Shown here piece by piece: positions 1 through 64,000 of a DNA stretch of 64,000 nt. The stretch is taken from contig NZ_CP070225.1 of the NCBI RefSeq assembly GCF_021631985.1, forward strand, positions 1,612,001-1,676,000, in the 5' to 3' direction. Source of the DNA: Sandaracinus amylolyticus. Lineage in GTDB: Bacteria > Myxococcota_A > Polyangia > Polyangiales > Sandaracinaceae. A program made the translations under genes and the position numbers. How positions within the stretch are numbered: position 1 is the first letter of the stretch; every line of letters starts with the position of its first letter. A model generated the notes under the pieces. That model saw only the letters and a list, made by a program, of their open reading frames with translations. It ran no database searches and was not told the origin of the DNA.

Positions 1-962
1 TCGTCGCAGCGCTCGATCGCCGCGAGCGAGCGTGCATGGCGCGCCGCGGCCTCGACGTCGTGGGCCGAGAGCGCCTCGCGCAGCGCGACGGTGGGATCGA
101 GCTCGTCGCGCCCGCGCTCGAGCTCCGCGCGCAGCGGCTCGACGCACGCGTCGTCGTGGCGGCCCGCGATGGCGTGCAGCTCGCGCCGCGCCACGTCCTC
201 GCGATCGCTCGCCAGCGCTGCGAGCACCGGCGCCATCACCCGCGCGTCCTCGAGCGCCGCGCGCACCGTGGCGCTCACCTCGCCGCGCTCGCCGAGCCGT
301 AGCCGCAGGTGACGCCCTTCGAGGCGCGGGGCCTCGCGCCGCGCGCCGCGCACCATCGGGACCCGCTGTCCGTGCGGCACCAGCGCCTCGGTGAGCGCGC
401 GCCGCAGCGGATCGTCGATGCGCGCCAAGCCGCGCGCCGGATCGAGCGGTGCGCGCATCGAAGCGAGCAGCGCGAGCGCGTCGCCGAAGGTGGTGCGCGG
501 TCCGTCGATCGCGGCGCGCGCGCTGCGCAGCGCGAGCACGAGATCGTCCCCGTCCCACGCGGGCACCAGCTCGACCAGGAGCGTGCGCGTCGCGTCGTGC
601 AGCGCGACCGTGAGCGACTCGCTCGTCGTCGCGATCGTGCGCACCTCGATCGCGCTCGTGCTCAGCGCGCCCGCGAGCGCGTCGAGATCGATCCGCACCT
701 CGACGCGGATCACGTCTCCGCGACGATGGCGGAACCGCGCCGCACCGGCGCGCAGATCGATCGCGCCGCCGAGCCGGCCGAGATCGATCTCGAGCTGCTC
801 GATCTCGCCCGCGCCGAACGCGAGCGGACGCGCGAGCGCGAGCACGCCGCGGCCCGCCTCGAAGCGCAGCGCGAAGCGCGGACGACCTCGCGGATCGCCG
901 GCCGAATCGCCCGGAGAGGCTCTGCGCGCCCGCGCGGGCGCGAGCGCGTCGCGCGTGCTCAC
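1..962 (-). CDS. Unknown protein, N-terminal part (runs off the left edge)
   Basis: The minus-strand frame is open from a GTG at 962 to the first base of the window, giving about 320 residues with no stop. Both in-frame-looking ATGs just upstream hit stops at once, so GTG is the chosen start; a TAGAAT hexamer lies a few bases before it. The protein starts with a Ser/Arg/Ala-rich stretch. A middle part (roughly residues 35-200) has alternating hydrophobic residues suggesting beta strands. From about residue 220 it becomes helical and Ala/Glu/Arg-rich, as in HEAT or TPR arrays. No catalytic motif is visible and I do not recognise the family. It is probably transcribed separately from the gene ending at 1137, with about 175 bp between them. 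Confidence 0.6.
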   Translation of the reverse strand, partial: MSTRDALAPARARRASPGDSAGDPRGRPRFALRFEAGRGVLALARPLAFGAGEIEQLEIDLGRLGGAIDLRAGAARFRHRRGDVIRVEVRIDLDALAGALSTSAIEVRTIATTSESLTVALHDATRTLLVELVPAWDGDDLVLALRSARAAIDGPRTTFGDALALLASMRAPLDPARGLARIDDPLRRALTEALVPHGQRVPMVRGARREAPRLEGRHLRLRLGERGEVSATVRAALEDARVMAPVLAALASDREDVARRELHAIAGRHDDACVEPLRAELERGRDELDPTVALREALSAHDVEAAARHARSLAAIERCD

Positions 963-1136
963 GGTCGCATTCTACATCGAGGGCGGACTCGGCAACGAGG
1001 GAGTGTCTTCGAACCGGACCGAGCACCGCAAAGAGACGGGGTCGATCGCAAGGCGCCGTGAGGAGTCGTGCGGTAGCACGGCGACGAGCGGCAACGCCGC
1101 GAGCGGGCCCGGATAAGACGCTCCCGAGGCCCGTGA

Positions 1137-2231
1137 TCACCCGACGTACTGGCGGTAGCGCACCCAGGCCTCGCCGAGCGCCCCGATCGCCTCTTCGCGC
1201 AGCTCGCGCACCCGCGTGTCGCTGACGCCCTCTTCCGCGGCCTCGTCGACGCAGGCCATCACCGCGAGGTGCCGCTGTCGCGCCGCGAACGACGATGCCA
1301 GCAGGGGCAGCACGTCCCTCTTCGGCGCGCCGAGCTGGATCGCCCGGCGGAACAGCCCGATCGCCTCGCCGTGCCGATCCCGCGACGCGTGCGCCTCGCC
1401 GAGTCGGCGGAACAGATCGCCCGCCGCCGGCCCGTCCTGGCCCCACTGGATGCCGAGCCGCAGGACCTCCTGCGCCCAGTCCACGCGATCGACCGCGACG
1501 TACGCGCTGCCGAGCACGCCGAGCGCGCGCGCGAGCGTCGCGCGCACCTCGGGCGAGAGCGACTGCCCCTCCGCGGTCCGCAGCAGCAGCGAGAGCGGCC
1601 CCGGCCACGCGCCGATCAGATCGATCACGCGCTCGTGATCGTTCGCGTTCGCCGCCGAGAGCACCGCGGGCACCACGTTGAGATCGATCGCGAACGGCGA
1701 AGGCGGGCGCGCCTTCTGCGACTCGGCGCGGATGCGATCCTTGATCACGTCGCGCAGCTCGCGCACCGGGATCTCGTCGATCGCGCCGCCGAGATCGACG
1801 ACGACGCCATCGCGGCCGTCGTGGTGCACCCGCAGCTCGCGGAGCTTGATCCCGAAGATCGCGCTGAGGAGCACCCAGCGGAACCCGATGAACGCCGTGA
1901 GATCGTCGCTCTTCGGCTTCGCGGGCAGCGGCCGCTGGGGCTCGTCGTCGGCGAGCAGCGCGGACGCGAGGCGCCGCCGGAACTCCCCGAGCTGCAGCCG
2001 CTGCGCGGGCCCGCCCTCGCCGAGGGTGAACTCGATCTGCGACGCGTCCTGCACGCGCGCGTCGACGCTCACCGACGTGATGCGGACTCCCGCGACCACC
2101 GCGAACGCCACGAAACGCGGCCCGACGACGTCGCACAGCTGTGCGAAGGTCGGCGAGCCTTCGCCGAGGCGCTCGAACCAACCGTCCGCTCGCACGTCGT
2201 CGAGTCGGAATGCGCGCGTCTCACCGCTCAA
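1137..2231 (-). CDS. TPR-like repeat protein of unknown function
   Basis: The 364-residue product has no signal peptide or membrane segment, so it is probably cytoplasmic. Residues 1-170 look like a mixed alpha/beta domain. Residues 185-364 are helical and contain at least two TPR-like units, including a GxLFRRLGEAH segment followed by GEAIGLFRRAIQLG about 20 residues later, the spacing expected of TPR helices. TPR arrays are protein-binding scaffolds; no partner can be named. It begins 42 bp after the stop of the epimerase gene on the same strand, so the two may be co-transcribed. Whether it works in polysaccharide synthesis with the epimerase is speculation. Confidence 0.65.
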   Translation of the reverse strand: MSGETRAFRLDDVRADGWFERLGEGSPTFAQLCDVVGPRFVAFAVVAGVRITSVSVDARVQDASQIEFTLGEGGPAQRLQLGEFRRRLASALLADDEPQRPLPAKPKSDDLTAFIGFRWVLLSAIFGIKLRELRVHHDGRDGVVVDLGGAIDEIPVRELRDVIKDRIRAESQKARPPSPFAIDLNVVPAVLSAANANDHERVIDLIGAWPGPLSLLLRTAEGQSLSPEVRATLARALGVLGSAYVAVDRVDWAQEVLRLGIQWGQDGPAAGDLFRRLGEAHASRDRHGEAIGLFRRAIQLGAPKRDVLPLLASSFAARQRHLAVMACVDEAAEEGVSDTRVRELREEAIGALGEAWVRYRQYVG

Positions 2232-2273
2232 GGGGCAACCGATCCCGATCCTCTCTTCGATGCGAAGGCGCCG

Positions 2274-3245
2274 TCAAGCTCCAGCGCGCGCGAGCTTCTC
2301 GCGATACCACGCGATCGTACGCGCGAGGCCGTCCTCCAGATCGACCTGCGCGCGGAAGCCGAGCAGCTTCTCCGCCTTCTTCACGTCGGGGATGCGCAGC
2401 TCGACGTCGGGGAAGTTCCACTCGACGAATTCGATCGGCGACTGGCTCCCGCAGAGCTGCACGACGAGCCGCGCGAGCTGGTAGATCGTGATCGTGCTGC
2501 GCGGGTTGCCGACGTTGAACGACTGGCCGATCGCGTCGTCACGCGTGAGCGAGAGCAGGATCGCGTCGACGATGTCGTCGATGTAGCACCACGACCGGAT
2601 CTGATCGCCTTCGTTGTGGATCGTGATCGGCTTGCCCTGGAGCGCGCGCACGACGAACGCGTGGATCGCGCCCTCGCCGACCTGGCCCGGCCCGTAGATG
2701 TTGAACGGGCGGATCGAGCAGGTGGGAAGACCGTGCTGCTTCCAGTAGTTGTGCGCGAGGTGCTCGGTCGCGAGCTTCGACACCGCGTACGTCCATCGCG
2801 CCTCGCCGACCGCGCCGAGGCTCGTCACGTCGGCCTCGCGCACGCGGAACGCATAGCTGCCGAACACCTCGCTCGTCGAGAAGTCCACGAAGCGCTTGAG
2901 CCCCGGCACCTTCAGCGACGCGCGCAGCGCGTTCATCGTGCCCTCGAGGCTGATCTCCATCGTGAGCACGGGGTTCTTGAGCACGGTGTCGACGCCCGCG
3001 ATCGACGCCATGTGCACCACGTAGTCGACGCCCTGCGCCGCGTGCTCGAGCGCGCCGAGATCGCGCACGTCGCCGACGACGAGCTCGACGCCCGGCGCCT
3101 TGTCGAGGCCCGCCTCGGCGAGCGCGTTGCGGCGCAGCGTGTCGAACACCCGCACGCGGTTGCCCGCCTCGAGCAGGCGGCGCGTGAGCGCGGTGCCGAT
3201 GAAGCCGGCGCCGCCGGTGAGCAGGAGCGTGGAATCTCGGAGCAT
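2274..3245 (-). CDS. NAD-dependent nucleotide-sugar epimerase/dehydratase (extended SDR)
   Basis: The 323-residue length fits the extended short-chain dehydrogenase family that acts on nucleotide sugars in the cytoplasm (UDP-glucose 4-epimerase, UDP-glucuronate decarboxylase and dTDP-glucose dehydratase types). The NAD-binding motif TGGAGFIG lies at residues 10-17. The catalytic YxxxK appears as YAVSK near residue 153, preceded by a serine-rich strand (FSTSEVFG). The conserved RPFNIYGPGQ segment and the late FNVGN segment are also present. The exact substrate cannot be read from sequence; the FNIYGPGQ pattern is closest to UDP-sugar decarboxylase and epimerase subfamilies. It is divergent from pspA, with 108 bp between the two starts. 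Confidence 0.85.
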   Translation of the reverse strand: MLRDSTLLLTGGAGFIGTALTRRLLEAGNRVRVFDTLRRNALAEAGLDKAPGVELVVGDVRDLGALEHAAQGVDYVVHMASIAGVDTVLKNPVLTMEISLEGTMNALRASLKVPGLKRFVDFSTSEVFGSYAFRVREADVTSLGAVGEARWTYAVSKLATEHLAHNYWKQHGLPTCSIRPFNIYGPGQVGEGAIHAFVVRALQGKPITIHNEGDQIRSWCYIDDIVDAILLSLTRDDAIGQSFNVGNPRSTITIYQLARLVVQLCGSQSPIEFVEWNFPDVELRIPDVKKAEKLLGFRAQVDLEDGLARTIAWYREKLARAGA

Positions 3246-3353
3246 GGACGAGCGCTACCACGTCCGAGCGGTATGGGACCAGCGCGCACGACGCGTTGCT
3301 TCCTAAAGCGCGAGCGCCGTGGCAACCTGCGATCTCGCGGAGCGGAGAAGGCG

Positions 3354-4034
3354 ATGGGCATCTTCGATCGTTTCAACCGGGTCCTGAAGTCGAACCTCAA
3401 CTCGTTGGTCGACCGCGCCGAGGATCCCGCGAAGCTCCTCGACCAGACCGTTCTCGACATGGAGAACGAGCTGAAGCGCGCGAAGAAGGAGCTGGTCACG
3501 CAGCTCGGCACCGCGAAGCGCCTCGAGAAGAAGGTCGTGGAGCACGGTGACGAGGTGAAGAGCTGGGAGGACAAGGCGGTCCTCGCCCTCCGCTCGGGCG
3601 ACGAGCAGCTCGCGCGCGAAGCGCTGAAGATGAAGCAGAAGGCGAGGACCACGCAGGACAACGTCCAGAAGCAGGCCGACGCCGCGTTCGGGAGCGCCCG
3701 CGATCTGCAGAGCACGCTCGAGCAGATCGAGGCGAAGATCGAGGACCTCAAGGCCCGCAAGACGACGCTCGCCGCGCAGGTCCGCCGCGCACGCGAGAGC
3801 AGCAGCGCGGGCGGCGCCGGCGGCGGTCGCTTCGGTGCGGAGACGCTCGACGGGCTCGATCAGCTCTCGGGCCGCATCGATCAGCTCGAGGCCGAGGTCG
3901 AGGCGTCGAACCTGCTCGACGATCCCGAGCGCGCGGCGGTCGAGCGGCGGTTCCGCGATCTCGAGAAGAAGAGCGGCGGCGCGGTCGTCGAGGACGAGCT
4001 CGCGGCGCTCAAGCGCAAGCTCGAAGGCTCCTGA
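3354..4034 (+). CDS. pspA: PspA/IM30 family membrane-stress protein
   Basis: The 226-residue product has the typical PspA length and starts MGIFDRFNRV, the amphipathic helix that binds stressed membranes in this ESCRT-III-related family. The rest is almost wholly charged coiled coil (residues 25-150), then a Gly/Ser-rich break (AGGAGGGR near residue 158) and a second helical stretch to the end. The family coats and stabilises the inner membrane when it becomes leaky or loses proton-motive force. The start is fixed by GGAGAAG six bases upstream. No pspF, pspB or pspC is nearby, so the enterobacterial type of control is not supported here. The next gene starts less than 50 bp downstream. Confidence 0.9.
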   Translation: MGIFDRFNRVLKSNLNSLVDRAEDPAKLLDQTVLDMENELKRAKKELVTQLGTAKRLEKKVVEHGDEVKSWEDKAVLALRSGDEQLAREALKMKQKARTTQDNVQKQADAAFGSARDLQSTLEQIEAKIEDLKARKTTLAAQVRRARESSSAGGAGGGRFGAETLDGLDQLSGRIDQLEAEVEASNLLDDPERAAVERRFRDLEKKSGGAVVEDELAALKRKLEGS

Positions 4035-4071
4035 CCGCGTCCGCTCTCGGAGCGCAGAGAGGGAGCGGCCG

Positions 4072-6534
4072 CTGCCCGGCACGGTCGAGCGACTGATCGT
4101 CTGGCATCGCCTCGCGACGCGCGGGCGCGACGATCTCAGCCAACCCGGTGTGATCCTGGGCTGGGCGCGGACCGTGCGCGCGCGCTTGCTCGCGGCGGGC
4201 GGAGAGATCCTCGCGACGATCTCGGGCACCGTCGTCGGCGCGTTCGATCCCGCCGACACGTCGGACTTGCTCGACGTCGCGATGGACCTCGTCGAGGAGG
4301 CGGAGCGACAGCAGCTCGCGATCGTGATCGGCATCGCGCTCGGGACGCTGAAGGACGGCGCGGGCCGCGCGATCGAGGTCGCGGAGGCGCTGGCCGCGCG
4401 CGGGCAGTCGGGCGAGGTGGTGCTCGATCCCGCGGCGCGCGAGCGGGCGGAGGGGCTCTTCCTCTTCGGGCGTCAGGTCTCGACCGGAGTCGGTGGCCCG
4501 CGTGGATCGGTGGTCGATCGCGCGCACCGGCTCGACACGGTGGGCGAGGCGATCGGGAAGCTCGCGCGGCCGCCGATCGCGCCGATCACCGCGGAGCACC
4601 TCGAGGCGCTGGTCTCGCTGCTCGCGTCGCGCGAGTCCCCCGCGGTCGTGCTCCGGGGGCCGGTCGGCGCGGGCGCGCTCGAGCTGGTGAGCGCGGCGAT
4701 GGCGCGGCTCCGGCCGCGCTTGCTGCTGCCGGTCGGGAGCGCAGCGGGTGGCATCGCGCCGCTCGCGAGCCTCCGCTACGCGCTCGGGCGCTCGCTCGGC
4801 GCGGACGACGCGGTGATCGCGGCGTGCGGCGACGACGCGGCCGGACGCAGCGCAGGACGCGTCCTGCGCGTGCTGCTGCGCGGTGGGATGCCTCCGTGCG
4901 ATGCCGTCGCCGACGCGCTGGCGACGCTGCTCGCGCGAGCCGGCACGGGCGCGCGCGACGCGCGCAGCTGGGTCTTCCTCACGCCGCTCGCGATGGTCGA
5001 CGCGGCGAGCCTCGACGTGCTGCTCGGCGCGCGCGCGATCGGCGCGCCCATCGCGCTGATCGCGCGCTATCCCGTCGACGCGAAGCTCCCGACCGGCCTC
5101 GCCGACCCGGTGCGCGAGCTCGAGCTGCCGCCGCTGCGCACCTCGGACGCGCGCGCGGTCGCGCAGACGGTGCTCGGCGACGCGACCGATCCCGAGCTCG
5201 CGCGCCGCATCGCGGTGCTCGGCGGCGAGACCCCGCTCGGCGTGGTCGAGGTCGCGCGCGCGCTGATCGCGTCGGGCGATCTCGTCGTCGAGGGCGACGG
5301 CTTCGTGTGGCGGGGCGCGCCGCGCGGTGGGATGAGCGCGATCCCGCTCGAGGAGGTCGTCGACGAGCGGATGTCGAGGCTCGAGGACGAGCCGCGAAGG
5401 TTGCTCGAGGCGGTGTGCGTCTCGCCCGAGGGCGCGACGCGCGAGCTCGTCGAGGCGGTCGCCGCGCGCGACGGAGTGAGCGAGAAGGCGAGGGCGCGCG
5501 CGCTCGATCGGCTCACGCGCGAGGCGTGGCTCTCGCCCGAGGGCGGCTGGCCCGCGGGGACGGCGCCCTACGGCGCGATGCGGCCGCACCCGAGCTCGTC
5601 GTTCCTTCGTCGCTTCGTGGTGCAGGGCATGCCGCCGGCGCGCGCCGCGGAGCTGCATCGCTTCGTCGCCGAGGCCCTGCTCGAGCGCGGCGCCGACGAC
5701 GTCACGCTGCCCTCGCTGCGCGCCGAGCTCGCGTACTACGAGATCGAGGGTGGCCTCGAGGCGCGCGGCAGCGCGCGGCTGATGGAGATCGGTCGCGGCG
5801 CGCTGGAGACCGGATATCGGCGCGCGGCGTCGCGCATCGCGATGTTGCTCGGCCGGCTGGGCGCGTCGGCGTCGGACGTCGACGCGCTCTCGCGCGCGTC
5901 GGCGACGGTGCCGCCGAAGTCCGACTGGGACGAGGAGGACGCCGCGCCGCCCTCGGCGGAGATCGCGCTCGACGAGCTCGAGGGCACCGGCAAACACGCG
6001 GTGCGCGACACCGAGCCGCCCACCGAGCAGGTCTCGCTCGACACGCACGATGTCGGCTCGACGCAGTCGGGCGTGATCGATCCGCGCGGCGAGGAGGACG
6101 ATCGTCGCTCGTCGTTCGCAGCGGCCGCGGAGGAGGCGGTGCGCTCGCACGATCTCGTCGCGCTCGATCAGCTGCTGCAGCGTGCGGTGGCGTCGGGCAG
6201 CGACATGGCGGCGGTGTCGCGCTTCCGTGCGCTCGCCGATCTGATGCGCGGGGATCTCGGCGCGGCGCGGCTCTCGCTCGCGAAGGCGCGTGGGTATCGC
6301 GGCGCAGCGAAGGACGCGGATCCGCGGCAGCCGCTCGCGGAGGGCGCGGTGGCGCTGCGCGGTGGCGACGCGACGGGCGCGGTGCGGCTCGCGCTGCGCG
6401 CGCTCGCGCTCGCGCGTCGTGCCGGGGATCGCAAGGGTGAGACGACCGCGATGCGCATGCTCGCGGCGTGTCTGCGCGCGCTGGGCCGCGCCGACGACGC
6501 GTCGCGCATCGAGTCGGTCGCGCAGGACGCGTGA
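4072..6534 (+). CDS. Large cyclase-like/STAND-ATPase-like/TPR regulator, apparently degenerate
   Basis: About 820 residues. Residues 1-140 resemble a class III nucleotidyl cyclase or the inactive relatives of that fold (RLLAAGGEIL, then GAFDPAD, later GRAIEVAEAL), but the metal-binding aspartates are not evident. Next comes a P-loop ATPase-like region in which the Walker A reads GPVGAGALE near residue 193, with alanine where lysine should be. A winged-helix-like part follows near residue 450, then an acidic linker, and the C-terminus (after about 700) is TPR-like. This order matches cyclase/AAA/TPR regulators common in myxobacteria, with both catalytic centres weakened. Start choice is uncertain: no ATG or GTG precedes 4150, yet similarity begins earlier. 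I propose a CTG at 4072 behind AGAGAGGGA; GTG 4150 is the alternative. Confidence 0.6.
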   Translation: MPGTVERLIVWHRLATRGRDDLSQPGVILGWARTVRARLLAAGGEILATISGTVVGAFDPADTSDLLDVAMDLVEEAERQQLAIVIGIALGTLKDGAGRAIEVAEALAARGQSGEVVLDPAARERAEGLFLFGRQVSTGVGGPRGSVVDRAHRLDTVGEAIGKLARPPIAPITAEHLEALVSLLASRESPAVVLRGPVGAGALELVSAAMARLRPRLLLPVGSAAGGIAPLASLRYALGRSLGADDAVIAACGDDAAGRSAGRVLRVLLRGGMPPCDAVADALATLLARAGTGARDARSWVFLTPLAMVDAASLDVLLGARAIGAPIALIARYPVDAKLPTGLADPVRELELPPLRTSDARAVAQTVLGDATDPELARRIAVLGGETPLGVVEVARALIASGDLVVEGDGFVWRGAPRGGMSAIPLEEVVDERMSRLEDEPRRLLEAVCVSPEGATRELVEAVAARDGVSEKARARALDRLTREAWLSPEGGWPAGTAPYGAMRPHPSSSFLRRFVVQGMPPARAAELHRFVAEALLERGADDVTLPSLRAELAYYEIEGGLEARGSARLMEIGRGALETGYRRAASRIAMLLGRLGASASDVDALSRASATVPPKSDWDEEDAAPPSAEIALDELEGTGKHAVRDTEPPTEQVSLDTHDVGSTQSGVIDPRGEEDDRRSSFAAAAEEAVRSHDLVALDQLLQRAVASGSDMAAVSRFRALADLMRGDLGAARLSLAKARGYRGAAKDADPRQPLAEGAVALRGGDATGAVRLALRALALARRAGDRKGETTAMRMLAACLRALGRADDASRIESVAQDA

Positions 6535-6553
6535 GCGAGCGCCACGGTGGCAC

Positions 6554-7315
6554 TCAGCGCGGGCGCGCGACGAGCACCACGTCATCGAGCACGTGGAGCG
6601 GCGCGTCGTGATCTCCGCGCGCGAGATAGGGCGCGCGCGTCCATCGCTCGACCTCGAGCCCACGCGGCGCGAGCAGCGTCTCCACCAGCGAGACCAGCGC
6701 GTCCTCGAAGCGCTCGCCCTCCACGCCCAGCGGCTCGTCGGGATCGACGGTGTGCCCGCCGACGTCGACGTGCGGTCGCATCGGGAGCGGCGACGCGATG
6801 ATCAGCGCACCGCGCGGCTCGAGCGCGGCGAGCGCGGCGTCGAGCAGTGAGCGCGGGCGCGCGCAGCGATCGAGCACGTCGAGCAGCGCGATCGCGCGGA
6901 ACCGCGGCGACGTTTCGGGCAGCGACCCGGTCGCGAGATCGATCGCGTGCGCATCGAAGCCCTTCGCGCGCAGCCGACGGACCATCGGGCGCGAGGTCTC
7001 GGTCGCGACCACCCGATCGAAGAGGGGCGCGAGGGTCGCGGTCACGTCGCCGTTCCCCGCGCCCACGTCGAGCAGCGCGCCGCCGAGCCGCTCGGCGCCG
7101 AGCAGCGCGCGCCACGACGACGTGCCGAGCAGGTGCATCGGGTGCATCCCGAGCCACGCATCGACGTCGTAGTCGGACGCCACGCGCCGCAGCGTGCGAT
7201 GCACCATCGTGGCGAGCGCGCCGTGGGGGCGCGATGCGTTCGCGTCGAGCCAGGCGCGCGTGTCGGCGTCGTCCGGACGCGCGAGGTAGCGCGACGCGAG
7301 CGATGCCGGCAGCAC
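6554..7315 (-). CDS. METTL9/DREV-family SAM-dependent methyltransferase
   Basis: The 253-residue product carries a SAM-binding motif LDVGAGNGDVT at residues 82-92. After it come features I recognise from the DREV (METTL9) family: ATETS, then LLDVLDRCARP, LEPRGALIIASPLPM, a PHVDVGG segment, TRAPYLARGD and a final VLDDVV. Animal METTL9 N-methylates histidine in His-x-His motifs of proteins; the substrate of bacterial members is unknown to me. No membrane segment is seen. The start is a GTG at 7315, 18 bp after the DUF2752 gene stop, without a strong ribosome site, which suggests translational coupling. It is the last gene of the stressosome operon. Family call good; substrate unknown. Confidence 0.75.
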   Translation of the reverse strand: MLPASLASRYLARPDDADTRAWLDANASRPHGALATMVHRTLRRVASDYDVDAWLGMHPMHLLGTSSWRALLGAERLGGALLDVGAGNGDVTATLAPLFDRVVATETSRPMVRRLRAKGFDAHAIDLATGSLPETSPRFRAIALLDVLDRCARPRSLLDAALAALEPRGALIIASPLPMRPHVDVGGHTVDPDEPLGVEGERFEDALVSLVETLLAPRGLEVERWTRAPYLARGDHDAPLHVLDDVVLVARPR

Positions 7316-7332
7316 CTCGAGCGCGGGCGCGC

Positions 7333-7845
7333 TCAGGCCAACGAGATCAGCGCGACCCGCGTCACCCACGACATCACGGAGAGCAGCGCGAGCACGATCG
7401 CGACCTTCTCCGCGTGCACGCGATCGAGCGCCGACACCACCGACCAGCCGCGCACGAACCCGAGCGCCGCGAACGGGATGAAGAGCGCCACCGCGAGGAA
7501 GAGCGCGATGCCGAACGGGTTCGCGTGCCACGCCCCGATCACGTCGAGGCGGATCATGTACGCGAACGCCGTGGTGAGGCCGCAGCCCGGGCACGGATAC
7601 CCGGTGAACACGAGGAAGCCGCAGGGCGGGAGGCCGAGCTGGGTGTGCGTGCCGTGGCCCTCGGGGTTCGGCGTGAGCCACGCCGCGGTGATGAACACCG
7701 CCGTCGGCAGCGCGAAGAGGATCGCCCAGGTCAGCCGCGAGACCCACGTCCCGGGCTCGATCCCGAGCCCGGTCGGGGTCGGCATCGAACGAGCGATCGG
7801 GGTCGGGACGGCGTTCTCCACGCGGGTGAGCGTGACGCTGGGCAT
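7333..7845 (-). CDS. DUF2752 integral membrane protein
   Basis: The 170-residue protein shows the DUF2752 hallmark CPGCGLTTAF (near residue 88), preceded by a PPCGFLVFTGYPC segment. There are three likely membrane helices, near residues 40-58, 110-135 and 145-165. The family is widespread in bacteria and its function is not established; the paired cysteines suggest a redox or metal-binding role, which is inference. It lies 9 bp after the RsbT-type gene and 18 bp before the methyltransferase, so it is transcribed with the stressosome genes. Confidence 0.8.
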   Translation of the reverse strand: MPSVTLTRVENAVPTPIARSMPTPTGLGIEPGTWVSRLTWAILFALPTAVFITAAWLTPNPEGHGTHTQLGLPPCGFLVFTGYPCPGCGLTTAFAYMIRLDVIGAWHANPFGIALFLAVALFIPFAALGFVRGWSVVSALDRVHAEKVAIVLALLSVMSWVTRVALISLA

Positions 7846-7854
7846 CGGGCCCCG

Positions 7855-8304
7855 TCAAGCGCGCGGGCGGGGGAGCCAGCGGCGCGCGCGCACCACGTGA
7901 CGACCCTCGCGCGCAGGCGCGAACACGAGCTCGTCGACCGCGCGCGCGACCGCGCCGAGGCCGCGTCCCAGGCCCTCGTGCCACGGGTCGTCGGGGCCGA
8001 GCGTGCGACCGCGCGACCAACCGTCGCGCACCGCCGCGTCGGGATCGGCGATGCCGGTGCCCTCGTCGGAGCACTCGAGCTCGAGCCCGAGGCGCGCGTC
8101 GTGGCGCAGCACGCGCACGTCGAGCACACCGCCGCCGCCGTGGCGCACCGCGTTCGAGGCGAGCTCGGCCGCCGCGATCGCGAGCTCGAGGCACGCGCGC
8201 GGCGGGAACCCGAGCGAACGCGCGAACGCGCGCACCACGATCGACGCGACGAGACGGTCGCGCGCATCGCTGCACACGACGCGGCGCGACTGGTCGTCAG
8301 GCAT
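7855..8304 (-). CDS. rsbT: RsbT-type serine/threonine kinase (anti-sigma/HATPase fold)
   Basis: This protein of about 149 residues has the GHKL ATPase fold of RsbT and RsbW. The N box appears as ELASNAVRHG and the G1 box as SDEGTGI, and a GLGRGLGAVARAVDEL segment lies near the C-terminus. In characterised stressosomes RsbT phosphorylates RsbS and RsbR, then leaves to activate the phosphatase RsbU. The ATG at 8304 is preferred over one 24 bases upstream, because it overlaps the end of the STAS gene by 8 bp (ATGCCTGA), the usual coupling. It is the second kinase of this type in the operon, and its target is presumably the adjacent STAS protein. Confidence 0.8.
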   Translation of the reverse strand: MPDDQSRRVVCSDARDRLVASIVVRAFARSLGFPPRACLELAIAAAELASNAVRHGGGGVLDVRVLRHDARLGLELECSDEGTGIADPDAAVRDGWSRGRTLGPDDPWHEGLGRGLGAVARAVDELVFAPAREGRHVVRARRWLPRPRA

Positions 8305-8782
8305 CGCGCGCGTCGCGCTCACCGGCATCGTCGCGCTCGTCCTCCTCGTCCCAGAGCTCGTCCCACACGTCGTCGTCGTCGTCCTGCGTCTCCGCGTGCA
8401 CGCCGAGGCGCTCGAGCGCCTCCTCGAGCCCGAGCGCGGTCTGGATGCCCTCGAGCTCGATGCCCATGTCGAGCAGCGTCGTGACCACGTCGGGCCCGAG
8501 CCCGCAGAGCAGCGTCTCCGCGCCCATCAGGCGCGCGGCCCGCGCGATGCGGCTCACCACCGAGCACAGATGGCTGTCGAGCAGCCACACGCCCGACGCG
8601 TCGATCACGAGCCCGCGGGCACCGCGATCGCGCAGCCGCGCGAGCAGCCGCTCGCGCAGCTCGTCCATCTGCGAGTCGCGGATCTCGCCCTGGAGCGGGA
8701 CCACCAGGTTCCCCCAGAGCTCGAGGATCGGGATCGTCGTCGTCGCAGATCGATCGAAGCTCGTCGTCGTCCTCGGCCTCAC
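8297..8782 (-). CDS. rsbS: Single-domain STAS protein, RsbS-like stressosome subunit
   Basis: The 161-residue product is one STAS domain (about residues 12-125) with a very acidic tail (ETQDDDDDVWDELWDEEDE). The segment WLLDSH keeps the serine (Ser70) that corresponds to phosphorylated Ser59 of Bacillus subtilis RsbS. It is followed by the family pattern ARLMGAETLLCGLGPDVV and LLDMGIELEGIQTALGLEEAL. RsbS forms the stressosome core with RsbR and binds RsbT until phosphorylated. The acidic tail is longer than in the Bacillus protein. The GTG start at 8782 shares a 4-bp overlap (GTGA) with the preceding kinase gene. Confidence 0.85.
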   Translation of the reverse strand: MRPRTTTSFDRSATTTIPILELWGNLVVPLQGEIRDSQMDELRERLLARLRDRGARGLVIDASGVWLLDSHLCSVVSRIARAARLMGAETLLCGLGPDVVTTLLDMGIELEGIQTALGLEEALERLGVHAETQDDDDDVWDELWDEEDERDDAGERDARDA

Positions 8783-9423
8783 AGCGCCACCTCCGTCTCC
8801 ACGCACGTTCCGGTCGGACCGGTCTTCACCTCGAAGCGCAGCGCGAGCCGCTTCACACCGAGCAGGCCCTTGCCCAGCCCGGTGCGGCTCCGGTACGCGC
8901 CGCTCAGGACCTGATCGAGCACCGCGATCCCCGGGCCGTGATCGACCGCGCGGATCGCGAGCGTGCGCTCGCCGCGGCCGGGCTCGAGATCGACGCTGCC
9001 CGGCGGCGCGTACGCGACGATGTTGCGCGCGAGCTCGCTCGTGATCGTCGCGGCGCGTTGCGCACCGAGGCTCGTCGCACCGAGCTCGAGCGCGAGCTCG
9101 CGCGCCCGCAGGCGCACCCGCGAGATGTCTTCCTCGGTCGTCACCGCGTGCGACTCGCGCGCCGGCGCGGGCCGCGGGCCCTCGAGCGCCGCGAGCTCGC
9201 GCATCAGCGCGGGCTGCAGCGCGGGATCGACGAAGAGCCGTACGCCCTGTTCGAGGCGAGGCACCAGCCGCGGCAGATCCGCCGCGACCAGCGATCCTTC
9301 CGTGATGCCGAGCGCCGACTGCGCGCGCCGGCGCACCGAGTCGGCGAGGATCTCCGAGAGATACCGCCGCAGGGTGCACGCGACCGCGTGCTCGACGTCG
9401 TTGGTCCGAGCCACGGGAGGCAC
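8779..9423 (-). CDS. RsbT-like kinase with N-terminal extension
   Basis: The 214-residue protein ends in a GHKL ATPase domain (about residues 95-214): ELARNIVAYA as the N box, AVDHGPGIAV as G1 and GLGKGLLGVKRL as G2, all very close to RsbT. Residues 1-85 form a helical extension (TLRRYLSEILADSVRRRAQ) that ordinary RsbT lacks; it may be a regulatory or partner-binding domain. It sits between RsbR and RsbS, starts 4 bp after the RsbR stop, and overlaps RsbS by 4 bp. With the second RsbT gene downstream, the operon has two kinases for two STAS proteins. Which kinase modifies which partner cannot be told. Confidence 0.8.
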   Translation of the reverse strand: MPPVARTNDVEHAVACTLRRYLSEILADSVRRRAQSALGITEGSLVAADLPRLVPRLEQGVRLFVDPALQPALMRELAALEGPRPAPARESHAVTTEEDISRVRLRARELALELGATSLGAQRAATITSELARNIVAYAPPGSVDLEPGRGERTLAIRAVDHGPGIAVLDQVLSGAYRSRTGLGKGLLGVKRLALRFEVKTGPTGTCVETEVAL

Positions 9424-9427
9424 TGGA

Positions 9428-10363
9428 TCAGCGTCCCTCGCGCGCCTGGCCGCGCTCGCGCTCTCGCTCGCGGTTCTTCACCGCGCGGCGGGCGCGCATC
9501 GTGTGCTCGAGCGCGTGACGCAGGTTGCGCTGGGTCTCGAGCCCCGAGAACTCCACGCCCAGCTCGACGAGGGTCTGCGCGACCGCGGGCTGCAGGCCGC
9601 TCAGCACGCAGCTCGCGCCGAGCAGCTCGACCGCGCGCGCGAGCTTCGCGAAGCGATCCGCGGTGCCGGTGTCGATCAGCTCGACGCCGGTGAGATCGAC
9701 GATCACGTGGCGCGAGCGGGTGCGCACGACCTCCTCGAGGAGGCGCTCCGACATCGCGGCGCTGCGCTGGGTGTCGACCAGGCCGATCACCGGGAGCACC
9801 AGCACGTCCTCGGCGACCTCGAGCACCGGCGTCGAGAGCTCGTCGAGCGCGACGCGCAGCCGCTCGATCAGCTCGCGGTTCTCTTCCTCGCGCTTGGCGA
9901 GCGCCTCGTTGCGCGCCGCGAGATCGGACTCGAGCTTCACGCGCTCGGTCACGTCGCGGAACACCGTGATCGATCCGCCGCCCGGCAGCGGGCGCGCCGA
10001 GCACGAGAGCACCACGCCTTCGGGCGCCGACGCGCCGACGCAGAAGAGCAGCTCGTCGACGATGGTCTCGCCGCGCGCGGCGCGCACCGCCGGGAGCTCG
10101 TCGAACGACCGACGGGTGACGCGATCCGCCGCGAAGTAGCCGAAGCCGTCCGCCCACTCGTTCGGCCCCGTGACCGCCGGGGTGGCACCGAGGACGCGGC
10201 TGCCCACCTCGTTGGTGGTCATGGTGCCGTCCGCCCCGAGGATCGCGATGCCGTCGGGGTTGTTCTCGAGCAGGAGCTCGACCAGCGCGCTCTTCTGCGC
10301 GAGCTCGGCGCGCAGGATGCGCAGCTCCTCGTGGATGTCGGGCGTCGTCGCGGTGCTCTCCAT
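9428..10363 (-). CDS. rsbR: PAS-STAS protein, RsbR-like stressosome sensor
   Basis: The 311-residue protein has a PAS domain (about residues 25-140, ending SITVFRDVTERVK), a coiled-coil linker (140-175) and a STAS domain (about 178-295). Both threonines that RsbT phosphorylates in Bacillus RsbR are kept: Thr232 in VELIDTGT and Thr264 in VAQTLVELG. In Bacillus the sensory part is a non-haem globin; here a PAS domain takes its place, so the stimulus may be a small ligand, redox state or light. The start at 10363 is set by GGGAGGAACG directly upstream. The C-terminus is a basic tail (RRAVKNRERERERG). Confidence 0.88.
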   Translation of the reverse strand: MESTATTPDIHEELRILRAELAQKSALVELLLENNPDGIAILGADGTMTTNEVGSRVLGATPAVTGPNEWADGFGYFAADRVTRRSFDELPAVRAARGETIVDELLFCVGASAPEGVVLSCSARPLPGGGSITVFRDVTERVKLESDLAARNEALAKREEENRELIERLRVALDELSTPVLEVAEDVLVLPVIGLVDTQRSAAMSERLLEEVVRTRSRHVIVDLTGVELIDTGTADRFAKLARAVELLGASCVLSGLQPAVAQTLVELGVEFSGLETQRNLRHALEHTMRARRAVKNRERERERGQAREGR

Positions 10364-10388
10364 CGTTCCTCCCCTGTTCCCTCTCTCG

Positions 10389-11012
10389 TCAGCCGGCGCG
10401 CGCCGTGCGGAACACCGCAACGCTGGCGCCGTGTGGCAGTGGCCGCGCGAACGCGACCAGCGCCGTCGTCACGAGCTCGCCGGGCGCGCGCAGGTGCACG
10501 TCGAGCCCGTCGATCGCCTCGCCGCGCGCGGCGCGCTCGAGCGGGTGCGCGTCCTCTGCGAGGCGCTCTCCCGTGGTCGCGGCGAAGAGCCCGGTGCTCG
10601 AGCAGCGCGTCGCGAGCGCTTCGAGCAGCGACGCACCGCGCGCGTTCGCGAGCGTGCGCCCGCCCGGGGTGCGCGTGAGGATCGCGTCCTCGCTCCTCCA
10701 GAGCAGCGGGTCGAGCGCCTGATCGACGCGCCGGCTCTCGCGGCGCAGCGACTCGAGGCGCGCATCGAGCTCGGCGGCGATCGCGTCGAGCTCCGCGATC
10801 TCGTCCTCGACGCGCGCGCCGCGCACCGGCCGCACGATCACGAGGCGCGCCCGCAATGGCGGGAGATCCGCGGTCACCCGCGCGAACGACGCGAGCGTCG
10901 TCGCGAGCGCGTGATCGGCCTCCACCTCGCGCTCGAGCGCGGCCACGTCGCGGGTCAGTCGTTCCACGACCTGCGCGAGCGCGTCGCGCAGGCGTGCGAG
11001 CTCGTCGTTCAT
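10389..11012 (-). CDS. Coiled-coil/PAS protein at the head of the stressosome operon
   Basis: The 207-residue product starts with a long coiled coil (residues 1-110, heptads rich in Leu, Ala and Arg). It ends in a PAS-like domain: DAILTRTPGG and later RGEAIDGLDVHLR, LVAFARPLPHGASVAVFR, which is the usual last strand pair of a PAS fold. There is no STAS or kinase domain, so it could be a sensory partner that feeds into RsbR or forms mixed complexes with it. The ATG at 11012 is preceded by AGGATCC. It precedes the RsbR gene by 25 bp on the same strand and is probably co-transcribed. Confidence 0.7.
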   Translation of the reverse strand: MNDELARLRDALAQVVERLTRDVAALEREVEADHALATTLASFARVTADLPPLRARLVIVRPVRGARVEDEIAELDAIAAELDARLESLRRESRRVDQALDPLLWRSEDAILTRTPGGRTLANARGASLLEALATRCSSTGLFAATTGERLAEDAHPLERAARGEAIDGLDVHLRAPGELVTTALVAFARPLPHGASVAVFRTARAG

Positions 11013-11203
11013 GGATCCTGGGGGTCGCGCCGCGGCACGCGCGGGGAGAGCTCGAGCGCGGCGCGCTCGCTGCGGGTGGGAGGACGGAGCGGCGTCGCGC
11101 CGAGCGGGGCGCGCAAAGACGGGCGGGCGCGGGTGGTGGGTCGCTGGTCGCGTGCCGTCTGCGGCGCGCGACCTTCGGCTGACTCGTCGAAGGGGCGGTT
11201 CAT
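11009..11203 (-). CDS. Possible small Arg/Pro-rich leader ORF
   Basis: A 64-codon frame starts at ATG 11203 and stops with a TGA that overlaps the ATG of the next gene (ATGA). The product is rich in Arg, Pro and Ala with no recognisable domain, which in DNA this GC-rich can also arise by chance. The exact stop/start overlap and the GAGCGGGGG before the ATG are the only arguments for it. If real, its translation could be coupled to that of the coiled-coil/PAS gene. Confidence 0.3.
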   Translation of the reverse strand: MNRPFDESAEGRAPQTARDQRPTTRARPSLRAPLGATPLRPPTRSERAALELSPRVPRRDPQDP

Positions 11204-11311
11204 GCGCGCCCCCGCTCAGCAGGTGTCGTGCCGTGCGACGGGCGATCCTGAACATGCGTTTTCGCGGGTGTTTCGCGTGCTCGTTCGCGCCGACACGGAC
11301 TCCCGCGCGCA

Positions 11312-11329
11312 AGCACGGAGTTCCGTGCT
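11312..11329. promoter_or_regulatory. Perfect palindrome between the AAA+ regulator and the stressosome operon
   Basis: Two 8-bp arms, AGCACGGA and TCCGTGCT, are separated by GT. The palindrome lies in the noncoding stretch 11204-11361, upstream of the stressosome operon and just after the AAA+ regulator stop. Such a tight dyad fits an operator for a dimeric regulator better than a terminator, since the loop would be only 2 bases and no T-run follows. I see nothing else in this stretch. Confidence 0.35.
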
Positions 11330-11361
11330 GCAGGAACGAACTGTCGTGCGGCGATTTTCCG

Positions 11362-14445
<3,084 letters not shown>

Positions 14446-14494
14446 CGTGACGCAAGCGCCTCGGACGCCCGCCGATCGCGGTACGCTCGCCCCG

Positions 14495-16591
14495 ATGGCA
14501 GTCGGGATCCCGCTCGGCCCCTACCGGCTCGTCCGCCGGATGGCCGCCGGCGGCATGGCGGAGATCTTCCTCGCGAGGCAGGAGGGCAAGGACGGGTTCG
14601 CGCGCGACCTCGTCGTGAAGCGCATCCTGCCGCACCTCGCGGCCGATCCCGAGTTCACGCGCATGTTCCGCGACGAGGCGCGCCTGGCGGCGCTGCTCTC
14701 GCACCCGAACGTCGTGCACGTGTACGACTTCGGCAGCGAGCCCGACGTCGAGGGCGAGGTGCTCTGGCTCGCGATGGAGCTGGTGCGCGGCGTCGATCTG
14801 CGCGCGCTGATCGTGCGCGCCGTGGAGCAGGGCAGGGCGTTCGGGCGCACCGGCGGTCTGCCGCCGCACCACGCGGCGAAGATCGTGTCCTTCGTGTGCG
14901 AGGCGCTCGCGCACGCGCACGCGCTGCGGGTCGACGGTCGGCCCGCGGGCGTCGTGCATCGCGACGTGACCCCGTCGAACGTGCTGGTGTCGTTCGACGG
15001 CGCGGTGAAGCTCGCGGACTTCGGCATCGCGAAGGCGCGCACCGGCGGCAAGTCGCGCGAGGCGACCGAGCACGGCGTCGTGAAGGGCAAGCTCGCGTAT
15101 CTCTCGCCCGAGCAGGCGCGGGGCGACACGCTCGATGCGCGCAGCGATCTCTTCAACGTCGGCATCCTGCTCTTCGAGTCGGTGCTCGGTGAGCCGCTCT
15201 TCCCGCACGACGACTTCCGCGCCGCGAAGACGATGAGCGCGAAGGGGACGATCCCTTCGCTCGAGCGCGTCGATCGCATGCCGAGCGCGCTCGCGAGCGT
15301 GGTGCGTCGCGCGCTCGCGCCGCGGCCCGCGGAGCGCTACTCCGACGCGCTCGCGCTGCGCGCCGATCTCGAGGCGTATCTGCGCAGCGGCGTGGAGCCG
15401 ACGGGGACGGTCGAGCTCGGTCGCTACGTTCGGCACCTCTTCCCCGATGCGCTCGAGGAGGACGCGCGCGCACCGCGCGCGGCGGGCACCGTCGCGGCGA
15501 AGTCGTCGGAGCGACCGCCGCCGGGCACCCAGCCGATCGCCCCCGCGAGCGAGCCTCCGCGGGTCACTCAGCCGATCCTCGACGTGTCGACCGGAGAGGC
15601 GCTCGACGAGACGGTGGTCGCGCGGCCTTCGCCCGGCGTGCCGCTCGCGCCTCCGACTCCGCCGCGCGGGAGCACGCCTACGTTCGTGCCGGCGCCCGAC
15701 GCGCCGGTGTCGTCGCGGACCCGCGCGTCGTCGCGCACGCGCATCGCGATGATCGTGGGCGCGCTCGTGGTGACGCTCGCGAGCCTCGCGGGGGGCGCCA
15801 TGGTGCTCGGCGCGCCCGAGGTCCCGCCCGATCCTCCGTCGGCCCCGCCGAGCGCGCCTCCTCCGCTCGCGCCCGTCGCCGCGACGCCGCTCGCGCCCGC
15901 AGAGCTGCGCGTCTCGAGCCAACCCGCCGGCCACCCGCTCTTCGTCGACGCGCGGCCGCTCGGGCCCACGCCCGCGATCGTCGCGCTCGAGGCGGGCGCG
16001 CACCGCGTCGAGATCCGCGACGCCAGCGGCGGGCTCGTCGCGAGCGAGCAGGTCACGCTCGCGCCCGGCGAGATCCGAGAGCTCACGCTGCAGCTCCCCG
16101 CGGCCGCGGCGACGGCGAGCCTGCGCGTCGACTCGACGCCGCCCGGCGCGTCGGTGCGCATCGACGGCGCGCGCATCGGCACGACGCCGCTGATCGCCGA
16201 GGTGCTGCCGATGCGCCACCGCGTGGTGCTCGAGCACGACGGATATCTGCCCGCGGAGAACGAGGTCGAGATCACGCGCCCCGGCGAGCACGCGACGCTC
16301 AGCTTCGCGCTCACGCCTGCGCGACGCGAGGAGCCGCGTCGCGATCCTCCGCGGCGCGGCGGTGGTGCGACGAGCGCGCGCGCGACCGCGAACGGTGCGC
16401 TCACGATCGCGACGACGCCGTGGTCCGAGGTGTATCTCGGAGGTCGTCACCTCGGGACCACGCCGCTCGCGAACGTCGCGCTGCCCGCGGGCACGCACGT
16501 GCTCACGCTGCGCGCGCCCGGGCGCTCGCCGCAGCGCACCACCGTGACCATCCGCGCGAACGAGACGACGCGCGTGCGCCTCGAGCTCTGA
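14495..16591 (+). CDS. Membrane Ser/Thr protein kinase with three PEGA domains
   Basis: The 698-residue protein begins with a Hanks-type kinase (about residues 10-290): glycine loop MAAGGMAEIF, the ATP lysine in VVKRI (Lys42), catalytic HRDVTPSN and LADFGIAK. A Pro-rich linker follows, then one membrane helix (about 415-440) and three PEGA-like beta domains outside the membrane (about 469-535, 540-610 and 632-698; for example TTPWSEVYLGGRHLGTTPL). PEGA domains are thought to bind surface or cell-wall material, so this looks like a receptor kinase. The first ATG in this frame is at 14348, but the kinase homology and the divergent neighbour favour 14495. The next gene encodes a PEGA protein too. 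Confidence 0.9.
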   Translation: MAVGIPLGPYRLVRRMAAGGMAEIFLARQEGKDGFARDLVVKRILPHLAADPEFTRMFRDEARLAALLSHPNVVHVYDFGSEPDVEGEVLWLAMELVRGVDLRALIVRAVEQGRAFGRTGGLPPHHAAKIVSFVCEALAHAHALRVDGRPAGVVHRDVTPSNVLVSFDGAVKLADFGIAKARTGGKSREATEHGVVKGKLAYLSPEQARGDTLDARSDLFNVGILLFESVLGEPLFPHDDFRAAKTMSAKGTIPSLERVDRMPSALASVVRRALAPRPAERYSDALALRADLEAYLRSGVEPTGTVELGRYVRHLFPDALEEDARAPRAAGTVAAKSSERPPPGTQPIAPASEPPRVTQPILDVSTGEALDETVVARPSPGVPLAPPTPPRGSTPTFVPAPDAPVSSRTRASSRTRIAMIVGALVVTLASLAGGAMVLGAPEVPPDPPSAPPSAPPPLAPVAATPLAPAELRVSSQPAGHPLFVDARPLGPTPAIVALEAGAHRVEIRDASGGLVASEQVTLAPGEIRELTLQLPAAAATASLRVDSTPPGASVRIDGARIGTTPLIAEVLPMRHRVVLEHDGYLPAENEVEITRPGEHATLSFALTPARREEPRRDPPRRGGGATSARATANGALTIATTPWSEVYLGGRHLGTTPLANVALPAGTHVLTLRAPGRSPQRTTVTIRANETTRVRLEL

Positions 16592-16648
16592 TCGCGGATT
16601 CGCGCTCGCCGCGCCCGCGGGGCATGCTCGTCGGCGCGGAGGTGGACG

Positions 16649-17599
16649 ATGGCCCGCGCGCTCGTTCCAGCGATCGTGCTCTCGCTCGTGGGGCTCTCCT
16701 GGCCGGCGCTGGCGCAGGTGGACGCGCCGGAGGCGCCGGAGACCTACGAGAGCGTCGACCCGATCGAGGCGGAGCCCATCGAGGGCAGCCCGACCCAGGA
16801 TCCGCGCGAGCTCGAGGCCGACGTGCAGCTCGACGTCGGCCGCACCCTCGCGTCGGAGGGGCGCTGCGAGGTCGCGATCCCGCGGCTCGAGCGCGCGCTC
16901 GACCTCGCGGACTCGCTCGATGCGCGCTTCCACCTCGGCGCGTGCCTGCACGCGCTCGGGCGCAATGCCGAGGCGCTCGAGCACATCGAGCGCTTCGCGG
17001 CGCAGGTCGATCCCGACGTCGACATGGAGCGCGCCGCGATCGCGCTGCGCATCCTCGAGCGGGCGCGCACCGAGGTGGGCTCGCTCGCGCTGGTGGTCGA
17101 GCCGCCGGGCGCGCTGGTGATGATCGACGGACGCGCGGTGATCGGGCGCGGGCAGCGCATCGTGCGCATCGATGCCGGGCGCCACGTGCTGCGCGCCGAG
17201 TACGTGGGGCACCAGACGATCGTGCGCTCGGTGGACATCGAGCCCGGAGGGCGCGCGCTCCGTCTGGTGCGGCTCGAGGCGATTGCGAGCCCGAGCGCGT
17301 TCCTCGAGCTCGAGATGGATCCGCCCGACGCGCGGGTGATCGTCGACGGCCGCGCGCTGCGGGTCGGTGCGCGGGTGCTGGAGCTCGAGCCGGGCTGGCA
17401 TCGCGTGACGGTCGCCGCGCGTGGTCGCGAGACGCGCGAGCGCGACGTTCAGGTGGGCGCGGGCGAGCGCTTGCGGCTCGATCTCTCGCTGCCGGAGCGG
17501 CGCGACGACGGGATGCTCGTGCTCGCGGGCACGACCGCGATCGTCGGCGCGATCGTGCTCGGCGTCGCGATCGGGTTCGCGGTGGGCTCGCAGGGGTAG
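16649..17599 (+). CDS. Exported TPR/PEGA protein with C-terminal membrane anchor
   Basis: The 316-residue product has a signal peptide (cleavage expected after ALAQ near residue 23), a short TPR-like helical part (about 55-135), two PEGA-like domains (about 142-205 and 212-275; PPGALVMIDGRA, PPDARVIVDGRA) and a C-terminal hydrophobic helix (about 285-312). It therefore probably sits in the inner membrane facing the periplasm. It begins 57 bp after the PEGA kinase on the same strand, behind GGAGGTGGACG. Shared PEGA domains suggest it binds the same ligand as the kinase or passes the signal to it; that is inference. Confidence 0.75.
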   Translation: MARALVPAIVLSLVGLSWPALAQVDAPEAPETYESVDPIEAEPIEGSPTQDPRELEADVQLDVGRTLASEGRCEVAIPRLERALDLADSLDARFHLGACLHALGRNAEALEHIERFAAQVDPDVDMERAAIALRILERARTEVGSLALVVEPPGALVMIDGRAVIGRGQRIVRIDAGRHVLRAEYVGHQTIVRSVDIEPGGRALRLVRLEAIASPSAFLELEMDPPDARVIVDGRALRVGARVLELEPGWHRVTVAARGRETRERDVQVGAGERLRLDLSLPERRDDGMLVLAGTTAIVGAIVLGVAIGFAVGSQG

Positions 17600-17629
17600 A
17601 GCGACGGCGCGCGCGGCGTATCGATCGCC

Positions 17630-18286
17630 GTGGAGCGCCTCGTCGTCGCGGAGCATCGGACCGTGCTCGGCGCGATCGAGCACGGCGCGTGGACGGGCGC
17701 GCTCCTCGCGCCGATCGTGACCGCGCCCGCCGCGCTGCTCTATCTCGCGCGCTTCTACGCGACCGAGCCCTTGCCGTGGCTCGCGTTGATCCCGCAGTTC
17801 GCGACGTTCGTCGCGCTGACCGGCGCGTCGTACGCCGCGGCGATCGCGGGTGGCGTGTCGCTCGGTCGGCGCGTGCTCGCGCGCATCGTGCTCGGCGCGC
17901 TGGGCGGGGTGATCGGCGGGATCGCGCCCGGCGCGTTCGCGGCGTGGCACTTCGGTCGGATGGACGCGCCGTGGTTCGGCGGGCACGGCATCGCGATCGC
18001 GGCGGGGCTGGCCGCGGTGGTGATGGGCACCGCGCTCGTGCGCGTGGTGGCGCCCGAGGTCTCGCCCGTGCGGGCGTGGCTCGTCGCGCTCGCGCCGCTG
18101 CCGATCTTCGGGCCGGTCGTGGGGCTCGCGATCACGCTGGGGGCGCGCGAGCTCGACTACGACGCGCTGCAGCGCCTGGTGCTCGAGCTCGGCGTGATCG
18201 GGTGCGGCGCGATCGTCGGCGCGCTCGTGGGCGCGCTGCTCGGAGCGTGGATCGGGACCAGCGCCGCGCTGGCGTCGCGCCCGTGA
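17630..18286 (+). CDS. Polytopic membrane protein of unknown function
   Basis: The 218-residue product starts at a GTG 30 bp after the TPR/PEGA gene. It has five or six hydrophobic segments (about residues 20-40, 48-72, 80-105, 120-140, 145-170 and 185-212) rich in Gly and Ala. No transporter signature or catalytic motif is visible. Its place after a kinase and a PEGA protein suggests the same transcript. The ribosome site is weak, so the start could be slightly different. Confidence 0.6.
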   Translation: MERLVVAEHRTVLGAIEHGAWTGALLAPIVTAPAALLYLARFYATEPLPWLALIPQFATFVALTGASYAAAIAGGVSLGRRVLARIVLGALGGVIGGIAPGAFAAWHFGRMDAPWFGGHGIAIAAGLAAVVMGTALVRVVAPEVSPVRAWLVALAPLPIFGPVVGLAITLGARELDYDALQRLVLELGVIGCGAIVGALVGALLGAWIGTSAALASRP

Positions 18287-18293
18287 GGCGCGG

Positions 18294-18638
18294 ATGCTCG
18301 CGCGGATGGCACACGATCTCCGGCGGCGCTTCGGATGTCCGGTCGAGCTCTCGATGGAGCTGCTCGGAGGCAAGTGGAAGACGGTTCTGCTCGCGCGCCT
18401 CAAGGACGGTCCGCTGCGCTACGCCGAGCTGCGCGCGCTCGTGCCCGGTCTGAGCGACAAGATGCTCACCCAGCGGCTGCGCGATCTCGAGGAGCTCGGC
18501 CTCGTCGACGCGACGCGGCGCGCCGGCACCGCGACCTACCGCATCACCGCGCGCGCCGAGCGCCTCCGTCCGGCGCTCGACGCGCTCTACGCGTGTGGTC
18601 TCGCGCTCGCGCCCGAGGTGGGCGCGAGCGTCGAGTGA
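18294..18638 (+). CDS. HxlR-family winged-helix transcriptional regulator
   Basis: The 114-residue length and content fit HxlR/DUF24 regulators: GCPVELSMELLGGKWKTVLL at the N-terminus, LRYAELRALVPGLSDKMLTQ as the recognition part, and LRDLEELGLVDATRR before the wing. Members of this MarR-related family sense electrophiles, quinones or redox state. The cysteine near the start (FGCPVE) is the position used for sensing in several relatives. ATG 18294 or 18306 could be used; GAGGCGCGG favours the first. Its stop touches the stop of the convergent haemoglobin-fusion gene (TGATCA). Confidence 0.85.
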   Translation: MLARMAHDLRRRFGCPVELSMELLGGKWKTVLLARLKDGPLRYAELRALVPGLSDKMLTQRLRDLEELGLVDATRRAGTATYRITARAERLRPALDALYACGLALAPEVGASVE

Positions 18639-19367
18639 TCAGCGATCGTCCCAGCCCCACGTGGGCACGCCGGCCTGCGGGTTCGGTACGTGATCGGGCG
18701 CGGAGTTCTCCTGCGCGACCCGCGCGCCCCACGCGACGTAGCGAACGATCGCGTCCCTCGCGCGTGCGTCGCGCACCGCGTGCTCGGCCGCGTCCGCCGC
18801 GACGCGCACGAAGCGATCGCGCTGCGCGTCGTCGATGCGCAGACCCGCGTGGCGGCGGAGGATCGGCGCGATGTCGCCCAGCGTCTCGCTGTAGAGCTTC
18901 GGTCCGCCGAACACCTCGACGAGCCACATCGCGAGGTGCGGCACGTGGCTCTCCGCCGCACGTGCGAAGCGCGGCCCGAGCAGCGCGTCGTCCTTCATGC
19001 GCGCGTGCATCTCGTGCGCGAGCCGGAAGAACGTCGCGACGCCGCCCGCCGCATCGAAGATCGTGGTGCGCGAGCCCACGTCGGTCGGCACGTAGTGCTT
19101 CATCTCCTCGATGTCGGCGATGAACGGGCGCACCAGCGCGACGAAGTCGGCGAACGACGCGCTCTTGCGGAACCCCTCGAGGTGCCCCTCGGCGCTCTCC
19201 CACTCGAGCCGCACCACGTAGCGGCCGGCGTCGTCGGCGCAGCGTGTGAGCTCGTAGCCGAGACAGTGTGGCGAGGCGCGGAGCAGCGCGGACGCCTCGC
19301 GCCAGGCCTGCTCCAGGAGCGCGCCGCGCTCGGGCGCGACGCGATAACGAACGTACTCGACGATCAT
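18639..19367 (-). CDS. ABM domain fused to a group II truncated haemoglobin
   Basis: Residues 1-95 of this 242-residue protein form an antibiotic-biosynthesis-monooxygenase-like (ABM) ferredoxin fold (MIVEYVRYRV, then RYVVRLEWES, GFRKSASFADF). Residues 105-215 form a truncated globin: DAAGGVATFFRLAHEM, HVPHLAMWLVEVFGGP and LRRHAGLRI, the last probably carrying the proximal haem histidine. The same chimera has been described from Streptomyces avermitilis. The ABM part may act on a quinone-like substrate while the haem binds or transfers oxygen. The convergent HxlR gene, of a family that often senses quinones, is a plausible regulator, though the arrangement alone does not prove it. Confidence 0.82.
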   Translation of the reverse strand: MIVEYVRYRVAPERGALLEQAWREASALLRASPHCLGYELTRCADDAGRYVVRLEWESAEGHLEGFRKSASFADFVALVRPFIADIEEMKHYVPTDVGSRTTIFDAAGGVATFFRLAHEMHARMKDDALLGPRFARAAESHVPHLAMWLVEVFGGPKLYSETLGDIAPILRRHAGLRIDDAQRDRFVRVAADAAEHAVRDARARDAIVRYVAWGARVAQENSAPDHVPNPQAGVPTWGWDDR

Positions 19368-19526
19368 CGCGCGCACGGTACTCGCGCGCTGCGAGCACCG
19401 CCACGAACCGAGTGGTTCGCGCGAGCACGTCGCGGATCTGTCCGCTCCTGCCTCACGTGCACGGCGTCGGCGCGACGTCCTGCACCCGGTCCGCGCCGCG
19501 CCGAGGACGATCGCCGCGGAAGCGCG

Positions 19527-19541
19527 TGGCACGCACGATGC
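19527..19541 (+). promoter_or_regulatory. Candidate sigma54-type promoter of the pentose phosphate operon
   Basis: TGGCACG, four bases, then ATGC resembles the -24/-12 consensus TGGCACG-N4-TTGC with one mismatch in the second element. A start about 12 bp downstream (near 19553) would lie just before the GTG of pgl at 19564. No other -35/-10 pair stands out in the 196-bp gap 19368-19563. A chance match is possible. Confidence 0.3.
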
Positions 19542-19563
19542 GCGTCGTCGCCCGAGGTGCACC

Positions 19564-20379
19564 GTGAGCGGCTGGCCCCGAAGCGTCGAGCGTGGACACC
19601 CGCTCGAGCGGCGCGTCCCCGGCGCTCCCCAGCGGCTCGTGTACGGCGCTGCGCGCGAGGTCGAGATCCACCCCGATCGCGAGGCCCTCGTGGATGCCGC
19701 GGCGGAGCACGTCGTGGCGCTCGCGCGCGCCGCGGTGGCCGCGCGCGGTCGCTTCACGATCGCGCTCGCCGGAGGAGGAACCCCGCGGCCCGTGTACGAG
19801 CGGCTCGCGCACCCCACGTTCGCGTGCCGCATCGACTGGTCGCGCGCTCGAATCTTCTTCGGCGACGAGCGGTGTGTGCCGCCCGATCATCCGGAGTCGA
19901 ACTATCGAATGGTGCGCGAGGCGCTCCTCGACCGCGTGCCGATCGACCCCGCGAACGTGCACCGCATCGCGGGCGAGGACGATCCCGAGAAGGCCGCTCG
20001 CGACTACGAGCAGACGCTGCGCGAGCAGCTCGACGGCAGCTTCGATCTCGTGCTCCTCGGGATGGGCGACGACGGGCACACCGCCTCGCTCTTCCCGGGC
20101 TCGCCGGCGCTCGACGAAGCGCGTCGCTGGGTCCTGCCGACCGAGAGCACGCGCCCGCACCCGATGTGGCGCATCACGCTCACGCCGGTCGTCATCGACG
20201 CGGCGGCCGCGGTCACGTTCCTCGTCGCCGGCGCGAGCAAGGCCGAGCGCTTGCGAGAGGTGCTGGAGGGCGGTGCCGGCGCGGAGAGCCTGCCCGCCGC
20301 GCGCATCCGCCCCACCGACGGCGCGCTCCGCTGGATGGTCGACGCCGACGCCGCGTCGCAGCTGCGGAGGCGCCCGTGA
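19564..20379 (+). CDS. pgl: 6-phosphogluconolactonase
   Basis: The enzyme hydrolyses 6-phosphogluconolactone to 6-phosphogluconate, the second step of the oxidative pentose phosphate pathway. The 271-residue product shows the Pgl/NagB-fold motifs: LAGGGTPRPVYERL, FFGDERCVPPDHPESNY and GMGDDGHTASLFPG. The last contains the catalytic histidine of the family. The N-terminus is about 30 residues longer than usual if the GTG at 19564 is used; a shorter start is possible. It is the first of six overlapping genes, and its TGA overlaps the rpiA GTG. Confidence 0.92.
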   Translation: MSGWPRSVERGHPLERRVPGAPQRLVYGAAREVEIHPDREALVDAAAEHVVALARAAVAARGRFTIALAGGGTPRPVYERLAHPTFACRIDWSRARIFFGDERCVPPDHPESNYRMVREALLDRVPIDPANVHRIAGEDDPEKAARDYEQTLREQLDGSFDLVLLGMGDDGHTASLFPGSPALDEARRWVLPTESTRPHPMWRITLTPVVIDAAAAVTFLVAGASKAERLREVLEGGAGAESLPAARIRPTDGALRWMVDADAASQLRRRP

Positions 20380-21086
20380 CCTCGCCCGAGGCGTGGAAGC
20401 GCGCGGCGGCGGAGCACGCTGCGGACTGGGTGCGCTCGGGGATGGTCGTCGGCCTCGGCGCAGGCTCGACCGCGGAGCTCGCGCTGCGACGGATCGCGTC
20501 GCTGCTCGCGCGCGGAGCGCTGTCCGACATCCTCGGCGTGCCCTGCTCGCGCGCGGTGGGCGAGGCCGCCGCACGGCTCGGGGTTCCGCTCACGACGCTC
20601 GAGGCGCATCCGGTGATCGATCTGACGATCGACGGCGCCGACGAGGTCGACGCGTCGTTCGCGCTGGTGAAGGGCGCGGGCGGAGCGCTGCTGCACGAGA
20701 AGATCGTCGCGCAGGCGAGCCGTCGCGAGGTCATCGTCGTCGACGCGTCGAAGCCGTCGCCGTGCATCGGCACGCGCTGCGCGCTGCCGGTGGAGGTCGT
20801 GCCCTTCGGCTGGCGCACCGAGGCGCTCTTCCTCGAGTCGCTCGGCGCGCGCGTGCAGGTCCGAGCCGCGGCATCGGGCGCGCCGTTCCGCACCGACGAG
20901 GACAACATGATCCTCGACTGCGAGCTCGGGCCGATCCGCGCGCCGCACGAGCTCTCGCGCAGGCTCGCCGAGCGCGCCGGCATCGTCGAGCACGGGCTCT
21001 TCCTCGACCTCGCGACGGATCTCGTCATCGGCGGCGCGGACGGAGTTCGTCACCTCACGCGCGCAGACGAAGGAGCACGGACATGA
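20376..21086 (+). CDS. rpiA: Ribose-5-phosphate isomerase A
   Basis: This enzyme interconverts ribulose-5-phosphate and ribose-5-phosphate. The 236-residue length is typical of RpiA. Motifs seen: [13 protein letters not shown] (phosphate binding), [10 protein letters not shown] and [11 protein letters not shown], the last two holding the family's catalytic Asp, Glu and Lys residues. The GTG at 20376 shares four bases with the pgl stop, and its own stop overlaps the gnd ATG. With gnd and tkt next to it, ribose-5-phosphate made by the oxidative branch can go directly to the transketolase. Confidence 0.93.
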
Positions 21087-22096
21087 GGATCGGCATCATG
21101 GGACTGGGGCGGATGGGCGCGAACATGGCGGCCCGGCTCGTCGAGGCCGGGCACGAGGTCGTCGCGTGGAACCGCTCTCCGGCGCCCGTCGAGGCGCTCG
21201 TGAAGCAGGGCGCGATCGGCGCGGCCAGCATCGAGGATCTCGTCGCGCGGCTCGAGCCGCCGCGCGCGATCTGGCTGATGGTCCCCGCCGGCGTGGTCGA
21301 CGACATGATCGCGACGCTGCGTCGTCTGCTCGCTCGCGGCGACGTGATCATCGACGGCGGGAACTCGCATTACCGCGAAGATCTCCGCCGCGCGAAGACG
21401 CTCGCCGAGGACGGCATCCACTTCGTCGACGTCGGCACCTCGGGCGGCGTGTGGGGGCGACACCGCGGCTACTGCCAGATGATCGGCGGCGAGCGCGAGA
21501 TCGTGCAGCGCCTCGATCCGATCTTCGCAGCGCTCGCGCCGCCGCTCGATGCCGCACCGCGCACCGCTGGTCGCACCGGCGCGCCGACGACCGCGGAGCA
21601 CGGCTATCTGCACTGCGGGCCGCACGGCGCCGGGCACTTCGTGAAGATGGTGCACAACGGCATCGAGTACGGGCTCATGGGCGCCTACGCCGAAGGGATG
21701 AACATCCTGAGGCACGCGAACGTGGGCAACGCGCAGCACAGCGTGGACGCCGAGACGACGCCGCTCGAGAGCCCCGAGCTCTATCGGTACGACTTCGATC
21801 TCCCGGCGATCGCCGAGCTGTGGAGGCGCGGCAGCGTCGTCGCGTCGTGGCTGCTCGATCTGATCGCATCGGCGCTCGAGCGCGATCCCGATCTCCGCGA
21901 CTTCCAGGGGCGCGTCTCCGACTCGGGCGAGGGGCGCTGGACGCTCAAGGCCGCGATCGACGAGAGCGTGCCCGCGCCGATCCTCTCGACGGCGCTCGGC
22001 GAGCGCTTCGCCTCGCGCGGCGAGGCCGACTACGCGCACCGCTTGCTCTCGGCGATGCGCCGCGAGTTCGGCGGCCACGAGGAGAAGCGGCCGTGA
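21083..22096 (+). CDS. gnd: 6-phosphogluconate dehydrogenase, decarboxylating (short form)
   Basis: The 337-residue enzyme oxidises and decarboxylates 6-phosphogluconate to ribulose-5-phosphate. It begins with a Rossmann motif ([14 protein letters not shown]); [11 protein letters not shown] and [19 protein letters not shown], with the catalytic Lys and the substrate-binding Asn, follow. The length matches the short-form (often NAD-preferring) family rather than the 470-residue NADP enzyme. Directly after the first beta strand-helix the residues are WNRS (near position 26), which leaves the cofactor preference open. A loop near residues 150-170 ([18 protein letters not shown]) looks like an insertion. 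AAGGAG precedes the ATG, which overlaps the rpiA stop. Confidence 0.92.
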
Positions 22097-23490
22097 GCGC
22101 GCCTCCGCGCTCCGATGCGCTGGTCGTGTTCGGCGCCACCGGCGACCTCGCGTACAAGAAGATCTTCCCGGCGCTCCAGGCCATGGTGCGTCACGGCACG
22201 CTCGACGTGCCGGTGGTCGCGGTCGGTCGCGCCGAGCGCTCGATCGACGACCTGCGCAACCGCGTGCGCGAGAGCCTCGAGAAGTCCGGAGGGCTCGATC
22301 GCGCCGCGTTCGAGAAGCTCGCTTCGCTGCTGCGCTACGCGCCGGTCGACTTCACCGATCCGCAGGGCTTCGGCGGCCTCAAGCGCGGGCTCGCAGGGGT
22401 CGAGCGGCCGCTCCTCTATCTCGCGATCCCGCCGAGCGTCTTCGCGACCGCGGTCGCCGGCCTGCACCGCGCGGGCTGCACCGCCGCCGCGCGCGTCGCG
22501 CTCGAGAAGCCGTTCGGCCGCGACCTCGCGTCGGCACGCGCGCTCGACGCGATCCTCCACGAGGTCTTCGACGAGTCGTCGATCTTCCGCATCGACCACT
22601 ACCTCGGGAAGGAGCCGGTGCAGAACCTGCTCTACTTCCGCTTCGCCAACGCGTTCCTCGAGCCCCTGTGGAACCGCGACTTCGTGAGCAGCGTGCACGT
22701 CACGATGGCGGAGCGCTTCGGGGTCGAGGGGCGCGGCAGCTTCTACGAAGAGGCGGGCGCGATCCGCGACGTCCTCCAGAACCATCTGCTGCAGGTGATC
22801 GCGATCCTCGCGATGGACGGGCCGGTCGGACAGGACGTCGAGGCGATCCGCGACGAGAAGGCGCGCGTGCTCAAGGCGATCGCGCCGATCGAGCCCGCGC
22901 AGGCGGTGCGCGGACAGTATCGCGGCTACCGCGAGGAGCGCGGCGTCGCGCCGAAGTCGATGGTCGAGACCTTCGCCGCGGTCACGCTGCGCGTCGACAC
23001 GTGGCGATGGGCCGACGTGCCGTTCTTCGTGCTCACCGGCAAGCACCTGCCCGCGACGCTGACGGAGGTGATCGTCGAGCTGAAGCGACCGCCGCGCGAC
23101 ATCTTCGGCGAGCACGTCCGCTGCGCCGACTACTTCCGGTTCCGGCTCGGGCCCGAGGTCGTCATCGCGCTCGGCATGCGCGTCAAACGCCCGGGGATCA
23201 CCTCGGGCGAGACGATGGTCGGGCATCCGCGCGAGCTGCGCGCATCGGAGGATCCGGCCACCGAGACGCTGCCCTACGAGCGGCTCCTCGGCGACGCGAT
23301 GCGCGGCGATCCCAGCCTCTTCGCGCGGCAGGACGCGATCGACGCGCAGTGGCGCGTCGTCGAGCCGGTGCTCGGCGACGTGGTCCCGCTGCACGTCTAC
23401 GAGCCGGGCACCTGGGGTCCGCCCGAGGCGCAGCGGCTCGCGCCCTCGGGCTGCATCGATCCGAACACGCTCACGAGGATGCCGTCATGA
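22093..23490 (+). CDS. zwf: Glucose-6-phosphate 1-dehydrogenase
   Basis: First enzyme of the oxidative pentose phosphate pathway; it makes 6-phosphogluconolactone and NAD(P)H. The 465-residue protein has the cofactor motif [13 protein letters not shown] at the N-terminus, EKPFGRDL, and the active-site signature [14 protein letters not shown] with the catalytic His and Lys. Later, FVLTGKHLP and the C-terminal [13 protein letters not shown] and PGTWGPP are conserved. The GTG start at 22093 shares four bases with the gnd stop. Gene order (pgl, rpiA, gnd, zwf) places zwf after the enzymes that use its product. Confidence 0.95.
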
Positions 23491-25547
23491 AGGAGCGCGA
23501 GCTCGATCGGCTCTCGATCGACACGATCCGTTTCCTCGCCGTCGACGCGGTGCAGAAGGCGGGCTCGGGCCATCCGGGCCTTCCGCTCGACGCGGCGCCG
23601 ATGGCCTACGTGCTGTGGACTCGGTACCTCAAGCACAACCCCGCCGATCCGCGGTGGATCGATCGCGATCGCTTCGTGCTCTCGGCGGGGCACGGCTCGG
23701 CGCTGCTCTACGCGCTCCTGCACCTCACCGGGTACGAGGAGATGACGCTCGAGCAGCTCCAGCGGTTCCGGCAGTGGGGGAGCCTCACGCCGGGCCACCC
23801 CGAGTCGCATCTGGCCGGCTGCGTCGAGGCGTCGACGGGCCCGCTCGGACAAGGCATCGGCAACGCGCTCGGGATGGCGATCGCGGAGGCGCACCTCGCC
23901 GCGCGCTTCAATCGACCGGGCCACGAGCTCTTCGATCACTTCACGTACGTCATCGCGAGCGATGGCGACATGATGGAGGGCGTCCAAGCCGAGGCGGCGT
24001 CGCTCGCCGGACACCTCGCGCTCGGCAAGCTGATCGTCCTCTACGACTCGAACCGCGTGACGCTCTCGGGGACGACGTCGATCACGTTCACCGAGGACGT
24101 CGCGGCGCGCTACCAGGCGTACGGATGGCACGTGCAGCGCGTCGACGACGGCAACGACGTCGACGCGTTGTCGCGCGCGATCCGCGCGGCGCGCGAGGCG
24201 AAGACACAGCCCTCGCTGATCTCGGTGCGGACGGTGCTCGGCTTCGGTGCGCCGACCAAGGCCGGCACCTTCGAGGCGCACGGCAACCCGCTCGGCGACG
24301 ACGAAGTGAAGAGGACGAAGGCGCACCTCGGCTGGCCCGAGGAGCCGCCCTTCTTCCTGCCGCGCGAAGCGCTCGCGCACCTCCGCTCCGCGCTGGAGCG
24401 CGGAAAGACCGCGCAAGACGGATGGAAGCGGCGCTTCGCCGACTATCGGAAGGCGTTCCCCGAGCTCGCCGCAGAGATCGAGCGCCGCTTCCGCGCCGAG
24501 CTTCCGGCAGGATGGGGCGAGGGCCTCCCGCAGCTCCCCACCGACGCGAAGGGCATGGCGACGCGCAAGGCGTCGGAGACGGTGCTGCAGTCGCTCGCCC
24601 AGCGCGTGCCCGAGCTCGTCGGCGGCTCGGGCGATCTCGATCCGTCGACCTTCACGTGGCTCAAGCAGGACGGCGACTTCGAGCCGCCGCAGCGCTACGA
24701 CGCGAGCGCGCAGGGAACCGTCGGCGGCGGATGGAGCTACGGCGGACGCAACATCCACTTCGGCGTGCGCGAGCACGCGATGGGCGCTGCGGTGAGCGGC
24801 CTCGCGTACCACGGCGGGCTCGTCCCGTTCGGCGCGACGTTCCTCGTGTTCTCCGACTACATGCGCGCGTCGATCCGCCTCTCGGCGATCGCGCGCCTCC
24901 ACACGATCTGGGTCTTCACGCACGACAGCATCGCGGTGGGCGAGGACGGACCCACGCACCAGCCCGTCGAGCACCTGCTCGCGCTGCGCGCGATCCCGGG
25001 GCTCGTCGTGCTCCGCCCCGCGGACGCGAACGAGACGCGCTGCGCGTGGCAGGTCGCGCTCGAGCGCAAGGAGGGCCCGACCGCGCTCGCGCTCACGCGA
25101 CAGCACGTGCCGACGCTCGATCGCGGCGTCTACGCGCCCGCCGAAGGGCTGCGGCGCGGCGCGTACGTGCTGAACCCCGATCGCACCGATCCCGAGATCA
25201 TCCTGATCGGCACCGGCTCCGAGGTGTCGCTCGTCGTCGCGGCCGAGCGCGTGCTGCGCGATCGCGGCGTGCGAGCACGCGTCGTCTCGATGCCCTCGTG
25301 GGAGCTCTTCGAGGCCGAGAGCGCGGAGTATCGCGAGCGGGTGCTGCCCTCGTCCCTCACCGCGCGCCTGGCGGTGGAAGCGGGGCGCGCGCTCGGCTGG
25401 GATCGCTGGGTCGGATCGTCGGGCGCCGTCGTCTCCGTCGATCGTTTCGGCGCGTCGGCGAAGGGCGACGTCGTGATGCAGGAGTACGGCTTCACCGTCG
25501 ACCACGTCGTCGCGCGCGCGCTCGCGCTGCTCGGGCGGCCCGCATGA
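23487..25547 (+). CDS. tkt: Transketolase
   Basis: The 686-residue thiamine-diphosphate enzyme transfers two-carbon units between sugar phosphates. Seen in order: [49 protein letters not shown], the ThDP/Mg motif [11 protein letters not shown] (normally GDG..EG), the pyrimidine domain with GVREHAMGA and FVFSDYMR-type sequence, [16 protein letters not shown], and a C-terminal domain starting near residue 540. Length and motifs fit a full enzyme. The ATG overlaps the zwf stop (ATGA), and the gene's own stop overlaps the HAD gene. No transaldolase or ribulose-phosphate epimerase is in this window, so the non-oxidative branch is completed elsewhere. Confidence 0.95.
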
Positions 25548-27097
25548 GCGGCGACATCGAGCTCGTGCTCGCCGACGTCGACGGGACGATCGTCACCGCG
25601 TCGAAGGAGCTCACGTCGCGCACGCGCGAGGCGGCGCGCCGGCTGCGCGAGCACGGCATCGAGCTCGCGATCACGAGCGGCCGCCCTCCGCGCGGGATGG
25701 CGATGCTCGTCGAGCCGCTCGGGCTCACCGCGCCGATCGCCGGGTTCAACGGTGGGCTCGTCGTCGAGCCCGATCTGCACACCGTCATCGAGCAGCGCAC
25801 GCTGCCGCTCGCGGTCTCGGTCGAGGTCGTCGAGCTGCTCCTCCGCGCCGGTCTCGACGTCTGGGTCTACCGGGGCGAGGAGTGGTTCGTGCGTGATCGC
25901 GACGCGCCGCACGTCGCGCACGAGCAAGCGACGGTGCGGTTCGCGCCGACCGTGATCGCCGACGTCGGCACGGTGCTCGAGGGCGCCGTGAAGATCGTCG
26001 GCGTCGGCGACGATCACGCGCACGTCGCGCGCTGCGAGGCCGCTCTGCGCGAGCGCGTCGCAGGGCTCGCGTCGGCCGCGCGCTCGCAGCCCTATTACCT
26101 CGACGTCACGCATCCCGACGCCAACAAGGGCATGGTGGCGCGCGACCTCGCGCGCAGGCTGCACGTCCCGCTCTCGCGCATCGCGTCGATCGGCGACATG
26201 CCCACCGACGTGCTGATGTTCGGCGTGACCGGCACGAGCATCGCGATGGGCAACGCGAGCTCCGACGTGCAGCGGTGCGCGCGCTTCGTCACCGACTCGA
26301 ACGACGACGAGGGGTTCGCGCGCGCCATCGAGCGCTTCGTGCTCCCGGGCACCGCGGCGCCCCACGCGAAGCTCGGCGTGCCCTCGGTCGTGCGCGCGCT
26401 GCTCTTCGATCTCGACGGCGTGCTCACGCAGACCGCGGTGGTCCACGCCGCTGCGTGGAAGCAGGCGTTCGACGAGCACCTGCGCGCGCGCGGCGGGCCC
26501 TTCGTCCCGTTCGACGTCGCGGCCGACTACGAGCACCACGTCGACGGCAAGCCGCGCATCGAAGGAGCGCGCGCGTTCCTCGCGGCGCGCGGCATCGTGC
26601 TCCCGGAGGGCGACCACACCGATCCGCCGGGCGCGCCGACGCTGCACGGTGTCGCCCGTCGCAAGAACGACCTCCTCGTGGAGCTGCTCCACGCGCGCCC
26701 GATCGCGACGTACGAAGGCTCGGTGCGCTACGTCCGCGCGGCGCGCGCCGCGGGTCTGGGCACCGCGGTGGTCTCGTCGAGCGAGCACTGCCGAGAGATC
26801 CTGGCCTCGGCGGGCATCGAGCATCTCTTCGACGTGCGCGTCGACGGCATCGTGGCTGCGGCGCAGCACCTCGCGGGCAAGCCCGCGCCCGACACGTTCC
26901 TCGAGGCGGCGCACGCGCTCGCGGTCGAGCCGTCGCGCGCCGCAGTCTTCGAGGACGCGCTCGCCGGCGTGGAGGCGGGGCGCGCCGGGCACTTCGGCTT
27001 CGTGGTCGGCGTCGATCGTGTCGGCCACGCGGCCGCGTTGCGCAGCCACGGCGCGGACGTGGTGGTCGACGATCTGTCGGCGCTGCTCGACGTGTGA
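25544..27097 (+). CDS. Double HAD phosphatase: Cof-type domain fused to beta-phosphoglucomutase-type domain
   Basis: This 517-residue protein carries two complete HAD units. Residues 1-275 are of the Cof (HAD-IIB) type: [12 protein letters not shown] with the nucleophile Asp, TSGRPPRGM, and a late [11 protein letters not shown]. Residues 285-517 are of the beta-phosphoglucomutase (HAD-IA) type: [37 protein letters not shown] and [15 protein letters not shown]. The reactions are probably removal or transfer of phosphate on sugar phosphates. Coupling to the pentose phosphate genes by ATGA overlap suggests a role in recycling intermediates or in glucose-1-phosphate/6-phosphate exchange. I have not seen this exact fusion described. 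A pair of hairpins follows. Confidence 0.85.
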
Positions 27098-27218
27098 AGG
27101 TTCGGAGCGCGACCGGGACGCGTGCAGCCCTTCCGGGAGCGCGTCGATGAATCGAGCCGGTTCCCGCGCGAGGGCAAGCGGGGTCGGGGCCCCGCGCGCA
27201 GCGTTCAGGGATGGGGGA

Positions 27219-27268
27219 CCCGATCCGGCTTCGCCGGTCGGGGGAAGGGGTCATCCATGACCCCTTCC
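27219..27268. terminator. Two adjacent hairpins between convergent genes
   Basis: The first hairpin pairs CCCGATCCGGC (27219-27229) with GCCGGTCGGG (27233-27242), with one bulged base. The second is a perfect 11-bp repeat: GGAAGGGGTCA at 27243-27253 and TGACCCCTTCC at 27258-27268, loop TCCA. Both lie between the end of the pentose phosphate operon and the convergent gene ending at 27275. A bidirectional terminator is likely, although no T-run follows. Confidence 0.6.
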
Positions 27269-27274
27269 GGAAAA

Positions 27275-27619
27275 TCAGTCGAGGGTCATGCGCACGCGGA
27301 CCATCACCTGACTGACGACGGTCTCGGGATCCAGGTGCGTGAACCGGATCTCGTGCTCGCTGAGGAAGTTGCTGACGAACGGCTGACCAGGAACGCCGTC
27401 GAGCCCGACGCGCAGATCACCGAGCGCGATGCCGTCGCCGAGGGTGCGCCCGAGATCGTCGAGCCCGGAGGGCGCTGGGGCGACGAGGTCGAGCGTGAGG
27501 TGGAGCGAGCCTGCGTCGAGCGACACCTCGCCCGCGCGCTCGAGCACGGCGCTCGGAAGGAGCAGCGCCGGCACCGGGAGCACGCCGCCGATGGCGAGGA
27601 GGAGAAGCAGACCCGACAT
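27275..27619 (-). CDS. Small exported protein of unknown function
   Basis: A 114-residue frame begins with a hydrophobic stretch (MSGLLLLLAIGGVLPVPALLL) that would act as a signal peptide or membrane anchor. The rest has alternating hydrophobic residues (SLHLTLDLVAP, LGDLRVGLDG, VVSQVMVRVRMTLD), suggesting a small beta-sandwich. The frame extends further upstream, to 27787, but that part has noncoding base composition and no ribosome site. The whole region is slightly AT-richer than its surroundings. Function unknown; a periplasmic location is inferred. The 27620-27862 gap to mfd shows a small dyad (TGTCGG at 27725 and CCGACA at 27736) but nothing else. Confidence 0.5.
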   Translation of the reverse strand: MSGLLLLLAIGGVLPVPALLLPSAVLERAGEVSLDAGSLHLTLDLVAPAPSGLDDLGRTLGDGIALGDLRVGLDGVPGQPFVSNFLSEHEIRFTHLDPETVVSQVMVRVRMTLD

Positions 27620-27862
27620 CTCGGTCGCGCGCTTATCACTTTCCGTGCCGTCGCGCCACACGCGCGATCCCGCACGAAAATTCCCCCGCATCGCCTCGAT
27701 CTGCCCGAACCGCGCCGACATCGGTGTCGGGATCTCCGACATCGTGTGAACCAGGTTTCTCGATCGACTGGCAACTCGCCCGGCCACCAGGGCGAACAGA
27801 TCACGCTCCGCTCCGCCAGCCCGCTACCCGAATGGCGAGGTCTTCCGAGACTCCCGCGCGGC

Positions 27863-30800
27863 CTACGAGGCCTTCTTCAGCTCCTCGACCTCACGAAGCA
27901 CCTGCTCCACGCGATCGAGCGCATCCCCCGCGAGCTCCACGCCGAAGCGCTTCGTCAGCTTCATGTCCGGCGACAGCCTCCACGGCGATCGCGGCAGCCC
28001 GACCTTCGCCATCACCTTCGCCGGATCCAGCGGCGTGTCCTCGCGCAGGTGCAGCGTCACGCGCTCGCGGTTCGCCTCGCATCCGAGCACGCGCAGCCCG
28101 CGCAGCACCGTCCGCAGCCCCATCGCGCGCACGAACGTCAGCGCCGCGGGCGGCGGCGGGCCGAAGCGGTCCTCCATCTCGCTCGCCAGATCCGCGACCT
28201 CGCTCTCGCTCTCCGCGTTCGCGAATCGCTTGTAGAACGAGAGCCGCAGCCCGACGTCGCTCACGTAGTCGTCCGGCAGGTAGAGCGGCTCGTCGAGCGT
28301 GATCTCGGTGTCCACCTCGTGGACGATCGGCTCGCCGCGCAGCTGCGCCACCGCGTCCTCCAGCATGTGCAGGAAGAGGTCGAACCCGACCGCCGCGAGG
28401 TTGCCGCTCTGCTCCGCGCCGAGCACGTCGCCCGCGCCGCGCAGCTCCATGTCGAGCGACGCGACCTGGAAGCCCGACCCGAGCTCGCTGAAGCGCTCGA
28501 GCGCCTCGATGCGCGCGCGCGCCTCGTCGGTCATCGCGTTCGGCGGCGGCGTCACGAGGTAGCAGTACGCGCGCTCGCGCGATCGACCGACGCGCCCTCG
28601 CAGCTGGTAGAGCTGCGCGAGCCCGAACGTGTCGGCGCGATCGATCAGGATCGTGTTCGCGCGCGGGATGTCGAGACCGCTCTCGATGATCGCCGTCGCG
28701 CAGAGGATGTCGAAACGCCCTGCGACGAAGTCCGTCATCGTCTGCTCGAGCGCGGCCTCGCCCATCTGTCCGTGCGCCACCGCGAAGCGCGCATCGGGCA
28801 CGAGCTGCTGCAGCTTCTGCGCGCGCTCGTAGAGGCCCTCGATGCGGTTGTAGACGAAGAAGCACTGACCGCCGCGCGCGAGCTCGCGCTGGATCGCTTC
28901 CTTCAGCAGGTGATCGTCCCAGCGCGTCACGAACGTGCGCACCGCGCGTCGATCCGCGGGCGGCGTCGTGATCAGCGAGAGATCCCGGAGCCCACCGACC
29001 GCGAGCTGCAGCGTGCGCGGGATCGGGGTCGCGGTCAGCGTCAGCACGTCGACCTCGGTGCGCAGCTTCTTGATGCGCTCCTTGTGCGTGACGCCGAAGC
29101 GCTGCTCCTCGTCGACGACGAGCAGCCCGAGATCCTTGAAGTGGATGTCCTTGCTGAGGAGGCGATGGGTGCCGACGACGATGTCGACCTTCCCCTCCTT
29201 GATGTCCGCGAGGATCTTCGCCTGGTCCTTGCTGTCGACGAAGCGCGAGAGCACCTCGATGCGCACCGGGTACTGCCGCATGCGCGCCGCGAACGTCTGG
29301 TAGTGCTGCTGCGCGAGCACGGTCGTCGGGCAGAGCACCGCGACCTGCCGCCCCATCAGCGCCACGCGGAACGCCGCGCGGATCGCGACCTCGGTCTTTC
29401 CGAAGCCGACGTCGCCGCAGACGATGCGATCCATCGGATGGCCGCGCTCGAGATCCGAGAGCACGTCCTCGATCGCCTTCATCTGATCGGCGGTCTCGTC
29501 GAACGGGAACGTCGCCTCGAACTCTGCGTACGTGCGGTCGGCAGGCCCGAGCGCGTTGCGCTTCGTCGCCGCGCGCTGCGCGTAGAGACGGAGCAGCTCG
29601 TCCGCCATCTCCTGGACGTGCTTCTTGACCTTCGCTTTCGTCTTCGCGAACGTCTGCCCGCCCAGCCGATCCATCTTCGGCGTGGCGCCCTCGCCGCCCG
29701 CGAACTTCTGGATCTGGTGCAGGCGCGTGACCGGCAGGAAGAGCCGATCGCCGCCCGCGTACTCGACGACGAGCACCTCGACGCTGGTCGCGGACACGCC
29801 GCGCAGCTCCTCGCCCTTCGTGAGCCCGAGCGTCTTCTTCTCGAGCCCGAGGTACTTGCCCACGCCGTGATCGACGTGGACGACGTAGTCGCCCGGCTGC
29901 AGCTGCCGCAGGTCCTCGACGAACGCGTCGCTGCTGCGCCGCTTCTTCTTTCCCGCGACCTCGCGACGGCGATGCGCGCGCGTGCCGAAGATCTCTTCTT
30001 CGGTCACCAGCGTGAGCGCCTCGGTCGCGACCACGAAGCCGCCACCGAGGCCGCCGATCACGATCTCCGCCTTGGCCTCGGAGCCGCCGCGCGGCGTCTT
30101 CCCCTCGAGCATCGACGGCGCGAACGGCGCGGGCTTGCCCGCGATCGGGATCTCGTAGCCGCGCAGCAGCGACGCGAGACGATCCGCCTGGGTCCGAGTG
30201 CGCGCGGCCATCAGCACGCGCATGCCCGCGTCGAGCCATGCGCGAGCGCGTGACGCGAGCGGTCGCAGCGCGTCGTCGCGCCCTTGTCCCTGTCGTCGCT
30301 GCGAGAGCTCGGTGGTGAGCGGCGTCTGATCCTCGGCGCCGAGATCGAGCACGTCGTCCGCGCGCTTCACGCTCTCGAGCGCGGCGAGCGGCGACTCGCC
30401 TTCTTCCGGCGTACCGAGCGCGGCGACGCGATGCACGATCGCGACGCGCCCGCTGGTCACGCGCGACGCGAGCTCGCTCTCGTCGGCGTAGAGCGCGTCC
30501 ATCGGGAACGCCGGCGCGCGCGACGCGATCTTCGCGGATCGATCCGCGTCCGCGGCCTCCATCTCCTCGCGCATCGCGCGCGTCACCGCCGTCGGGTCGA
30601 GCACCACGCTCGACGTGCCCGCCGGCAGGTAGTCGAAGAGGGTCTCGAGCCGCTCGTAGAACGCGGGCAGGAACCCCTCGATCCCGAGGAACGTGCGGCC
30701 GCTCTCGAGGTCGTCGATCAGCTGTCGCGTGTTGCGCGTCGGCATGTCGATCGCGTCGCAGAGATCGCGCACCCGAGTGCGCGCGAGCGCCATCTCCTCG

Positions 30801-31630
30801 GGCCCCATCAGCTCCTGCCGCGCGGGGTGCACGAAGATCTGGTCGATGGTCCCGACGGTGCGCTGATCCTCGGGCTCGAAGAGCTTGATCGAGGTGACGA
30901 GCCAGTCGTCGAGCTCGATGCGCGCGGGGTGCCGCGAGTGCGGCGGGAACACGTCGATGATCGATCCGCGCACCGCGAACGTGCCGGGATCCTCGACCAC
31001 CGGGACGCGCAGGTAGCCGCCCTCGGTCATCACGCGGATCAGGCGCTCGCGATCGAGCTCGTCCTCCGCGCGCACCACCATCGAGCGCTCGACCAGGCTC
31101 GCCTTCGGCGGCACCCGACGCGCGAGCGCGGCGATCGGCGCGACGACGAACTCGAAGGGCAGGCCCTGCGCGAGATGGAAGAGCGCAGCGAGCCGCTCCA
31201 TCGCGGCGCGTCGATCGGGCGCGACGTCGGCGAAGGGCGTCACGTCGCCCCCCGGATAGACCAGCACGCGCGCGCCGCCGCGATCGCTCACGCCCTCGCC
31301 GTCGGTCGCGTCGCCCTCGGTCTCGCTCTCGGTGCCGAGGAAGAACGTCAGGTCCGCGGCGGTGCGTCGCGCCGCGTCGACGTCCGCGACGACGACCAGG
31401 AACGGCGCCTTCGCGCGCTTCGCGGCGCGCGCGAGCAACATCGCGGCGGCCGACGCGGGGAGCCCCGCGAGGTCGGTGCGCGCGCGCGTCAGGACCGCGT
31501 CGACGGCCTGGGGCACCCGCGCGTTCGCGCGGGACAAGCCCGACAACACGGCGAGGCCCGGCGTGGGCTCGAGCTCCTCGGGGTCCGGTTCCACGGCCGC
31601 GGATATGAGGGACGCTCGCGCGCACCGCAA
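27863..31630 (-). CDS. mfd: Transcription-repair coupling factor Mfd
   Basis: Mfd is the DNA translocase that pushes stalled RNA polymerase off damaged DNA and recruits UvrA. The 1255-residue length is slightly above the usual 1150. Visible: UvrB-like N-terminal part (about residues 60-420, with VYPGGDVTPFADVAPD and RGSIIDVFPP), RNA-polymerase-interacting domain near 600 (PGDYVVHVDHGVGKYLGLEK), Walker A GDVGFGKTEVA, DEEQRFG box, TLTATPIPRTLQ, QLRGRVGRSRERAYCYL and a C-terminal TRCF domain. A basic insert, GKKKRRSSD, sits before the interacting domain. The first 50 residues are less certain. It is divergent from the lipase gene. Confidence 0.95.
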   Translation of the reverse strand: MRCARASLISAAVEPDPEELEPTPGLAVLSGLSRANARVPQAVDAVLTRARTDLAGLPASAAAMLLARAAKRAKAPFLVVVADVDAARRTAADLTFFLGTESETEGDATDGEGVSDRGGARVLVYPGGDVTPFADVAPDRRAAMERLAALFHLAQGLPFEFVVAPIAALARRVPPKASLVERSMVVRAEDELDRERLIRVMTEGGYLRVPVVEDPGTFAVRGSIIDVFPPHSRHPARIELDDWLVTSIKLFEPEDQRTVGTIDQIFVHPARQELMGPEEMALARTRVRDLCDAIDMPTRNTRQLIDDLESGRTFLGIEGFLPAFYERLETLFDYLPAGTSSVVLDPTAVTRAMREEMEAADADRSAKIASRAPAFPMDALYADESELASRVTSGRVAIVHRVAALGTPEEGESPLAALESVKRADDVLDLGAEDQTPLTTELSQRRQGQGRDDALRPLASRARAWLDAGMRVLMAARTRTQADRLASLLRGYEIPIAGKPAPFAPSMLEGKTPRGGSEAKAEIVIGGLGGGFVVATEALTLVTEEEIFGTRAHRRREVAGKKKRRSSDAFVEDLRQLQPGDYVVHVDHGVGKYLGLEKKTLGLTKGEELRGVSATSVEVLVVEYAGGDRLFLPVTRLHQIQKFAGGEGATPKMDRLGGQTFAKTKAKVKKHVQEMADELLRLYAQRAATKRNALGPADRTYAEFEATFPFDETADQMKAIEDVLSDLERGHPMDRIVCGDVGFGKTEVAIRAAFRVALMGRQVAVLCPTTVLAQQHYQTFAARMRQYPVRIEVLSRFVDSKDQAKILADIKEGKVDIVVGTHRLLSKDIHFKDLGLLVVDEEQRFGVTHKERIKKLRTEVDVLTLTATPIPRTLQLAVGGLRDLSLITTPPADRRAVRTFVTRWDDHLLKEAIQRELARGGQCFFVYNRIEGLYERAQKLQQLVPDARFAVAHGQMGEAALEQTMTDFVAGRFDILCATAIIESGLDIPRANTILIDRADTFGLAQLYQLRGRVGRSRERAYCYLVTPPPNAMTDEARARIEALERFSELGSGFQVASLDMELRGAGDVLGAEQSGNLAAVGFDLFLHMLEDAVAQLRGEPIVHEVDTEITLDEPLYLPDDYVSDVGLRLSFYKRFANAESESEVADLASEMEDRFGPPPPAALTFVRAMGLRTVLRGLRVLGCEANRERVTLHLREDTPLDPAKVMAKVGLPRSPWRLSPDMKLTKRFGVELAGDALDRVEQVLREVEELKKAS

Positions 31631-31803
31631 TCGGCTCCGGATCGCTCGCGTGAGGTCGCATGAGCGCCGTGATCATTTCGCGCAGGTGTCGGGCGCGGGA
31701 CATCGTGCCCCTCGCCCGTGTTCGGGAGGCGCGGCCCGAGCGTGCCCGTCGTCATCCTGCGCGCGCTCGATCGGATCGAGCGTCTGCGATGGGGGGAAAC
31801 GAC

Positions 31804-32934
31804 ATGCTGAACGGCAGTGGGAGCCTGGTGTTCCAGAGATCGATCATCGACGATCCCGAGTACCGCCGGATCCACGGCGAGAGCGCGCGTGATCGCGCGC
31901 AGGTGCTCGATCGTCGCATCCCGGTGCTGCGCTTCGCGCGGACCGACGAGGGCTGGGCCTACAGCCCTGCCGCGGCGTACGTCGCCGCGACCGCCTCCGC
32001 GTGGGCGTACTCCGATCCCGAGACGCTGCGCGCGCAGATGGAGGATCTGCTCGAGGTGCCGATCACCGGCGCCGTGTTCCCCGCGACGAACGCGCCGATG
32101 TACCTCGACACCAACGCGTTCTTCCTGCGCACCACCGAGGAGGATCCGAGCAAGCGCGTCGGCATCCTCGTGTACCGCGGCACCGAGCTCACGAGCGTCG
32201 GGGACGTGCTCGCCGACGCGTACGTCGAGACGGTGCCGTTCCCCGCCCGCAACTATCGCGTCGGCAGCGTGCACGGCGGCTTCTACTTCGGCATGGAGGC
32301 CGTCTGGAAGCGCGTGTACAGCATGCTCGTGCACGAGCGCGTCGGTGAGCTGATCATCGCCGGCCACAGCCTCGGCGCGGCGATGGCGGTGCTCACGGCC
32401 GCGCAGATCGTGAAAGAGGCGGAGCAGGATCGCGACCGGCGCTTCCGCGACGTGCGCGCGTCGCTGCGCGGTGTGTACACGTTCGGCCAGCCCGCGGTGG
32501 GCGATGCGGGCTTCGCGCGCTGGATGGACGAGAAGAAGCTCGGCGCGATCGTGTTCCGCCACGCGTACGCCGGAGACGTCGTGCCGTACCTGCCGACGTC
32601 GGACGTCGCGGGCAACTTCGAGCACTTCGTGTCGGGGGTCTGGACCGCGCCGCGACACGAGTCGGCGCTCTGGATCGGCCCGAACCACTCGTCGACATTT
32701 CCCGTCGCGCGCTTCTTCGCGGCAGCGCTCGCGACGGCAGGGATCGACTTCGTGCGGCGGCGTCTGCCCTTCAAGCTCGCCGCGACGCGCTGGCTCGCCG
32801 ATCGACTCCTGAAGCTCTCGTTCGACGATCACTCGCCCGCGAACTACCTGCGGGTCTCGAAGGACAGCTTCCTGACCGACCTCGAGACGCCGCCGCCCGC
32901 ACCGCCGCCGGTTCCGTCACCCACGGCGTCGTGA
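31804..32934 (+). CDS. Class 3 (alpha/beta-hydrolase) lipase
   Basis: The 376-residue protein has the lipase-3 pattern: GILVYRGTELTS (oxyanion strand), VHGGFYFGMEAVW, the nucleophile elbow IIAGHSLGAAMA, YTFGQPAVGDAGFA and, near the C-terminus, HAYAGDVVPYLP, with the probable catalytic Asp and the later His. No signal peptide is seen, so it probably acts inside the cell or is exported by another route. The C-terminus is Pro-rich (TPPPAPPPVPSP). Among several possible ATGs, the one at 31804 has GGGGGGAAAC in front of it. The substrate is unknown. Confidence 0.8.
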   Translation: MLNGSGSLVFQRSIIDDPEYRRIHGESARDRAQVLDRRIPVLRFARTDEGWAYSPAAAYVAATASAWAYSDPETLRAQMEDLLEVPITGAVFPATNAPMYLDTNAFFLRTTEEDPSKRVGILVYRGTELTSVGDVLADAYVETVPFPARNYRVGSVHGGFYFGMEAVWKRVYSMLVHERVGELIIAGHSLGAAMAVLTAAQIVKEAEQDRDRRFRDVRASLRGVYTFGQPAVGDAGFARWMDEKKLGAIVFRHAYAGDVVPYLPTSDVAGNFEHFVSGVWTAPRHESALWIGPNHSSTFPVARFFAAALATAGIDFVRRRLPFKLAATRWLADRLLKLSFDDHSPANYLRVSKDSFLTDLETPPPAPPPVPSPTAS

Positions 32935-32941
32935 TGCGGGC

Positions 32942-33004
32942 GAGGGGCCTCGGCCGTGCTGCTTGCTTCGCGGACTGATCGCCGCGAAGTGTCCGAGGCC
33001 CCTC
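32942..33004. terminator. Nested hairpin, bidirectional terminator
   Basis: An outer perfect 12-bp repeat (GAGGGGCCTCGG at 32942-32953, CCGAGGCCCCTC at 32993-33004) encloses a second perfect 8-bp repeat (CTTCGCGG at 32966-32973, CCGCGAAG at 32982-32989). It fills the whole gap between the lipase stop and the stop of the convergent YxWxxGxW-type gene, so it can end both transcripts. Confidence 0.7.
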
Positions 33005-33011
33005 TCACCGT

Positions 33012-33560
33012 TCAGCGCGCGACCGCCTGCCAGTGGCCTTCGTAGAAGACCCACTGCCCGTTCTGCACTTCCCAGCGCGCGTCGACCCACACGTAGCCGA
33101 CGCGCGGCTGGTCCCAGTGCCCGTCGACCCACACGTACTGCGCGCCGTTCCACTGCCAGTAGCCCTCGACCCACACCGCCTCGGTGCGCGGCGGGGGCGG
33201 GCGCACCACGACGCGCGGGCGCGGCGGCGCCTGGCGCACGACGATGCGCGGCGCGCGCGGCGGCGCCACCACGATCGACGCCCGCGGCGGCGTGGGCGCG
33301 GTCACCACGACCGAGGCGCGCGGCGGCGTCGGCGCCACGACCACGACGCGCCCATCGCGTCGATCCTCACGACGCTCGCGTCGGTCCTCGCGCGCCTCGC
33401 GTCGATCCTCACGACGCTCGCGACGGTCCTCGCGACGCTCGCGACGATCCTCGCGACGCTCGCGTCCGCCGCGCTGTGCGCTCGCCGCGTCGGGCAGCGC
33501 CAGGAGCATCGCGGCTCCGAGGAGCGCGACGATCACGGCACGCAGCTTCGACATGGTCAT
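33012..33560 (-). CDS. Secreted RRERRED-repeat/YxWxxGxW-repeat protein
   Basis: The 182-residue product has a signal peptide ending DAASAQ (near residue 29), then five to six copies of a seven-residue RRERRED-type repeat (about 32-70), a Val/Pro-rich linker (PTPPRASVVV, PPRAPRIVV) and a C-terminal set of aromatic repeats: VWVEGYWQWNG, YVWVDGHW, YVWVDARW and FYEGHW. These match the YxWxxGxW repeat family of bacterial surface or outer-membrane proteins of unknown function. AGGAGG eight bases before ATG 33560 fixes the start. The charged repeat is coded by a 21-bp DNA repeat, which could expand or contract. Confidence 0.8.
   Translation of the reverse strand: MTMSKLRAVIVALLGAAMLLALPDAASAQRGGRERREDRRERREDRRERREDRREAREDRRERREDRRDGRVVVVAPTPPRASVVVTAPTPPRASIVVAPPRAPRIVVRQAPPRPRVVVRPPPPRTEAVWVEGYWQWNGAQYVWVDGHWDQPRVGYVWVDARWEVQNGQWVFYEGHWQAVAR
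33352..33470 (-). repeat. 21-bp tandem repeat coding RRERRED units
   Basis: Within the YxWxxGxW-type gene, about five copies of a 21-bp unit follow each other with small changes, each coding one seven-residue RRERRED-like unit. A period that is a multiple of three keeps the frame whatever the copy number. Confidence 0.75.
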
Positions 33561-33644
33561 GCTCGAACCTCCTGCGTGCATTGGACGGGCTGCGCTGCGC
33601 ATCGTTCAAGCCCGAATGTGAAGATTCGCGTGGATCATGTGCGC

Positions 33645-34574
33645 TCATCTCGGGAGCGCGGCGACGATCTCCTCGGTGCGCGCCCACAGCTTCTTCGCGA
33701 TCTCGGGATCACGCGCGTCGGCGCGCGGCTTCGCGACGTTGCAGTCCGCGAAGTACTCGCCCGAGACGCCTGCGAGCGACGGATGCGTCGCGAGGAAGCA
33801 CTCCGTCGCCGCGCCCTCGCCGACGCTCTTCAGCGCGATCGGCCCGGCCACCGCGAGCGCGAGCGCCGTGACGGGGTTCATGTGCCGCGACAGGTTCGTG
33901 CGGATCACACCGGGGTGCAGCGCGTTCGCGGTGCGCTTCGATCCCGACGCCGCGAAGCGCCGCGCGAGCTCCTTCGCGAAGAGGATGTTCGCGATCTTGC
34001 TCTGCCCGTACGCGGTCCACGGCGAGTAGCTCTTCTCCGCGCCGAGATCGTCGAACCGGATCGTCTCCTTCGGCGCGTTGCGATGCGCGTCCGACGAGAC
34101 GATCACGACGCGCCCGTCGTCCGCGAGCGCGTCGAGCAGGCCGGTCACGAGCATGAAGTGCCCGAAGTGGTTCGTGAACAGCTGCAGCTCGATGCCGTGG
34201 GCCACCTCGCGCTTCGGCAGCGCCATGATCCCGGCGTTCGCGATGATCGCGTCGAGCTTGCGGCCCGTCGCCTTCACCGCGTCGACGCAGGCGCGCACCG
34301 AGCGCGGATCGGAGAGCTCGCACGCGAAGCCCGAGGTCTCGCCCTGCACGCTCTTGCCGGCCTCGCGCGCCTTCTCCGCGGTGCGCGCGGTGCCGATCAC
34401 GTGCGCGCCGCGCTTCGCGAGCACGCGCATCGTCTCCAGGCCGAGCCCGGAGTTGCAGCCGGTGACGAGGATGGTCTTGCCCGCGAGCGAGATCCCCTCG
34501 GTCACGTCCTCCGCGCTCGAGCCGTAGCCGAACCCGCTCGGGCCCTTGCCTGCGAACATTCCGTAGAGCGACAT
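33645..34574 (-). CDS. Short-chain dehydrogenase/reductase (retinol-dehydrogenase-like)
   Basis: The 309-residue protein has the classical SDR motifs: TGCNSGLG for cofactor binding (about residues 38-45), NAGIMAL, the catalytic serine in VIVSSDAHRN and YGQSKIAN with the Tyr and Lys. PGVIRTNLSRH follows as expected. The arrangement is nearest to the retinol dehydrogenase/WW-domain oxidoreductase-like group, which reduces or oxidises lipophilic aldehydes and alcohols with NADP(H); the natural substrate cannot be told. It follows its divergent neighbour by about 210 bp of noncoding DNA, 34575-34788, in which I see no feature. Confidence 0.85.
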   Translation of the reverse strand: MSLYGMFAGKGPSGFGYGSSAEDVTEGISLAGKTILVTGCNSGLGLETMRVLAKRGAHVIGTARTAEKAREAGKSVQGETSGFACELSDPRSVRACVDAVKATGRKLDAIIANAGIMALPKREVAHGIELQLFTNHFGHFMLVTGLLDALADDGRVVIVSSDAHRNAPKETIRFDDLGAEKSYSPWTAYGQSKIANILFAKELARRFAASGSKRTANALHPGVIRTNLSRHMNPVTALALAVAGPIALKSVGEGAATECFLATHPSLAGVSGEYFADCNVAKPRADARDPEIAKKLWARTEEIVAALPR

Positions 34575-34788
34575 GGCGCGAGCATGGTTCCCCAGGCGGC
34601 GCCGCGGTGTGAAGAAGGGTTGCCGCGACGCCGCGCGGGACGTGCCACGAGCTCGGCGGCGTGCGTCGTTGCGCCCTCGGATCGCGCACGCATATGGCGT
34701 TCGTCGCGAGGACGATGACCCGAGGGCTCACCGCGAGGACGCGGCCCCCGACCGCGGGTCGCAGTCAGCCAACCCTCGGGAGGAGCAC

Positions 34789-35118
34789 ATGGTCCAGGCG
34801 CTCGAAGGCTTCGCCGTCGAGGACGGCGATCCCGTGAGGACGGAGCACATCGCAACCGCCCTGACGGCAGGGAGCTTCGTCTACGACGACGGTGCCACTC
34901 AGACCTTCGAGCGCGGGGGTGCCACCACGTACGTCGAGCACGGACGCCGCACGGATGGGCAGTGGTACGTGGACGATGAAGGCCGCTTCGGCTCGTTCTG
35001 GCCGCCGACCTACCGTGCCTCGTACGACCTCCACTGGATCGTCGAGAACGGCAGCGTCGTCGGTCTCCGGTTCACCGAGCTCGCCCGCGGATCCGTGTTC
35101 ATCGGGCGCTACCGGTGA
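34789..35118 (+). CDS. Small cytoplasmic protein of unknown function
   Basis: A 109-residue frame preceded by GGGAGGAGCAC, which decides the start. The product has Trp/Tyr/Phe-rich strands (GSFVYDDGATQTFERGG, GQWYVDDEGRFGSFW, LHWIVENG), suggesting a small beta-barrel that is mostly antiparallel. I see a loose likeness to DUF995-type domains but not enough to name it. There is no signal peptide. Its base composition looks lower in GC at third positions than its neighbours, as does that of the following gene, which may hint at later arrival. Confidence 0.55.
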   Translation: MVQALEGFAVEDGDPVRTEHIATALTAGSFVYDDGATQTFERGGATTYVEHGRRTDGQWYVDDEGRFGSFWPPTYRASYDLHWIVENGSVVGLRFTELARGSVFIGRYR

Positions 35119-35248
35119 TCGAGACGGCCGCCGCCCGACCCGCACGAGTCCGGGCCCGGTGAGATGTGGGCTCGAGAGGCGCGCCGATTCATCGCAGCAC
35201 GAGCGCGTCGTCGTCGTTGCGACGGGCCCCATCCGAAGGCGTCATCGA

Positions 35249-35695
35249 ATGAGACCGATCACGTTCTCGATGCTCGCGGGCGTATCGCTCGCCGGCGTGG
35301 TCGCCTGCGCGACCGCGCGCTCGAACACGCCCACGGCCGGGAGCACGCACGGCGTGCCTCCCCGGGAGACCGTGACCGTCGCTGCGGACGAGCCGATCCC
35401 GAACCTGCCCGGGAAACGCCTGGTCACCCACATCGTGGACTACCCCCCGGGGGCGAGCTCGCTCCCGCACCATCACGCCCCCTCGGCGTTCATCTACGCC
35501 TATGTCCTGTCGGGCGAGATCCGGAGCCAGGTCGATGACGAGCCGGTCCGCGTCTACCGGCCTGGCGAGACGTGGTTCCCCGGCGCCCATCATCGGGTGA
35601 GCGCCAACGCCAGCGACACCGAGCCGGCGCGGCTGCTCGCCGTGATCGTCGTCGACGTCGGCGACGAGCCGCTGGTCATCCCGGACCCTCACTGA
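35249..35695 (+). CDS. Cupin-domain lipoprotein
   Basis: The 148-residue product starts with a lipoprotein signal ending GVVACA (lipobox cysteine near residue 20). A single cupin barrel follows: a PHHHAPSAFIYAYVLSGEI segment holds three histidines and the glutamate that bind a metal in this fold, and YRPGETWFPGAHHRV is the second cupin motif. The domain may bind a small ligand or carry out a metal-dependent reaction in the periplasm. GAAGG lies upstream of the ATG. It is separated by about 130 bp from the previous gene and ends 8 bp before the stop of the convergent lipoprotein gene. Confidence 0.75.
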   Translation: MRPITFSMLAGVSLAGVVACATARSNTPTAGSTHGVPPRETVTVAADEPIPNLPGKRLVTHIVDYPPGASSLPHHHAPSAFIYAYVLSGEIRSQVDDEPVRVYRPGETWFPGAHHRVSANASDTEPARLLAVIVVDVGDEPLVIPDPH

Positions 35696-35703
35696 CTGAC
35701 GCG

Positions 35704-37647
35704 TCACTCCGGGTCGCAGGGCCCGTCGCACGTCTGCGTCACCGCGCCATCGGCGCGCAGGAACGCATCGACCTGATCCTGCACCCGCGGGTTCCGCCGG
35801 ACCGACTCGTGGATCGCGTTCTCCTCGTCGGGGATCTGCGCGGTCGGCACGATCTCGATCCCCAGTGCCTCGCGGCAGTCGAGCTCGACCAGCGCCGAGG
35901 GCACCGGCGCGGTCGCCGTCTGCAGCAGCGGCGGCGTGAACGGCGAGGGGGTCAGCAGCGGGATGCCGAGCTCGCGCGCGTGCAGCTCCGCGGCGAGATG
36001 GGTCACCGCCTCGTCCCCGGGCCCGGTGTGCAGCAGCACCTGCTTCGCGGGCGCGCCCTCGAGCGGCTCGCGCTGCACGAAGCGCGCGTAGCTCAGCGGA
36101 TCGATGCGATCGAGCCAGTGCTGGAGCAGCACCGCGACCTGCTGGGTCTCGAGCGGCCCCGCGAGGTTCAGCTCGAGCAGCGCGCGCAGCGCCGCGAACG
36201 CGCGGCTGCGGAACATGATCATCGAGAAGTTCGCGCCGCCGACCCCGAGCACCGAGTGGCGCACGTGCGGGCTGATCGCGGTGTAGACGCCGCCGAGGAT
36301 GTGGCCCTGGGAGTTGCCCCAGAAGAACACCTCGCTCGGATCGACCAGCGAGCCGCCGCCCTCCGATGCCGCGAGCTCGGGCAGCGCCGCGATCACCTCG
36401 GCCGCGCCCGCGAGCACGATGAAGTTCACCATGCCCTGGTGGGTGCGCTCGATGAACGCGAGCAGCTCGCGGGGGCGCGCCGCCGCGAGGTCGCCCGCGA
36501 CCTCGTTGCGATCCTCGAACATCATCCCCCACCAGTCCGCCGCCATCGCGACGAAGCCGTGCTCCTGCGCGAAATCGTCGACGTACCCGCCCGTCATCTC
36601 GGCGCGCGATCCGAAGAACCCGTGCCCGTACTGGAGCAGGCGCGCCGGGGTGCCCGCCTCGGCCACGCTCTTCGGCACGATCACCGTCGCCGCGAACGTC
36701 ACGGTGCCCTCGGTGCGCACCGCGCCCGCCTCGTCGCGCAGCAGGTATCCCTCGCCCGCGGTCGCGCTGGCCACGATGCGCGGCGCGTCGACCTCGATCT
36801 CGATCTGCCGCGCCGTCGACGCGCGCAGGTTCTCCGCGAGCGCGTCGCCCTCGACGACCCGGATCACGCGCACCGCCGGCGGTGCGGCCTCGAGCGCGTC
36901 GATCGCGATCGCGCGCGCCGCGAGCATGTCGCCGGTGAGGCGCTCTTCGCTCGCGGTCGTGAAGTCCCACGCGAGCTGCAGCGTCTCGCGCGCGAGCCCC
37001 GCGTCCTCGAGCACCGGGAAGATCTCGGCCTCGTAGCGCGCGAGCTCGCCCTCGTTCTCCTCGCCGTCGCGCAGCCTGCGGAACCCCTCGGGCGTCGGCG
37101 CCGGCGCGCCGTCCTCGTCGATCAGATCGCGAAGCCCGACCACGTAGCGCGTCTCGGGCGCGAGCCGCACCAGCGGCCGCAGGATGAGCGCGCGGCGCAG
37201 CGGATCGCCGCTCGACGCGTCGAGCTCCGCGAAGTGCGGCACGAGCTCGCCGTTCGTCGTGTCGACGATCACGGTCGGACCTTCTCCGCGCTGCGTCGCG
37301 GTCACGTCCTCGTCCCAGCGCACCAGCGGCTCGGCGTCGAGCGCGACCGGGAAGTACGCGAGGATCGGCGTCGACGGGCTGAACCCGTCGATCGCACGAT
37401 CGGCGAACGCGTCGAGCGGCTCGTCACCGAACGGGACACGCGCCGCGAGCGGGAGATCGACACGATGGCCGCTCGGCAGCGAGGGATCGTCGACGAGGAA
37501 ACGATCGCTCGGGAAGGGCAGCATGCAGTCCCAATCCGCCGCGAGCGGGTTGCATCCCTCGGGCACGACGTAGGGGTCGGGATCGTTCGAGCAGCTGCAG
37601 AGAGCGACGAGAAGCGCACAGCGGACGACGTGAACGGCGTACTGCAT
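35704..37647 (-). CDS. Lipoprotein with an alpha/beta-hydrolase fold
   Basis: The 647-residue product has a short signal ending in LCSC, with a plausible lipobox cysteine. The N-terminal 250 residues are beta-rich (CNPLAADWDCMLPFPSDRFL near the start is a pattern I associate with large myxobacterial exported hydrolases). A hydrolase domain then shows YGHGFFGSRAEM and the nucleophile elbow FWGNSQGHILGG, with the probable Ser in GNSQG, and HTGPGDEAVTHL with a possible catalytic Asp. It probably cleaves an ester at the cell envelope. It is convergent with the cupin gene and divergent from the HEAT-repeat gene. Confidence 0.7.
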   Translation of the reverse strand: MQYAVHVVRCALLVALCSCSNDPDPYVVPEGCNPLAADWDCMLPFPSDRFLVDDPSLPSGHRVDLPLAARVPFGDEPLDAFADRAIDGFSPSTPILAYFPVALDAEPLVRWDEDVTATQRGEGPTVIVDTTNGELVPHFAELDASSGDPLRRALILRPLVRLAPETRYVVGLRDLIDEDGAPAPTPEGFRRLRDGEENEGELARYEAEIFPVLEDAGLARETLQLAWDFTTASEERLTGDMLAARAIAIDALEAAPPAVRVIRVVEGDALAENLRASTARQIEIEVDAPRIVASATAGEGYLLRDEAGAVRTEGTVTFAATVIVPKSVAEAGTPARLLQYGHGFFGSRAEMTGGYVDDFAQEHGFVAMAADWWGMMFEDRNEVAGDLAAARPRELLAFIERTHQGMVNFIVLAGAAEVIAALPELAASEGGGSLVDPSEVFFWGNSQGHILGGVYTAISPHVRHSVLGVGGANFSMIMFRSRAFAALRALLELNLAGPLETQQVAVLLQHWLDRIDPLSYARFVQREPLEGAPAKQVLLHTGPGDEAVTHLAAELHARELGIPLLTPSPFTPPLLQTATAPVPSALVELDCREALGIEIVPTAQIPDEENAIHESVRRNPRVQDQVDAFLRADGAVTQTCDGPCDPE

Positions 37648-37762
37648 TCGCCCGCAGGGTACTCACGCTGCGCGCCCGATCGTCGGGAAATCCACGTGAA
37701 ACGGCGTTGACACTGCGTTCTCTCGCTGGCTACGGTCGCCCTTCGTACGCCGGGAGGACGCC

Positions 37763-39466
37763 ATGAAGAGGCACCATTTCGCGCTGAGCACATGCGCGAT
37801 CGCCACACTGCTCGCGCTCGCGATCGGCTGTCACGCCGATGCCAACGATCCCGCCGGTCAAGCGGGTGAGCTGTCCGATGCGGTGCGACGCGAGAACGCG
37901 ATCGCGAACCTGCATCGCCTCTACACCGACGCGCTCTCGCGCGCCGATGGAGATCGCAGCGCGGCAGGCCCGCGCGCCGTGGCCGACGCTTCGGTCCAGC
38001 AGCTCACGTCGACCTACGTCGAGCACCCCGAGGACATGCAGAACGGCCTGCGGATCCTCGATCTGCTCGTCGAGATGCGCGATCCGCGCTCGCTGCCCGC
38101 GCTGACCAAGGCGCTCGACTGGCGCCCCGAGGTCACCGAGGAGCACGCGATCCGCTCGGCGCGCGTGCTGCAGCAGATCGAGCTCGACGACGCGCAGAAG
38201 GGCGAGGTCGTCGCGGCGATCTCGCGCGCCCTCGAGCAGGTGCGCCAGAACCGCGGCGTCGACAACCGGATGCGCATCGAGTTCATCCGCGCGCTCGGCA
38301 CCATCGGCGATCGCCGCGCGACGCCCGCGCTCACGCGCGTGCTGCTCACCCAGAGCGAGACCCAGGACTTCCTGATCAACCGCCTCGCCGCCGAGCAGAT
38401 GGGCCGCATCGCGGATCCCGAGTCGGTGCCCTCGTTGATCCAGGCGCTCTATCTCTTCGCGCCGAACAACCCGGGCATGCGCATGAACGACGTCGCGGGC
38501 CAGGCGCTGGTGCGCATCGGACGTCCCGCGCTCGATCCGCTGCTCGCGACGCTGCGCGGCGAGAACGCCGAGGCGAACCAGATCGCGGCGCAGTACATCG
38601 CGGCGGTGCGCCAGCGCGACGCCGCGGCCGCCGGGCAGATGTCGCAGCAGTCGATCGTCTCGAACGAGGCGGCGTTCGCGCTCGGTCAGCTCGGCTTCCG
38701 CGAGTCGATCGACCCGCTGATCGCGGAGACGCGCGTCGGCGGCACCGGCGAGCTCAGCCCGCAGGACGCGGGCCGCGTGATGGGCGCCTCGATCGCGCTC
38801 GTCTCGATCAACCGCGACGAGGCGGACACCCAGAAGATCCGCGAGGCGCTGCTCGCCGCCTACAACCGCGTCGAGCTGCCGAGCCAGATGCAGCTCCTCG
38901 TCGGCATGCAGCACTTCATGGATCCCGGCCTGCTGCCCTTCTTCCTGCAGAAGGCGGGTCGCCCGCGCAGCGCCGAGGACGAGATCCCCGACCAGCGCAT
39001 CCTCGCGTACCGCGCCTACGCGTTCCTCGCGAACGGCGACGAGATCGCGGCGCTGCGCCAGCTCCAGGGCGCCGAGCCCGAGGGCATCACCCGCGACGCG
39101 TGGGCGGACTTCGATCCGATCGTCGCGTCGACCACCGAGTGCAACGCGGAGCTCGCGTGCTGGATCCGCAAGCTCGCGGACAGCAACGCGCTCGTCGCGC
39201 GCAAGGCGGCGTACATGGTCGCGCGCTACGGCCGCGGGAACCCCGAGGCGATCAACGCGCTCGTCGGCCAGCTCGGCAACGCCGACGAAGAGGTGCGCGG
39301 CGAGGTGCTCTACGCGCTCGACTACGCGGCGAGCAACGGCAGCCCCGAGGCGATCGCGCGCATCGACGAGCTCGCGCAGCAGGAGCAGGGCCGCGCGATC
39401 TGGTCGCACACCGAGTCGCTGGCGCGCGCCATCCAGGCGCGGCTCCAGGCACGCACGTCGCGGTGA
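37763..39466 (+). CDS. HEAT-repeat lipoprotein
   Basis: The 567-residue product has a lipoprotein signal peptide ending LLALAIGC (lipobox cysteine near residue 23). The rest is almost wholly helical HEAT/Armadillo-like repeat: DPRSLPALTKAL, DRRATPALTRVL, DPESVPSLIQAL, ESIDPLIAETR and, near the end, NPEAINALVGQLGNADEEVRGEVLYAL. This solenoid binds other proteins at the periplasmic face of the outer or inner membrane; no partner can be named. GGGAGGACGCC stands before the ATG. A strong hairpin follows the gene at 39516-39576. Confidence 0.75.
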   Translation: MKRHHFALSTCAIATLLALAIGCHADANDPAGQAGELSDAVRRENAIANLHRLYTDALSRADGDRSAAGPRAVADASVQQLTSTYVEHPEDMQNGLRILDLLVEMRDPRSLPALTKALDWRPEVTEEHAIRSARVLQQIELDDAQKGEVVAAISRALEQVRQNRGVDNRMRIEFIRALGTIGDRRATPALTRVLLTQSETQDFLINRLAAEQMGRIADPESVPSLIQALYLFAPNNPGMRMNDVAGQALVRIGRPALDPLLATLRGENAEANQIAAQYIAAVRQRDAAAAGQMSQQSIVSNEAAFALGQLGFRESIDPLIAETRVGGTGELSPQDAGRVMGASIALVSINRDEADTQKIREALLAAYNRVELPSQMQLLVGMQHFMDPGLLPFFLQKAGRPRSAEDEIPDQRILAYRAYAFLANGDEIAALRQLQGAEPEGITRDAWADFDPIVASTTECNAELACWIRKLADSNALVARKAAYMVARYGRGNPEAINALVGQLGNADEEVRGEVLYALDYAASNGSPEAIARIDELAQQEQGRAIWSHTESLARAIQARLQARTSR

Positions 39467-39515
39467 TGCTATCGAGGGGGTCCCGCGTCGAAGCGGTCCC
39501 ACCGAAGTTCCTCTG

Positions 39516-39576
39516 AGGAGAGCAGGAAGAAAGGAGGGGACGTTCCGCTCCTCTCTCCTGCACCTCCTGCTCTCCT
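39516..39576. terminator. Hairpin after the HEAT-repeat lipoprotein gene
   Basis: A perfect 12-bp inverted repeat (AGGAGAGCAGGA at 39516-39527 and TCCTGCTCTCCT at 39565-39576) encloses a purine/pyrimidine-rich interior with further self-pairing. It lies 50 bp after the stop of the upstream gene and 90 bp before the FHA regulator. No T-run follows, so intrinsic termination is likely but not certain. Confidence 0.6.
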
Positions 39577-39664
39577 TAGCGGCACATCTTCACGCCGCCC
39601 CGCTCCGAGACGCCTACTTGCGTCGCCGGCCGCGGGGCGGTGATGCTCCCGACGGGGTCATCAC

Positions 39665-41590
<1,926 letters not shown>

Positions 41591-41635
41591 TGCGCCCTCG
41601 TCGCTCGCGAGAGCGTGATCTCGAGGACGATCTGG

Positions 41636-41793
41636 GTGCTGACCGTGAGGCTTCGGTGTGCACGTTCGCTCGAGGGCGCGCTGGCGCGCGCTCGCGCTCA
41701 CCGCTGTTTCGTTTGAGTCTCGTCGCGCGGGCCGCTCGTGGTGGGGTTGCTTCGCGGTGAGCGGATCTCGAGTCCCCGCGGATCGTGCTCGGA
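41636..41793 (+). repeat. Left arm of a long imperfect inverted repeat
   Basis: About 158 bp, from GTGCTGACCGTGAGGCTTCG to GATCGTGCTCGG, recur inverted at 42789-42919 (131 bp). The left arm carries an insertion of about 27 bp that the right arm lacks; apart from that, most positions match. The arms face inward and enclose the zinc-ribbon gene, two palindromes and the tandem array. A 14-bp sequence GTGATCTCGAGGAC also appears twice near this arm (about 41616 and 41797). I see no target-site duplication at the outer ends. Confidence 0.8.
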
Positions 41794-41851
41794 GGCGTGA
41801 TCTCGAGGACACCCGATCGCGTGCGCGCGGACGCTGAGCTAGTGAGCGGAC

Positions 41852-42385
41852 GTGTTGATCGCGCAGGAGCACGACGGATTCGATTCGCCCGGCGGCTCGG
41901 TGCGGTGCGACATCTGCGGCGCGCCCGGGGAGTGCAATGCGTTCCTGGTGCGAGTGCGCGTGCCGGGAGGGCGGGTCGACGTGCAGGCGACGCACTGCGA
42001 CCCGTGTGACGTGTACTTCCGCGTGCGCCGCGCACGACGAGTGCAGGCGATCGCGATCACCGTGCTCGCGGCGATGCTCTTCGCGCCGATCGCGGGGCTC
42101 GCGTCGAGCGTGTTCGGCGCAGCGGCGCCGATCGTCTCGGCGGTGCTGGTGATCGCGCTGATCGTCACCGCGATCGCCCGCGCTGCGACGTGGCACGACC
42201 GCTTGCGTCAGCGGATGGGTGACCGGTTGCTCGACGATCTCGCGCGCGGAGTGCCCGAGGTGCAGGGCGCGCTCGGCTCGCGCGACGTGCAGCTCTTCGC
42301 GTCTCTCCCGCACGACGCAGCCCCGAAGACGACGCTCCGCGCCGTGCGCCAGCGCGCCGAGCGGACGCGCGCGCTCCCGAACTGA
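41852..42385 (+). CDS. Small zinc-ribbon membrane protein inside the repeat-bounded block
   Basis: The 177-residue product starts at a GTG. Residues 19-53 contain two Cys pairs, CDICGAPGEC and later CDPCDVYF, spaced like a zinc ribbon. Two membrane helices follow (about 70-92 and 95-120), then a cytoplasmic helical tail (about 125-177). I cannot name a family; the layout resembles small membrane proteins with a metal-binding head. It lies between the two arms of the inverted repeat, with about 58 bp between the left arm and its start. A 20-bp palindrome begins 16 bp after its stop. Confidence 0.6.
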   Translation: MLIAQEHDGFDSPGGSVRCDICGAPGECNAFLVRVRVPGGRVDVQATHCDPCDVYFRVRRARRVQAIAITVLAAMLFAPIAGLASSVFGAAAPIVSAVLVIALIVTAIARAATWHDRLRQRMGDRLLDDLARGVPEVQGALGSRDVQLFASLPHDAAPKTTLRAVRQRAERTRALPN

Positions 42386-42400
42386 CCGGAGGTTCGCGCG

Positions 42401-42461
42401 GATCCGCAAGGTTGCGGATCGATCACCTCGGCGGGTGGGCAGATCCGGAAGGTTACGGATC
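42401..42461. repeat. Two related 20-bp palindromes
   Basis: The first (42401-42420) is GATCCGCAAGGTTGCGGATC, with 9-bp arms around GG. The second (42442-42461) follows the pattern GATCCGGAA-GG-TTACGGATC, with one arm mismatch. They sit 22 bp apart, directly before the 42-bp array. Same design and slight divergence suggest copies of one protein-binding site or RNA hairpin. Confidence 0.7.
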
Positions 42462-42466
42462 CGACA

Positions 42467-42716
42467 GCTTCGAGGGTCACCCAGTTGATACGACTTATCG
42501 ATTCGGGAGGCTCGAGGGTCACCCAGTTGATAAGACTTATCGATTCGGGAGCTTCGAGGGTCACCCAGTTGATAAGACTTATCGATTCGGAGCTTCGAGG
42601 GTCACCCAGTTGATAAGACTTATCGATTCGGGAGCTTCGAGGGTCACCCAGTTGATAAGACTTATCGATTCGGGAGCTTCGAGGGTCACCCAGTTGATAA
42701 GACTTATCGATCGGGA
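42467..42716 (+). repeat. Six tandem 42-bp units, about 50% GC
   Basis: Units start at 42467, 42509, 42551, 42592, 42634 and 42676. They are 42 bp long except units 3 and 6, which are 41 bp. They are nearly identical; unit 2 differs at its first few bases, and unit 1 has GATACGACTTATC where units 2-6 read GATAAGACTTATC. Each contains the dyad GATAAGACTTATC and is about half GC, far below the surroundings. The 41-bp units break any reading frame, so it is not a coding repeat. There are no spacers, so it is not a CRISPR array. It looks like an iteron-type binding array. Confidence 0.85.
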
Positions 42717-42788
42717 CCCGAGCACGCCGCGCGAGCACTCGAGGCAGCGCCCCCGAGCACGACTCCGTGGGGATTCGTGATCAGCTCC

Positions 42789-42919
42789 CCGAGCACGATC
42801 TGCGGGGACTCGAGATCCGCTCACCGCGAAGCAACCCCACCACGAGCGGCCCGCTCGCCGAGACGCAAACGAAACAGCTGCGAGCGCGAGCGTGCACACC
42901 GAAGCCTCACGGTCAGCAC
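42789..42919 (-). repeat. Right arm of the inverted repeat
   Basis: This is the reverse complement of the left arm at 41636-41793, without the extra 27 bp in the left arm. It is preceded by three copies of CCCGAGCACG (42717, 42752, 42788) spaced 35-36 bp apart, so the border itself has sub-repeats. It ends 12 bp before the stop of the convergent roadblock-like gene. Confidence 0.8.
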
Positions 42920-42930
42920 TCGCGCCGACT

Positions 42931-43587
42931 TCACCTGCGCTCCCAGCGGTCCTCTTCCACGTGGTGCACCAGCGTCAGCTCTTGGCCGCTCTCGCTCCGC
43001 ACCATGAAGCACACCACGCGCGCGCCGTCGTCTTCTTCGATCCAGCGGCCCAGCACGTCACCGACCTTCGTGCGCTCCGCGCCCATCCAGAACGCGCTCG
43101 GCGCGTACGGCCAGCCCTTCGCCACGCGCACTTCCACGCGCACCCGCGCGTCGATCGCGGGCTCCCATCGCGGCGTGACCTCGCCGCTCTCGACGCGCAG
43201 CTTCCGCACCGCGAGCTCGATCGTCTCGGTGAGCAGGCTCGGGATCCCCATCGCGAGCGTCACGACGACCAGCAGGTACTCGTCGGTCACCCGGCGCACC
43301 ACGATGTCGCGCTCGCTGCCCTGCACGTGGATCGCCCAGGGCTCTCCGGCGCGGCGCTTCGTCGTCTCGCGCACCTCGCTCGTGACCACGAGCATGTGCG
43401 CCGCGATCACCTTCGCGTCGAAGGGCGGCAGCGACGAGCAGTAGTCGATGCACTCGCCCTCCGAGTCGACGAACACCACCGCGAGCACTCCAGGGACACA
43501 GTGCAGCACGCTCCGCAGGATCGGCGTGAAGCTGCTCTCGTCGAGATCCCGACGCGACTCGACCGGGACGCTCGACGGCAGGCTCAC
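42931..43587 (-). CDS. Roadblock/LC7-like protein
   Basis: A 218-residue protein. Residues 10-125 look like a roadblock/longin-type domain: LRSVLHCVPGVLAVVFVDSEGECIDYCS is its usual first hairpin. A VTSEVRETTKR segment and the strand pair RDIVVRRVTDEYLLVVVTLA follow. Roadblock proteins often act as partners of small GTPases such as MglA in myxobacteria, but no GTPase is nearby. The C-terminal part (about 130-218) is an additional beta-rich module that ends HHVEEDRWERR. The GTG start at 43587 shares four bases with the upstream gene's stop. Confidence 0.65.
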   Translation of the reverse strand: MSLPSSVPVESRRDLDESSFTPILRSVLHCVPGVLAVVFVDSEGECIDYCSSLPPFDAKVIAAHMLVVTSEVRETTKRRAGEPWAIHVQGSERDIVVRRVTDEYLLVVVTLAMGIPSLLTETIELAVRKLRVESGEVTPRWEPAIDARVRVEVRVAKGWPYAPSAFWMGAERTKVGDVLGRWIEEDDGARVVCFMVRSESGQELTLVHHVEEDRWERR

Positions 43588-44540
43588 GGGCTCGCGCCTC
43601 CGCTCTCCATCGCCTCGAGATCGGTCGCGATCACCCGCTCGATCACCGCGCCGTCGCGCTCCACCGGCGTGCGCCCGGCGAGCTCGCGCACCAGCTCCTC
43701 GAGCCGCGCCGCGCGCGCCTCGACGGCGAGCTCCTGGCGCATCGCGGCCTCGACCTCGTCGCGCGGCGCCTCCCACGGAGGCATCACCTCGGTGAGCACG
43801 ATCGCGTGCCACCCGAAGCGCGTGCGCACCGGCTCCGCCAACACGCCGCGCTCGCCGCGCGCGAAGAGCGCGTCCAGGTACTCGGGCACCAGCTGACCGT
43901 CGCGCGCCACCGGCGGGAGATCCTCGACGAGCACGGTGTACGTGCGCCCGGAGTGATCCTCCTCGCCGATCACGTGGGCCTCGGCGCGCGCGTCCTCGGC
44001 CGCGCTCATGCGCTCGATCGCGCGCCGCACGAAGCGCTCGGCCGCGGCGCCGGCCTCGGGCGGTGCGTCGGGCGCGAGCCTCGCGAGCACGTGCGTGCTG
44101 CGCCGTCGCTCGGGGCGCCACCACCGCGCGCGCTGGGCGTCCATGCGCTCCGCGACCTGCTCCGCGGGGATTGACGCCGGCGTGATCTCCGCCTCGACGC
44201 GCGCCTCGAGCAGCGCCTGCACCGACGCGCGTCGCACCGCGTCCTGCACCTCGTGATCGTCGCCCAGCCCCGCGGCCTCGGCGTGCGCGGCGAGCACCCG
44301 CTCTTCCTGCAGCCGCCGCAGCGCGTCCTGGGGCGAGAGCCCGGTCTCGCGCGCGACCTCCTCGACCTCCGCGAGCGTGATCGGCGCGCCGTCGACGGTG
44401 GACACGATCGTCCCGCCGACCTGCTCCTGCTCGCGCGTGATCGCCCTCGGCGGTCCCGCGTCGGGCGCCGCCGGCTCGCCGCCGCACGCGAGCGCGAGCG
44501 ACACGAGGCACGCGACGACGACGCTCCGCGCGTGACGCAA
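43584..44540 (-). CDS. Parvulin-type peptidyl-prolyl isomerase, lipoprotein
   Basis: The 318-residue product has a lipoprotein signal ending SLALAC. A SurA/PrsA-like helical domain (about 40-130) is followed by a parvulin core (about 140-265; STHVLARLAPDAP near its start, later GERGVLAEPVRTRFGWHAIVLTEV, the classical PpiC ending). It should help fold proteins in the periplasm. The start is a TTG at 44540, three bases after the previous gene's stop, supported by GGGAGAG upstream; no ATG fits as well. Confidence 0.8.
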   Translation of the reverse strand: MRHARSVVVACLVSLALACGGEPAAPDAGPPRAITREQEQVGGTIVSTVDGAPITLAEVEEVARETGLSPQDALRRLQEERVLAAHAEAAGLGDDHEVQDAVRRASVQALLEARVEAEITPASIPAEQVAERMDAQRARWWRPERRRSTHVLARLAPDAPPEAGAAAERFVRRAIERMSAAEDARAEAHVIGEEDHSGRTYTVLVEDLPPVARDGQLVPEYLDALFARGERGVLAEPVRTRFGWHAIVLTEVMPPWEAPRDEVEAAMRQELAVEARAARLEELVRELAGRTPVERDGAVIERVIATDLEAMESGGASP

Positions 44541-44543
44541 CGA

Positions 44544-44726
44544 TCACTCTCCCAGCGTGGGCCGCAGGAGCTCGACGCCGGCGCGCAGCACCGAGAGCGC
44601 GACGATCACGAGCAGCACCGCCGCCACGTAGTCGTGCGCGCGCAGCTGCACGACGCCGAAGAAGAGCGCCGCCATCGCCACTCCGACGAGGAGCGCTCCC
44701 GAGCCGTCGCGCAGCGTCCGTCCCAT
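44544..44726 (-). CDS. Small two-helix membrane protein
   Basis: A 60-residue frame with two hydrophobic stretches (about residues 10-28 and 32-50), separated by LRAHDY. It precedes the parvulin gene by three bases on the same strand and is probably co-transcribed with it. No domain is recognisable. It is short, so it is less certain than its neighbour. Confidence 0.5.
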   Translation of the reverse strand: MGRTLRDGSGALLVGVAMAALFFGVVQLRAHDYVAAVLLVIVALSVLRAGVELLRPTLGE

Positions 44727-44835
44727 CGGCGGAGAAGATACTCCGCGGCGAGCGATTCGTGCCGTTTCCGGCGCGATCGATCTCGATGTTAGAGTCGCGC
44801 CGCGCGCGACGCGTCGTCGCGCACGGAGGACCCGG

Positions 44836-45999
44836 ATGCGAAGCCATCGCCCCTTGCTCGCCCTCGTCGCGCTGCTCGCGATGCCCACACTCCTGACAGG
44901 CTGTGCAGCCCTTCGTCCCGGGCGTCGCGACTCGGCCGGTGGTGGCGGCGGAGGCGCGGTGGGCGGGCAGTGCCGCGGCGACTTCGGGACCAACAACGCC
45001 GCGCAGAAGATCGAGGCGTTCCTCATCGCGGCGGGCGACTTCAGCGACGCGGCGATCTCGGTGCAGAACGATCTGCTCGCGGCGTGTCAGCGGATGGGCC
45101 GCGCGCTCGGCGTCGCGGAGGCGGACCTCGTCGGCGACGGCCCCGAGGGCGTGCGCGCGGTGTGCACCACCGTGAACGAGCGCTTCCGCGCCGAGATGCA
45201 GGCGATCCGCGGCGCGAGCCGGGTGCAGGTGACGATCGAGTCGCGCCCCCCGCACTGCGAGGTCTCGATGGACGCGTACGCGCGTTGCGCCGCCGACTGC
45301 GAGGCGCGGGTCGATCCCGGCTCGGTCGAGATCCAGTGCGAGGGCGGCGAGATCCGCGGGCGATGCAACGCCGAGTGCACGGGCTCGTGCGCGGCCGACG
45401 TGCGCGGCGAGTGCAGCGGCACCTGCGAGGGCATCTGCGACGGTCGCTGCTCGCAGACCGGGCCCGACGGCTCGTGCGCCGGGCGCTGCGAGGGCACCTG
45501 CGAGGGCCAGTGCGTGGTGCGCGCGCAGGCGAGCTGTCAGGGCGAGTGCCGCGGCGGGTGCTCGATCGAGTACGAGGAGCCGTACTGCACCGGCGAGGTG
45601 CGCCCGGCGTCGGTCAGCGCGCGCTGCCGCGCGTCGTGCGAGGCGCGGGTCGAGGCGCACGCGCGCTGTGATCCCGGCGAGACCCGCATGAACGTCTCGG
45701 GCGGGATCGATCCCGCGATGCAGCCGCGCGTCGACGCGGTGCAGAACGCGGTGCGCGAGGGCCTCTCGGCCATCCTCGCGCTGCGCACGCGCGTCGAGCG
45801 CCTCGAGCGCTCGGGCCGTCAGATCGCGCGGCTCGCGCCCGATCTGCCGAACGCGGCGGCGACGGTCGGCATCGGCGCGGTCGCGTGTGCGACGGCGGCG
45901 GCGGGCGCGGTGGCGGACTCGATGGCGAGCGTGTCGGTGTCGGTCGAGGTCTCGGTGTCGATCTCGGCGTCGGCGTCGGCGTCGGCTTCCGCGCAGTGA
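44836..45999 (+). CDS. Cys-rich lipoprotein with Ser/Ala-repeat tail
   Basis: The 387-residue product has a lipoprotein signal ending TLLTGC. A helical part (about residues 50-120) is followed by a region (about 135-280) with more than 25 cysteines in short CxGxC-like steps: CTGSCAADVRGECSGTCEGI is one example. A helical segment follows, and the last 25 residues are an alternating ASVSVSVEVSVSISASASAS tail. The dense cysteines suggest many disulphides in an exported, rigid domain; the tail looks like a beta-strand or an adhesive end. GGAGGACCCGG stands before the ATG. Function unknown. Confidence 0.75.
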   Translation: MRSHRPLLALVALLAMPTLLTGCAALRPGRRDSAGGGGGGAVGGQCRGDFGTNNAAQKIEAFLIAAGDFSDAAISVQNDLLAACQRMGRALGVAEADLVGDGPEGVRAVCTTVNERFRAEMQAIRGASRVQVTIESRPPHCEVSMDAYARCAADCEARVDPGSVEIQCEGGEIRGRCNAECTGSCAADVRGECSGTCEGICDGRCSQTGPDGSCAGRCEGTCEGQCVVRAQASCQGECRGGCSIEYEEPYCTGEVRPASVSARCRASCEARVEAHARCDPGETRMNVSGGIDPAMQPRVDAVQNAVREGLSAILALRTRVERLERSGRQIARLAPDLPNAAATVGIGAVACATAAAGAVADSMASVSVSVEVSVSISASASASASAQ

Positions 46000-46038
46000 A
46001 GGCCTCCGCCTCTTCCTCGCGCTGATCCCCCGTTCCGG

Positions 46039-46074
46039 TGGTGCGAGCAACGTTTGTCTTCGTTGCTCGCACCA
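46039..46074. terminator. Perfect 14-bp hairpin between the Cys-rich lipoprotein and a kinase gene
   Basis: Arms TGGTGCGAGCAACG (46039-46052) and CGTTGCTCGCACCA (46061-46074) enclose TTTGTCTT. It lies 40 bp after the lipoprotein stop and 26 bp before the kinase GTG. Probably a terminator of the upstream gene, but it could also be a leader hairpin of the kinase. Confidence 0.6.
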
Positions 46075-46099
46075 GATCGGTCCGGTAGCATCGGGCCCC

Positions 46100-47368
<1,269 letters not shown>

Positions 47369-47371
47369 GCG

Positions 47372-48268
47372 GTGCTGCCTTCCGCGACCGCGATGATCCG
47401 GAAGGCACGGCTCGCGACGCTGGTGGTGATCGCGATCGCGACCGGCACCCACGCCGGGCTCTTCGCGATCGGGATGGTCGACGACGAGGCGTTCCCCGTC
47501 GGCTTCGTGATCACGGGCGCTGCGATCGCGGCGGCGGTGCATCGCGCGTCGCGCGCCGACACGCTGCAGAGCGCGTCGACGCGAGCGGCGCTCGGCACGA
47601 TGGCCGCGTGCGCGATCGCCGCGCCGTTCGTGTGGCTGGTGGCGCGGATCCTCGCGGGTCGCTCGACGGGTGACGCGCTGTTCGCGTTCCTCGCCGGGCC
47701 GGTGATCGGCGCGCTCCTCGGCGCGCCCGCGGGGATCGCGGTGGCCGTGCCGACGGTGGCGCTGGTGCGCGAGACGCTCCGTCCGACGGCGTGCACGCCC
47801 TCGATGATCGGCGCGACGCTCGGGGCGTGGAGCGCCGGGATGATCGTGTTGCTCGCGCTCTACCGCGAGCTCGTCTGGGAGGGCACGTCGGTGCTCGCGA
47901 TCGCGGCGATGCTCGCCGGGATCGTCGTCGCCGCGCTCTCCTACGGGCGCGTTCGCTCGCAGCAGCAGTGGCTCGCGCGGGTGCGGCGCGGCGAGGTCGC
48001 GGGCTTCGCGATCGTGCCCGCCGCGGAGATCGAGCACTCGCCGGATCTCCTCCCGTTCTCGCCCGACGCGACCCGCGACGCCGTGCTGGTGCGCGAGATC
48101 GGCGGCGAGGGCGGCGAAGATCGGCGCGCCCGCCGGTCCCTACCGTCCGCGCGCTCCGCGCGCTCCCGTGCGGAACCGGCGGGACGAGCACTCCCGCAGG
48201 GCGGCGCGTACCGCGGCGCGAGCGCGCGCGAGCCGATCGCGTTCGCGGGGCTCACTCCGTCCGAGTGA
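47372..48268 (+). CDS. Polytopic membrane protein following the kinase
   Basis: The 298-residue product has about six hydrophobic segments in residues 12-205 and a charged, Arg/Ser-rich tail (about 240-298). It starts at a GTG three bases after the kinase stop, so the two are probably on one transcript. No transport or enzymatic motif is seen. The tail reads through the region where the convergent truD gene ends and overlaps it by 17 bp; the final 40 residues may therefore be a run-on rather than a folded part. Confidence 0.55.
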   Translation: MLPSATAMIRKARLATLVVIAIATGTHAGLFAIGMVDDEAFPVGFVITGAAIAAAVHRASRADTLQSASTRAALGTMAACAIAAPFVWLVARILAGRSTGDALFAFLAGPVIGALLGAPAGIAVAVPTVALVRETLRPTACTPSMIGATLGAWSAGMIVLLALYRELVWEGTSVLAIAAMLAGIVVAALSYGRVRSQQQWLARVRRGEVAGFAIVPAAEIEHSPDLLPFSPDATRDAVLVREIGGEGGEDRRARRSLPSARSARSRAEPAGRALPQGGAYRGASAREPIAFAGLTPSE

Positions 48269-49298
48269 GCTCGCGGATCACGACCGTCGCGTAGCCGCCC
48301 GACGGGAGATCGAACGCGAGGACGAGCCCTTCGTCGTCGACCTCGAGCGTCGGCGCGCCGAGCCGCATGCGATAGGGCCGGCGCGTGCCCTCGCCGTACT
48401 TCGCGAACCGGGCGAGCGCGTCGAGATCGAGCCCCGCCGCGGCGAGCGTCTCTTCCTCACGGCGCTTCGCCTCGCCCTCGGGCCAGCGCATCTTCGCGCC
48501 GAACATCGGGCCGGTCGCGCTGATCTCGAAGCGCGCGGCGCGCTCGTTCTCCACCGCGACGTCGGTCGCGACGAAGAGCCCGCCGGACTCCTCCTTGCGG
48601 CAGAGATCGCCCTCGACGATCGCGCCGAGCGTTCCTTCGCGGACGCGCGCCGCGCACATCGTGTTGAAGAGCTCCGACTGCAGCACCGACACGAAGAGCT
48701 TCCGCTCGAACGAGTCGCGCGGCGGCTTGCCGCCCTCGACGAGCCACGCGCGCGCCCGCGGCAGGTTCGCGCGATCGCGCCCGAAGCGCTGATCGCCGAA
48801 GTAGTTGGGCACGCCCTGGCGCTCGAGCTCCGCGATCACCGCGCGCGCCGCGGCCTCGTCCTCGCGCGGCGCGCCGCGCAGCCGCACCCGGAACCGGTTC
48901 CCGCGCAGATGCCCGGTGCGCAGCTTGTTCACGTGTCGCTTCGCCTCGAGCACGCGCACGCCCTCGAGCTCGACGCCTTCGAGCTTGCTCGGCTCGCCGC
49001 GATGGAAGCTCGCCCACTGCGTGGTGATCGCGTGGCGGTCCTTCAGACCGGCGAATCCGGCGTCGCGCGGGTCGCAGCCGAGCACCTCCGCGATGCGCCG
49101 GACGGCGTCGCGGGTGTCGACGCTGGTCTTCTCGAAGCGCACGTAGAGGTGCTCTCCGGCGCCCGAGGGCTCGTAGGCGGGGATCTCGTCGACCCGGAAA
49201 TCCTCTGGACGATCCTTGAGGATTCCGGCGATCGGGCGCTCGATGCGGGTCAAGAACGGGAGGCGATCTTCCACGGACCGAAATCTCTCATTTCCCAT
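48252..49298 (-). CDS. truD: tRNA pseudouridine synthase D
   Basis: TruD converts uridine 13 of tRNA-Glu to pseudouridine. The 348-residue product has the family signature GFAGLKDRHAITTQW, whose Asp is catalytic. LRGNRFRVRLRG, VPNYFGDQRFGRD and SGPMFG-like (TGPMFGAKM) segments follow, as in the two-domain TruD fold. The start ATG at 49298 has no strong ribosome site, and residues 1-15 are uncertain. It overlaps the convergent membrane-protein gene by 17 bp at its 3' end. Confidence 0.92.
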   Translation of the reverse strand: MGNERFRSVEDRLPFLTRIERPIAGILKDRPEDFRVDEIPAYEPSGAGEHLYVRFEKTSVDTRDAVRRIAEVLGCDPRDAGFAGLKDRHAITTQWASFHRGEPSKLEGVELEGVRVLEAKRHVNKLRTGHLRGNRFRVRLRGAPREDEAAARAVIAELERQGVPNYFGDQRFGRDRANLPRARAWLVEGGKPPRDSFERKLFVSVLQSELFNTMCAARVREGTLGAIVEGDLCRKEESGGLFVATDVAVENERAARFEISATGPMFGAKMRWPEGEAKRREEETLAAAGLDLDALARFAKYGEGTRRPYRMRLGAPTLEVDDEGLVLAFDLPSGGYATVVIRELTRTE

Positions 49299-49358
49299 CG
49301 GGACCGGCTCGCATATTCTCGTGAGCCGGCACCCCGATCGGTGCGTGAGGGAGGGGCG

Positions 49359-50495
49359 GTGCGTCACGCAGGCGCAGTAGGCGGTTCGCGCCGAGAACGA
49401 GTCCGGGCAGAGGCCCGTCGGCTGTTGGCGGCGGGAGTCACCGGAACCGTCTTTCCAGGCGCGACGGCGTGCCTGTCGTGGCGGTCGCGGGACGGCGAGC
49501 TCGAGTGGGCCGAGGCCAGCGCGGGCACCACCGGTGGGCCAGGCGCCAAACCGGTCGCCGACGACACCCCGTTCGATCTCGCGTCGCTGACGAAGCCGCT
49601 CGTGTCGACGATCGCGCTGCGTCTCGTCGCGCGCGGGGCCATCTCGTTCGACACCCGCGCCGACGCGCTGATGCCCGATGCGCGCGGCACGCCGGGCGGC
49701 GCGGCCACGCTCGAGCAGCTGCTGACGCATCGCTCCGGGCTCGCGCCGTGGGGCGGGCTCTATCTCGACGTGCCGCACGATCCCGGGACGAGCGCCGCGC
49801 GCCGGTGGATCCTCGCCGAGGCGTGTCGTCGTCCCGACGAGGGCGCCCCGGGCCGCGCGGTGTACAGCGACCTCGGCTACATGATCGCGGGCGAGATGCT
49901 GGCGCGCGCGTCGGGTCGCGATCTCGACGATCTCCTGAAGCAGGAGGTCGTGCGGCCGCTCGGCATCGCCGAGGATCAGATGATGTACGCGGGCGCGCTC
50001 GCGCCGGACAGACGTGCCGATCTCGCGCGTCGATGCGCGGCGACCGAGCGCGACGACTGGCGCGGCGTGATGGTGCGCGGCGAGGTGCACGACGAGAACT
50101 GCGCGGCGCTCGGCGGGGTCGCGGGGCACGCCGGTGTGTTCGCGTCGGCGCGCGCGATGGCGACGTTCGGGCGCGCGTACCTCGACAGCCGGAACGGCAA
50201 GGTCGACTTCCTCGCGCAGGAGATCGTCGGGCGCGCGCTGCAGGTGCGCCCGGGCGGGACGCACCGGCTCGGCTGGGACGGCAAGAGCCCGGAGAACAGC
50301 GCGGCCGGCAAGCGGATGAGCCTCGAGACGTTCGGTCACCTCGGCTTCACCGGGACGAGCATCTACTGCGATCCGACGCGCGATCTTGTGGTCGTGCTGC
50401 TGACGAACCGCGTGTGCCCGAGCCGCGCGAACGAGAAGATCAAGGGCTTCCGCCCCGCGTTCCACGACGGCGTGGTCGCGGTGATCGACGGCTGA
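49359..50495 (+). CDS. Beta-lactamase-family serine hydrolase
   Basis: The 378-residue protein has the penicillin-binding fold of class C beta-lactamases and related esterases. The catalytic SxxK is SLTK (residues 76-79) in FDLASLTKPLVST. The second motif YxN appears as YSD (169-171), and HLGFTGTS near residue 325 stands for the KTG/HxG motif. LEQLLTHRSGL is also typical. No signal peptide is seen. Such proteins include esterases, D-amino-acid amidases and transpeptidase-like enzymes; resistance should not be assumed. GGGAGGGGCG before GTG 49359 sets the start. Confidence 0.83.
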   Translation: MRHAGAVGGSRRERVRAEARRLLAAGVTGTVFPGATACLSWRSRDGELEWAEASAGTTGGPGAKPVADDTPFDLASLTKPLVSTIALRLVARGAISFDTRADALMPDARGTPGGAATLEQLLTHRSGLAPWGGLYLDVPHDPGTSAARRWILAEACRRPDEGAPGRAVYSDLGYMIAGEMLARASGRDLDDLLKQEVVRPLGIAEDQMMYAGALAPDRRADLARRCAATERDDWRGVMVRGEVHDENCAALGGVAGHAGVFASARAMATFGRAYLDSRNGKVDFLAQEIVGRALQVRPGGTHRLGWDGKSPENSAAGKRMSLETFGHLGFTGTSIYCDPTRDLVVVLLTNRVCPSRANEKIKGFRPAFHDGVVAVIDG

Positions 50496-50577
50496 CGCTC
50501 TGGCGGCGGAACGCACCGACGACGAGCTGGTCGATCTCGCGATCGCGGTCTTCGCGGGGCACGACGACCTGAGCGCG

Positions 50578-51639
50578 ATGCACGCGACGCTCACCGCGGC
50601 GGGCGTCTCGAGCGAGCTCGCGCTCGAGCTTCTCGCGTTCGTGCCGCTCGCGTTCGGGCGGCACTTGCTCGCGCGGACGGGCGCGAAGCCCGGTCCGACG
50701 TATCGCCCGCACGCGCGTGAAGGCGTGGGGCCGCACGCGTTCCCGATCGACGACGAGCCGCTCTATCGCGCGGCGTACGATCGCGCGTCGTACAGCGACC
50801 GTGATCGCCACTGGAAGGTCGCCCGGTGGAGCGCGGAGGTCGACGCGTCGAGCGCCGCCGGCCGCACGGGCAAGGGGCCCGAGGATCTCGTCGAGTCGGT
50901 CGTGCTGCTCTGGCTCCCGCACCTGATGACGATCGGGCCCGACGCGCGCGCACGGGTGCTGCGGGAGCGGAAGGACGTCGACGTGTACGGGCTGAACGCG
51001 ATGCTCGCGCGATCGCTCGTGGGGCACGGCGTGCGAGCGCGCTTCGACGGCGCGCGCGCGATCGCGGACTCCGGCGAGGTCTGGGAGGCGATCGTCTTCC
51101 CGCGTGTGGTCGAGCCGGCGTACTGCGCGATCCAGGTGGACTTCCTGGTGCGCTCGCCGAGGCTCGCCGCGCCGCATCGAGTGAACGAGTCGTTCGTGGG
51201 CGAGGGCCCGGACATGCGAGCCGCGGTCGCGCAGGCGTTCGAGAAGCTGAGCCGCGCGTCGTTCCACCCGATCCTCGCGGTGCTCCACGATCACGACGAC
51301 GAGACCCAGGTGAGCTGGGAGCACTGGCACGGCCCGCACGGCTGCTGGCGCGTGTGCCTCGGGCCGGTGCTGCACCTCTGGTCGCCGCAGACGCAGACCG
51401 ACCTGGCGCCCCTGCTCGACTGGATCGAGACCCGCGTGCGCGAGACCTCGCTGACGCGCGAGGTCCACTGGGTGCGCGTCTTCCGCGCGCAGCGAGACGC
51501 GCCGATGATCTCGGAGGCGCTGCTCGACAACGAGACCTGGCCGGCGCTTCAGGACGACGTCGCGCGCTGGGAGCTTCCGCCGCGCGACGATGCGTACGCG
51601 CTGCGGCTCTTCCTGATGCTCGTGCCCGAGAGCCACTGA
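50578..51639 (+). CDS. DUF6348-like protein
   Basis: At least 353 residues from the ATG at 50578. A pattern of AIQVDFLVRSPRLAAP, NESFVGEG, AFEKLSRASFHPILAVL and a closing GCWRVCLGPV resembles DUF6348, an alpha/beta domain of unknown role. Codons 50500-50577 read in frame as plausible protein (DELVDLAIAVFAGHDDL), with only CTG available as a start, so translation may begin upstream at CTG 50500 just after the hydrolase stop at 50495. No signal peptide. The closeness to the hydrolase gene suggests one transcript. Confidence 0.6.
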   Translation: MHATLTAAGVSSELALELLAFVPLAFGRHLLARTGAKPGPTYRPHAREGVGPHAFPIDDEPLYRAAYDRASYSDRDRHWKVARWSAEVDASSAAGRTGKGPEDLVESVVLLWLPHLMTIGPDARARVLRERKDVDVYGLNAMLARSLVGHGVRARFDGARAIADSGEVWEAIVFPRVVEPAYCAIQVDFLVRSPRLAAPHRVNESFVGEGPDMRAAVAQAFEKLSRASFHPILAVLHDHDDETQVSWEHWHGPHGCWRVCLGPVLHLWSPQTQTDLAPLLDWIETRVRETSLTREVHWVRVFRAQRDAPMISEALLDNETWPALQDDVARWELPPRDDAYALRLFLMLVPESH

Positions 51640-51738
51640 TCGCGCGCGGCAACGAGCGTGCATCGCGAGCGATGAGCGCCCGCCCCGCGACCTTCCTGCT
51701 CGTGATCGTCGCGACGAGCCCCTCGTGCGGGTGAGGGC

Positions 51739-53964
51739 TCATCGCTCCGGCGTCGACTTCGATGCGCCGATTTTCCACGCGCGCAGCCGCGCGCCGAGCT
51801 TGCAGTACGTCTTCGCGATCTCGGCGGTGCGCGCCGCGCGCGCGATGGCGCGCGGATCGCCGACGATGACCGCGAGCTTCTTCGCGCGCGTCAGCGCGGT
51901 GTAGAGCAGCGGTCGCGAGAGCAGCACGTGATGCGACGCGTGCAGCACGATCACGACCGCCGCGATCTCCGAGCCCTGCGCCTTGTGCACCGTCGACGCA
52001 TAGGCGAGGGCGATCGAGTCGACGTCGTCCTGCGTGTAGCTCACCGCGCGCCCGTCGATCTCGACGTAGGTCACGCCGTCCTCGACCTTCGTGACCCAGC
52101 CGAGATCGCCGTTCCACACCTCGCGCTCGTAGTCGTTGCGCAGCTGCATGATCTTGTCGCCCGCGCGCATCACGCCCGCGAGCGACGAGGTGGTGCGCGG
52201 CGGGTTGAGCTCGGTCTGCAGCAGCTCGTTCAGCTTCTCGGTGCCGAGCGGTCCCTTGCGCATCGGCGTCAGCACTTGCACGTCGCGCTTGGGATCGAGC
52301 CCGTACGCCGCGGGGATGCGGCGCAGCACGTCGACGAGGCGCTGCTGGATCGCCTCGGGCTCCTGGGCGCGGACCACGAAGAGATCGCCCGCGCCCTTCT
52401 GGCCGCTCGGCGTCGGAGTCGGCGCGTGGCCCGCGAGGATCTCGTGCGCGCCGCGGACGATCGCGCTCGCCTGCGCCTGCCGGAAGACGCGATCGAGCCG
52501 CACCACCGGGCACACCTCGCTCGCGATCAGCTCGCGCAGCACCTGTCCCGCGCCGACCGGCGGCAGCTGATCGACGTCGCCGACGAACACGAGCGTGCTC
52601 TCGGGCGGCACCGCATCGAGCAGGCTCGCCGCGAGCTGCACGTCGAGCATCGACGCCTCGTCGACGAGGACGAGATCGGCATTGATCGGCTCGTCGGCGC
52701 AGAGACGGAACGAGCCGGTCGCGGGGTTCCACTCGAGCAGGCGATGGATGGTGCGCGCGTCGCGCCCCGCGGCCTCGCTCATGCGCTTCGCGGCGCGACC
52801 GGTGGGCGCGCACAGCACGATGCGATGTCCGATGCGCTCGTGCGCGCGCACGATGGCTCTCACCGTCGTGGTCTTGCCGGTGCCGGGCCCGCCGGTGAGC
52901 ACCATGAGCCCGCTCGTCAGCGAGCGGCGCACCGCTTCTTCCTGCTGCTCGGCGAGGCCGAGATCCGCGATCGCGGCGAGCGCCTCGGGCATCTTCGCCG
53001 GCGGCTTCCGCTCGCGCACCAGGCGCGCGAGCGCGCGCGCGGCCTCGACCTCGGCCTCGTGCATCGGCGGCGCGTAGACGTCGCCTTCGTCGAGCACGAG
53101 CATCCCGCGCGCAGCGAGCTCTTCGATCGCGGGCGCGACGAGATCCTCGGGCACGTTCAGCTCGCGCGCCTGCGCGCGCATCACCTCGTCGGGCAGGTAC
53201 ACGTGCCCTTGGTCCGCGGCGCGACCGACCACGTGCAACACTGCGCCCGCGGCGCGTCGCGGATCGTCGATCCCGATCCCGACCTCGCGCCCGATGCGAT
53301 CCGCGGTCGCGAACCCGATGCCCGGGATCTCCTCGGCGGCGCGGTACGGATCGTCGCGCAGCTGCTGCGCGGTGCGTGGGCCGTATTTGACGAGGACCTT
53401 CTTCGCCATCGCGGGGCCGAGCCCGAGGCCGTGCAGGAAGGCGAGCCCTTCCGCGTCGGCGCGACGTGCCTTCACCGCCTCGGCGATCGCGCTCGCCTTC
53501 TTCTTCCCGATGCCGGGGATCTCCTCGTGCAGGCGCGCGCTCTGCGTGGTGATCACGTCGAGCGTGCGATCCCCGAACTTCGCGACGAGCTTCTTCGCGA
53601 TCGCGGGACCGACGCCGGGCACGAGCCCCGAGCCGAGGAAACGCGCGAGGCCCTTCTTCGTCGTCGGCATCACCGGCGTGTACGCGACCGCGCGGAAGCG
53701 ACGGCCGTACGACGCGTGGTCCTCGTAGCGACCTCGGAACCGCGCGACCTCGCCCGGCGCGAGCCCTCCGACGTCGCCGACGACGACGAGGATCTCGTCG
53801 TCGCTCTCGCGCTTCACGCGCAGCACCGCGAAGCTGCCGTCGGCGCTGCGCCAGCGCTCTTCCTCGACGACCCCGACGAGCACGACCTCGTCGCGCGCAC
53901 GCGCGCCGTCGGTGGGGAGCGCGGTCTGCTGCGGTTCGCGAGGGCGCATGGAGGGGAGCGGCAT
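51739..53964 (-). CDS. recD2: RecD2-like helicase
   Basis: The 741-residue protein has an N-terminal OB-like part with tandem helix-hairpin-helix sequences (VPGVGPAIAKKL, IPGIGKKKA, LGLGPAMAKKV, IPGIGFATADRI), and then a superfamily 1B helicase. Walker A is GGPGTGKTTT (around residue 360), followed by CAPTGRAAKRMSE, DEASMLD and FVGDVDQLPPVG. The motif STVHKAQGSE near residue 640 is typical of RecD. RecD2 is a 5'-to-3' DNA helicase in genomes that often lack RecBC. The ATG used shares one base with the upstream lipoprotein's stop (TGATG). Confidence 0.92.
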   Translation of the reverse strand: MPLPSMRPREPQQTALPTDGARARDEVVLVGVVEEERWRSADGSFAVLRVKRESDDEILVVVGDVGGLAPGEVARFRGRYEDHASYGRRFRAVAYTPVMPTTKKGLARFLGSGLVPGVGPAIAKKLVAKFGDRTLDVITTQSARLHEEIPGIGKKKASAIAEAVKARRADAEGLAFLHGLGLGPAMAKKVLVKYGPRTAQQLRDDPYRAAEEIPGIGFATADRIGREVGIGIDDPRRAAGAVLHVVGRAADQGHVYLPDEVMRAQARELNVPEDLVAPAIEELAARGMLVLDEGDVYAPPMHEAEVEAARALARLVRERKPPAKMPEALAAIADLGLAEQQEEAVRRSLTSGLMVLTGGPGTGKTTTVRAIVRAHERIGHRIVLCAPTGRAAKRMSEAAGRDARTIHRLLEWNPATGSFRLCADEPINADLVLVDEASMLDVQLAASLLDAVPPESTLVFVGDVDQLPPVGAGQVLRELIASEVCPVVRLDRVFRQAQASAIVRGAHEILAGHAPTPTPSGQKGAGDLFVVRAQEPEAIQQRLVDVLRRIPAAYGLDPKRDVQVLTPMRKGPLGTEKLNELLQTELNPPRTTSSLAGVMRAGDKIMQLRNDYEREVWNGDLGWVTKVEDGVTYVEIDGRAVSYTQDDVDSIALAYASTVHKAQGSEIAAVVIVLHASHHVLLSRPLLYTALTRAKKLAVIVGDPRAIARAARTAEIAKTYCKLGARLRAWKIGASKSTPER

Positions 53965-55580
53965 CAGCGGCCCGGCGTGCAGCCGCCTCCGGCATCGTAG
54001 TCGAAGCTGCCGCGAGCGCCCGTGCGGGGGTCGTCGGAAACGCGCACCGTGCACACGCCGGCGCGCGGTGCCGGCTCGGCGGGCGCGGCGGAGACGCGGC
54101 GACCGTCGGGATCCCGCAGGAAGAGCGGCTCGCCGGAATTCGAGAGCCCGCCCGACGCGAGCGATCGATCGACGCGGATCAGCGCGACGCCGGCTGGGAT
54201 CGCGACGTCGCGATCGCCGTCGCCGCGATCGTCGGGGTCGAAGCCCTCTGCGACGATCAGCGCGCGCGCTCCGGGCGCGATGCGCACCGGGCCGGCGATC
54301 ACGTCGCCCATCGAGTCGGGCGCATCGGAGAGCGAGAATCCGGCGAGATCGATGGTGACCGCGCCGAGGTTGGAGATCTCGACGTACTCCTGGCGCGGCT
54401 CGACGCTCCACGGATCGGCGCGCACCTCGACGATCGAGATCGGCGCGAGCGGCTCGGTGGTCGCGAGATCGAGCTCGGTGCGCATGATCGTCCCGGCGAG
54501 ATCGATCGCATCGAGGGTCGCGTGGATCGACGCGCTCGGCCCGAGATCGTCGATCGTGAGCTCGACCTCGCCGCGCGGCGCAACCGCGGTGATGACGCGC
54601 TCGCTCGTCACCAGCCTCACCCGCACCGGCTCGCTCCCGCGGAGGCGCAGCACGATGCGCTCGTCGTCGGCGAGGACGCAGCCCGCGTCGTTCGATCGTT
54701 CGTCGATCGCACACGCCGTCGCGAGCCACTCGGGCGGATCGAGATCGGGCTCGCGCCCGGTCTCGAACGCGGCCCTCGTCGCGGGCACGCTCGCGCCCGT
54801 CGCGTCGAGCAATCGATCGTCGGTGCGCAGCGCGTGCAAGGCGCCGGGCGCGAGCGCCCGCGCGGGTACGATCACCGCGCAGTGCGCACCGTCCCAGCCG
54901 ATCTCCTCGCAGCGCGCGGCGCGCGCATCGCCGGGCACGCGCTCGCCGCCCGGGCCCTCGATCCACACGCCCTCGGTGATGCCCGACACGGCTCCGTCGA
55001 AGCGCATCGCGGCGAGCGGCAGCTCCGCCGAGACCGCCGACGCGCCTTCGGGCGGCCACGTGCTCACCACGCGCGCGCCGCCGGTCTCGCTCTCGTCGAC
55101 GTGCATCGTCTGCACGAACACCGCGCCGAGCCGGCGCCCCGACGCGTCGCGCGCCCACGATGCGATGCCGAGGTGCAGCGTCGCGCCGGGCGCGAGCGGC
55201 GCGATGGGTCGGAGCTCGATCGTCGCGCCGCGCGTCTCGCGCTCGCAGGGCACGACGTGCGCGAGGGTGTCGCTGCGCAGGGGCGCGCTCTCGAGGTCCT
55301 CGCGCAGCGGCTCGACCTCCATCTGCTCGACGAGCACCAGCGGATCGGGCTCGCCGCCCAACGTCGCGCTCGCGTCGATCACGATGCGCGGCACGCGTGG
55401 GATCGCGTCCATCGGGCGCGTGTCGCCGCGTGCGTCGAGGACGACCACCGAGACCCGCAATGGCTCGGCGGCATCGAGTGGCGCGTCGGGCGCCGCGTCG
55501 CGTGGTGGTGGTGGCGCGGGCAGCTCGAAGCACCCGACGAGGAAGAACGAGAGCATGACCAGGAGAGGCGACGTGCGCAT
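53964..55580 (-). CDS. Lipoprotein with lamin-tail domain
   Basis: The 538-residue product has a lipoprotein signal ending FFLVGC, then an Asp/Pro/Ala-rich linker and several beta-sandwich-like regions (about residues 45-360). A lamin-tail domain spans about 375-500 (ISIVEVRADPWS, EYVEISNLGAVTIDLAGFSL, ARALIVAEGFDPD). Lamin-tail domains in bacteria often sit on surface proteins and nucleases; here it is probably exposed on the outer membrane. Its stop overlaps the recD2 start by one base, an odd pairing of a surface protein and a DNA helicase. Confidence 0.78.
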   Translation of the reverse strand: MRTSPLLVMLSFFLVGCFELPAPPPPRDAAPDAPLDAAEPLRVSVVVLDARGDTRPMDAIPRVPRIVIDASATLGGEPDPLVLVEQMEVEPLREDLESAPLRSDTLAHVVPCERETRGATIELRPIAPLAPGATLHLGIASWARDASGRRLGAVFVQTMHVDESETGGARVVSTWPPEGASAVSAELPLAAMRFDGAVSGITEGVWIEGPGGERVPGDARAARCEEIGWDGAHCAVIVPARALAPGALHALRTDDRLLDATGASVPATRAAFETGREPDLDPPEWLATACAIDERSNDAGCVLADDERIVLRLRGSEPVRVRLVTSERVITAVAPRGEVELTIDDLGPSASIHATLDAIDLAGTIMRTELDLATTEPLAPISIVEVRADPWSVEPRQEYVEISNLGAVTIDLAGFSLSDAPDSMGDVIAGPVRIAPGARALIVAEGFDPDDRGDGDRDVAIPAGVALIRVDRSLASGGLSNSGEPLFLRDPDGRRVSAAPAEPAPRAGVCTVRVSDDPRTGARGSFDYDAGGGCTPGR

Positions 55581-55674
55581 GACGCGCCGCTCATCGACAC
55601 ACGATGTGTGTGGTTGCGCTCTCCGATCCGGCCGACGCGCGATCTAGCCCTTCGCGACCTGCGCGCGTAACGAT

Positions 55675-57297
<1,623 letters not shown>

Positions 57298-57346
57298 GCG
57301 AGTGTCCAATCGGCTCGCCGGCGCAGGGCCCTGCCGTCCGCGTGCG

Positions 57347-57364
57347 CCGCACGGTCCCGTGCGG
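57347..57364. terminator. Hairpin between convergent kinase and HNH genes
   Basis: CCGCACGG and CCGTGCGG (8-bp arms, TC between them, so the loop must open by one or two pairs) lie in the 104-bp gap between two convergent stops. It can end both transcripts. Confidence 0.5.
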
Positions 57365-57401
57365 GCCCTTCGCCAGCGAGCACTCCAGCTGGACTGAGCC
57401 G

Positions 57402-58184
57402 CTACTCCTCGGCGGCCTCGATGTCGTCGTCCTCGGGGAACACCGGCGTCTCGATCCCCGCGAGGAAAGGCTCCCACTCGACGTAGCGACGCGTCGGTGC
57501 GGCCATCACGAGCGCCGTGCTCCAGCCCGGTCGCACCGGGCGCGAGCGCAGCAGCATCCCGGCCTCGTCGGGCGTCGCCCAGCCCTTGCGCAGGTTGCAG
57601 TCGCGGCACGACGTCACGAGGTTCTCCCACGTCGAGCGACCACCGCGCGATCGCGGCATCACGTGATCGAGGTTGAGCTCGCGCGTGCCGGGCCTGCGCC
57701 CGCAGTACTGACACGTGAACGAGTCGCGCAGGAAGATGTTGCGGCGCGAGAGGCGCAGCGGCGCGTGCGGCACGCGGTTGTACCCCGAGAGCAACAGCAC
57801 GCGCGGCACGCGGATGCGACCGCGCGGTGTTCCGACGAACTCGTCGCCTTCGTGCACCTGGTGCGACGACGAGAGCGAGGCCCACTGCGAGAAGTCGTGG
57901 GGCTCGTAGGCGCGATCGAGCGCGCGAGCGCGCCCGAGGTAGAGCAGCGTGAAGCCGTGGCGCGCAGTCGTGATGCGCACCGGCTGGAAGCTGCGGTTGA
58001 GCACGAGGACCGGCGCGGACAGACCGGTCTTCGCCGCGCGACCCGGCTTGGGCGCGGCCTCGGTGCTGGGATTCGAGTCTTCTGCGTGCAGCGCGCCTCG
58101 CTCGGACTTGTCGGCCGAGCCGGCCTGCTCCTTCGAGCTGGCATCGCGCGGGTCACGCAGACCACGGCGAGCACGGGACTCCAC
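57402..58184 (-). CDS. HNH endonuclease-family protein
   Basis: The 260-residue product has an HNH domain (about residues 165-215): FTCQYCGRRPG, LNLDHVMPRSRGG, NLVTSCRDCNLRKG. The two CxxC pairs bind zinc, and the His-Asn-His type residues make the metal site of the nuclease. Residues 60-150 (SAPVLVLNRSFQPVRI and a RVPRVLLLSGYN segment) match the usual N-terminal half of this family in Deltaproteobacteria. The first 55 residues are low-complexity and may not be translated from GTG 58184. Acidic C-terminus (FPEDDDIEAAEE). It is not part of a recognisable defence or phage cluster. Confidence 0.8.
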   Translation of the reverse strand: MESRARRGLRDPRDASSKEQAGSADKSERGALHAEDSNPSTEAAPKPGRAAKTGLSAPVLVLNRSFQPVRITTARHGFTLLYLGRARALDRAYEPHDFSQWASLSSSHQVHEGDEFVGTPRGRIRVPRVLLLSGYNRVPHAPLRLSRRNIFLRDSFTCQYCGRRPGTRELNLDHVMPRSRGGRSTWENLVTSCRDCNLRKGWATPDEAGMLLRSRPVRPGWSTALVMAAPTRRYVEWEPFLAGIETPVFPEDDDIEAAEE

Positions 58185-58200
58185 GGCGAGGACCTTAGCA

Positions 58201-58246
58201 CAACGGACCCCTCGGGCTCCTGGCTGAACGCGCAGGGGTCCCGTTG
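58201..58246. promoter_or_regulatory. Imperfect inverted repeat in the divergent gap
   Basis: CAACGGACCCCT (58201-58212) pairs with AGGGGTCCCGTTG (58234-58246), with one bulged base, in the 97-bp gap between the HNH gene and the ParA fusion gene. Both genes read away from it, so an operator or leader structure is likelier than a terminator. Confidence 0.4.
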
Positions 58247-58281
58247 CGTGCGCGGAGGTGCGCTGGTAATCACCGCCCGCC

Positions 58282-59928
58282 ATGGCGGGCCAGAACGCGG
58301 ACTCGCGCGGTGGGCGCGAGCGCGGAGACGCGACGCTCCCCAGCGCACCTCCCGACGTCGATCTCTTCCGCGAGCCCGGTGACGAGGACGCGCCGAGCGA
58401 TCGTCGCGACGCGCCGCACGAGGGCGAGGGCGAGCGCACCACGCCGCGCGCGCGCCCCGCGTGCACCATCGCGGTCGGTGGCAGCAAGGGCGGCGTCGGG
58501 ACCAGCGTCGTCGCTGCGAACCTCGCGCTCTACCTCGCGAGCATCGGACGCCGCGTGCTCCTCGTCGACGCCGATCCCGGCGGCGCGAACCTCCACACGC
58601 TCGTCGGCGCGCCGAGCCCGACGCGCCCGCGCGCCGACAACCGTGCGGCGGGGCGCCCGGTCGACACCCAGATCCAGGGGCTGCGCTTGCTCTGGGGCGG
58701 GCTCGACGAGGGGCTGCGAGGTCGTCGCGGCGGCGGGCGTCGCAAGCTCGCGCGTGCGGTCGAGAGCGCCGAGGCCGACTACGTCGTGCTCGATCTCGGC
58801 AAGTGCACGAACCGCGGCGGCATCGACGCGCTCCTGAGCGCGGATCTCTCGCTCGTGCTCACGCTGCCCGAGCCCACCGCGCTCGAGAGCGCGTACCGCT
58901 TCGTGCGCCGCGCGTTCCTCCGCTATTTGCACCGCAGCGTGATCGATCAGCCGACGCGCCTCGCGCTGATGCAGAAAGCGCGCGAGCTCGGAGGCGCGCC
59001 CGCGCCGCTCGATCTGTGGCGCACCCTCGAGGACGACGGCGATCCGCTCGCCGAGGTCGTGCGCGACGCGATGGAGCGCTTCCATCCGAACCTCGTGATC
59101 AGCCAGACGCGCCTGCGCGCGGATCTCGAGCTCGGCGATCAGGTGCGCAGCGCGGCGCGGCGCCGTCTCGGCATCGGCATCGAGTACCTCGGGCACGTCG
59201 AGTACGACGACACCGTGTGGAGCTGCGTGCGCGCGCGGCGCTTGTTGCTCATCGAGAGCCCGGGCACGAAGGCGAGCAAGAACGTCGAGAAGATCGCGCG
59301 TCGACTGCTCGCGCTGCAGACCGGCAAGCGCAAGCCTCCGGCGCGCACGGTGCCGCCCGAGAGCCATCACGATCTGCTCGAGGTCGATCGCGGCGCGACC
59401 GACGAAGAGGTGCGCCGCGCGTTCAAGCGCGCGCGCGACATCTACGCGGAGGACGCGCTCGCGTGTTACTCGCTCTTCGAGTCGCACGAGCTCGAGGTGC
59501 TGCGCGCGCGCCTCGAAGAGGCGTACGACGTGCTGCTCGATCCGGTGCGGCGGAAGCCCTACGAGCTCTCGGTGTTCCCGCCGTCCGAGGAGCACGAGGA
59601 GCCGGTGCCCGCGCGCATGTCGCGGAACGAGCCGCTGCCGCCCGCGCCCGAGCTCACGCCGGACACCGACTACACGGGCGCGCTGCTGCGCGCGGTGCGC
59701 GAGTCGCAGGGCATCTCGCTGCGCGACGTCAGCGCGCGCACGAAGGTCGGGCTGCCCTACCTCGAGGCGATCGAGGGCGACGCGTTCGACGCGCTGCCGG
59801 CACCGGTCTACGTGCGCGGCTTCGTCACCGAGATCGCGAAGGCGCTGAAGCTCGACGCGGCGCAGGTCGCACGCACGTACGTCCGGCGCTATCGACGTCA
59901 CCTCGAGGAGCGAGGGAAGAGCGTATGA
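58282..59928 (+). CDS. Fusion of ParA/MinD-like ATPase, J-like domain and RodZ-type HTH
   Basis: The 548-residue protein has a ParA/MinD fold (about residues 60-330): GGSKGGVGTSVVAANLA, LLVDADPGGANLHTLV and a later VLTLPEPTALESAYRF. The Walker A reads KGGVGTS, with Thr74 where the ATP-binding Lys should be; the earlier signature Lys69 is kept. A J-like region (about 358-420; DLLEVDRGATDEEVRRAFKR) lacks the HPD tripeptide. The end (about 465-535; LRDVSARTKVGLPYLEAIE, then PAPVYVRGFV) is a RodZ-type helix-turn-helix, but there is no RodZ membrane helix. It may organise cell shape or polarity. The stop overlaps the maf start. Confidence 0.8.
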   Translation: MAGQNADSRGGRERGDATLPSAPPDVDLFREPGDEDAPSDRRDAPHEGEGERTTPRARPACTIAVGGSKGGVGTSVVAANLALYLASIGRRVLLVDADPGGANLHTLVGAPSPTRPRADNRAAGRPVDTQIQGLRLLWGGLDEGLRGRRGGGRRKLARAVESAEADYVVLDLGKCTNRGGIDALLSADLSLVLTLPEPTALESAYRFVRRAFLRYLHRSVIDQPTRLALMQKARELGGAPAPLDLWRTLEDDGDPLAEVVRDAMERFHPNLVISQTRLRADLELGDQVRSAARRRLGIGIEYLGHVEYDDTVWSCVRARRLLLIESPGTKASKNVEKIARRLLALQTGKRKPPARTVPPESHHDLLEVDRGATDEEVRRAFKRARDIYAEDALACYSLFESHELEVLRARLEEAYDVLLDPVRRKPYELSVFPPSEEHEEPVPARMSRNEPLPPAPELTPDTDYTGALLRAVRESQGISLRDVSARTKVGLPYLEAIEGDAFDALPAPVYVRGFVTEIAKALKLDAAQVARTYVRRYRRHLEERGKSV

Positions 59929-60515
59929 CGCTGGTGCTCGCGTCGGCGTCGCCGCGGCGGCGCGAGATCCTGACGACGCTCGGCGTCGCGTTCGAGGTGC
60001 GGCCGAGCAACGCCGACGAGACGCAGCGCGAGGGAGAGCCCGCGCGCGCGTACGTGCAGCGCGTCGCAGCCGCGAAGGCCGTCGAGATCGCGAGCGCGTG
60101 CGAGGCGGGGCGCTGGGTGCTCGGGGCGGACACCATCGTGGTCGTCGACGGAGAGCTGCTCGGCAAGCCGGAGAGCGACGCGGCCGCGCGCGGGATGCTG
60201 CGCATGCTCGCGGGTCGTTGGCACGAGGTGATCACCGGCGTCGCGCTGGCGCGTGACGGCGACGTGATCGAGACCATCGCGGTGACCACGCGCGTCGCGT
60301 TCCGGCCGCTCACGGTCGACATGGTCGAGCGCTACGTCGCGACGGGCGAGGGGCGCGACAAGGCGGGCGCGTACGGCGCGCAGGGCATCGCGTCGGGGTT
60401 CGTGCGCGGCATCGAGGGCTCGCACTCGAACGTGATCGGGCTGCCCGCGGCGGAGACGATCGAGCTGCTCGAGAAGCACGGCGTGATCGCGCCGTGGCCG
60501 GGGAGCGCGCGATGA
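59925..60515 (+). CDS. maf: Maf-like nucleotide pyrophosphatase
   Basis: The 196-residue product begins with LVLASASPRRREIL, the Maf signature, followed by PSNADET, KAVEIAS, VLGADTIVVVDGELLGKP and DKAGAYGAQG. Maf enzymes hydrolyse non-canonical or modified nucleoside triphosphates and are linked to cell division arrest in some bacteria. The start overlaps the previous stop (ATGA), and the stop overlaps the yggS start. Confidence 0.9.
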   Translation: MTLVLASASPRRREILTTLGVAFEVRPSNADETQREGEPARAYVQRVAAAKAVEIASACEAGRWVLGADTIVVVDGELLGKPESDAAARGMLRMLAGRWHEVITGVALARDGDVIETIAVTTRVAFRPLTVDMVERYVATGEGRDKAGAYGAQGIASGFVRGIEGSHSNVIGLPAAETIELLEKHGVIAPWPGSAR

Positions 60516-61177
60516 GCGACGTCGCGGCGCGGCTCGCGGCGGTGCGCGCGCGGATCGACGCGGCGTGCGCGCGGTGCGGGCGCGATCCGTCGACGGTCGC
60601 GCTCGTCGCGGTGAGCAAGACGCAGGGCGCCGACGCGGTGCGCGCTGCGTACGAGGCGGGCCAGCGCGTGTTCGGCGAGAACTACGTGCAGGAGCTGGTC
60701 GAGAAGGCGAGGGCGCTCGCGGATCTGTCCGAGCTGCGCTGGCACTTCATCGGGCACCTCCAGCGCAACAAGGTGAAGGACGTCGCGCCGGTCGCGCGCT
60801 GCATCGAGACCGTGGACTCGGTGCGCCTGGTCGAGGCGATCGCGAAGCGCGGCGATGCGAGCGCGCCGCTCGAGGTGATGCTGCAGGTGAACGTCGGCGG
60901 CGAGGCGCAGAAGTCGGGCTGCACGCCGGCCGAGCTGCCCGCGCTGATCGACGCGGTGCGCGCGACGCCGCTCGTCCTGCGCGGGCTGATGACGGTGCCG
61001 CCGCTCGGTCAGGAGCCGGAGGCGTCGCGCCCGCACTTCCGCGCGCTGCGCGAGCTCGCGCAGCAGCACGGGCTGCGCGAGCTCTCGATGGGCATGAGCG
61101 CGGATCTCGAGGTCGCGATCGAAGAGGGCGCGACCATCGTGCGCGTCGGCACCGCGATCTTCGGCGCGCGCGGCTGA
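60512..61177 (+). CDS. yggS: YggS-type PLP homeostasis protein
   Basis: The 221-residue, PLP-binding alanine-racemase-like protein controls cellular PLP and amino acid pools. Seen: [13 protein letters not shown] with the PLP lysine, [38 protein letters not shown] and [28 protein letters not shown]. The ATG at 60512 overlaps the maf stop. An in-frame ATG 18 bases upstream is not needed. The stop directly abuts the DUF2845 gene's stop (TGATCA). Confidence 0.92.
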
Positions 61178-61594
61178 TCAGACGAGCGCGCGGCGTCGCT
61201 CGAGGATCGCGACGCGCTCGTGCCGACGTGCGGGCGGATCGATCGCCGTGCGCGTGCCGTAGCTGAGCGGGCGCTGCCGGACGAGCGTGCCGTCCTCGAA
61301 CGTCAGCTCCTCCATGAAGCGGCGCGGACCGAAGTCGTAGACCCAGGTCTCGATCGCGACGGTCACGGTGACGCTGTCGGCGATGACCGTGCCCGCGACG
61401 ATGCGGCTGCCCACGGTGCGGGTGCGCGAGACCGTGCTGGTCGTGATCGACGCGGGGTCGCCGCAGATCGAGCGCACGTAGTGGATGGGGTCGCCGGTCA
61501 CGACGAGGCGCGTTCCGCAACGGAGCGCGTGGGCGGTGCCGTCGAACAGGAAGGGTGATGCGACGAGGGCGAGGAGCGAGAGCCAGCGGGCCAT
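61178..61594 (-). CDS. DUF2845-domain exported protein
   Basis: The 138-residue product has a signal peptide (cleavage after AHA near residue 23) and then the DUF2845 pattern [23 protein letters not shown] with two conserved cysteines; the strand pair [21 protein letters not shown] follows. The domain is small and periplasmic, of unknown role. GGAGGAACCC before the ATG 61594 sets the start. Its stop touches the yggS stop. Confidence 0.8.
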
Positions 61595-61799
61595 GGGTTC
61601 CTCCGAAGCGCGAAGCGAGCTGTCGAACTGTGGGGCGGGTCGAGCGCTCACGCTCGCTGTGTCGATTCCACGCCGAGCGCTTCGCGCTCGACGAAGCAAC
61701 CGGGAGACCGATTCAATTCGCGCGCACCCGAGGCTCGCGCGATGGAGCCGGGAGCGCGCCCGGCTCCGGTGTCCGTGCGCGAATACGTGCCTTTTTGCA

Positions 61800-61815
61800 T
61801 GGCACGCACGTTGTT
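61800..61815 (+). promoter_or_regulatory. Candidate sigma54-type promoter
   Basis: TGGCACG, CACG, then TTGTT matches the -24/-12 consensus with a single change (TTGT for TTGC). Transcription would start near 61825, just before the ATG at 61833, leaving a very short leader. It lies in the 238-bp divergent gap 61595-61832, which also contains AT-richer DNA (CTTTTTGCAT). Confidence 0.35.
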
Positions 61816-61832
61816 TTCGCACCTCGGACGAC

Positions 61833-62285
61833 ATGAGCTCTGCAGTGCATGGCGCGTCCCCCGAGGACTCCGGCGAGCACCCCATCACCCGCGCTCCGGC
61901 GACGTCGGAGCCCGATGCGCCGCGACCACCGGCGCACCCGAGCTTCGAGGACCTCGACACCGAGGAGATCCCGACGCGCGTGCACAAGCTCGCGCAGCAC
62001 GAGGTGCGCGCGATCTTCGAGGGCACCGCGGAGCGCAGCGTCGACGTGAGCGGGCTCGAGCTCGAGGATCTGCCCACGCGCGCGGTGCCGTCGAACGCGC
62101 CGATCCGCGCGGTCTCGCTCTCGGACGACGGCATCGTCGTGCCGATCGAGGTGTTCGAGCCGCTGCCCGAGACCGGCGTGCGCCCGCGCGCCTCGAGCGC
62201 ATCGAGCACCGCGATCGTGCGACCTCGGAGGACGTGGATCGAGCGGGTGATGCGCGCAGTTGCGCGCGTGCTGCTCATTCGTTGA
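61833..62285 (+). CDS. Small acidic, Pro-rich protein of unknown function
   Basis: A 150-residue frame. The N-terminal half is Pro/Glu-rich and probably disordered (HPSFEDLDTEEIPTRVHKLA). The motif DLPTRAVP recurs in variant form (EEIPTRVH, LEDLPTRAV) about 40 residues apart. A basic amphipathic C-terminus (RTWIERVMRAVARVLLIR) may bind membrane or nucleic acid. I do not recognise a family. Its only visible promoter is the sigma54-like site upstream, and no strong ribosome site is seen. Confidence 0.45.
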   Translation: MSSAVHGASPEDSGEHPITRAPATSEPDAPRPPAHPSFEDLDTEEIPTRVHKLAQHEVRAIFEGTAERSVDVSGLELEDLPTRAVPSNAPIRAVSLSDDGIVVPIEVFEPLPETGVRPRASSASSTAIVRPRRTWIERVMRAVARVLLIR

Positions 62286-62316
62286 AGAGAGCCAACAATA
62301 CGCGCTCGTGCGGGCC

Positions 62317-63516
62317 CTACGCGGGCGAGCGCTGCTCGGCGATCACACCGCGCGCGACGAGCGCGTCGATGGCGTCGTCGCTCATCGCGAGGCGCTCGTG
62401 CAGCACCTCGCGCGTGTGCGCGCCCAGCGCTCCGCCGGGCCACTCGGTGCGTCCCGGCGTGCCGTCGAGCTTGGGCGCGATCGCGGGGATCGTGAGCGAG
62501 CGTCCGTCGATCTCGACCTGCTCGAGCATGCCGCGCGCGCGCAGCTGCGGATCGTGCAGGAGGTCGCGCGCGTCCTGGATCGGGCCCGCGGGCACGGCCG
62601 CGTCCTCGAGCACGCGCACGATCTCGTCGGCGGTGCGGGTGCGCGTCCACACGGCGATCGCCTCGTCGAGCTCGCGCTGTCGCGCGACGCGCGCCGGGTT
62701 GCCGCGCAGCCCTTCGAGATCGGGGCGCTCGATCGCGCGCATCAGGCGCTGGAAGTTGGACTCGCTGTTCGCGCCGATGACGACCCACTTGCCGTCGCGG
62801 GTCGGGTAGGTGTTCGACGGGACGATGCCGGTGACGGTCGTGCCCGCGCGCTCGCGCACCACGCCGCGATCGGCTTCGGGGATCATCGACTCGAGCACGC
62901 TCACGATCGACTCCGTGAGCGCGACGTCGATGGTCTGTCCGGTGCCGCCCTGTGCGTCGCGCTCGTAGAGCGCCATCACGATGCCGAGCGCGGCGTGGAT
63001 CCCGGCGAGCGAGTCGCCGAGGCTCACGTTCGCGCGTGCCGGCGGGCGATCGGGGAACCCGGTGACCGAGCGGAGCCCGCCGACCGCCTCCGCGACCGAC
63101 GCGTAGCCCGGCCGGTGCGCGTGCGGGCCCGTCTGCCCGAAGCCCGACACGCGCGCGTACACGAGGCGCGGATTCGCGGCGCGCAGATCGTCGGGGCCGA
63201 GCCCCCACTGCTCCATCGTGCCGGGCCGGAAGTTCTCGATCAGCACGTCGCTCGTCGCCGCGAGCTCCTTCACGAGCGCGCGCCCTTCGTCCCGGCGCAG
63301 ATCGATCACGACGCTGCGCTTGTTGCGCGCGAGGCTGCGCCACCACAGCGACGTGCCGTCCTCGACCACGCGCCAGGTGCGGATCGGATCGCCGCCCGGC
63401 GGCTCGACCTTGATCACGTCGGCGCCGAAGTATCCGAGCATCGTCGCGGCCCAGGGCCCCGCGAGGAGCTGGCCGAGCTCGAGCACGCGCACTCCGTCGA
63501 GCGGGCGTCGCGTCAC
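62317..63516 (-). CDS. CaiB/BaiF-type (family III) CoA transferase
   Basis: The 399-residue protein moves CoA between carboxylic acids through an aspartyl intermediate. Seen: LDGVRVLELGQLLAGPWAATM and FGADVIKVEPPGGDPIR at the N-terminus, KRSVVIDLRRDEGR, VLIENFRPGTMEQWGLG and, after a Gly-rich stretch, LGDSLAGIHAALG, whose Asp is the expected nucleophile. ALYERDAQGGTGQTIDVALTES follows. The substrate (for example an acyl-carnitine or a fatty or bile acid CoA) cannot be told. GTG 63516 overlaps the aldo/keto reductase stop (GTGA). Confidence 0.88.
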   Translation of the reverse strand: MTRRPLDGVRVLELGQLLAGPWAATMLGYFGADVIKVEPPGGDPIRTWRVVEDGTSLWWRSLARNKRSVVIDLRRDEGRALVKELAATSDVLIENFRPGTMEQWGLGPDDLRAANPRLVYARVSGFGQTGPHAHRPGYASVAEAVGGLRSVTGFPDRPPARANVSLGDSLAGIHAALGIVMALYERDAQGGTGQTIDVALTESIVSVLESMIPEADRGVVRERAGTTVTGIVPSNTYPTRDGKWVVIGANSESNFQRLMRAIERPDLEGLRGNPARVARQRELDEAIAVWTRTRTADEIVRVLEDAAVPAGPIQDARDLLHDPQLRARGMLEQVEIDGRSLTIPAIAPKLDGTPGRTEWPGGALGAHTREVLHERLAMSDDAIDALVARGVIAEQRSPA

Positions 63517-64000
63517 CAGCGACCCTGGATGCGCTGCATGAAGTCGTAGGGATAGCCGAGCTCGAACGCGCTCGCGTCGTCGAGCTTCTTCATCGCGTCC
63601 GCGGGCAGGCGCAGGCCGGTCGCGGCGAGGTTGCCCTTCAGCTGACCGATCGTGCGCGCGCCGAAGATCACCGACGTGACGGTGGGCTTCGCGAGCAACC
63701 ACGCGAGCGACACCGCGGTGGGCGTGGTGCCGAGCTCGCGCGCGATCTGCTTCACCGCGTCGACGGTGCGCCAGCCGCGCTCGTCGTCGAAGCGCGCGAA
63801 GCTCGAGGTCCAGCGCGACGACGCGAAGCGCGATCCCTCGCCCGCGCCCCGACCGCGCTCGTACTTGCCGCTGAGGAACCCTCCGGCGAGCGGCGACCAC
63901 GGCAGGATCCCGAGCCCGAACTTCTCGCAGAGCGGCACGTGCTCGCGCTCGAGATCGCGCACCAGCAGCGAGTACTGCGCCTGCAGCGACACGAAGCGCT
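63513..64000 (-). CDS. Aldo/keto reductase, C-terminal part (cut by the window end)
   Basis: About 160 C-terminal residues are present; the reading frame stays open to base 64000, so the N-terminal half lies outside. The segments FVSLQAQYSLLVRD, GLGILPWSPLAGGFLSGKY, PTAVSLAWLLAKPTVTSVIFGART and the closing FELGYPYDFM are typical of the (alpha/beta)8 NADPH-dependent family. The catalytic Tyr/Lys pair would be in the missing part. Its stop overlaps the CoA transferase start, so the two form an operon. Confidence 0.85.
   Translation of the reverse strand, partial: RFVSLQAQYSLLVRDLEREHVPLCEKFGLGILPWSPLAGGFLSGKYERGRGAGEGSRFASSRWTSSFARFDDERGWRTVDAVKQIARELGTTPTAVSLAWLLAKPTVTSVIFGARTIGQLKGNLAATGLRLPADAMKKLDDASAFELGYPYDFMQRIQGRW

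Follow-up and report, generated by a model that had tools for sequence, protein, structure and literature searches.

A lineage-restricted repeat placed behind stop codons gives a block of the Sandaracinus amylolyticus genome the look of an inverted-repeat cassette

The block at positions 41636-42919 of the window (the whole 64,000-nucleotide stretch analysed) breaks down into parts of known kinds, an interspersed repeat family, here called H, and a tandem palindromic array. H is a new, lineage-restricted family with unusually strict sense placement at the 3′ ends of genes. The block is very probably not a mobile cassette: its two inverted arms are separate copies of H. As judged from sequence, H is probably (about 60%) a short repeat sited in 3′ untranslated regions (3′ UTR), which would be transcribed with the gene in front and act as a folded RNA element on the 3′ end of its mRNA. 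It is most likely a minor curiosity, either regulatory or selfish.

Genomes and definitions

G000 is the genome that holds the window (S. amylolyticus, 10.96 Mb) and G001 is its sister genome; both are soil myxobacteria. G002 is filed under the same genus and has only about 50% identity in one shared protein. Genome-wide counts of H rest on genome searches. Genes were called with a home-made codon-usage model trained on the sequence at hand, on which starts and stops rest. Placement of H was analysed at 23 independent loci, obtained by hand-merging of orthologous loci and including the window locus. The random expectation was drawn from 225 intergenic gaps at these repeat-bearing loci; with the gaps so chosen and the window locus counted in, the p-values are approximate.

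Composition of the block

The left arm (41635-41792, + strand; nhmmer, alignment and genome search) is a full H copy of subtype A. It lies in sense with the preceding gene, an FHA-GAF-sigma54-activator gene (39665-41590, + strand; Pfam and gene call) whose stop codon is found 44 bp before the arm. The right arm (42789-42920, − strand; alignment) is an H copy that lacks the 26-nt GCGCGCTGGCGCGC hairpin carried by most copies. It lies in sense with a Roadblock/LC7-like gene (42931-43587, − strand; gene call and a sub-threshold Pfam match, E 8e-4) whose stop codon is 10 bp before the arm. The arms of about 158 and 131 bp reported by the first-pass annotation are thus recovered by the family alignment. 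They match each other with a BLAST E-value of about 3e-40, which is not chance; their inverted pairing has one stretch of 34 nt at 97% (41636-41669 with 42886-42919) and another of 151 nt (41686-41836 with 42745-42895), where complementarity is 84%. The two arms look inverted because the flanking genes converge and each has its own sense H copy behind it.

Smaller units flank the arms. The left arm has a leader unit (41600-41634, + strand; alignment with flanks and unit list) that ends in GATCTCGAGGACGATCTG and is of the 34-37-bp CTCGAG-anchored type flanking many copies, and a tail unit, GGCGTGATCTCGAGGAC (41793-41836, + strand; alignment). Behind the right arm, 35-bp tail units occupy 42717-42788 (read on the − strand; Tandem Repeats Finder, TRF, 42717-42826, period 35).

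The enclosed gene (41852-42385, + strand) encodes 177 amino acids with two CxxC pairs (zinc-ribbon-like) and a hydrophobic stretch. The first reading of it as a small gene is upheld by its codon-usage score and by comparison with its G001 orthologue: 90% amino acid and 89% DNA identity, dN 0.058, dS 0.284, dN/dS 0.20. The gene evolves, on this ratio, under purifying selection. Among 145 genomes of the order it was found only in G000 and G001, single-copy in both, besides one weak partial match (E 5.8e-4). No significant Pfam or NCBIfam match was found; Pfam DUF6594 was below the cut-off.

Two palindromes are present, as first described. Palindrome 1, GATCCGCAA-GG-TTGCGGATC (42401-42420), begins 15 bp behind the stop codon of the enclosed gene and has a perfect 9-bp stem and a 2-nt loop. 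Palindrome 2, GATCCGGAAGGTTACGGATC (42442-42461), is imperfect and is of the same unit type as the units of two other arrays per genome. The palindromic array is continued by the six-unit array already noted (42466-42716, + strand), made of 41-42-bp units with 96% matches and 50.6% GC, and diverged to 68-74% in G001. Palindromes and array belong to another repeat family, the second here, which forms tandem arrays of palindromic units at three loci per genome, not always behind a gene. In its units, GATCCGTAA-GG-TTACGGATC alternates with ACCACCC-CGGA-GGGTGGT, and a stem pair differs compensatorily between the window and the other loci (GCAA/TTGC versus GTAA/TTAC). In the preferred reading, the enclosed gene is an ordinary resident with a tandem array of another family behind its own stop codon. 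Another tandem array, of about 47-bp units, lies directly behind a stop codon at L073 (6571-6860) and is also present in G001; arrays behind genes may be common in the genus. Overlapping tandem repeats of 21, 36 and 42 bp, with high G+C, are found at 33186-33466 of the window.

The change of composition said to mark the block off holds for the 42-bp array (50.6% GC, the lowest-GC 251-bp stretch of a 72.4% window), not for the arms (67-69%) or the gene (72.5%), which are near ordinary. Neither intrinsic terminators (G+C-rich hairpin followed by a T run) nor sigma-70-like promoters were found in 41400-43100.

Copy number, distribution and anatomy of H

A BLAST search of the block against G000 gives 72 matches; of the strong ones, nearly all fall in the arms and stem from copies that match on both strands. 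H copies were counted with an iterative profile and with a covariance model built from sequence only: 24 in G000, two of which are the arms, and 26 in G001. A genome-wide repeat family, one of the options first considered, is thus what the arms belong to. No copy was found in G002 or in 142 other genomes of the order (145 in all). Three weak matches at the level of the order (21-24 bits, versus 77-136 for most real copies) were judged to be chance alignments in G+C-rich sequence. An exact 21-mer of the core has no match in the GTDB contig collection, which may omit near relatives of the window, or in the IMG/VR viral contigs. An exact 19-mer gave 91 matches in the GTDB contigs; none of the 80 retrieved exceeded 19 bits or had family-level similarity outside the anchor, and they were judged to be chance. 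A search of 41000-43600 against the 4227 Rfam families gave no match at E up to 1, and among the papers searched, none relevant to repeats in myxobacteria turned up. The view of the block as the strongest candidate for something undescribed can thus be kept for the H family and must be dropped for the block as a unit.

The 43 H copies that were aligned extend over about 155 nt. There are two subtypes, told apart mainly by one hairpin (GCGCGCTGGCGCGC versus GGTGCGCGCTTCGCGCGCACG; variant GGTTCGCGCCTTCGCGCGAACG), and the block CGGGCCGCTCGTGGTGGGGTTGCTTCGCGG hardly varies. Several copies devoid of a leader unit start sharply just behind the stop codon of an unrelated gene (for instance GGGTAG directly followed by TACTGACCG at L073), and these abrupt starts mark the 5′ edge of H. 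The CTCGAG-anchored units of 34-37 bp are found in front of or behind many copies. They fold no better than shuffles, and tail units as stable hairpins were discarded (mean z −0.4). Terminal inverted repeats were not seen on the single H unit. A coding role appears unlikely, because single-base insertions and deletions separate the copies.

Placement behind genes

A gene lies in front of H in sense at 19 of the 23 loci (random 49%, p=8e-4), with a median distance of 38 bp from stop codon to H. H is found within 50 bp behind the stop codon of the sense gene at 12 loci (random 8%, p=4e-8) and within 15 bp at 6 (random 2.6%, p=2e-5). No common function of the genes in front was seen. The sense bias could partly be due to selection against insertions near promoters or to an insertion preference.

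Proteins of a ~220-amino acid family (MPRKL...; those tested have no significant Pfam or NCBIfam match) are encoded at five loci (L063 5801-6469; L052 4177-4845; L068 4385-5050; L073 5909-6571; L058 6002-6742), at four of them 50-215 bp behind H and in the same orientation.

Comparison of the two genomes

Eleven repeat loci could be paired between G000 and G001. The window block is syntenic in G001, where it includes the enclosed gene, two H copies on the left and three on the right, all facing inward. It also includes there an additional gene, lacking in G000, with a sub-threshold match to T2SSG (type II secretion pseudopilin; L048 13012-13422). Single-copy arms in a block conserved in relatives had been named as the pattern that would contradict mobility. 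Here the arms are multicopy, and the block, at the same place in G001, has more arm copies and an extra gene there.

At L070/L145, a 228-bp presence/absence difference with only microhomology at the junction corresponds to an H copy present in G000 and absent from G001; no outgroup polarises the clean cases. Both genomes retain a hairpin behind this H site; H can thus be dispensed with there and is not the only possible terminator of the gene. The other presence/absence differences checked (L076/L148, L055/L147, L073/L058) are deletions or replacements. L076/L148 and L064/L050 are deletions in G001 that leave remnants; at L055 and on the left side of L073, other sequence lies directly behind the stop codon. 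The G001 deletion at L076 (4141-4893, versus L148 4132-4135) has GATC at both ends. It removed H and most of a DUF2238 membrane gene and left the H leader and the last codons of the gene.

Conservation and RNA folding

Orthologous H copies differ from each other by 3.5% in columns where the other copies are at least 97% conserved, and by 13.8% in the remaining columns (p=3e-8). Conserved columns thus differ less between orthologues too, and gene conversion alone would not sort the columns in this way. The consensus fold of the sense strand has a z-score of −2.07 (3 of 100 column shuffles as low), that of the antisense strand +0.51. In the hairpin of columns 40-46/59-65, both partners have changed in two pairs (in 14 and in 4 sequences); only some two events stand behind these double changes, and the number of doubly changed pairs is not above that of shuffles (184/500). 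The RNA case is suggestive and unproven, because the folds of single H copies do not surpass those of shuffled sequences (z=+0.97 and −0.99).

Comparison with known systems

REP: palindromes of 20-40 bp with high copy number (PMC3733652). Like REP/BIME, H is dispersed and intergenic and often follows stop codons closely (in sense and within 50 bp at 12 of 23 loci). It differs in its length (about 155 nt), its asymmetry in place of a palindrome and its number of copies (about 25). Mobilization by a REP-associated Y1 transposase (RAYT; TnpA-REP, PF01797) was discarded: none was found in G000 or G001, while the control search gave matches in 5 of 14 genomes.

BOX: pneumococcal element, modular with a variable number of internal units, which like H is intergenic and favours convergent regions (PMC3049150). 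No terminal inverted repeats were seen on H, which has a strong sense 3′-end bias where BOX mirrors the coding bias of the genome (PMC3049150), and belongs to an unrelated taxon. Units in variable number, of 34-37 bp, accompany H as well; they lie outside it, not between two fixed modules as in BOX-type modularity.

MITE: H is likewise short, non-coding and dispersed. No terminal inverted repeats or target duplication were seen on the single unit, and no parent insertion sequence (IS) was identified.

S23/IVP: some H loci resemble these elements in having an IVP-family gene enclosed by direct H copies (L065, L051, L052; remnant at L050). The four-helix-bundle 23S_rRNA_IVP (S23, PF05635) genes or remnants are located at L065 6308-6694, L051 5915-6229, L052 ~5323-5826 and L050 4958-5125. 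The segment occupies three sites in G001 and one in G000; duplication or loss of the combination has therefore followed the divergence of the two genomes. H cannot be identified with an IVP element: one of the 13 IVP matches in G000 is beside H and none is in the window block, so the association looks incidental.

Alternative explanations

According to the preferred reading, each H copy would sit in sense in the 3′ UTR of the gene in front. Where two genes converge, two copies would face each other and give the appearance of inverted arms. H would be transcribed with the preceding gene and may act as a folded RNA element on the 3′ end of the mRNA, with effects on stability, on read-through or on termination such as have been suggested for REP. 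Position, column constraint and a weak fold make this the most likely reading of its function. The family would have spread in the ancestor of the G000 and G001 lineages. A more ambitious form of this reading, held tentatively and thought rather doubtful, makes H a lineage-specific sense-strand RNA element of the 3′ UTR with a near-invariant core, which would govern processing, read-through or ribosome release at the 3′ ends of some 20 unrelated genes and would have spread to just behind stop codons in one orientation. The regulatory island once proposed could hold in a weaker sense: each arm looks like a 3′-UTR element of its own flanking gene.

That the block moved in trans as one unit, with the arms as terminal inverted repeats, is highly improbable. 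The arms do enclose one gene, and an inverted H pair also flanks a gene at L073; the latter gene is a different one, however, and the genes on both sides converge there too. Elsewhere, H copies are mostly single or in direct tandem behind unrelated genes, around different sequence, and H does not recur as the terminal inverted repeats of one unit. G000 and G001 each have one copy of the enclosed gene, the block occupies the corresponding place in G001, and no target-site duplication was seen. The mobile cassette first suggested is rejected on the copies elsewhere and on the synteny. The repeat family must once have spread, which makes past movement of the 155-nt unit likely, as opposed to movement of the block. 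H could also be purely selfish, or a relict non-autonomous element devoid of function, that persists behind stop codons as the least harmful sites and owes its conserved core to recent spread and gene conversion; this is unlikely, to a degree that still leaves it a real contender. The presence/absence differences between G000 and G001 (L070/L145, L076/L148, L055/L147, L073/L058) fit it, as do tandem copies that are more alike within one locus than others (L069, L053, L051, L057). BOX, RUP and SPRITE likewise cluster in convergent regions, and their authors took this as a sign of parasitism (PMC3049150). It does not account for the orientation bias, since insertion behind a stop codon would be equally harmless either way, nor for the columns conserved between orthologues and the sense-only fold; and the two G001 losses with remnants (L064/L050, L076/L148) point partly to deletion, not movement. 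A double-stranded DNA site, in which the asymmetric CGGGCCGCTCGTGGTGGGGTTGCTTCGCGG would bind a nucleoid or recombination protein, is improbable. The core, about 30 nt long and non-palindromic, hardly varies, and GGCCGCTCG, its right half, is fixed while the facing arm varies, so that hairpin pairing alone is insufficient to explain it. Sense placement close behind stop codons would not be expected of such a site, however, and only the sense strand has a folding signal.

Biological meaning

As a rule, convergent genes that each carry a sense 3′ repeat mimic an inverted-repeat cassette. The orientation that H keeps beside stop codons is stricter than what has been reported for pneumococcal BOX. 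If H acts at mRNA 3′ ends, it would provide a compact set of some 20 natural loci for tests, in a myxobacterium of very high G+C content where canonical T-run terminators seem scarce.

Follow-up and report, generated by a model that had tools for sequence, protein, structure and literature searches.

BIMEs (REP or palindromic units) often sit at gene ends, and a role there in limiting read-through or shielding the 3′ end has been proposed for enterobacterial BIMEs. Eukaryotic centromeric satellites are dyad-rich and undergo fast sequence turnover while their position and dyad symmetry are kept, and type III toxin-antitoxin loci of the toxI type carry tandem structured repeats of about 35–45 nt. 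REPs are described as usually numbering more than 100 per genome, and some enterobacterial REPs as containing GATAAG (PMC2817692).

The array described here lies in a 64,000-nucleotide stretch (hereafter, the window) of the genome of Sandaracinus amylolyticus (G000), on the 10,754,065-bp chromosome of a two-contig 10.96-Mb assembly and ~4 Mb from dnaA. An earlier note on the window had described six tandem 41/42-bp units with a GATAAG-type dyad and low GC, and this description was borne out: TRF called an array with period 42, 6.0 copies, 96% matches and a score of 467 (a period-125 call for the same array scored 471), far above the next-best tandem array of the window at 189, and GC at 42467–42716 is 50.8% against 72.4% for the window. 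The unit anchors lie 42, 42, 41, 42 and 42 bp apart and the final unit is one base short, so the two 41-bp units that the note had counted are real. Since such units break any reading frame, and our own gene caller placed no gene within the array, it is non-coding, as had been proposed, and a coding array was ruled out. The 13-bp core GATAAGACTTATC is exact in units 2–6, with GATACGACTTATC in unit 1; the pattern GATAAGNCTTATC has five sites in the whole 10.96-Mb genome, all five within the window array, and the reversed control pattern has none. This core is the center of a longer imperfect dyad, AGTTGATAAGACTTATCGATT, with eight Watson-Crick and two G-T pairs.

The six-unit block is nonetheless only part of the feature. 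A dyad scan placed the start at 42400, with two extra units bearing another dyad, A1 (GATCCGNAAGGTTNCGGATC), so that the whole array spans 42400–42716, with two alternating kinds of dyad at intervals of about 21 bp. The second element, B, which the note had also missed, lies midway between the main A dyads, and the phasing claimed for a single dyad is thereby sharpened to two kinds with centers ~20–21.5 bp apart. Related arrays have a B that forms a dyad in its own right, B1 (ACCACCCCGGAGGGTGGT) or B2 (AGCTTGGTGAAGCT); the window array mostly carries B3 (AGCTTCGAGGGTCACC), which resembles half of B2 joined to half of B1 and pairs poorly. Folded as RNA and compared with 100 dinucleotide shuffles, 42400–42716 gave a z-score of −10.0 on the + strand and −4.2 on the − strand.

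The upstream 177-aa gene has no confident Pfam family, and its ortholog in the sister genome (L072 10461–11003) shares 91% DNA identity. A scan of 41500–43100 turned up neither a T-tailed terminator nor a sigma-70 promoter. The ~200-bp intergenic repeat found on both sides of the array (Table 1) has a conserved core, GGGCCGCTCGTGGTGGGGTTGCTTCGCGG, and occurs in this genome at roughly twenty sites or more (L014–L027 included); in the sister species, three near-tandem copies adjoin the array's ortholog (L072 8902–9527, 11135–11346), one copy folds at −107 kcal/mol, and no Rfam family matched it. Other tandem repeats called by TRF at 33186–33466 of the window have periods of 36, 21 and 42, all divisible by three, which suggests coding repeats.

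Table 1. Features at and around the window array (window coordinates), and the arrays assigned to each locus.
Feature	Position	Strand	Description	Basis
Array block 1	42400..42461	+	A1 dyads GATCCGCAAGGTTGCGGATC and GATCCGGAAGGTTACGGATC flanking a B1-like dyad CACCTCGGCGGGTG	Dyad scan; best covariance-model match in this genome, 71.9 bits
Array block 2	42466..42716	+	Six 41/42-bp units, each an asymmetric B3 (AGCTTCGAGGGTCACC type) plus an A2 dyad (GATAAGACTTATC core)	TRF, unit spacing, covariance-model matches at 42482, 42566 and 42649
Putative gene, 177 aa	41852..42385	+	Stops 15 bp before the array	Own gene caller
Convergent gene, 218 aa	42931..43587	−	Weak Roadblock/LC7 match, below cut-off; 97% aa identity with G001 protein	Gene caller, Pfam
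Dispersed ~200-bp intergenic repeat	41590..41840	+	Copy upstream of array	
~200-bp repeat, inverted copy	42745..42919	−	Downstream of array; inverted pairs I1 (151 nt, 84%) and I2 (34 nt, 97%)	
Locus 1			Window array (G000) and L072 (G001)	
Locus 2			L068 (G000) and L071 (G001)	
Locus 3			L069 (G000) and L073 (G001)	
Locus 4			L070, G001 only	

Judged by its sequence, the window feature belongs to a small family of mosaic palindromic arrays in Sandaracinus. BLAST returned one more related array in G000 and others in G001, the 10,327,335-bp genome of a sister species in the same genus. We trained a covariance model on 33 windows drawn from six arrays (alignment A1, 33 of 45 ABA windows, those dropped being near-identical repeats or array edges) and ran it against 96 genomes, which gave seven arrays in the two Sandaracinus genomes, at 1.654, 2.599 and 10.132 Mb in G000 (three arrays) and at 1.560, 4.947, 5.856 and 8.118 Mb in G001 (four arrays). 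The 2.599-Mb array was outside the training set and is syntenic with the 4.947-Mb array of G001, providing independent confirmation of the family. All 22 sites of the A1 core pattern (9 in G000, 13 in G001) fall inside arrays, and G002 has none. Units of 41–42 bp and an A-B spacing of ~21 bp recur in all arrays, which hold roughly five to nine units each, and most carry a main dyad A and a second dyad B per unit; different A and B sequences occur together in one genome under the same architecture. In G000 the 13-bp dyad is confined to the window array, and related arrays carry other dyads. The note had set freely varying copy number against its proposal, and such variation is partly seen, with about 8 units in the window array and 7 in its ortholog, and 7 and 9 at locus 2.

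Beyond the genus, nine covariance-model matches in eight genomes of the order (E 1e-4 to 1e-2) were single and weak and showed no such array on reading, nor did a weak BLAST match in G028. In a species collection that may omit near relatives of the host, the A1 dyad hit four records from unrelated genera, one site each and none tandem, at about the chance rate, and a longer A1 pattern had no match; two pattern scans of viral contigs, from which near-host records may be missing, gave none. There was likewise no match in 72,556 plasmid records, no phage match and no matching Rfam family. Our literature search found no description of these arrays; the authors of the S. amylolyticus genome ran CRISPRFinder (PMC5010890).

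Set beside BIMEs as characterized in PMC2817692, the arrays are similar in being intergenic mosaics with regular spacing, variable unit number and hybrid arrays, and in keeping palindromes despite base changes. They form intergenic clusters of regularly spaced imperfect palindromes, and complementary changes preserve the palindrome in 15 of 22 pairs among related rows. They differ in that the Y1/RAYT transposase (PF01797) was found in neither Sandaracinus genome by a search that scored in control genomes including E. coli, excluding a REP with RAYT, and in abundance, with just three arrays in G000 and four in G001 and 9 and 13 exact A1 cores. Unlike BIMEs, they show no GTAG-type box, and two differing dyads alternate at about 21 bp where BIMEs repeat a single unit in alternating orientation. 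We take the GATAAG shared by the window dyad and some enterobacterial REPs as coincidence. By transposase and abundance the arrays thus fall outside the REP/BIME class, but they may work like one of its members.

Gene order, determined with our own simple gene caller, assigns the seven arrays to four loci, all chromosomal and all between genes. Three of the four are common to both species, and the six flanking genes at loci 1–3 are 84–98% identical at the DNA level. The contents of the arrays follow these positions poorly. Compared by 42-mers, with a shuffled control at 0.46 and identities inside single arrays of 0.74–0.94, the window array scores 0.53 against its ortholog (0.59 in the reverse comparison) and 0.76 against the locus-4 array of G001; the locus-3 orthologs score 0.51 and 0.52, and the G001 locus-3 array scores 0.88 against the G001 locus-2 array. 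Ortholog arrays at loci 1 and 3 are thus little more alike than shuffled DNA, yet resemble arrays elsewhere; the locus-2 orthologs are still alike (0.85 and 0.70). Positions thus persist while contents get replaced, in part by sequence common to other loci, through an exchange whose direction and mechanism we infer from the resemblance.

The ACP and RCC1 genes at locus 4 converge in both species, with an array between them in G001 and a 45-bp spacer, forming one hairpin of −33.2 kcal/mol, in G000. The difference is no clean insertion, as the G001 array replaces most of the 45-bp spacer. A gene flanking locus 1 is present in six further genomes of the host's family; three of these (G003, G004 and G005) have no array 3′ of that gene, while for G007 the side read was the opposite one, and contig ends cut off G002 and G008.

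The surroundings of the loci share no gene, and the neighbors are unrelated: a Pfam search of 10 neighbor proteins gave mixed families, none of them concerned with replication, partition or a toxin, and a second set of 10 had no PADLOC match at E 0.1. With dnaA as a proxy for the origin, arrays at loci 1–3 run along the replication fork and that at locus 4 against it, so no orientation rule applies. Just upstream of the locus-2 array of G001 lies an unrelated GC-rich tandem array of 8.7 copies with a 49-bp period (L071 9538–9960), represented in G000 by only two copies (L068 near 8600–8700), and the DUF6210 gene directly upstream of that locus is intact in G000 (L068 8748–9158) and reduced to its two ends in G001 (L071 about 9500). 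Accessory genes beside the locus-3 array (L069 9785–11958, L073 6551–8557) differ between the species, some with low third-position GC (0.69–0.81), which suggests a gene-exchange hot spot; two of them had no Pfam match.

The dyads retain pairing through this turnover, and the pairing differs between strands. Under a structure given by hand, 84.4% of 724 cells pair, against 26–50% in slid controls; only 10 of 500 shuffles reach the observed number of pairs with changes on both sides, and the covariation score exceeds all 500, although these shuffles overstate the significance because the aligned rows are related. RNAalifold, unaided, predicted no pairs on the − strand and six on the + strand, of which four show changes on both sides; the six are inner A stems only, which counts against a fold into a full train of hairpins. 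RNA folding energy is lower on the + strand in six of seven arrays and equal in the seventh, and four arrays have a clearly lower z on + (+/−: −8.1/−3.7, −11.1/−6.4, −13.8/−8.4 and −8.3/−3.1), with z about equal in L072 and L073 and slightly reversed in L070. Distinct helices hold 48 G-T and 18 A-C cells, with G-T ahead in all seven arrays, in a count over the 26 of 54 model-aligned rows that lie within arrays on the array strand, with a model trained on that same strand; a strand-neutral dyad finder gave a weaker bias, 66 to 37, with L072 reversed (5 to 7) and L068 tied (6 to 6). The wobble and fold biases lean towards a single-stranded fold, most likely in RNA.

For four of the seven arrays, a coding sequence in the same direction, intact or as a remnant, ends 15 to about 80 bp upstream, and the arrays at loci 1 and 4 lie between convergent genes; the locus-3 array, near or upstream of gene starts, counts against a placement at gene ends. 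Given gene-end placement and the single hairpin at the array-free locus 4, the functional explanation with the fewest assumptions is a train of hairpins where genes end; the poor pairing of B3 in the window and the lack of a T-tailed terminator or sigma-70 promoter in the stretch scanned weigh against it. We tentatively favor, at well below even confidence, a mosaic of palindromic units, BIME-like and specific to the genus, that would work as an RNA hairpin train at gene ends. The array would be transcribed mostly as a 3′ extension of the gene ending just upstream, and its + strand would fold into a train of hairpins or into paired A dyads capped by B. The hairpins would serve as a structural gene end that limits read-through between convergent genes and shields the 3′ end, while units would multiply through unequal exchange and, given the resemblance between loci, probably spread from one to another through recombination.

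The strongest rival to hairpin-train RNA is neutral satellite DNA with template switching, a possibility we also regard as real but short of probable. Here the arrays would be neutral or selfish products of slippage and unequal exchange, and template switching in hairpins, which copies one arm onto the other, would keep the palindromes, so that paired changes need no selection; such switching is reported to create, repair and maintain stems (PMC8794818). It would account for contents whose turnover far outpaces that of the flanking genes while they stay homogeneous inside arrays (orthologs at 0.51–0.59 at loci 1 and 3), for the presence or absence of an array at locus 4, and for B3, whose B2-like and B1-like halves are what would be expected if symmetric B forms arise by arm copying. 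It accounts less readily for the three of four positions common to both species, for the constancy of the 41–42-bp units and ~21-bp spacing across arrays, and for a wobble bias that sits on one strand.

Phased double-stranded protein sites, the kind of function first suggested for the dyads, are unlikely. A dimer would read A dyads 41–42 bp, or four turns, apart on one face of the helix, organizing the chromosome or pausing polymerase, in keeping with center spacings near two helical turns, the ATC...AAG of both A1 and A2 half-sites and the low GC. Several dyad sequences share the architecture in the same genomes, so a single reader of GATAAG...CTTATC fails for the family, and single-protein iterons were ruled out on that ground; a protein reading the main dyads alone is the form of the claim that survives. 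Against any such protein stand the differing A and B sequences within one genome, the lack of solitary A1 sites outside arrays, the absence of a common gene among the loci and a strand bias that it leaves unexplained.

Plasmid iterons, a partition site, a CRISPR-like array or a type III antitoxin repeat, suggested by tandem units of similar size in those systems, are very improbable for arrays on a chromosome at four loci beside unrelated genes, without variable spacers, plasmid or phage matches or an Rfam family. The iteron or partition site raised by the earlier note is not supported, given the chromosomal contig, the distance from dnaA, three further loci beside unrelated genes and the empty plasmid search, with no replication or partition gene among the scanned neighbors. 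CRISPR was rejected because whole units repeat, A and B both being common to units with no unrelated spacers between. Unlike toxI-type repeats, the loci have no partner toxin gene: flanking genes differ by locus, and neither the 10 Pfam-scanned nor the 10 PADLOC-scanned neighbors include a toxin family. A CsrA-type sponge RNA was also discarded, B1 loops having GGA but A1, A2 and B2 loops lacking it.

One further reading, which we consider improbable, is a bacterial satellite in which selection acts on the architecture, a pair of palindromes spaced about 21 bp, whatever the sequence, at fixed positions whose content is overwritten from other loci; it would be either a genus-specific hairpin-train RNA or a DNA element following the logic of centromeric satellites. 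The likeness to those satellites, in turnover with kept position and dyad symmetry, is an analogy only, as these arrays are bacterial, a few hundred bp long and without a link to segregation that we could find. In two complete sister genomes, position, spacing and symmetry persist in seven small arrays while sequence turns over, and a reading of one protein and one motif, drawn from one array, can mislead. The arrays make it testable whether palindromic repeats in bacterial spacers are selected, as RNA ends or for DNA binding, or are made by mutation and recombination alone.
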